From NCBI GenBank assembly GCA_945949405.1, contig CAMFEP010000009.1, positions 1 to 32,201 of the forward strand: 32,201 nt of DNA, given 5' to 3'. Positions 1-32,201 of this stretch are shown here, in pieces (the first letter of the stretch is position 1; each line of letters starts with the position of its first letter). Made by a program: the position numbers and the translations under genes. The notes beneath the pieces are model-generated. The model ran no database searches and was not told where the DNA came from. It was given only the letters and a program-made list of their open reading frames with translations. Source of the stretch: Kiritimatiellales bacterium (GTDB lineage Bacteria > Verrucomicrobiota > Kiritimatiellia > UBA8416 > JAIOPI01).

Positions 1-1701
1 CGGGAAAAACAGCTGGAACAGGAAGCCGGGCGTCTGCAACAGGACGCGCAGCGGTTGCAGCAGGAACAGGGCAAGCAGGGGCAGGAGGCGGGGCAATATC
101 GGAAGCAAGCTGCCGCGCTTGAAAAAGAATTGGACGGTTTGCGCCAGGAGTTGGCGCGGTCCGCGGCGCGGTGGGAAAAGCAGCTGGCATCCGAACGCCA
201 GGTGGCGGAAGTGGAACTGGCGCGTGCGGTCGGGGAATCGGCCAAGGCGCTGGAGACGGTGCAGGCCGGGCATGCGCGCGTGGTCAGTGACGTGAAAGAG
301 GCGACGAAGGCGTTGGGCGAGCTCAAGGCCGAACGCGATGCGCTGGGCGAAGCGCTTGCGGGGGTGAAGCAGCAGGTGGCGCGGCGGGACGAGGAACTGG
401 CGGCGGCGGTGCGCAAGGCGGAGGACTTTCAGGCGGAAACGGCACGACTGCAGGCCGAGTTGCAAGGGCTGCTCAAGGCGGGTGCGCGCGGGATGGAGGA
501 CGCGGCGAAGGCGGGCGCGCGGGCCGAGGCGCTGGCCGAGGAGCTGGCGGAAGTGCGGGAGGAACTGGCGTCGTCGGCGGTGTGGCGCGAGCAGGTTGTG
601 AGATTGGAGGCGGAGGCGCAGCGACAGGCTGCCGACGTTGAAACAGCGCGACGGGCCGTGGACGCTGAACGGGCGCGGCATCAGGCTGACCGATCGCAGA
701 TGGTGGAGGCGTTGGAGTCTGGCAAGGCTGAAGCGCAGACCGCACTGGCGCGTGAGACTGCGCGCCTCGAGGACTCGGCCAGGGCTCATGATGGTGTGTG
801 GGAGGTGGAGCGCCAGAAGTGGGCGCAAGCGCATGCCAGCGTTATGCGGGAGTTGGACGTCGCGCGGGAGGGCCTGCGCCAGGCGGCGGCACAGGCGGAG
901 GTGAGCCGGGAGCGGGAGCGGTTGCGGGCCGAGGTTACGGAAAGTTTGCAGGCCGAGCTGGCGCGGCTACAACGGGAGGCGGTGGCATGGCGTCAGGACC
1001 AAGCGGAGGGACAACGACGGGAGTCAGACGTGCGCCGGGTGGATGCGGCGTCAACAGCGGCGGCGAAAGAATTCCAAGGCAAGTTCGAAGAGGCGGAGCG
1101 TGACGGACGCAGCCGCAAGACGGAACTGGCGCTGGTGCAGGCAGAATTGGTGCTGGCCCGCGCGGCGCTGGCGACCGGTTTGGCGGGGGTGGCGGGCAGC
1201 GTGGATGCGGATAAGCCAACGCGTGAGTTGCGGCAGCGGGTGATGGAGCTCACCGAGCAACTTTTAGAGAAATTTGTCGTGGATCCGGGGCGTGTCTGGC
1301 GCGTGAAGCTAGACGACGGGGCGGTGTATGGCCCGGTCACGCTCGATGACTTGCATGCATGGGCTGCGGACTGCCGGCTGGGGCCGGGGCACCAGGTGGC
1401 CCGCGAAGGCGACTGGCAGGCGGCGGAGTCCCTGCGGGATTTGGGCATGGAGTGGATGGTGACGCTGTCGGATGGCGGAAGCTATGGGCCGCTCAACGTG
1501 TTTGCGATCCGTCACCTGATGACGGATGGCGTGGTGGCACGCGACGCGGTGATCCGGCATCGTGCGGATGGGCGTGGCGGTACATGGGACGAGATTGCCA
1601 CGATGGTGCTGAAGCATGAGCGCGAGGTTCGTGCGGCGGCGCAGCATGATGCGGCAGAGCGCGTGGCGAGGGTGAGGCAGGCGCTGGCAGATTTGGGGTG
1701 A
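1..1701 (+). CDS. Coiled-coil protein with C-terminal tandem GYF_2/DUF4339-like modules (5' partial)
   Basis: Frame 1 is open from base 1 (REKQLEQEAGRLQQDAQRLQQ...) into the 55..1701 ORF. Long Ala/Glu/Arg/Gln heptad-rich coiled coil, then two 'W.V.L.DG..YGP' modules (VWRVKLDDGAVYGPVTLDDLHAW; EWMVTLSDGGSYGPLNVFAIRHL). Confidence 0.75.
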   Translation, partial: REKQLEQEAGRLQQDAQRLQQEQGKQGQEAGQYRKQAAALEKELDGLRQELARSAARWEKQLASERQVAEVELARAVGESAKALETVQAGHARVVSDVKEATKALGELKAERDALGEALAGVKQQVARRDEELAAAVRKAEDFQAETARLQAELQGLLKAGARGMEDAAKAGARAEALAEELAEVREELASSAVWREQVVRLEAEAQRQAADVETARRAVDAERARHQADRSQMVEALESGKAEAQTALARETARLEDSARAHDGVWEVERQKWAQAHASVMRELDVAREGLRQAAAQAEVSRERERLRAEVTESLQAELARLQREAVAWRQDQAEGQRRESDVRRVDAASTAAAKEFQGKFEEAERDGRSRKTELALVQAELVLARAALATGLAGVAGSVDADKPTRELRQRVMELTEQLLEKFVVDPGRVWRVKLDDGAVYGPVTLDDLHAWAADCRLGPGHQVAREGDWQAAESLRDLGMEWMVTLSDGGSYGPLNVFAIRHLMTDGVVARDAVIRHRADGRGGTWDEIATMVLKHEREVRAAAQHDAAERVARVRQALADLG

Positions 1702-1705
1702 GGAA

Positions 1706-1740
1706 GATTTGCGATTGATGGTTGCCGATTGACGATTTGG
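1706..1740 (+). repeat. Degenerate heptanucleotide repeat after the GYF-like protein gene
   Basis: gatttgc gattgat ggttgcc gattgac gatttgg. Confidence 0.7.
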
Positions 1741-1760
1741 AGGATGTTGCCAAGCGGGTA

Positions 1761-1782
1761 ACGGCGGGGACCGCCGTCTCCA
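1761..1782 (+). repeat. Short palindromic repeat, family D, copy 1
   Basis: acggcgg-gga-ccgccgt-ctcca, perfect 7-bp stem. Confidence 0.65.
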
Positions 1783-1849
1783 GGGAACGGATGGAACTTC
1801 CTTGCCCGCCCGTGGAGATCGCGGACCCCCATTCCGATTCATCGAACCA

Positions 1850-3076
1850 TCACGACCAGCGCAGGTTGGCCTGGCGCAGGCGGCGGGCCAGTTCGGCGAT
1901 GACGCGGTCGTCGTCGTGGGGCCCGGCGGACTCGAAGGTCGCGGAGAAACGCAGGCAGGCGCCGGCGTCGTCCCACGGCACGGTGGAGACGAGGTGTTCG
2001 CGGATCAGGAATTGCGAGGCTTCCTCGGCGCTGGCGAAATTCTGGTTGCCGGCGCCGCGGGGCGCGGCGAGGTAGAGGAAGAAGGTGCCGCCGGGCATGG
2101 TGGCATCGGCACCGTCGGCGCGCAAGGCGGCGGCGAGTTTTTTCAAGCGGCCTTCGTAGTGATCCTTGATGCGATCGGAGAGGGCGCGATCCGCGATGCC
2201 GGCGCAGGCGGCGACCTGGATGGCCTTGAACTGGCCGGAGTCGATGTTGTCCTTCACCTCGGCATAGGCCTTCACGGCGCGGGCGGAACCGGCGACAAAG
2301 CCGAGGCGCCAGCCCGTCATGTTGTAACTTTTGCTCATCGAGTGCAATTCCACGGAGACATCCTTGCCGCCGGGGCGGCTCAAGATCGAGAGCGGGGGGC
2401 GGCCATAGACGAGCGTCGCGTAGGCGGCGTCCTGGACGATGAGGATATTGTGGCGGGTGCAAAATTCGATGAGGGCATCGAAGAAGGCCTCGGAAGGCGG
2501 GGCGCCCGTGGGGTTGTTGGGGTAATTCACATAAAAGAGTTTGGCGAGGCGCGCGGTGTCGGCGTCGATCGCGTTGAGGTCGGGGTAGAACTTGTTTTGC
2601 GGGAGCAGGGGCAACTTGACGACCTTACCACCGAGGTAGGCCGCGTGGGTGGCGAGGACGGGATAGCCGGGCACCGTGGTGATGACGGTGTCGCCGGGAT
2701 TGACGAAGCAGAGTGGCAGCATGGCGAGGGCGGGTTTGGAGCCGATGCTGTGGTTGATTTCGGTGTTGGGATCGAGGTTGCGCACGCCGAGGAAGATGCG
2801 CATGTATTCGGCGGCGGCATTTTTGAAGGCGTCGATGCCGTTGTCGGAGTAGCCGCGGTTGGCGGGGTCGTCGACGGCTTTCTTGAGGGCTTCGCGGATG
2901 GGGAGGGGGGCCATCTGGTCGGGTTCGCCGACGCCAAAGTCGAGCAATTCGACGGTGGGGTGTTGGGCGCGGGCGGCGGCCTTGGCGCGTTTGATCTTTT
3001 CAAATTTATAGATGGCGTTGGAGGTGCCGAAGGCCGCGCCACCGATGCGTTCCGCGAAAAGGGTTTGGATGTCCAT
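1850..3076 (-). CDS. dapL: LL-diaminopimelate aminotransferase-like, PLP fold type I aminotransferase
   Basis: FGVGEPDQMAPLPIREAL, YVNYPNNPTGAPPS, SMSKSYNMTGWRLGFVAGS (PLP-Lys motif). Start taken at MDIQTLFAERIGG (CAT 3074-3076). Confidence 0.8.
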   Translation of the reverse strand: MDIQTLFAERIGGAAFGTSNAIYKFEKIKRAKAAARAQHPTVELLDFGVGEPDQMAPLPIREALKKAVDDPANRGYSDNGIDAFKNAAAEYMRIFLGVRNLDPNTEINHSIGSKPALAMLPLCFVNPGDTVITTVPGYPVLATHAAYLGGKVVKLPLLPQNKFYPDLNAIDADTARLAKLFYVNYPNNPTGAPPSEAFFDALIEFCTRHNILIVQDAAYATLVYGRPPLSILSRPGGKDVSVELHSMSKSYNMTGWRLGFVAGSARAVKAYAEVKDNIDSGQFKAIQVAACAGIADRALSDRIKDHYEGRLKKLAAALRADGADATMPGGTFFLYLAAPRGAGNQNFASAEEASQFLIREHLVSTVPWDDAGACLRFSATFESAGPHDDDRVIAELARRLRQANLRWS

Positions 3077-3183
3077 GGTCTGCTCCGTGTTTTTAAGGTG
3101 AGGCGGCATTATAGGGGGGGGCGGAAGGAAGTCAAAACTTGCCAGCGTAATCCAGTGTGTATCATTTTGAATATGGTTTTGAA

Positions 3184-3316
3184 TTTCTCGCGGAGGCGCG
3201 GAGGTCGCGGAGATTGCTTTTATTGCCCGAACCGGTGAGAGGCCGGTTCGGGTATGAATACTGCATCTCTACCTATCCGAACCGCCTCTCTGTGAACTCC
3301 GCGCCTCCGCGAGAAA
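3184..3316. repeat. Nested inverted-repeat element between recN and dapL
   Basis: Outer arms tttctcgcggaggcgcggag (3184-3203) / ctccgcgcctccgcgagaaa (3297-3316), perfect 20 bp; inner hairpin cccgaaccgg (3226-3235) / ccggttcggg (3243-3252). Confidence 0.85.
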
Positions 3317-3320
3317 CATT

Positions 3321-4985
3321 CTACTTGCGGGCGAGGAGTTCGCGGGCGTGGCGGAGGGTGACGGTGGTGAGGTCCTTGCCGCCGAGCATGCGGGCGATTT
3401 CCTCTTCGCGGGTGGTGCCTTCGACGGTGGTGATTTCGGTGAGGGTGCGGCCCTTGGTGACGCGTTTCACCACGGCGAAGTGCAGGGTGCCATGGGCGGC
3501 GACTTGCGGCAGATGCGTGATGCACAGGACCTGATGGCGCTGGGCGATGGTGGCGAGTTTTTCGCCGATGGCGACGCCCATTTCGCCGCCGACGTTGGCA
3601 TCGACTTCGTCAAAGACCAGCACGGGGACGCGGTCATGCTTCGCGAGGACGGCCTTGGTGGCGAGCATCACGCGGGAAATTTCGCCGCTGGAGGCGATCA
3701 GGCGCAGGGGGCGCATGGGTTCGCCGACATTGGGTGCGAAGCCGAATTCGGCGGTATCGAGTCCGGAGGGGCGGGGGGCGGAGGCGGCCAGCTCGACGCG
3801 AAATTCTCCATGTGGAAAACCCAACTCGCGCAGATGGCTGGTGACGGCGCGGCCGAGTTCCTGGCCGGCTTTCTGGCGGCGGGTGGTGAGCGATTTTCCG
3901 GCTGCGCGCAGGGCTTGCTCCGCAGTTTTACGTTCGGCATCCAACGTGGCGAGGCGCTCGGTGCGGGTGGAGAGATCCTTCAAGCGTGTACGCGACTCGG
4001 CGAGGAAGGCCAGGATGTCCTCGATGGAGCCGCCGTACTTACGTTTAAGTTTGTGGAGGATGCCGACGCGGTCCTCGACCCAACGCAGGCGCTCTGGGTC
4101 GACTTCGATGGCCTGCAGACGCCGTTGGATGCTGGTGGAGAGGGCCTGAAGGCTGCTGGCGAGGGATTCGGCCTCCGATTCCCAGGCTTTGGCTTCCATG
4201 GTAAGGCGAGCCATGGCATCGAGCTGGCGGCGGGCATCGACGATTCGGGAGAAGGCGGCGTTTTCCTCCTCGGTGAGGGCGGCGGTGATCGACTGGCCGA
4301 GGGCCAGAATTTCCTGGGCGTTGGCGAGGAGGGCGTGTTCGTTGGCGAGGGTTTCTTCGCTCAGGCCTTCGAGTTGCGCGGCTTCGATTTCCTTGACCTG
4401 ATATTCCAGCATTTCGATCTGCTGGGCCACGGTGCGGTCGTCGCCTTCGAGCTCGCGGCGGCGGCGGTCGATGTCCAGCACGAACTCGTAGGCGTGGCGG
4501 CAGGCCTCGCGTGCGTCGGTGTGGCGACCGAAGGCATCGAGGAGATTCAACTGGAAATCCGGGTTCAGGAGGGATTGGTGCTCGTGGGGGCCGTGGAGGT
4601 CCACGAGCAGATCACCGAGGCGCTTGAGGGCCTGGACGGTGGTGGCGCCATCATTGATGGTGCACTTGCCGGCGCCCGAAGCGGCGGAGACGCTGCGGCG
4701 CAGGATCAGCACGCCATCCTCGCAGGGGGGGAGGTCCAATTCATCGAGCAGGGGTGCGATGGCGCTGGTGTCGGAGAGGGTGAAGACGGCTTCGACCTGA
4801 CATTGGTCGGCGCCGGCGCGGACCTGGGTGCGGTCGGCGCGCATGCCGAGCAGGAGTCCGAGCGCGCCGACGAGCACGGATTTTCCGGCGCCGGTTTCGC
4901 CGGTGATGACGTTCAGGCCGGGGCCGAATTCGACTTGCAGGGATTCGACGATGGCGAAATTTTTAACTCGCAGGCTTTGGAGCAT
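3321..4985 (-). CDS. recN: DNA repair protein RecN
   Basis: MLQSLRVKNFAIVESLQVEFGPGLNVITGETGAGKSVLVGAL (Walker A), central coiled coil, LIASSGEISRVMLATKAVLA and VLVFDEVDANVGGEMG (signature/Walker B). Confidence 0.95.
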   Translation of the reverse strand: MLQSLRVKNFAIVESLQVEFGPGLNVITGETGAGKSVLVGALGLLLGMRADRTQVRAGADQCQVEAVFTLSDTSAIAPLLDELDLPPCEDGVLILRRSVSAASGAGKCTINDGATTVQALKRLGDLLVDLHGPHEHQSLLNPDFQLNLLDAFGRHTDAREACRHAYEFVLDIDRRRRELEGDDRTVAQQIEMLEYQVKEIEAAQLEGLSEETLANEHALLANAQEILALGQSITAALTEEENAAFSRIVDARRQLDAMARLTMEAKAWESEAESLASSLQALSTSIQRRLQAIEVDPERLRWVEDRVGILHKLKRKYGGSIEDILAFLAESRTRLKDLSTRTERLATLDAERKTAEQALRAAGKSLTTRRQKAGQELGRAVTSHLRELGFPHGEFRVELAASAPRPSGLDTAEFGFAPNVGEPMRPLRLIASSGEISRVMLATKAVLAKHDRVPVLVFDEVDANVGGEMGVAIGEKLATIAQRHQVLCITHLPQVAAHGTLHFAVVKRVTKGRTLTEITTVEGTTREEEIARMLGGKDLTTVTLRHARELLARK

Positions 4986-5062
4986 GGGGCAGCATACGCA
5001 GGCGGAGGAAAAACTGCAATCGGGCGTTGGAGGCTTTTGGGGCGGGAGGTGTGGGGGGCGGA

Positions 5063-5091
5063 AGACCGCGTCCGGAGGCCGCGGTCCACCT
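5063..5091 (+). repeat. Short palindromic repeat, family B, copy 1
   Basis: agaccgcgtccggaggccgcggtccacct; 7-bp stem gaccgcg/cgcggtc; 29 bp identical to 29539-29567. Confidence 0.8.
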
Positions 5092-5095
5092 CGGA

Positions 5096-5119
5096 GTCGG
5101 GGTCAGCGACCCCGACTAC
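5096..5119 (+). repeat. Short palindromic repeat with CTACA-type tail
   Basis: gtcggggtc-agc-gaccccgac-tac, perfect 9-bp stem, immediately after the family B copy. Confidence 0.65.
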
Positions 5120-5242
5120 AGGGGATGACAGCCGAAGGCGCACCACGTTGCTGTCGCCCCTGATCTAACTCGGGGCGATTTCGGATTTGGTAACGACTGA
5201 ATATGCATGGAAATTATCCGGGGAATGGCTTAATTTTGGGCC

Positions 5243-6067
5243 ATGCAAGCTACTGGAATTAAACAGGGGGTGTTGAGTGGGGAGCAGCTCGCGTTTTTTG
5301 GGCGCGAGGGGTATTTGATTGTGCCTGCGCTGTTTGGCGCGGACGAGGTGGCGGCGTTGGGGGCGCGGTTTCAGCGGCTGGCGGACGACCTCGAGCCGGC
5401 GCCCGAGGGAACATGGATTCCGGACCGGGCGGCGACGGATCCCTTGCTGCGGTATCCGCGCGTGATGATGCCGCATACGTGGGACGAACTTTCCAAGCGA
5501 TGGTTGCTGGATCAGCGGCTGCACGATATTTTGAGCGCGTTGCTGGGGGACGAGCCGATCGCGACCCAGAGCATGTTTTACTTCAAGCCGCCGGGAGCGC
5601 GGGGGCAGGCGCTGCACCAGGATAATTTTTATTTGCGGGTCGAACCCTTCTCCTGCATCGCGGCGTGGACGGCGATCGACCCGTCACTTCCCGAAAACGG
5701 CGGGCTGCATGTGGTACCGCAAACGCAGGATGCGGCGCTGGTGTGTCCGGAAGAAGCGGACATGAACGAGAGTTTTGTGAAACACCTGGTGCGGCCACCC
5801 GAGGGACTTCAGCCCATTCCTGCGCCGTTGCAGCCGGGGGACACGTTGTTTTTCAATGGAAATGTAATTCACGGGTCCGGGCCGAACAAGTCCAAGACTC
5901 ACTGGCGCCGGTCGTATATCTGCCACTACATGCCTGCCGCGGCGCAGAAAATCAGCAGCGGGTATTTCCCGGTGCTGAATTTCCAAGGCGAGCCGGTGAC
6001 GCGGGAAGCCAATAGGGGCGGGGGCCCGTGCGGTGTTGAGTTTGACAAGCCCAATTACGGGGCGTGA
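5243..6067 (+). CDS. Phytanoyl-CoA dioxygenase (PhyH) family Fe(II)/2OG oxygenase
   Basis: LTxEQ-like N-terminus (LSGEQLAFFGREGYLIVPALFGADEVAAL), HxD in LHQDNFYLRVEPFSCIAAWTAIDPSLPENGGLHVVPQTQ, distal H in GNVIHGSGPNKS. Confidence 0.88.
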   Translation: MQATGIKQGVLSGEQLAFFGREGYLIVPALFGADEVAALGARFQRLADDLEPAPEGTWIPDRAATDPLLRYPRVMMPHTWDELSKRWLLDQRLHDILSALLGDEPIATQSMFYFKPPGARGQALHQDNFYLRVEPFSCIAAWTAIDPSLPENGGLHVVPQTQDAALVCPEEADMNESFVKHLVRPPEGLQPIPAPLQPGDTLFFNGNVIHGSGPNKSKTHWRRSYICHYMPAAAQKISSGYFPVLNFQGEPVTREANRGGGPCGVEFDKPNYGA

Positions 6068-6091
6068 GTTGTCCTTGTCCTGAATTTTGGC

Positions 6092-6114
6092 CCCGGTGGC
6101 GCAAGGCCACCGGG
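6092..6114 (+). repeat. Short palindrome just downstream of the PhyH-like gene
   Basis: cccggtggc-gcaag-gccaccggg, perfect 9-bp stem. Confidence 0.6.
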
Positions 6115-6132
6115 AGCCGGGGAATCTTCCTT

Positions 6133-7170
6133 CTAGCGGCCAAGAAGATGGTCGATGACGAGTTGGTCCAGCGCGGCGTAGTTGCGGGCGGCGATGAGGG
6201 CGTTGGCTTTGGCGTCGTTGAAGGTGCGGACTTTTTGGACCAGTTTCAGAAAGGTGCGGCGGCTGTTGTCCAGATGCGCCAGCCAATGTTCGGGTTTGGT
6301 GGGGCGGAAGGGGTGGACGTCGAAGCAGATGTATTCGCCGTTGCGTCCGTAGCCGTTACGTTCCAGGGCGCGGACCTGGTTGAAGGCCACGCGCAGGTTG
6401 GCGCTGCCGAAAGGTTTATCCTGATCGAATTTCAGGCCGTTCTGGTCATTCAGGTGCAGCGACCACAATTTGCCGAAGGACATGGCAAAATCGATTTCAT
6501 CCGCGGGGTCGAGGCCGGCGAGGATGGCATGCGCGCTTTCGATCAGGCAGCCGATGCGTTTTGGGGCCGCGGTGAGTTGGGCGATGGCGAGGGCGTGGCC
6601 GATGGTGGGGATGTAGGCGTGGTCCATGGGCTCGTTGGGTTTGGGTTCGATGGCGAGGCGCGCGCGTTTGTCGTGCGCGAGCATGGCGTCGAGGGCTTCG
6701 ACGAGGTAATCCATGCAGCGGCGGGCGTTTTTCGATTCGCGGAGGTAACTGCCCTCGCGGGCGAGCCAGAGCACGATCAGATCGGTGCCGAGGATGCGGG
6801 CGATGTCGAGGCAGCGCTTCGAGCGGTCGATGGCGTACTGGCGACACTTCTTGCTGTTGCTGGTGTAGGCGCCGTCGACGGTCATCGGGCTGAACCAGAG
6901 GCGGGGGGCGACCATCTCGGCGGCGATGCCCTCGTTGTCGAGGCGCTTTTTGAGGGCGTGGGCTTCCTTGCGGATTTGGGCGCCGGGCTTTGAGTCAATA
7001 TCGGGGACGGCGTCGTCATCGTGAAACATCATGGCATCGAAGCCATGGGCCTTGAGTTGTGCGAGTTTCCAGTCGAAGGATTGGGGCGGGCGCGTCGGGG
7101 GGCCGTAGGGGTCCTGACCTTCGCTGATGTTCCAGGGGCCGAAGCAGAAGCGGTAAGAGGGGAGTTTCAT
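6133..7170 (-). CDS. Sugar phosphate isomerase/epimerase-like (xylose isomerase-type) TIM-barrel protein
   Basis: MKLPSYRFCFGPWNISEGQDPYGPPTR...; GFDAMMFHDDDAVPD; LAIEPKPNEPMDHAYIPTIGHALAI; SLHLNDQNGLKFDQDKPFG. The ORF track extends to 7419, but the natural ATG is at 7168-7170. Confidence 0.8.
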   Translation of the reverse strand: MKLPSYRFCFGPWNISEGQDPYGPPTRPPQSFDWKLAQLKAHGFDAMMFHDDDAVPDIDSKPGAQIRKEAHALKKRLDNEGIAAEMVAPRLWFSPMTVDGAYTSNSKKCRQYAIDRSKRCLDIARILGTDLIVLWLAREGSYLRESKNARRCMDYLVEALDAMLAHDKRARLAIEPKPNEPMDHAYIPTIGHALAIAQLTAAPKRIGCLIESAHAILAGLDPADEIDFAMSFGKLWSLHLNDQNGLKFDQDKPFGSANLRVAFNQVRALERNGYGRNGEYICFDVHPFRPTKPEHWLAHLDNSRRTFLKLVQKVRTFNDAKANALIAARNYAALDQLVIDHLLGR

Positions 7171-7239
7171 GTCAAAAGTCAAAAGTCGAAAGTCGAAAGG
7201 CCTATAGAATTTCTCGTATTTTGACTTTTGACCTTGGAC
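7171..7239. repeat. Heptanucleotide repeats in inverted arrangement between the TIM-barrel and CDGSH genes
   Basis: gtcaaaa gtcaaaa gtcgaaa gtcgaaa (7171-7198), then ttttgac ttttgac cttggac (7219-7239). Confidence 0.85.
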
Positions 7240-7487
7240 TATCCCTGTAGTCGGCGGTGTGTGCCGTCGCAGTGGGGTTGGGTGGCGGAGCGTTTGCAGC
7301 CGCACAGGTAGACGGTTTCGGTTTTGGCGCAGGGGAATTCGAGAGGGGTGAAGCCGGAGCCGCGGTGGGATCCGTCGCAGAAAGGCTGAGTTTTGCTTTG
7401 GCCGCAGGCGCACCACCAATAGGTTTTGCCGGCTTCGACGTTGACGGCGTAGGGCGACTTCTGGGCGATGACGGGCTCGAGACTCAT
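7239..7487 (-). CDS. CDGSH-type iron-sulfur domain protein with two CDGSH-like motifs
   Basis: [20 protein letters not shown] and [24 protein letters not shown]-like RBS immediately upstream of the ATG. Confidence 0.92.
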
Positions 7488-7640
7488 GCGCGGATCCTCC
7501 TGATTGTGTGAGTTGCGGCGAGTCTAGCAGGCGGGTGGGGGAGTGTCAGCGGGAATGTGGTGATTTCGAAGAGGGGCGCATAGCATTTGCAGCAGTGGGG
7601 AGTTTGGATTAGGATTCGCGCGACTGCGGGGGGGGTGGAA

Positions 7641-9083
7641 ATGAAGACATTATTGGCGGCCTCGGAAACAGAGCGGATATTCTCGGAATTGCGCGAAGCC
7701 AATCTGGCGTTCGCGCGAACCTATCCCGGCGAACACCCGGAGCGCCAGCCTGTACACACGGTGTATGGCGGCGCCAATTTATTCAAGGCAGACACGGCGG
7801 CGCGCATGGGGCGCATGGCGCTGGCGTCGCTGGATGCCTATGCGCCGGATTTTGCGACATTTGCGCGGGTGCTGGAGCTGCCGGCGCCTTATGCGCTGCC
7901 GACGCGGGCGGGAGACGTGGCTGCGCTCGGCGCACGCCTGGCCGGACTTGAGCCCGCCAAGCGCACCGGCGATCCGGTTTGGCTGGCCTATGCGGTCTAT
8001 GAAAAGGTGCGGCGCAAACTGGCGGTCGAGCCGGTGGAGGATTTTCGGATTGATTTCGAGGATGGCTACGGGAACCGCAGTGACGAGGAGGAAGACGCGA
8101 CGGCGGTGGCCGCCGCGCACGAGGTGGCGGTGGGGATGCGCGATGGCACGCTGCCGCCGTTCATCGGCATACGCATCAAGCCCTTTACTGAAGATTTGAA
8201 AGACCGTGGCGCGCGCACGCTGGATATTTTCCTGGCGGCGTTGCTGGCCGAGAGCGGAAACACGCTGCCCTCGAATTTCGTGGTGATGCTGCCCAAGATC
8301 ACGATCGCGGCGCAAGTTGTGGCGCTGGTGCGGCTCTTTGAGATCATCGAGCGCAAGGCGGGGTTGCCGGCGCGCGCACTGAAGATGGAAATGATGGTGG
8401 AGACGACACAGGCGATGATGACGGACGATGGGCGGAATCCGTTGATGGAATTTGTGCGTGCCTCGGAGGGGCGAATGGTGTCGGCGGCTTTCGGGACCTA
8501 CGATTACACGGCGGCTTGCAACATCACGGCGCGGTATCAGTCCATGGGGCATCCGGTCTGCGATTTTGCGCATCACATGACGCGCGTGGCGCTGGGCGGC
8601 ACGGGCATTCGTTTCGCGGACGGGGCGACCAACGTGATGCCGGTGGGGCCGCACCGCGGTGAAAAGCTGACGTTCGAGCAGGAGGCGGAAAATCATAAAG
8701 TTGTGTATCGCGCGTGGAAGATGGCCTACGACCACATCCGCCATTCGCTGTACAATGGTTTTTATCAAGGATGGGATTTGAACCCGGGCCAATTGCCCGC
8801 ACGCTACGCGGCGGTCTACGCGTTTTTCCTGGAGAGTTACGACGAGGCGGCGTCACGCCTGCGGTTGTTCGTCGAAAAATCCGCGCGCGTCACGCTGACG
8901 GGTGATATATTTGACGATGCGGCGACCGGGCAGGGGCTGCTCAATTACTTCCTCGCGGCGCTCAACTGCGGGGCGATCACGGAAGAGGACACCAAGGCCA
9001 CGGGGTTGACGCTGGCGGAGATTCGCTCGCGGTCGTTCTTTACGATTTTGCGTGACCGGCGTGTGGCGGGCGGGGGTGGGTGA
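7641..9083 (+). CDS. HpcH/HpaI aldolase/citrate lyase-like TIM-barrel protein (DUF6986-like)
   Basis: DFRIDFEDGYGNRSDEEEDATA, FVVMLPKITIAAQV, ALKMEMMVETTQAMM, MVSAAFGTYDYTAACNI. Start taken at MKTLLAASETERIF (7641). Confidence 0.65.
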   Translation: MKTLLAASETERIFSELREANLAFARTYPGEHPERQPVHTVYGGANLFKADTAARMGRMALASLDAYAPDFATFARVLELPAPYALPTRAGDVAALGARLAGLEPAKRTGDPVWLAYAVYEKVRRKLAVEPVEDFRIDFEDGYGNRSDEEEDATAVAAAHEVAVGMRDGTLPPFIGIRIKPFTEDLKDRGARTLDIFLAALLAESGNTLPSNFVVMLPKITIAAQVVALVRLFEIIERKAGLPARALKMEMMVETTQAMMTDDGRNPLMEFVRASEGRMVSAAFGTYDYTAACNITARYQSMGHPVCDFAHHMTRVALGGTGIRFADGATNVMPVGPHRGEKLTFEQEAENHKVVYRAWKMAYDHIRHSLYNGFYQGWDLNPGQLPARYAAVYAFFLESYDEAASRLRLFVEKSARVTLTGDIFDDAATGQGLLNYFLAALNCGAITEEDTKATGLTLAEIRSRSFFTILRDRRVAGGGG

Positions 9084-9090
9084 GAAAGAT

Positions 9091-9113
9091 GCCGGCGGGG
9101 ACCGCCGGCTCCA
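9091..9113 (+). repeat. Short palindromic repeat, family D, copy 2
   Basis: gccggcgg-gga-ccgccggc-tcca, perfect 8-bp stem. Confidence 0.7.
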
Positions 9114-9230
9114 TTGACCTGAATTCCACTTGCATTCTGCAACTTACAGGAATACCCTACAACCCATCTTGACCTTCTTGGTCACCGACTACCCGCCTTC
9201 GCGCGAGCGCAATCGCCTCGCCGTCAGCAG

Positions 9231-10637
9231 ATGAACATTCAATCAGTTTCCTACTTTAGTACCCGTGGACAGGTTCCGCCTGTGTCTTTCAGCGATGCCG
9301 TGATGGCGGGGCTGGCGCGCGATGGCGGCTTGTTTTTGCCGCAGCGCATCCCGGATGTGCGCGACCGACTGGCGGATTGGGCGAAACTGCCATATGCCGA
9401 ACTTGCCGTGGCGGTCATGCAGCCGTTTGTGGATCTGGCGCCCGAGGTGCTGCGCGACCTTGTGCAGCGCAGCTACAAAACATTTGCACATCCGGAGATT
9501 ACGCCGGTGGTGAAGGTCAACGATGTGCACATCGTCGAATTGTTTCACGGGCCGACGCTGGCGTTCAAGGACGTGGCGCTGCAATTTCTGGGGAATTTGT
9601 TCGCGCATTTCCTGCAACAGAACGGCGGCGAATTGAATCTGGTGGGGGCCACGAGCGGGGATACGGGCAGCGCAGCGATTCATGGGGTGCGGGGGCGGGA
9701 GCGCATTCGGATTTTCGTGATGCATCCGCGCGGGCGGGTCAGCCGGTCACAGGAACTTCAGATGACTTCCGTGCTTGATGCCAACGTGCACAACCTCGCG
9801 ATCGACGGGACTTTTGACGACTGTCAGGGCATACTCAAGGAACTGTTCAACGATCTGGCATGGCGTGACCGGCAGCGGCTCGGCTCGGTCAATTCGATCA
9901 ACTGGGCGCGGGTGCTGGCGCAGGTGGTCTATTTTTTCTATGCGGGGCTAAAGGTGATGCGCGAGACTGGCGCCAAGGGCGTGCGTTTCGCGGTGCCCAC
10001 GGGAAATTTCGGCGACATCTTTGCGGGGTGGATCGCGCAGCGCATGGGGTTGCCGATTCGAAAGCTGGTGCTGGCCACGAACGAGAACGACATCCTGGCG
10101 CGGTTCTTCGAGAGCGGGGAATACCGGAAGGGCACGGTGCAGGCGACGATCAGCCCGTCGATGGATATTCAGGTGGCCAGCAATTTTGAGCGTTATTTGT
10201 ATTACCGCGTGGGCGAAGATGCCGCGCGGTTGCGCGGGATGATGGGTGATTTCGCGAGGAGCGGCGCGCTGAAGGTGGCGCCGGGGTTGGATGGGGCGAT
10301 CGATCCCTTGTTTGCGGCGGGGCGGGGGAACACGGCGGCGACGCAGGCGACGATTCGCGAATTTTACCGCGAAGCGAATTATTTATTGGATCCGCACACG
10401 GCGGTGGGTGTGCATGTGGGGCGGCAGCATTTGGAAAAGGATGAACCGATGGTGTGCCTGGCCACGGCGCATCCGGCCAAATTTGGCGACGCGATTCGCG
10501 AAGCGGTGGGTGTGGACGTGGCGCATCATCCGAGTCTGGATGCGCTCGCGGGCGCGAAGACGCGGGTGACGGCATTGCCGGCGGATGCGGCGGCGGTGCG
10601 GGCGTATGTGGAGCGGCATACGGGTGGAGCGTCTTGA
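9231..10637 (+). CDS. thrC: Threonine synthase
   Basis: SYFSTRGQVPPVSFSDAVMAGLARDGGLFLPQRIP; FHGPTLAFKDVALQFLGNLF (PLP Lys); LVGATSGDTGSAAIHGVRG; FAVPTGNFGDIFAGWIAQRMGLPI. Confidence 0.95.
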   Translation: MNIQSVSYFSTRGQVPPVSFSDAVMAGLARDGGLFLPQRIPDVRDRLADWAKLPYAELAVAVMQPFVDLAPEVLRDLVQRSYKTFAHPEITPVVKVNDVHIVELFHGPTLAFKDVALQFLGNLFAHFLQQNGGELNLVGATSGDTGSAAIHGVRGRERIRIFVMHPRGRVSRSQELQMTSVLDANVHNLAIDGTFDDCQGILKELFNDLAWRDRQRLGSVNSINWARVLAQVVYFFYAGLKVMRETGAKGVRFAVPTGNFGDIFAGWIAQRMGLPIRKLVLATNENDILARFFESGEYRKGTVQATISPSMDIQVASNFERYLYYRVGEDAARLRGMMGDFARSGALKVAPGLDGAIDPLFAAGRGNTAATQATIREFYREANYLLDPHTAVGVHVGRQHLEKDEPMVCLATAHPAKFGDAIREAVGVDVAHHPSLDALAGAKTRVTALPADAAAVRAYVERHTGGAS

Positions 10638-10713
10638 AGGAAGATTTCGACTGCAGTCAAACGAACTCGCGCGGGACGCGCGACACGACACCGGATGCGG
10701 GTGACAGGATAAC

Positions 10714-11049
10714 ATGCGGACACCGGTGAAAAACTTCACCTGCTGGGAATGCGGCAACTGTTGCCGCATTAAAGGCACGGTGCAACTGACGGATGTGGAT
10801 GCCGAGCGGATCGCCACGCACCTTGGGCTGGCCGCGCAGGCGTTCACGGAACAATACACGACCCTGATGCCCAACCGGCGCGGCTTGCAACTGCGCAATG
10901 GCGAGGGGGATGCGTGCGTGTTCCTCAAGAAAGACGGGGCTTGCGCGATTTATGAAGCGCGGCCCCAGCAATGCCGGGATTTCCCCTATACATGGAACTA
11001 CCCGGGATGGGAAAAAGAGTGCAAAAATTCGTGCCGAATACCGGCATGA
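10714..11049 (+). CDS. YkgJ-type cysteine cluster (putative zinc/iron-chelating) protein
   Basis: FTCWECGNCCRIKGTVQL...DACVFLKKDGACAIYEARPQQCRDFPYTWNYPGWEKECKNSC. Confidence 0.85.
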   Translation: MRTPVKNFTCWECGNCCRIKGTVQLTDVDAERIATHLGLAAQAFTEQYTTLMPNRRGLQLRNGEGDACVFLKKDGACAIYEARPQQCRDFPYTWNYPGWEKECKNSCRIPA

Positions 11050-11052
11050 TGA

Positions 11053-11087
11053 CATTGACGATTTGAGATTGATGATTTCAGATTGAA
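11053..11087 (+). repeat. Degenerate heptanucleotide repeat between the YkgJ-like gene and rnr
   Basis: cattgac gatttga gattgat gatttca gattgaa. Confidence 0.72.
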
Positions 11088-11098
11088 GAAAGAATAAA

Positions 11099-13381
11099 AT
11101 GAAGAAAGTTCAAGAACTGACGGAACAAGTCACGGCGCTGTTGCATCAACGCAAGGCGGCGCTGACCTTTGATGAAATTGCCGAGGCGCTCGGATCGCGC
11201 GGCAATTTGAAAAAGAAATTGCAGAAGAGCCTGCACGACCTGACCAAGGCGGGGCAGGTGATCAAGATCCGCGACAACCGCTACACGGTGGGGAGCACGG
11301 CCGATCTGGTGACGGGCACGCTGCAAGTGTTGCGCTCGGGCCACGCCATTGTGGCGAGTCCGGAACAAAATGTCTTCGTGCCGCAGCAGGAGCAGGGCAC
11401 GGCGCTGCCGGGCGACCAGGTGGTGGTGCGGCTCGCGGCGGATGGGCGCAGCGACCGGCCGGGGATGGCGAATGGCGCGGTGATCCGGATTCTGGAGCGC
11501 GCGCGGCACGAGATTGTGGGCACGCTACGCTCGGCGGGGCGGTTTTTGCGCGTGGTGCCGGTGGATCCAACCTATGGGCGCGATATTTATGTGGCGGACG
11601 ATGCGGGGGCGAAGATTAACGACCGCGTGCTGTGCCAGATCACCAACTGGGTGGACAAGGCTGTCAATCCCGAGGGGATGATTCTGGAAAGCCTGGGTTC
11701 GTCGGACGATCCTTCGGCGGATACGCTGGCGATCATCAAACATTACGGCCTGCCGGAAGGGTTTCCGGCGGAGGTCGTGAGCGAGGCGGAGCATGTGTCG
11801 GGTTTGATGGAGAAGCAGGGGGTGCGGCGCGATTGCCGCGGGCTTGTGACCTTCACGATCGACCCCGTGCGGGCGCGCGATTTTGATGACGCGCTGTCGA
11901 TTGAGCCGCTGGAAAACGGGGCGGTAATGTTGGGCGTGCATATTGCCGACGTCAGCCACTTCGTGCGGCAGGGGTCGCCGCTGGACAAAGAAGCCGCGTT
12001 GCGCGGGAACAGCGTGTATTTACCCGACAAGGTGATCCCGATGCTGCCGGAGCAACTTTCCAACGGAATTTGCAGTCTGCGGCCCCATGAGGATCGGTTG
12101 TCCTTCTCGGTGTTCATGACGATCGGCCCGGATGGGCATGTGACACACAGCGATTTTGCCAAGACCGTGATTCGTTCACAGGCGCGGCTGACCTATGAGC
12201 AGGCCATGGCGGTGATCAACGGCAACCCGGAGGCGGGGATACCGGCGGTGGTGTGTTCGCGCATTCTGGACCTGCACCGCTGGGCGCAGCTCCTGCGCAA
12301 AAACCGCTTCGCGCGGTATGCGCTGGATCTCGACATGCCCGAGTGCGAAGTGGTGATGGGCGACAACAGCATGATCAAGGAACTGCGGGTGGTGGCGAAC
12401 GATCCGTCGCACCAGCTTGTGGAAGAGTTCATGGTGGCGGCCAACGAGGCCGTGGCGCGGGAACTGACCCTGCGCGGGCTGCCGTTGATTTCGCGGCTGC
12501 ATGAGCCGCCGCGCGTGGAGAAGATCGAGGATCTGCAGATTCAATTGCAAGGCATGGGGTATCAGCCCGGCGATCTGACCAAGCAGCGCAACATGGCGGC
12601 TTTTCTGACAAAGGTGAAGGACGAGCCGCTCGTGCATCATATCCGCATGGCGGTATTGCGCAGCCTCAACCGGGCGGTGTATTCGGCGGAGGCTGGCGGG
12701 CACTATGGCCTGGCCAAGACGTACTATGGGCACTTCACCTCGCCCATCCGGCGGTATGCGGATTTGACCGTGCACCGTCAACTGGAAGCGTTGCTCGCGA
12801 AACGGCCGGGGGCTGAGGCGGAGCGCGCGCCCACGAAACGGGCGGCATACACGAAAGGCGATCTGGTGCCGATCGCGCTCAACGTGACGCTGACGGAGCA
12901 GACGGCGGACGAGGCCGAGCGGGCGCTGATGGAGATCAAGAAATACCGCTATCTCGAACAGATGATCAAGGATGGGAAGCCGGAGCCATTGAACGCGGTG
13001 GTGGTGGCGGTGATGAACTTCGGCATCTTTGTTGAAATCGTGAACCTGCAAATCCAGGGGCTGGTGCATGTGTCGCAACTCTCGGATGTATTCGTGCAGC
13101 ACGACCGCGGCTTGCAGGAATTGCGGGCGGGCAAAAAGAGCTACCGGGTGGGCACGCCGATCCAGGTGATTCCGGCGAGCGTCGATTTTGACAAGCGCAA
13201 GATCGACTTTGTGCCGGCGGGGGAGGACAAGGTCGTGGGGGGCGGCGGGGCGCGGCGCGGCGCGCGGGACCCCGGCACCAGAGCGCAGCACAGTGGGGGG
13301 CAGGCGGGTCGTCCCCCACGGCGTGAGGGTGGCGGCGGGGGGCCGCGGCATGGCAAGCAGCAGCGGAGAAGGCGGCGGTGA
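11099..13381 (+). CDS. rnr: Ribonuclease R
   Basis: RNB domain FTIDPVRARDFDDALSIEPLENGAVMLGVHIADVSHFV, GHYGLAKTYYGHFTSPIRRYADLTVHRQL; C-terminal S1 (NFGIFVEIVNLQIQGLVHVSQLSDVFV). Ends in a Gly/Arg-rich basic tail. Confidence 0.95.
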   Translation: MKKVQELTEQVTALLHQRKAALTFDEIAEALGSRGNLKKKLQKSLHDLTKAGQVIKIRDNRYTVGSTADLVTGTLQVLRSGHAIVASPEQNVFVPQQEQGTALPGDQVVVRLAADGRSDRPGMANGAVIRILERARHEIVGTLRSAGRFLRVVPVDPTYGRDIYVADDAGAKINDRVLCQITNWVDKAVNPEGMILESLGSSDDPSADTLAIIKHYGLPEGFPAEVVSEAEHVSGLMEKQGVRRDCRGLVTFTIDPVRARDFDDALSIEPLENGAVMLGVHIADVSHFVRQGSPLDKEAALRGNSVYLPDKVIPMLPEQLSNGICSLRPHEDRLSFSVFMTIGPDGHVTHSDFAKTVIRSQARLTYEQAMAVINGNPEAGIPAVVCSRILDLHRWAQLLRKNRFARYALDLDMPECEVVMGDNSMIKELRVVANDPSHQLVEEFMVAANEAVARELTLRGLPLISRLHEPPRVEKIEDLQIQLQGMGYQPGDLTKQRNMAAFLTKVKDEPLVHHIRMAVLRSLNRAVYSAEAGGHYGLAKTYYGHFTSPIRRYADLTVHRQLEALLAKRPGAEAERAPTKRAAYTKGDLVPIALNVTLTEQTADEAERALMEIKKYRYLEQMIKDGKPEPLNAVVVAVMNFGIFVEIVNLQIQGLVHVSQLSDVFVQHDRGLQELRAGKKSYRVGTPIQVIPASVDFDKRKIDFVPAGEDKVVGGGGARRGARDPGTRAQHSGGQAGRPPRREGGGGGPRHGKQQRRRRR

Positions 13382-13386
13382 GGATT

Positions 13387-13414
13387 GCCCGTGCGCGGAG
13401 CGCCCGGGCCACCT
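13387..13414 (+). repeat. Short palindromic repeat, family A, copy 1
   Basis: gcccgtgcgc-gga-gcgcccgggc-cacct; 10-bp stem with one mismatch. Near-identical at 17277 and 29330. Confidence 0.75.
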
Positions 13415-13497
13415 TCGGCATGGAAGTATCAATCCAGTTCTATACTAGGTGGTATTTAAGGTAGCCGGGGTGGGCGGAAAATGGTATAAAAGCGCCC

Positions 13498-16400
13498 ATG
13501 TCGGGGGGCATTTTTTATCGCGGGATTTTGGTGGCGTTTTGCATGGCGCTGGCGGCGCGGGCTGGTGCGGTGCAGGAGTTTGCGGGGGTCACGGTTGTTG
13601 AGGCCGAGGCGTTTGCCACCAATATCTCGCCGCGCAGTGCGCACAGTTGGGTGGTTTCGAATGCCGTCACCGGGTTCAGCGGGGGCGGCTATGCGGAAGC
13701 GATACCCAATTCGGGCGCGGGTATCAGCGCCGGGTGGGACACCAACAGTCCCGAGTTGCAGTATCCCGTGACGTTTTCTCTTGGGGGCACGCATTACGTG
13801 TGGACCCGCGCCTTTGCGACCAACAACAACGACGACTCGGTGCATGTGGGCTTGGACGGGACCACCAACAGCGCGAATTCGATCACGCTTGGGCCCGATC
13901 AACTGGGCGCCTGGTATTGGACCACGAACCGGCTGGGCGGCGCGGCGCAACCCACGGTGAGCGGCGGCGCGGGGGACCACACGCTGCATTTGTGGATGCG
14001 CGAAGATGGCGCGCGGATCGATCGTGTGCTGCTGACGACCAATGCCAATCTGCTGCCACAGATTGGCAATTCCTGGCATATCCCAGACAATGCGGAGCCG
14101 GCTGCGGGGCTCGATACGATGCGCGTGCCTCTACAGGGCATTACCTCGAACACGGCGGTGCAGATCTTTACCGGGAATCAATTCCAAGGGGCTGGCAATG
14201 CGGCGGATCAGGCGCAGACGGGGAGCCAGGTGTTTTACCGGCGCGCGGGTGAAACCAATTGGACGGGGCTTCAGCTGTTCTTCGACCAGACGGCGGCGAA
14301 TAACAAGTACTACCTCGCGACAATTCCGGCGGGAACATTTGCGGCGGGGGATGTGGTCCAATACTACGCGCGGGTTTGGTACACGGACCGGTTGCCCACC
14401 TTCCACTATGGAAATGACTCGGCCTCGTTCGAAACGGAATTGGAGACGGTGGCCCAGGCAGACCCGTTTTCCTACGACGTCGAATGGCCGCTCAATCCCG
14501 AGGGAAATGATTATTTGCCCCTCACGATTGCAACCATTCCTCTGTTGGAGGTTCGCGTGTATACCAATTCCGGGAACCTCGTGATCGCAGGTCCGGACTT
14601 GGCTGGAAATCCTCTGGGTAACGTTCTCACCTTCGCCGCGCGAGCGCGCGCCGGCGGTGAGTGGCATCGCATCGGACGCATTCTAGACGGGACGGTACTC
14701 ACAAATGGGCTCGAGTTCGTACAGCAGTTCTCAACCACCAGTGTGGTCACCCGGTTCACGATCCTCGCGGAAGGGGTTCTCCACTATGAGGTGGTGAACT
14801 GGGGCGGAATGCCCGTGACGGAGACGGAAATTTCAACGCCATCGGATGCCAGCGAGCACTTCTACGGATTCGGGGAAAAGTTCAACGCGTTCGACCAGGC
14901 CGGCAAGCGCGTGCGCATGCTCACGCGAGACGTGGCGGGAGACAAGGGTGACAACTCCTATAAAGTGGTGCCATGGTTCATGAGCACGCGCGGGTACGGA
15001 TTCCATTTGGATTCATCCGCCGAAAGCTTTTTCGATATGCGCAACCAGCAGGCGGATCGGTGCACCATTTCATGTCTCTTTCCCGCCTTGAAATACAACG
15101 TGGTGTTTGGGCCGCGGTTGCCGGATGTGTTGCGGCGTTACACGGGATACACCGGGCGCCCCCCGTCGTCGCCCGCATGGGCCTTCGCGCCCTGGATGTC
15201 CTCCGACATCTGGCACAACGGCGGCGAGGTGCGCTACGTCATCAGCAAGTACCGCCAGCTCGGCATTCCCGGATCGGTCTTCGTTTTCGATTCGCCCTGG
15301 GAGGTTGGGTACAACGACTTCACCTGGAATACCACGCAGTGGAGCAATTCAGGGACGTATGAAGGCACCAACTGGCCCGGCTTCACCACGCCGGCCAACA
15401 TGATGGCGTTCCTGCGCACGAATGGGTTCAAAGTTGTGGTCTGGATGACGCCCTTCGTGAACACCAGCTCCGTGAGTGACGGCGTGGGCGGACAGAACAC
15501 CGGGCAGGCCGCGACCTATGCGGCGGGCGCGGCGAGCAATTATTTCGTGCGCGCTTCCGCGGGAGGGCCGCCGCTGCTGGTGAACTGGTGGAAGGGCACG
15601 GGCAGTCCCGTCGATTATACGCATCCTGGCGCACGGGCGTGGGTGAGCGCGCAATTGAGCAATCTCGTGGCGCAGAGCGGCGGGGCGATCGGCGGCTTCA
15701 AGACTGACGACGGGGAGAGCGGGAGTTCGGACAGCAATGTGTACATTCCGACCAACGCCATTTACAGCGACGGGCGGTCCGGCGTTGAGATGCGCAACGG
15801 GTACTCGCTGGACTATCACCGCACGATCTGGAACGTGCTCGGAACAAACGGGCTGCTGTTCTCGCGCAGCGGATTCGCGGGCAACCAGGCCTACCCGGGA
15901 TGCTGGGCGGGGGACAACGAGCCCAACTTTGGCGCGAATGGAATTCAGGGCGTGGTGATCGCGGGACAATCCGCGGCGATGTGCGGCTACTCGATGTGGT
16001 CGCACGACGTGGGTGGGTACCAGGATAGCACCTGGAGTTCGACTCCCGCGAATCTGTTCATGCGGTGGGCACAATTCGGCGCGCTGACCCCGATCATGCA
16101 GATGCACCGCAAGGTCGACCTGGGCCGGCAGTATCCCTGGAGCCTGGGCGACGAGGCCCTTAGCAACTACGTCGCCTATGCGCGCCTCCACACCGCACTG
16201 TTTCCCTATCTATACACGTGCGCCGCGGAAGCGACGCAGAGCGGTTTGCCGATCATGCGTCCGCTGGTGCTGATGGATCAGGCCGACGTGAGTACCCACA
16301 GCCTGCAGCACACCTATTTGCTGGGTGATGATTTGCTGGTGGCGGTGATCATCACCAACAACGCCGTGGCGCGCGACGTGTACCTGCCGCCGGGGAACTG

Positions 16401-17262
16401 GTGCGACTATTTTCAACTCACGACGCATACGGGAGGGCAGAATCTGGCGTGGGCCAATGCCAATCAGGCGCAGACGCCGTTGTTCGTGCGGCAGGGGGGC
16501 ATCATCCCGATGTTGCCGACCAACGTGGCGACGCTGTGCGATGCGACCTATGTGGCGAATCCGGCGGTGGCGACGTGGGATGATGGCGCGCTGGAATATT
16601 GGGTGTACCCGGGGACCAACTCCAGCTTCAGCATGTACGATGGCACCACGTTGGGGTGCCAGTCCAACGGCACGGTGATCACGCTGAGGCTGGAGTCGGC
16701 GACGCGACCGGTGCTATTGCGCGTGCTTGCGGCGGCGCCCTTCAGCGTCGAGCGCGATGGCGTGACGCTGCCGCACTTCACGAACGCGGTGGAATTCGCG
16801 CAGGCGCCGGTGGGCTGGCGTGCGGTGGCACCATTCGTGCATGTGAAGCTCGCGCATGGTGGTGGTGCGACGGAGATCGCCTTCGGACCGGATTCGGTGG
16901 GGGATGGGATTTCGGATTCGTGGCGGCAGCGTTATTTTGGCGTTGGTGCCCCGACCAATGCGCAGCGTTGCGCGACATGCGATGCGGACGGCGATGGGCT
17001 TGATAATATTGGTGAATACCAGGCGGGAACCGTGCCAACGAATGCGCTTTCGCGGCTGCGGATTGCGGATTTGAATGGCCAGACGCGGCTGGTGACGTGG
17101 GAGAGCACGCCGGGGCGGCGCTACATGCTGGTGTGGAGCACGAATTTGACGATGCCGTTTGTGCCGCTGGGCGGAATTGTCACGGCCGTGGTGACGACGG
17201 CAAGCTTCGTGGACACCAATGCGGCGCCGCTGCGGTTTTACCGGGTTGAAGTGTTGCCGTAG
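13498..17262 (+). CDS. Secreted glycoside hydrolase family 31 (alpha-xylosidase/alpha-glucosidase-like) with N-terminal accessory modules and a DGDG-type C-terminal module
   Basis: Signal peptide-like N-terminus; FYGFGEKFNAFDQAGKRVRML; GSVFVFDSPWEVGYNDFTWNTTQW; GGFKTDDGESG; CWAGDNEPNF; SMWSHDVGGYQDST; C-terminal VGDGISDSWRQRYFG...CDADGDGLDNIGEYQAGTVPTNALSRL. Confidence 0.9.
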   Translation: MSGGIFYRGILVAFCMALAARAGAVQEFAGVTVVEAEAFATNISPRSAHSWVVSNAVTGFSGGGYAEAIPNSGAGISAGWDTNSPELQYPVTFSLGGTHYVWTRAFATNNNDDSVHVGLDGTTNSANSITLGPDQLGAWYWTTNRLGGAAQPTVSGGAGDHTLHLWMREDGARIDRVLLTTNANLLPQIGNSWHIPDNAEPAAGLDTMRVPLQGITSNTAVQIFTGNQFQGAGNAADQAQTGSQVFYRRAGETNWTGLQLFFDQTAANNKYYLATIPAGTFAAGDVVQYYARVWYTDRLPTFHYGNDSASFETELETVAQADPFSYDVEWPLNPEGNDYLPLTIATIPLLEVRVYTNSGNLVIAGPDLAGNPLGNVLTFAARARAGGEWHRIGRILDGTVLTNGLEFVQQFSTTSVVTRFTILAEGVLHYEVVNWGGMPVTETEISTPSDASEHFYGFGEKFNAFDQAGKRVRMLTRDVAGDKGDNSYKVVPWFMSTRGYGFHLDSSAESFFDMRNQQADRCTISCLFPALKYNVVFGPRLPDVLRRYTGYTGRPPSSPAWAFAPWMSSDIWHNGGEVRYVISKYRQLGIPGSVFVFDSPWEVGYNDFTWNTTQWSNSGTYEGTNWPGFTTPANMMAFLRTNGFKVVVWMTPFVNTSSVSDGVGGQNTGQAATYAAGAASNYFVRASAGGPPLLVNWWKGTGSPVDYTHPGARAWVSAQLSNLVAQSGGAIGGFKTDDGESGSSDSNVYIPTNAIYSDGRSGVEMRNGYSLDYHRTIWNVLGTNGLLFSRSGFAGNQAYPGCWAGDNEPNFGANGIQGVVIAGQSAAMCGYSMWSHDVGGYQDSTWSSTPANLFMRWAQFGALTPIMQMHRKVDLGRQYPWSLGDEALSNYVAYARLHTALFPYLYTCAAEATQSGLPIMRPLVLMDQADVSTHSLQHTYLLGDDLLVAVIITNNAVARDVYLPPGNWCDYFQLTTHTGGQNLAWANANQAQTPLFVRQGGIIPMLPTNVATLCDATYVANPAVATWDDGALEYWVYPGTNSSFSMYDGTTLGCQSNGTVITLRLESATRPVLLRVLAAAPFSVERDGVTLPHFTNAVEFAQAPVGWRAVAPFVHVKLAHGGGATEIAFGPDSVGDGISDSWRQRYFGVGAPTNAQRCATCDADGDGLDNIGEYQAGTVPTNALSRLRIADLNGQTRLVTWESTPGRRYMLVWSTNLTMPFVPLGGIVTAVVTTASFVDTNAAPLRFYRVEVLP

Positions 17263-17276
17263 GGTTGCGCGTGATC

Positions 17277-17303
17277 GCCCGTGCGCAGAGCGCCCGGGCC
17301 ACC
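17277..17303 (+). repeat. Short palindromic repeat, family A, copy 2
   Basis: gcccgtgcgc-aga-gcgcccgggc-cacc. Confidence 0.75.
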
Positions 17304-17306
17304 CAA

Positions 17307-17336
17307 AACGCGCCTTGCGCGGGGGCGTTGTTTTTT
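17307..17336 (+). terminator. Candidate Rho-independent terminator downstream of the GH31 gene
   Basis: aacgc...gcgtt imperfect stem (aacgcgccttgcgcgggggcgtt) followed by gTTTTTT. Confidence 0.5.
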
Positions 17337-17359
17337 CTACTGTTTCCCCCGCTTCGCGA

Positions 17360-17435
17360 GGCGGCGTAGCTCAGTTGGTAGAGCAAGGGACTCATAAGCC
17401 CTGGGTCGGCAGTTCGATTCTGCCCGCCGCCACCA
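17360..17435 (+). tRNA. tRNA-Met (anticodon CAT), CCA encoded
   Basis: Cloverleaf by eye: GGCGGCG acceptor pairs with CGCCGCC; D arm GCTC-AGTTGGTA-GAGC; anticodon loop CTCATAA; T arm GGCAG-TTCGATT-CTGCC; ACCA end. Confidence 0.93.
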
Positions 17436-17498
17436 TTCTTCGGCCCAACGGCTTCCAATTCCCTTTGCGCGATGGGGGGGCTTTGTTAAGCTCCTTGC

Positions 17499-18026
17499 AT
17501 GCACTGCAGCTTATGCCGCAAGCAGCCCGGGACGATCGCGTTGAAGCACGTCGTCAACGGCGAGACCCGCGATCTGCAAGTCTGCCAGGCCTGTGCCGCC
17601 AAGCACGGGCTGGAGGCGCAGTTGCCCATTCCGCTGCTGACGGACATGCTGCTTGGCGACGCGGCCGGGCGGGCCGTGGCGGGCGACGACCAGGTGTGTA
17701 CGACGTGCCACATGCACCAGACGGATTTTCACAAGACCTCATTGCTGGGGTGTCCGGCGTGCTATGCGGCCTTTGCGGGGGAGATCGATACGCTGGTGCG
17801 CACGATGCACAAAGACGTGCGGCATCTGGGCAAGGTACCGCGTGGCCGGGCCCCGGGATATTTAAGGTCGCTGGAGCGGGCGATTGCCGAGGCTGATCCG
17901 GCGCGCGAGGGTGCGACGATCGACCGGTTGCGGCGCCACCTGCGGAAGATGGTGCGGCCGCCCGCCGGGCGCGCGACGCGGGAATCGACGGTCACCGGGG
18001 TCGAGCCGGAGATGACCGCGGACTGA
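17499..18026 (+). CDS. mcsA: McsA-like protein-arginine kinase activator (CxxC zinc-binding)
   Basis: CSLCRKQPGTIALKHVVNGETRDLQVCQACAAKHG; CTTCHMHQTDFHKTSLLGCPACYAAF; degenerate UvrB/C-like C-terminus; immediately upstream of mcsB. Confidence 0.8.
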   Translation: MHCSLCRKQPGTIALKHVVNGETRDLQVCQACAAKHGLEAQLPIPLLTDMLLGDAAGRAVAGDDQVCTTCHMHQTDFHKTSLLGCPACYAAFAGEIDTLVRTMHKDVRHLGKVPRGRAPGYLRSLERAIAEADPAREGATIDRLRRHLRKMVRPPAGRATRESTVTGVEPEMTAD

Positions 18027-18047
18027 TGGTGATAGGGACTTACGACG

Positions 18048-19115
18048 ATGCGCATGGTTATCGATGATCTGGTCAAGAACCCGGGCTCGTGGCTTTCGAT
18101 GCGGAAGCCCACGGGCGTGGTGATCAGCAGCCGTGTGCGGCTGGCGCGCAACGTGGCCAATTCCGCCTTTCCGGGATGGGCCGGCGAGGATGAGCGCGTG
18201 CGTTTATGCAACCGGCTGCAAATTGTGGTGGGCGGGTTGCGCAGCGTGCCCAAGCCGGTGTTCTTTGAGATGGGGGCGCTCGACAGCCTCGACAAAGATG
18301 TGCTGCGCGAGCGGCATCTGATCAGCCATGAACTGTGCGAGCGCGGCCGGGGCAGCGCGGTGGCGGTGGGCGCGGAAGAAAGCATCTCGGTGATGATCAA
18401 TGAAGAGGACCATCTGCGCCTGCAGGCGATGTCGCCCGGCATGAATCTGCCCGCGATGTGGGATGCGCTGACGGCGGTTGACAGCGAGATTGAGGAACAG
18501 ATCGAGTACGCGTTTTCCGACGCGCAGGGATATTTGACGGCGTGTCCGAGCAACGTCGGCACGGGGATGCGCGCGAGCGTGATGCTGCACCTGGCGGGAC
18601 TGCGGATGGTGGGCGAGGTTGAGGCGGTGGTGAACGGGCTGGAGAAGCTTGGGCTGGCGGTGCGGGGTTTGCTGGGCGAGGGGACCGAGGCGCACGGGAA
18701 CATGTTTCAGCTTTCCAACCAGCAGACGTTGGGCGAGTCCGAGCAGGAAATTCTCGAAGCGTTGCTGGCGATCATTGATGAGGTTGTGGGGCATGAGGAA
18801 AATGCGCGGGCACGGCTGGCGGAGCGGGGCGCGACGCGCCTGGCGGACGCGGTGGCCCGGGCGCGGGGCCTGTTGTTAAACTGCCGGATCCTGTCGTCGC
18901 AGGAGGCGCTGGATTTGCTGTCCGACCTGCGGCTGGGCGTGGAGATGGGGTTGATTGGGAATTTCAAAGTTGAGCGCTTGAATGAGATAATGCTGTTGAC
19001 CCAGCCGGGACATCTCCAGAAGATGGCACGCAAGATCTTGAACCCGGAAGAGCGTGACATGATGCGGGCGCAGATGGTTCAGAGCCGTTTAAAGGGCACG
19101 AGTTTGCTGGCGTAA
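18048..19115 (+). CDS. mcsB: Protein-arginine kinase McsB (ATP:guanido phosphotransferase family)
   Basis: VVISSRVRLARNVANSAFPGWA; EESISVMINEEDHLRLQAM; YLTACPSNVGTGMRASVMLHL; GLLGEGTEAHGNMFQLSNQQTLG. Confidence 0.95.
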   Translation: MRMVIDDLVKNPGSWLSMRKPTGVVISSRVRLARNVANSAFPGWAGEDERVRLCNRLQIVVGGLRSVPKPVFFEMGALDSLDKDVLRERHLISHELCERGRGSAVAVGAEESISVMINEEDHLRLQAMSPGMNLPAMWDALTAVDSEIEEQIEYAFSDAQGYLTACPSNVGTGMRASVMLHLAGLRMVGEVEAVVNGLEKLGLAVRGLLGEGTEAHGNMFQLSNQQTLGESEQEILEALLAIIDEVVGHEENARARLAERGATRLADAVARARGLLLNCRILSSQEALDLLSDLRLGVEMGLIGNFKVERLNEIMLLTQPGHLQKMARKILNPEERDMMRAQMVQSRLKGTSLLA

Positions 19116-19149
19116 AAGGGATTAAGGGCGTTCGGCCCGGGATGTGTGT

Positions 19150-21675
19150 ATGGAAGGCATGAACGGGTTTCACAATTTCACACCGCGCGCACAGCGTGTG
19201 GTGAAACTGGCGCAGAAGGAAGCGGACGGATTCAACCATCCGTACGTGGGGACGGAGCATCTGCTCCTCGGGCTGATTGCGCTCGGGGAAGGGGTGGCGG
19301 TGAACGTGCTGGAGCGCATGGGCGTGTCGCTGGAGAAGGTGCGCATGGAAGTGGAGCGGGCGGTGGGGCAGGGGCCCGAGACCAAGACGGTGGGGAACAT
19401 TCCGTTTACGCCGCGCTCGAAGAAAGTTTTGCAACTGGCGATGGCCGAGGCGCAGGCGCTCAACCATACCTATGTGGGGACGGAGCATGTGCTGCTCGGG
19501 CTGCTGCACGAGGGCGAAGGGGTGGCGGCGCAGGTGCTGCGGAATTTGGGTGTCGACCTGGAGAACGCGCGCATCGAGGTGATGCGCGAGCTGGATCCGG
19601 AGTTTGAAGGCGAGGAGGAGCCGACGGATCAGCCTTCGGCTTCGGCATCCCCCACGCCGCCCTCGGAAAAATCCGAGCCGGCACGGAAGGAAGAACCCAA
19701 GACGAAGACGCCGGCGTTGAACACGTTCGGGCGCGACCTGACCGAGCTGGCGCGTCGCGATGAGCTTGATCCCGTGATCGGCCGCAAGGACGAGATTGAC
19801 CGGGTGATCCAGATTTTGTGCCGTCGCAACAAGAACAATCCGGTGCTGTTGGGCGAGGCGGGCGTGGGCAAGACGGCGGTGGTTGAGGGGCTGGCGCGGG
19901 CGATCATTGCCGGCGACGTGCCCGAGATCATGCGCGAGAAGAAGGTCGTGACACTCGACATGGCGCTGATGATCGCGGGCACCAAGTATCGCGGCCAGTT
20001 TGAGGAGCGCATCAAAGCCGTGATGGACGAGATCAAGACAGCCAAGAACATTATTCTGTTCATCGACGAACTGCATACCATTGTGGGCGCGGGATCAGCC
20101 GAGGGTGCAATGGATGCATCCAACATCATCAAGCCGGCGCTGGCGCGGGGCGAGATGCAGTGCATCGGCGCCACGACGCTGACTGAATATCGCAAGTTTA
20201 TCGAGAAAGACGCGGCGCTGGAGCGGCGCTTCCAGCCGGTGCGTGTGGACGAGCCGTCGATTGAAGACGCGATCCTGATTTTGATGGGCATACGCGAACG
20301 CTATGAGAAGCATCACCGTGCCAAGTACACGGATGCGGCGCTTGAGGCGGCAGTGCGGCTGTCGGCGCGTTATCAGCCAGGACGGTTTTTGCCGGACAAA
20401 GCGATTGATGCCATTGACGAAGCCGGCGCGCGCGTGAATATTTTATCGACCACGCGGTCTCCCGATCTGCGGGAGAAAGAAGCGGCGATCGAAGAGATTC
20501 GCAAGCGCAAGGATGCGGCGATCAAGGCGCAGCGTTTTGAGGAAGCGGCGGAGCTGCGGGATCGCGAAAAGAAAGAGCGCGAAAAGCTTGAAGAAACGGT
20601 CAAGCAGTGGCGCGATCGCAATCTGGCGGAATTCAAGACCGTGACCGAGGAAGACGTGGCGGCGGTGATTTCCAAATCCAGTGGTGTGCCCCTGAAGAAG
20701 ATGGAGGGGGCGGAACTGGCGCGGTTGCTGGACATGGAGAAAGAGCTGTCCAAGAAGGTGGTGGGACAGGCGCTGGCGGTGGCGGCGATTTCCAAAGCGC
20801 TGCGACGTTCGCGCGCGGACCTGAAGGATCCGAAGCGGCCGATCGGTTCGTTTATTTTTCTGGGGCCGACGGGCGTGGGCAAGACGCTGCTGGCGAAAGC
20901 GCTGGCGGAGTTCATGTTTGACGATGCGGATGCGCTGATCCAGATCGACATGTCCGAATTCATGGAAAAGTTCACGGTGTCGCGGCTGGTTGGTTCGCCG
21001 CCGGGGTATGTTGGGCACGAAGAGGGAGGGCAGCTGACCGAGAAGGTGCGGCGGCGTCCGTACTCCGTGGTGCTGTTTGACGAGGTCGAGAAGGCGCATC
21101 CGGACGTGATGCACATGCTGTTGCAGATCCTGGAGGAAGGCAAACTGACGGACAGCTTTGGCCGCCAGGTGGATTTCCGCAACACGATCGTGATTCTGAC
21201 GTCGAATCTGGGCTTTGACACGACAAAGAAATCGTCCGGTCTGGGCTTTGGGTCGAACACCGAAGAATCGAACTACGACCAGTTGCGGGCGCAGTTGATT
21301 GAAGAATCCAAGCGCGTCTTCAAGCCTGAGTTGCTGAACCGTTTTGACGACATCATCGTCTTCCGCCAATTGAGCAAGGAAGATGTGGGGCAGATTCTCG
21401 ATCTGGAGCTGCTCAAGGTGCGCGAGCGGCTGTCAACCAAGGGCAAGCAACTGCACCTTACCAAAGGCGCGCGTGATTTCCTGATTGAAAAGGGTTTTGA
21501 CGTGGCGTTCGGAGCGCGACCGTTGCGCCGGGCGGTCGAGCGATTTTTGGAGGACCCGCTGGCGGAGGAACTGCTACGCGGGCGGCTTGGAGAAGGGACG
21601 ACGGTGGACGTGAGTCTCCAGGGCGACCAGCTCAAATTTGGGGTGCGCGAGTCCCGCAAATCGGTTGAGAAATAG
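19150..21675 (+). CDS. clpC: ATP-dependent Clp protease ATP-binding subunit ClpC
   Basis: Two N-terminal Clp_N repeats (TEHLLLGL, TEHVLLGL); Walker A GEAGVGKTAVVEGLA and GPTGVGKTLLAKALA; UVR-like AAIKAQRFEEAAELRDREKK; SRLVGSPPGYVGHEEGGQL. GTG at 19144 is an alternative start. Confidence 0.95.
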   Translation: MEGMNGFHNFTPRAQRVVKLAQKEADGFNHPYVGTEHLLLGLIALGEGVAVNVLERMGVSLEKVRMEVERAVGQGPETKTVGNIPFTPRSKKVLQLAMAEAQALNHTYVGTEHVLLGLLHEGEGVAAQVLRNLGVDLENARIEVMRELDPEFEGEEEPTDQPSASASPTPPSEKSEPARKEEPKTKTPALNTFGRDLTELARRDELDPVIGRKDEIDRVIQILCRRNKNNPVLLGEAGVGKTAVVEGLARAIIAGDVPEIMREKKVVTLDMALMIAGTKYRGQFEERIKAVMDEIKTAKNIILFIDELHTIVGAGSAEGAMDASNIIKPALARGEMQCIGATTLTEYRKFIEKDAALERRFQPVRVDEPSIEDAILILMGIRERYEKHHRAKYTDAALEAAVRLSARYQPGRFLPDKAIDAIDEAGARVNILSTTRSPDLREKEAAIEEIRKRKDAAIKAQRFEEAAELRDREKKEREKLEETVKQWRDRNLAEFKTVTEEDVAAVISKSSGVPLKKMEGAELARLLDMEKELSKKVVGQALAVAAISKALRRSRADLKDPKRPIGSFIFLGPTGVGKTLLAKALAEFMFDDADALIQIDMSEFMEKFTVSRLVGSPPGYVGHEEGGQLTEKVRRRPYSVVLFDEVEKAHPDVMHMLLQILEEGKLTDSFGRQVDFRNTIVILTSNLGFDTTKKSSGLGFGSNTEESNYDQLRAQLIEESKRVFKPELLNRFDDIIVFRQLSKEDVGQILDLELLKVRERLSTKGKQLHLTKGARDFLIEKGFDVAFGARPLRRAVERFLEDPLAEELLRGRLGEGTTVDVSLQGDQLKFGVRESRKSVEK

Positions 21676-21681
21676 GCGAAA

Positions 21682-21705
21682 GGGCGGCCAGGCGGCCGCC
21701 CCTCC
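21682..21705 (+). repeat. Short palindrome just downstream of clpC
   Basis: gggcggcc-aggc-ggccgccc-ctcc, perfect 8-bp stem. Confidence 0.6.
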
Positions 21706-21906
21706 AGGTAAGTTTGAGCCCATCTTCTGCATCCGATATTTCACCTGCAAGAGGGCTTGCCAGATGGCGGGGGGCGTGGCATTATCCACCGTTTCCGTGA
21801 TTGGAAGCGGGCGTCCATGGGGGCGTCCGGGGTTGAAAACATCGCAATGTGAGCCGCAGTGGGGGCCGGATAATCCGGGACCGTGCATGCGGCGGAAGAG
21901 AGTCCG

Positions 21907-22155
21907 ATGGCAGTCAGTATTCGATTGAGACGGGCGGGCGGGAAAAACGAAGTTCACTACCGCGTGGTGGCAACCGACAGTCGGTTTCCGCGCGACGGTC
22001 GTTTCCTGGAGATCTTGGGCTGGTACGATCCCAAGCGCGAAGGGGAGAACTTCTCGTTCAAGATGGACCGAGTTGAGCACTGGGAGTCCAAAGGGGCGCA
22101 AGTGTCCGACACGGTGAGCAACCTGTTGCGTAAAGCCCGTCGTAAAGCCGCTTAG
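21907..22155 (+). CDS. rpsP: 30S ribosomal protein S16
   Basis: [42 protein letters not shown]. Start at the internal ATG 21907. Confidence 0.95.
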
Positions 22156-22168
22156 GCGTCTGGTCCAG

Positions 22169-22849
22169 GTGTCCGTGCTGGCGATCGACGTCATCACGAT
22201 TTTTCCCGGAATGCTGAACGGCTTTCTTGGGGAGAGCATGCTGAAGCGCGCCACCCAAAAAGGGCTGGTGACGTTTCGGACTCAGAACCTGCGTGAATAC
22301 ACGCGGGATGTGCACCGGACTACGGACGATCGGCCGTACGGCGGTGGTCCGGGAATGGTGATGCTGCCGGGGCCGCTGTTTGAGGCGGTGGAAGCGGTGC
22401 GGCGGCCGGAATCGCGGGTGATTTTGATGACGCCGCAGGGCCGGCGCCTGACGCATGCGGTGGCGCAGGAGCTGGCGGTGGCGGGCCACATGGTGTTCGT
22501 GTGCGGGCACTATGAAGGCGTGGATGTGCGCGTGCGCGTGGCGCTGGTCAGCGACGAGATTTCGTTTGGCGACTATGTGCTGACGAATGGCGTGCTCGCG
22601 GCGGCGGTGGTGATCGATGCGGTCGTGCGGCTCCTGCCGGGTGTGGTGGGGGCCGAGGATGCGACGAGCCAGGATTCGTTCGCACAGGGGATGCTGGAAG
22701 GGCCGCAGTATACGCGACCGGCGGATTTTCGTGGAATGAAAGTGCCCGAGGTGCTGTTGTCCGGGAATCACCCGGAAATTGCCCGCTGGCGCAAGGCGCA
22801 GGCGGAACAGCGGACCCGGGAACGGCGGCCCGACCTGCTCGGGCAGTAA
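22169..22849 (+). CDS. trmD: tRNA (guanine37-N1)-methyltransferase TrmD (GTG start)
   Basis: [73 protein letters not shown]. Confidence 0.95.
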
Positions 22850-22880
22850 GGGCGCGCGGAACAGGTGAAGGAAAAGAGTC

Positions 22881-23237
22881 ATGATTGCCAAGGCGATTGC
22901 GGATATTGAAAAAGCGGGTTTGAAGGCTGAAGCACCGAGCTGCAAGGTGGGCGACACGGTCAGCGTGCATGTGCGCATTCTGGAAGGCGACAAGGAGCGC
23001 GTCCAGGTGTTTACGGGGACGGTGATTGCGCGCCGCGGCCGATCAGCGAACACGGTGTTCACGGTGCGGCGCATTTCGCATGGCGTCGGCGTGGAGCGCG
23101 TCTTTCCGTTGCATTCGCCCTTCATCGAGAAGATCGTGGTCGAGAGTTCCGCGAGCGTGCGTCGCGCGAAGCTGTACTACTTGCGCGACAGGGTGGGCAA
23201 GAATACGAAGCTGCGGGGCGACAAGGAAAAAGGCTGA
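22881..23237 (+). CDS. rplS: 50S ribosomal protein L19
   Basis: [31 protein letters not shown]...[26 protein letters not shown]. Confidence 0.95.
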
Positions 23238-23272
23238 ATCGCGCTTTCTCCGCCCGTAAAGTCCGCGTGTAG

Positions 23273-23956
23273 GTGTTAGCGGCGATGCTGCGGAACGAAC
23301 GTGAATTCTGGAGCAGCGGCGGCACGCGGCTTGCGGGGGTCGATGAAGCGGGGCGCGGACCGCTGGCCGGGCCTGTGGTGGCGGCGGCGGTGATTTTTGA
23401 CCCGGCATACGCCGAAGCCGAAGCGTTGAGATCCCTTGAAGGCCTGACGGATTCCAAAAAGCTTTCCGCGGTGCAGCGCGAGCACTTTTATGTGGTGCTG
23501 AAGGCGGCGGCGGGAGGCGTGTCGATCGGCGTGGGGTTTGCTGACCACCTGGAAATCGATCGCATCAACATCCTCAACGCCACGCATGTGGCCATGGCGC
23601 GGGCGCTGGCCGCGCTGGCCCAACCGGCCGAGCATGCGCTGGTGGATGGACGACCCGTGCGCGGCCTGCCCTGTGCCTCCACCGCGCTGGTGGGTGGCGA
23701 CGGGAAAAGTTTATCCATCGCGGCAGCCAGTGTGATTGCCAAAGTGACCCGCGATCGCCTGATGTGCGAGGAGGATCGGCGCTATCCCGCGTATGGCTTT
23801 GCGAAACACAAGGGCTACGGGACAAGCCGGCACATGCAAGCCTTGCTGGCGCATGGATCCTGTGCGATTCACCGGCATTCCTTCACCCCCGTGCGCGAGG
23901 CCGAAGATTTGCAACGGCGGCGCCAGGCGGAGCGGGGGACGGGAGACGAGGGATAA
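23273..23956 (+). CDS. rnhB: Ribonuclease HII
   Basis: GVDEAGRGPLAGPVVAAAVIFDP; LTDSKKLSAVQREHF; AAASVIAKVTRDRLMCEEDRRYPAYGFAKHKGYGTSRHMQALLAHG. ATG at 23285 is an alternative to GTG 23273. Confidence 0.93.
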   Translation: MLAAMLRNEREFWSSGGTRLAGVDEAGRGPLAGPVVAAAVIFDPAYAEAEALRSLEGLTDSKKLSAVQREHFYVVLKAAAGGVSIGVGFADHLEIDRINILNATHVAMARALAALAQPAEHALVDGRPVRGLPCASTALVGGDGKSLSIAAASVIAKVTRDRLMCEEDRRYPAYGFAKHKGYGTSRHMQALLAHGSCAIHRHSFTPVREAEDLQRRRQAERGTGDEG

Positions 23957-23963
23957 CTGGCGG

Positions 23964-23987
23964 GCCGGGGCGGCGACCCCGGCGACA
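23964..23987 (+). repeat. Short palindrome downstream of rnhB
   Basis: gccgggg-cggcga-ccccggc-gaca, perfect 7-bp stem. Confidence 0.5.
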
Positions 23988-23989
23988 GA

Positions 23990-24028
23990 AAAAAGCGGGC
24001 CGCCCCCAGGGTGGTGGGGGCGGCCCGC
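23990..24028 (-). terminator. Strong Rho-independent terminator for the minus-strand beta-strand-repeat gene
   Basis: Perfect 13-bp stem gcgggccgccccc (23995-24007) / gggggcggcccgc (24016-24028), followed on the minus strand by a TTTTTT run; lies 25-30 nt past the stop at 24053. Confidence 0.85.
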
Positions 24029-24052
24029 GCGGGTCGGGTTTGGATGGATTGT

Positions 24053-26824
24053 TTACTTGAACTGGATGATGGTCGGGGCGGCGGGAGCGCCCGCTGTGGA
24101 CGAGGTGGACGAGGTCGTGCTGGAGGTGCTGGATGACGTGCTGCTGGTGGACGTCGTCGTGGATGAGGTTGAGCTCGTGCTGCTGCTCGTCGAGCTGGTG
24201 GTCGAACTGCTGGTGCTGGTGCTCGTGCTGGTGGTGCTGCTGGTGGTGTTGAAGACCAGTTGCACTTGCGTGGCGGTGTTGGTGATGTCCCATGTTCCGG
24301 CGCCCACGGCGTTCGAGAAGCTGCTTGAATCGATGGTGAACTTCGTGCTGTCGAAGCCGACGATCGAGGTGGCGGTGGCGGTGGCGATGGGGATGGTGTA
24401 GGGCATTGTGTTGGTGAAGTTCACCGCATTGCCTGCGACGGAGCCGGCGAGGGACTTGAGCAACACCGTGAAGGGCTGGCCGGAGGTGGCGGTGATGGTC
24501 AGGGCGGCGGAGCCGTTCTGGCGGTCCCAGCCCGGATCGGTGCCGTAGGTGCCGGCGAAGTCATTGATTTCGAACTCGTACACGCTGTTCGTGCCCCACT
24601 CGGCGGTGCTGACGTTGAGGGTACCGACGCTGTTACCGGGGGCGACGGTGGCGCCTTTGAGGGCAACGGCGCCGACAGTGCCGCGGCCCTTGAGGGTGGC
24701 GCCGCTGTTGACGTTGATGGTGGGGCCGATGCTCGAGCCGGTGTCCATGTGCAGGGTGCCAGCATTGACGGTGGTGATGCCGTCGATGGTGTTGACGCCC
24801 TGGAGTTTGAGGGAGCCGGCGCCGGTCTTGGTGAGGTTGGCGGTGTTGGCGCCGTCATTGATGGCGGCGGCGACGGTGAAGGTGGCGCCGCTATCGACTT
24901 GAATGGCGGCGGTGTGGTTGCCGTTGGTAATCAGGATGCCGAGGCCCGCGGGGGCGATATCCGTGCCGACGCGCAAGAGGGTGTTGTTGGCGGTGATCTT
25001 GATCTTGTCGATATAGGACGTGCCCAGGGCGTTGGCGTTGTTCAGGAAGAGCGTGCCGCTGCCGTGTTCGATCTGGTAGGAGTAGCCGGTGTTGTTGCCG
25101 GAGACGGTGACGGTTCCGGAGCCTTCGGTGAAGAGGTCGGAGGCGCCGCTGCCCGTGTTGAGGGTGCCGCTGAAGGTGATGTCGCCGGGGCCGCGGGTGT
25201 AGACGTCGTTATTGCCGTCAAAGTCCAGGTCGAGCGTGCTGGAGAGGACGAGGGTGCTGCCGTTGGTGGAGGAGAGGATCAGGTCCTGGTTGTCCAGGCG
25301 CACGGTGCCGCTGATCGTGCCGGTGCCGGCGACGGAGGTTCGGATGGTCTTGACCTCGCCGCCAAGGGCGTCCTCGGCTTCGATCGTGCGGTCGATATCG
25401 GCGCCGCTGACGGCCAGTTCGAGGGTTGAATCGGTCTGGTGGACGGCAGAGCCGAGGTAATAGTCGCCGCTGGTGATATCGCCGCCGGAACTGATGCGGA
25501 TCGTGCCGTCATTGTGCCAGATGTCGCCAGCGGCGATGGTGCCGGTGACGATGACGTCGCCGCCGTTGCCGGACTTCTTCTCGATCACGCCGGAGCCGGT
25601 GATGGCGCCGAGGGTGACGGTCTGGTTGTTCTGCAGGATGATCTGGTTGGCGTTCTGGGTGATGCCGCCGGCGCTGATGTTGAGCGCGCCGCCGCTGGTG
25701 GCGACGATGGTGACGGGGTTATTGAGGGTGACGGCGCCGCTCATGGTGGCGGTGCCGGAGGTGTTGTTGGCGCGCAGGTATTTGACGCCGCTGCTGCCCG
25801 TGCGCACGCTGATGGGGTTGGAGAGGGTGACGCCGGCGGCGCCAATGGCGAGGGCGGCGTCATCGGCGCCGGAGGTTTCGCCGACGTTGAGGGTGCCGGT
25901 GAAGCTGGCGTTCTGATTGACGTCGAATTGGAGGATGCCGCCCACGGCGAAGGAGTTGCCGCTGTAGGTGTTGGCGCCGGTGAGGGAGTAAGTGCCGAGG
26001 CCCTTCTTCACGAGGGTGCCGGAGCCGCTGATTAGGCCGGAGAGGGTGCGGTTCGAGCCGTGATTCACGCGCAACTGGCCGGCGCCGAGGGAGATGTTGC
26101 CTGCGCCCTGGACCCAGCCGGTTTCGTCGGTGTTGCCGTTCAGGTCGAGCGTGGAGCCGGAGACGATGGTGAGGTCGGCGCCGTCATCAAGCAGGTTCGA
26201 CGCATTGAGTTGCAAGGTGCTGCTGTTGGTGATGACGGTTTCGCCCGTGTAGGTTTTGGCGGTGGTGCTGTAGCGGGTGATGCCGCCGCCGGTGACGTAG
26301 ACGATGTCGTTGCCGTCGAAGGCGCCGGTGTAGTCCACCGTGCCGCCGCTGGCCGCCGTGAGGGTCACGGACTCGTCGTCGGCATCGGCGTCACGGTCGA
26401 TGGTGCCGCTGAAGGTATTGACGCCGGAGGTGTTGCTGCCGCCGATCGTGCGGTTGCCGACGCTGCCGCCGTTGATCTGGGTGGTACGGGCCACGGTGGT
26501 GCCGCCATCGGCGTCGATGATCAGGAAAGAAGCGGCGGTGCCGGTGGTGAGGCCGCTGCCGACATAGACCGTGCCGCCGGCGATGCTGCCACCCTGATCG
26601 ATGTGGAGGGCGCCCGCGTTGATTTCGGTGTTGGCGGAGTAGGTGTTGGCGTTGGAAAAGACGGCGGTGCCGCCGGAGCGTTTGATGACGGTGTCGTCAC
26701 CGCTGATGATGCCCGAGAAAGTGATCGTGCTGCCGGTGGGGGTGTAGAGCGTGACCGTCCGGTTGTCCCCGCCCGTGGCGCGGACAATGTTGCCGCTGAA
26801 CGTATTGTTGCCGCTTGTGTTCAA
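24053..26824 (-). CDS. Autotransporter-associated beta-strand (passenger) repeat protein, C-terminal fragment with Ser/Thr-only tail
   Basis: Repeated ANTYSGNTEINAGALHIDQGGSI / GLGTYSLTGANTYSGNS / TGAGSLKLQGVNTIDGITTVNAGTLHMDTG motifs. Begins with a weak TTG exactly where the upstream fragment ends. Confidence 0.8.
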   Translation of the reverse strand: MNTSGNNTFSGNIVRATGGDNRTVTLYTPTGSTITFSGIISGDDTVIKRSGGTAVFSNANTYSANTEINAGALHIDQGGSIAGGTVYVGSGLTTGTAASFLIIDADGGTTVARTTQINGGSVGNRTIGGSNTSGVNTFSGTIDRDADADDESVTLTAASGGTVDYTGAFDGNDIVYVTGGGITRYSTTAKTYTGETVITNSSTLQLNASNLLDDGADLTIVSGSTLDLNGNTDETGWVQGAGNISLGAGQLRVNHGSNRTLSGLISGSGTLVKKGLGTYSLTGANTYSGNSFAVGGILQFDVNQNASFTGTLNVGETSGADDAALAIGAAGVTLSNPISVRTGSSGVKYLRANNTSGTATMSGAVTLNNPVTIVATSGGALNISAGGITQNANQIILQNNQTVTLGAITGSGVIEKKSGNGGDVIVTGTIAAGDIWHNDGTIRISSGGDITSGDYYLGSAVHQTDSTLELAVSGADIDRTIEAEDALGGEVKTIRTSVAGTGTISGTVRLDNQDLILSSTNGSTLVLSSTLDLDFDGNNDVYTRGPGDITFSGTLNTGSGASDLFTEGSGTVTVSGNNTGYSYQIEHGSGTLFLNNANALGTSYIDKIKITANNTLLRVGTDIAPAGLGILITNGNHTAAIQVDSGATFTVAAAINDGANTANLTKTGAGSLKLQGVNTIDGITTVNAGTLHMDTGSSIGPTINVNSGATLKGRGTVGAVALKGATVAPGNSVGTLNVSTAEWGTNSVYEFEINDFAGTYGTDPGWDRQNGSAALTITATSGQPFTVLLKSLAGSVAGNAVNFTNTMPYTIPIATATATSIVGFDSTKFTIDSSSFSNAVGAGTWDITNTATQVQLVFNTTSSTTSTSTSTSSSTTSSTSSSTSSTSSTTTSTSSTSSSTSSTTSSTSSTAGAPAAPTIIQFK

Positions 26825-27603
26825 CCGCCAATTTCGCGGTTGCTGGTGGTGCCGTCGCCCGCGTTAATATTGATGGCGCGCGTGAAATTGCGGCCGCCGC
26901 TGGAATTGTTGATGAAAAATTTGCAGATATTGGCGGTGGCGGCGCCGTTACCGACATAGATTGCCGAAGAGCCGGAAATGTCACCCGAGTCGCTGATCCA
27001 GATTTCGCCTTCATCGATTTCGGTGTTGCCGGTGTAGGCGTTGGCGGCCGCGAAGATGGCGGTGCTGTTCTGTTTGAGGATTAACTTGCCGGAGCCCGTG
27101 ACGATTCCATTAAAGGTGATGGTCTTGGCGTTATCGCCGTAGATGAAGATGTCGGAGTTGAAATTGCTGACGACGCCATTGAAGGTCAGGTTCCCGCTGA
27201 CGGGATTGAGTTCCAGTGGATCGCCGGCATCGCCATCGCCGCCGACGACGAAGTCGATGGTCTGGGCGTTGGCGGCGTTGTTTTCGATCTTGGGGTCGTT
27301 CCCGCCGAAGTCGACAAGGCGGTGGTTATTTCCGCGCAGGGTGAAGCTGGCCGCACCGGAGTTGAAGAAGATCCGGTATCCATTGAAGGTGAAGTTATTC
27401 GTATTAATCGTGCGGGTGCTGCCGGCAAAGTTCAGGATGTCATTGCCGTTGGGAGCCGTGTTGTCGGCCCAGTTGTTGTTCCAGTTCCAGTAATCGGCAC
27501 TGTCGCCACCGTCCCAGGTTTCGTTGTCCTGGCCAAGGCCAGGCTGCACTGAGGAGAACACCAACGCGACCACACCCAACGCGATCAAAATGCGATTATT
27601 CAT
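26821..27603 (-). CDS. Autotransporter-associated beta-strand repeat protein, N-terminal fragment with signal peptide
   Basis: MNNRILIALGVVALVFSSVQPGLGQ signal peptide; IFAAANAYTGNTEIDEGEIWISDSG repeat; ggaggcggg RBS; terminates NREIGG* one base out of frame with the following NTSGNNTFSG. Confidence 0.8.
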   Translation of the reverse strand: MNNRILIALGVVALVFSSVQPGLGQDNETWDGGDSADYWNWNNNWADNTAPNGNDILNFAGSTRTINTNNFTFNGYRIFFNSGAASFTLRGNNHRLVDFGGNDPKIENNAANAQTIDFVVGGDGDAGDPLELNPVSGNLTFNGVVSNFNSDIFIYGDNAKTITFNGIVTGSGKLILKQNSTAIFAAANAYTGNTEIDEGEIWISDSGDISGSSAIYVGNGAATANICKFFINNSSGGRNFTRAININAGDGTTSNREIGG

Positions 27604-27694
27604 CCCGCCTCCCAACAGTTACATATCCCCCGAACCGCTGACGAATCTGACTAATTTGAACGACTCCCCAATCTTCAAATTGTTATAATGATGT

Positions 27695-27723
27695 ATGATA
27701 CGGGTTAGTAAACAAAAGGTCAA
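27695..27723 (-). promoter_or_regulatory. Candidate sigma70-type promoter of the beta-strand-repeat gene
   Basis: Minus strand TTGACC (27723-27718), 17-nt spacer, TATCAT (27700-27695), within an AT-rich island about 90 nt upstream of the ATG at 27603. Confidence 0.5.
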
Positions 27724-27848
27724 GACAGAATTGTTTATAAATATCAGATTTATTTACAAATGTGTTGTGCCCTAGTATGGACCTATATCGTAGGTTTTGT
27801 AGGTGGGCGGGGGGGCCGCTCCCCGCAGGAACGATTCAGAGGGGAAAC

Positions 27849-27976
27849 CGCGAATGAACGCGAACGGACGCGAATATGGGACCCAATTGCCCGCGTATTT
27901 CATCGGATCCGTTCACCGAACGGTGAGCGGTTCTGATGCGTGAGGAAGTTCGGATTTTCGCGCAAATTCGCGTTCC
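27849..27976. repeat. Decamer phrase repeat with inverted counterpart and inner hairpin
   Basis: cgcgaatgaa cgcgaacgga cgcgaatatg (27849-27878); inverted-like ttttcgcgcaaattcgcgttcc at 27955-27976; inner hairpin gttcaccg-aa-cggtgagc (27911-27928). Confidence 0.65.
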
Positions 27977-27984
27977 GGCGGGCC

Positions 27985-28235
27985 CCACGCCTATGGCGTG
28001 GCGAGGGCGAAGCCTGCCTCGCGCGTGGCGGGGGCGGGCCGCTTCAGGAAGAGGGGGGAGATCGGAGTCCGGCGCGCGAAAGCGCGCCGCTCCGGGATGG
28101 GGGGGGCTTATCGGGAGTTCGGCCCGCGAAAGCGGGCCGCTCCGGGATGAGGGGGCTTATTGGGAGTCCGGCGCCACGCCTACGGCGTGGCTAGCGCGAA
28201 GCCTGCCCCGCGCATGGCGGGGGCGCGCCGCTGCA
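27985..28235. repeat. Mosaic repeat array (62-bp unit X, two ~50-bp units Y, second 62-bp unit X)
   Basis: X copies 27985-28046 and 28174-28235; Y copies starting 28070 and 28120 (cggcgcgcgaaagcgcgccgctccgggatg / cggcccgcgaaagcgggccgctccgggatg). Confidence 0.85.
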
Positions 28236-28248
28236 AACCGGCTCGAAT

Positions 28249-28270
28249 CCGGCGGGGACCGCCGGCTCCA
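28249..28270 (+). repeat. Short palindromic repeat, family D, copy 3
   Basis: ccggcgg-gga-ccgccgg-ctcca. Confidence 0.7.
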
Positions 28271-28328
28271 GGCCGCGCACATGAATAACGGACTGTCAGG
28301 GTGATGGAAATGGCGCTAGGTTGAGGCT

Positions 28329-30197
28329 ATGCGTGGTTCAAGACCATTGCGGGGATTTCGTAAAACCCACTGGCTGGGGCGGTTGTGCCTGTTTTGCTTG
28401 CCTATGGCGGTTTTGGGTTTCGCGGAAGTGGGGTTGCGGCGGGTTGGTTATGGGGGGTATCCGGCGGTGTTTCGGGAGGTGGGGGACGTGGAGGGGCTGC
28501 GGCTGGTGGAGTTGGACTGGCCGGGGCCGGAGTCCTATTTCTTTCAGAATCATTTTGGGCGGGGATCCAGTTACCAGCAGTCCTTTTTCATGCCAAAAAA
28601 TGCGCACCAGGTGCGCATTTTTTTGTGCGGGGAATCGGCGATTAAGGGGGATCCGCAGCCGTTGCCGTTGTCGGCGGGGGCGTTTTTGGAGTTGATGTTG
28701 GAGGATCTTTGGCCGGGGACCGATGTGGAGATTGTGAACCTGGGCGTGACGGCGGTGGCGAGTTATCCCGTGCTGGATATCTTGCGGCAGGCGGTGGTGT
28801 ATGAGCCGGATCTGGTGATTATTTATACGGGGAATAATGAATTTTATGGGACTTATGGGGTTGCGTCGCAGCACTTTGCGGGGACGCATCCGGTGGCGTT
28901 GCGCGCCACGCGGGCGCTGCATGGGCTGGCGGTGGTGCAGTGGGTGGTGCGGCACTGGCTGGGTAACGCGGGCGTCGCAAGCGACGCCCCTACAGGGCGT
29001 GGAAAGGGCGCATCCTATCCCGCGACATTGATGGATGCGATGATGCGGCGGCAGGAGATTGGGCCGGAGAGTGGGTTGCGGGCGGCGGCGGCGCGGAACT
29101 TGGAGCATCATGTGCGGGAGATGGTGGGGCTGTGCCGGGCGCGGGGGGTGCCGGTGATGGTGTGTACGCTGGCTTGCAACGAGCGGAATTTGGCGCCGAT
29201 GGGGACGGGAGTTGCGGCGCGGGAAGCGTATAGAAAAGGAGACTTCCAAGGGGCCATCGATTTGGATACGCGGCCTTGGCGGCCGACGAGTTTGCAGCAG
29301 GAGGCGCTGGTGAGGGCGGCGGGGGAGATGCCCGCGCGCGGAGCGCACGGGCCACCTCGGAGCGGGCAGTTCATGGGAGAGCCGGGCGAGATGCTGTGTG
29401 ATGTGCGGGGGGCGTTTCGGGCGGCGTCGCCGGGGGGCGTGATTGGCTGGGAGCTGATGGATGATCATGTGCATCCGAGTTTGCAGGGGCAGTATGTGAT
29501 GGCGCGGGCGTGGGTGGGCACACTTGCAGCAGCCAGCCAGACCGCGTCCGGAGGCCGCGGTCCACCTTGGATCGATCCTGAAGCAGCGGCGCGTCTCCCC
29601 TGGTTTGAGGAGTATGCACAACGGTTGGGAAATAATGTGTATGAGCAGATTGCGGTGCAGATGGGGATGATGTCGTTATTTCGGGCGGGGTTTTTGCTGG
29701 AATCCAATCCGGGGGCGGTGGCGCATGCGCAGGCGGGGGTGGTGGCGCTGGGGCGCGACTTGCCGAAGGATGTGGCCAAGGCGTTTGACGATGCGATGCG
29801 CGCGGAGGCGTTGACGGGCGGGAGGAGTCCGGTGTCGGGGCTGGCGGGGCGTGCGCTGATGGGGATGGGGCGGTATGGGGAGGCGGAGCCGTTATTTGAT
29901 TTTGCGCGGCGGGCGCTGCCGCGTTATGCGGCGGCGCGGCGCGAATATGCGTACTGCATGTATTGGTGCCGGGAAAAGCGCAATGGGGAATTGAGCGCGG
30001 CGGACCGGGATGGGATTCGCGGGGAAATTCGTGATGGCGAGGTCCTGTTGAAGTACGGCAGCGATCCGGTGGGCAAGGCGGAATTTTTCATGGGCAAGTT
30101 TTATGAGATGTTGGGGGAGGGGGAGCTGGCGCGTGGGTATTTGGAGAGGGCGAGGGAGAGGAGGGATGAGGGCGGAGGGATGAAACCTGAAACCTGA
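28329..30197 (+). CDS. SGNH/GDSL-hydrolase-like protein with N-terminal hydrophobic segment
   Basis: VRIFLCGESAIKG (block I-like), VNLGVTAVASYPVLDIL, PDLVIIYTGNNEFYGTYG (GNNE block), DDHVHPSLQGQYVMA (D..H block). Confidence 0.8.
   Translation: MRGSRPLRGFRKTHWLGRLCLFCLPMAVLGFAEVGLRRVGYGGYPAVFREVGDVEGLRLVELDWPGPESYFFQNHFGRGSSYQQSFFMPKNAHQVRIFLCGESAIKGDPQPLPLSAGAFLELMLEDLWPGTDVEIVNLGVTAVASYPVLDILRQAVVYEPDLVIIYTGNNEFYGTYGVASQHFAGTHPVALRATRALHGLAVVQWVVRHWLGNAGVASDAPTGRGKGASYPATLMDAMMRRQEIGPESGLRAAAARNLEHHVREMVGLCRARGVPVMVCTLACNERNLAPMGTGVAAREAYRKGDFQGAIDLDTRPWRPTSLQQEALVRAAGEMPARGAHGPPRSGQFMGEPGEMLCDVRGAFRAASPGGVIGWELMDDHVHPSLQGQYVMARAWVGTLAAASQTASGGRGPPWIDPEAAARLPWFEEYAQRLGNNVYEQIAVQMGMMSLFRAGFLLESNPGAVAHAQAGVVALGRDLPKDVAKAFDDAMRAEALTGGRSPVSGLAGRALMGMGRYGEAEPLFDFARRALPRYAAARREYAYCMYWCREKRNGELSAADRDGIRGEIRDGEVLLKYGSDPVGKAEFFMGKFYEMLGEGELARGYLERARERRDEGGGMKPET
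28970..28997 (+). repeat. Short palindromic repeat inside the SGNH ORF
   Basis: gggcgtcgc-aa-gcgacgccc-ctacaggg, perfect 9-bp stem with CTACA tail. Confidence 0.75.
29330..29357 (+). repeat. Short palindromic repeat, family A, copy 3, inside the SGNH ORF
   Basis: gcccgcgcgc-gga-gcgcacgggc-cacct; compare 13387 and 17277. Confidence 0.78.
29539..29567 (+). repeat. Short palindromic repeat, family B, copy 2, inside the SGNH ORF
   Basis: agaccgcgtccggaggccgcggtccacct, identical to 5063-5091. Confidence 0.82.
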
Positions 30198-30345
30198 AAC
30201 CTGGAATGGGAGTGGATGGGGCGAGTTTGGAGGGGCGAGGGAGAAGAGGGATGAGGGCGGAGGGATGAGGGCGGAGGGATGAAACCTGAAACCTGAAACC
30301 TGAAATGGGAGTGGATGGGGCGAGTTTGGAGGGGCGAGGGAGAAG
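30145..30345 (+). repeat. Imperfect tandem direct repeat (period about 99 bp) containing heptamer triplets
   Basis: gaaacct x3 at 30182-30202 and 30281-30301, each followed by ggaatgggagtggatggggcgagtttggaggggcgagggaga or a close variant. Confidence 0.85.
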
Positions 30346-30436
30346 CGTGTGATGTGCTGGGTAGTCACCTAGTATTCAACTGGTGGATTGTTTGCTTGTC
30401 CGGGTTGGGGGATGCTGGCAGATTGCGCGGATACTT

Positions 30437-32201
30437 ATGACTGCGGCGAGGCGATCATCCAGCGGGCTTCCGGCAATTATTATCACGGCGATCATCATCG
30501 GCGTGGTGGTGGCGGTTTTTGTGCGGGGCGGGCGCAAGGAAACGCCCGTACCGACGACCCGGCCTGCTGTGCCGGGGCCGGCGGAACCTGCGAAGCCAGT
30601 TGCACCGGCGCCAGGGCTTTTGGTGGAAGATACGGTGGTGCTGGGGCCGGATGTGCGCGCGATTCCGGGGGTGAATCCCACGACCCGTCTGCGATTCCGA
30701 GCGCCTGGCGCCAGGACGGTGGCGCTGGCGGGGGCCTGGGACTATTGGGCCAAGCCGCACCCGATGACGCAGCGCAACGGCGATTGGGAGCTGGAGATCG
30801 GCGGGCTTGGGCTGCAGCTGGGGCGGTATGAATTCAAATTTGTCACCAATGGTGTGTGGGAAGCCGGCGACAACCGGATTTTATACGTCAATCTTGACGG
30901 TTTGCTGGAGCGGCCGCCCGACCTGATTTTTTCGGCGCGGCAGGAAGCGCCAACGCGCATCGATGTGCTTTTCCGGCGTGATGTGCCGCGCACGGATGCG
31001 GTGCGTGCGCGGCTGATTCCAGACGCGCCTGTGGCGCGTCTGGTGTGGCGCGAGGCGCGCGGGGTGCATGGCACCTGCGGGTACTCCGTGGCCGGCGATT
31101 TCGTGACGTTCTATATGGACGAAAAATTTTATGACGTCAACGTGTCGACCGGTGAGTTGGTGGCGGTGGCGGGGACATTTAACGGGTGGCGCACGGATGG
31201 CGTTCTTGGGCTGTGGCAACTCCACGATGGGGATGACGACGGGGTGTGGAGTGCCACGGTGCGCATGGAGGGTGTTGGCGCGGGGACGTTGAAGGACGAT
31301 TTGTTTTTCAAATTTGTGATCAACAGGCAGCGCTGGCTGCAGCCGCGCGCGGAGTCGCCCAATGCGCGCTCCGACGGCAAGGGCAGTTTGAATCTGGAGA
31401 TTGATCCGCAGCTATCGGCGTCTACGATTTTGGAAGTGCACACGGTGGAACCGCTGGAGCTCTCCAAGCACTTCATGGTGGTGCTTGAGGGGTTGGAGGC
31501 GAAGTCGGCATTTCGTGAAGTGAGCCCGGGGGCGGTGCTGGATGCGGTGCAATCGACCCGGGAGTTGGGGGTGGTGTTGGGTGCTGGCGGGGCGACCTTC
31601 CGGTTATTTGCGCCGCGGGCCAGCGGCGTGGAGGTGCATCTGTACGATGGGCCTTATTACAAAAGTGCCAATGGCGGTGCCGATATTGCGCCGCGGCGCG
31701 TGGAGCCGATGACGCGTGGGGACGATGGGGTGTGGGAGGTGCGGGTGGCGGGGGTGGGGGCGGGGCAGTATTACGTGTATCGCGTCGAGGGACCGGCGGG
31801 GGCGGGGGAAGGGTTCAATCCGCTGGGGCGGCTGGGGGACCCGTATGCGCGGGCGATGGCGCATGGGGACAACAACAGTCTGGTGATTGATCCGGCGGCG
31901 ACCAACGGGTGGTTTCGGGGCTGGACGGACCAGGGGTACCGCACGCCGGCGATGTCCGAGCTGGTGATTTACGAGGCGCATGTGCGCGATCTGACGCACG
32001 ATGCATCGTCGCGGGTGCCTGCGGGGCTGCGCGGCAAATACGCAGGGATGCTGGCGACGGCGGGGTTGGGGACGGGGCTGGGGCATCTCAAGGCGCTGGG
32101 GGTGAACACGATTGAGCTGATGCCCACGGCGGAATTTTCCAACGGCGAGGACCGGTACGACTGGGGGTACGGGCCAGCATTTTACTTTGCGCCCGAGGCT
32201 T
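30437..32201 (+). CDS. Pullulanase/GH13-like glycogen-debranching protein with several E-set/CBM48-like domains (3' partial; absent from the supplied ORF track)
   Basis: Reading from ATG 30437: MTAARRSSSGLPAIIITAIIIGVVVAVFVRGG (TM/signal anchor); VALAGAWDYWAKPHPM; VAVAGTFNGWRTDGV; TFRLFAPRASGVEVHLYDG; GFNPLGRLGDPYARAMA; SELVIYEAHVRDLTHDASS; YDWGYGPAFYFAPEA. Frame open to window end. Confidence 0.88.
   Translation, partial: MTAARRSSSGLPAIIITAIIIGVVVAVFVRGGRKETPVPTTRPAVPGPAEPAKPVAPAPGLLVEDTVVLGPDVRAIPGVNPTTRLRFRAPGARTVALAGAWDYWAKPHPMTQRNGDWELEIGGLGLQLGRYEFKFVTNGVWEAGDNRILYVNLDGLLERPPDLIFSARQEAPTRIDVLFRRDVPRTDAVRARLIPDAPVARLVWREARGVHGTCGYSVAGDFVTFYMDEKFYDVNVSTGELVAVAGTFNGWRTDGVLGLWQLHDGDDDGVWSATVRMEGVGAGTLKDDLFFKFVINRQRWLQPRAESPNARSDGKGSLNLEIDPQLSASTILEVHTVEPLELSKHFMVVLEGLEAKSAFREVSPGAVLDAVQSTRELGVVLGAGGATFRLFAPRASGVEVHLYDGPYYKSANGGADIAPRRVEPMTRGDDGVWEVRVAGVGAGQYYVYRVEGPAGAGEGFNPLGRLGDPYARAMAHGDNNSLVIDPAATNGWFRGWTDQGYRTPAMSELVIYEAHVRDLTHDASSRVPAGLRGKYAGMLATAGLGTGLGHLKALGVNTIELMPTAEFSNGEDRYDWGYGPAFYFAPEA

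Follow-up and report, generated by a model that had tools for sequence, protein, structure and literature searches.

GTAG-class REPs were defined by Di Nocera et al. 2013 (PMC3733652), who found them in PVC bacteria. In-frame intragenic copies were reported to be most numerous in the verrucomicrobium Opitutus terrae, where some genes, e.g., uvrA, hold two inserts, dimers encode 20–30 residues and GTGG is present in most of the GTAG-20 elements. The palindromes of the SGNH/TPR gene presented here are like these intragenic REPs in their GTAG/GTGG tag, short stem, several families per genome, in-frame copies and, judging from the homologues, PVC lineage, a likeness that concerns the described features. 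They differ from the O. terrae case in that they come from another genome and that three single REPs of two families are found in one gene. The initial annotation could not tell whether such a family is described in this lineage, a question that the 2013 study largely answers. The SGNH case, for which there is direct evidence of insertion, is a clear new instance of something that related bacteria were already known to show, and extends the O. terrae observation to another genome.

A second comparable system consists of the REPINs and RAYTs of Pseudomonas fluorescens SBW25 (Bertels and Rainey 2011, PMC3116915), with which the present elements share inverted REP doublets that form a hairpin, a link to RAYT genes and a high copy number. 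However, the SBW25 REPINs were described in extragenic space, whereas the REPIN of the family of the first SGNH element (the site-1 family) measures only 53 bp and is often intragenic, and the GTGG family found here consists mostly of single REPs. A tetranucleotide-tagged hairpin is also common to the TnpA_REP/REP systems of E. coli, Stenotrophomonas and Marinomonas (PMC8266576). A tagged single-stranded hairpin is the substrate of the Y1 transposase in that work, and the Marinomonas system still cleaves the GTGG variant.

Rickettsial palindromic elements, the precedent put forward by the initial annotation, are likewise palindromes that lie in frame in unrelated protein genes (Ogata et al. 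2002, cited in PMC3733652). In the account given through that citation, they are of the CGTC class or longer and have no known cognate RAYT. It could be proposed from the similar behaviour that the present elements belong to this separate family, adapted to insertion into coding sequence. Yet the tags here are GTAG and GTGG rather than CGTC, and the genome contains RAYT genes flanked by GTAG repeats, which makes such a membership extremely improbable. The present elements work like the rickettsial ones without being members, an analogy and not a family; they stand closer to the REP/REPIN of the GTAG class, which is associated with RAYT.

Three Palindromes in an SGNH/TPR Gene

The host gene and its palindromes lie in the window, i.e., the whole stretch of 32,201 nucleotides that was analysed, as follows.

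28329–30197, plus strand: host ORF, encoding a 622-aa protein with an N-terminal helix, an SGNH/GDSL-like domain and a TPR-like tail; three in-frame REP insertions
28970–28997, minus strand: REP 1, CCCTGTAGGGGCGTCGCTTGCGACGCCC; GTAG tag and 8-bp stem; single REP
29330–29357, minus strand: REP 2, AGGTGGCCCGTGCGCTCCGCGCGCGGGC; GTGG tag and 10-bp stem; member of covariance model R1
29540–29567, minus strand: REP 3, AGGTGGACCGCGGCCTCCGGACGCGGTC; GTGG tag and 10-bp stem (one mismatch); sequence equal to the family consensus

All three sequences quoted in the initial annotation are present in this ORF and are read in frame without a stop, the third element proper being 29540–29567. Their in-frame translations are AGVASDAPTG (REP 1), MPARGAHGPP (REP 2) and QTASGGRGPP (REP 3), and peptides spanning REP sites would include AGVASDAPTGR and VGASLATPAGADKR. 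On the minus strand, each tag sits just 5' of a GC-rich stem. As in GTAG-class REPs, the stems (8–10 bp, class ~6–13 bp) are preceded by an unpaired GTAG at site 1 or by its variant GTGG at sites 2 and 3. Very few dinucleotide-shuffled versions fold as well as the three elements do (z between −2.8 and −3.1). REP 1 corresponds to half of a 53-bp REPIN that occurs elsewhere in the genome. Each of the three is identical to a common variant of its own family, which points to a recent insertion of the SGNH copies.

The host protein is esterase-like and has weak Pfam matches to GDSL and TPR. A sequence search against the PDB gave no match. The AlphaFold model has a mean pLDDT of 82.5; compared by fold with the PDB, it comes closest to a GDSL acetyl xylan esterase and to TPR proteins, which points to a GDSL-type esterase plus TPR.

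Insertions Revealed by Homologues

An alignment was made of the host protein and 57 full-length homologues; four of these come from related genomes, the others from a genome collection and, going by their record titles, mostly from Planctomycetota and Verrucomicrobiota. They are ~35–46% identical to the host protein, an identity that places the insertion bounds by residue rather than by nucleotide. The runs found in less than 30% of the homologues were solely residues 213–226, 335–352 and 404–410, plus the last three residues, and the three internal runs coincide with REP sites 1, 2 and 3. Residues 213–226 are missing from most or all homologues; residues 335–352 and 404–410 are each missing from 57 of 57. 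Because the only internal stretches missing from the homologues are the three REP sites, these are judged from the alignment to be real in-frame insertions. It had been claimed that mobile-looking repeats lie here in frame in coding sequence with the homologous blocks intact on both sides, and the alignment bears this out. Homologues with the same residues and no palindromes, named beforehand as counter-evidence, did not appear among the 57, which lack the residues.

Insertions of equal length, in multiples of three, had been expected at the three sites. Multiples of three were indeed found, and at the REP sites only, but the lengths are unequal, amounting to ~14, 18 and 7 residues (~42, 54 and 21 nt) at sites 1, 2 and 3. 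Since these differ from the ~28-bp element, either the element does not enter as a single fixed unit or the flanking residues were changed too. The insertions are predicted to lie in loops of the SGNH protein: at sites 1 and 2 the pLDDT drops under 50, a value to which scarce alignment depth also contributes, and site 3 falls on a helix end and loop. These insertions are a clean example of peptide loops added to proteins by miniature mobile elements of bacteria: there are three of them in a single gene, and homologues without the insertion show the place of each. They offer a natural set with which to test how often such events are neutral.

The gene might instead be a decaying pseudogene, in which REPs accumulate under relaxed selection and the frame was kept by luck. 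Three insertions in one gene, when almost all copies avoid genes, would fit this, as would other changes: ~16 residues near 295–304 have been lost relative to the homologues, the C-terminus is shorter by ~45 residues, and a GAAACCTG repeat is present at the 3' end of the gene. However, the 622 codons run without a stop, the catalytic-type motifs GESAIKG, GNNE and DDHVH are intact, and the self-trained codon model gives the ORF a good coding score (108), with positive scores on either side of each site. Without selection, three of three insertions in frame would have a chance of ~1/27. Decay of the gene is rather unlikely on this evidence. Its 3' end seems to have been truncated by a second repeat type, a direct repeat at 30160–30345, because the homologues have ~45 more C-terminal residues. 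The three REP hits, the shortened C-terminus and the lost stretch near residue 300 suggest that the SGNH gene is more tolerant of change than most genes.

Repeat Families across the Genome

Matches or elements of related architecture had been noted between genes elsewhere in the window, and these were recovered.

5064–5123, minus strand: intergenic tandem pair from the repeat models, GTAG REP at 5096–5123 and GTGG REP at 5064–5091 in the same orientation
13387–13412, minus strand: intergenic GTGG REP of the element-2 sub-type
17277–17302, minus strand: intergenic GTGG REP of the element-2 sub-type

The REP at 5064 is the window copy of element 3. Element 1 has no second copy within the window; the REP at 5096–5123 is a relative of the same architecture.

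The genome is a 1.95-Mb draft, 76% complete, and copies were counted from genome searches and the stretches around the matches. With up to three mismatches allowed, the element-3 pattern gave 36 genome matches against 0 for a reversed-pattern control. The covariance model R1, built from GTGG variants, found at least 121 copies. Elements 2 and 3 fall into this one model and are sub-types of a single GTGG family, whereas element 1 represents a separate GTAG family with 31 genome copies (control, 0); of the "three different elements" first described, only element 1 stands apart. A further GTAG model gave 26 copies. The high copy number in a single genome is typical of GTAG-class REPs, and the search for further copies proposed with the initial annotation thus yielded well over 100. 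Compensatory changes were seen in four stem pairs, with a covariation score of 0.327 versus 0.075 after shuffling (0/500). Among 42 other genomes, 44 GTGG copies were counted in one of the same genus (G001) and 20 in one of the same order (G006).

These numbers bear on the simplest alternative, namely that the three sites consist of nothing more than GC-rich codons that look palindromic by chance or codon bias. The genome is high in GC, and a scan also yields some chance tagged hairpins. Against this stand the pattern controls (0 versus 36 and 31 copies), the exact copies between genes and the homologues without the residues. Refuted by the alignment and the genome-wide copies, the alternative deserves virtually no credence.

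The 53-bp inverted doublet (REPIN) was found at 11 of the 30 site-1-family loci that were read, two of them degenerate; all three SGNH copies are single REPs. Tandem pairs of a GTAG and a GTGG REP in the same orientation, with gaps of 3–10 bp, occur at ten places in the genome including window 5064–5123, and are perhaps a compound mobile unit.

Intragenic and Intergenic Copies

The split between coding and intergenic copies rests on a home-made, self-trained codon model, which calls ~89% of the window coding and with which 109 GTGG copies were classified. Where the stem of a site-1-family copy varied or its coding score was weak (L178, L190, L200), it was read by hand. The model itself gave four in-frame intragenic GTGG copies, and reading the borderline cases added SGNH site 2 and L084. 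The resulting six copies are in five genes: SGNH (two copies), MurC, L137 (the protein resembles a glycoside hydrolase, while Pfam gave no match), L166 and L084. The other 103 of the 109 fall outside the in-frame intragenic class. The elements are strongly depleted in genes: most copies lie in intergenic space, as in GTAG-class REPs, in a genome whose coding share, estimated from the window, is ~89%. None of the classified copies clearly breaks a gene, and the sole copy on the same strand in another frame is at the boundary of two genes. L124 and L184 were considered as frame-broken genes and rejected, as the REPs there sit at a two-gene boundary.

In MurC, an alignment with relatives places the REP in a variable loop. 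The site-1 family is divided differently, with 7 of 31 copies intragenic and ~24 of 31 intergenic. The intragenic hosts are SGNH, TilS, a PKS, a debranching enzyme, an L,D-transpeptidase, a 900-residue protein and a membrane protein, and outside SGNH these copies are 53-bp REPINs. Five of the six intragenic doublets have the same orientation and frame and translate as VGASLATPAGADxRRPY or a close variant, each in a protein unrelated to the others, so that one element supplies the same 17–18-residue peptide to several of them. The REPIN of the debranching enzyme is inserted in a linker, and an alignment shows same-genus homologues (75–77% identical) without the insertion. TilS, the tRNA-lysidine synthetase (L187, G000 C26:1-1167), carries an in-frame 53-bp REPIN at residues ~236–256. 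It lacks ~85 residues that relatives have between the ATP-binding and C-terminal domains; the REPIN lies at that spot, and the loss may be tied to its insertion.

About a quarter of the site-1 family is intragenic versus ~5% of the GTGG copies. Taken together with the shared orientation and frame of five of the six doublets and the TilS copy at a missing internal region, this could mean that the 53-bp GTAG REPIN family is partly adapted to intragenic life, as though selection acted on the soluble peptide that it encodes or on the mode of insertion. We hold such an adaptation to be decidedly unlikely.

RAYT Transposases and Proposed Mechanism

The genome contains three Y1_Tnp (RAYT-type) genes, two of which are flanked by GTAG REPs, an association known for this class. 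The gene on contig C88 has GTAGGGCCGCAC hairpins on both flanks, and that on C5 is flanked by GTAGGGGCGC hairpins, which are similar to the site-1 family. The C5 gene also holds a GTAG REP of its flanking type inside its own ORF (L033 1706–1730, G000 C5; ALGTSAPTQ). A RAYT gene flanked by GTGG REPs was sought in this genome and in G001, G002 and G006 and was not found.

Very probably, the palindromes are ordinary REP/REPIN elements of GTAG and GTGG families that are spread by RAYT, with selection leaving those hits that preserve the frame in tolerant loops. By analogy with TnpA_REP (PMC8266576) and REPINs (PMC3116915), the basis for this route, RAYT (Y1/HUH) transposases would most likely have handled the REPs as single-stranded hairpins and brought them into the SGNH/TPR gene, in the way described for GTAG REPs. 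Stop codons being nearly absent from the GC-rich elements, frame-keeping insertions in surface loops could survive, provided that the SGNH protein is made and tolerates these loops. Purifying selection would remove the other insertions and best explains retention only in frame and in loops, an argument also made by Di Nocera et al. 2013 (PMC3733652).

The insertions might instead have spread through recombination or through gene conversion among the repeats, without transposition, which would accommodate the inserted length that differs from site to site and the coincidence of the TilS copy with the loss of an internal region. Yet the sites have no flanking homology in common, and the copies are in unrelated places where only the element is shared, which leaves this route highly unlikely next to RAYT-mediated transposition.

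Other Repeats in the Window

Several further repeats were observed. Directly upstream of the SGNH gene, a 66-nt direct repeat (27981–28046 and 28170–28235, 88% identical) with GCCACGCCTAYGGCGTGGC palindromes is possibly another repeat family. At the other end of the gene, a direct repeat with GAAACCTGAAACCTG at 30160–30345 spans the stop codon of the SGNH ORF. Within the SGNH coding sequence, CCAAAAAATGCGCACCAGGTGCGCATTTTTTTG at 28593–28625 resembles a two-way intrinsic terminator and encodes the conserved block MPKNAHQVRIF. A GC-rich hairpin with 14-bp arms is located between two convergent genes at 23995–24028 and is probably a terminator or another repeat.
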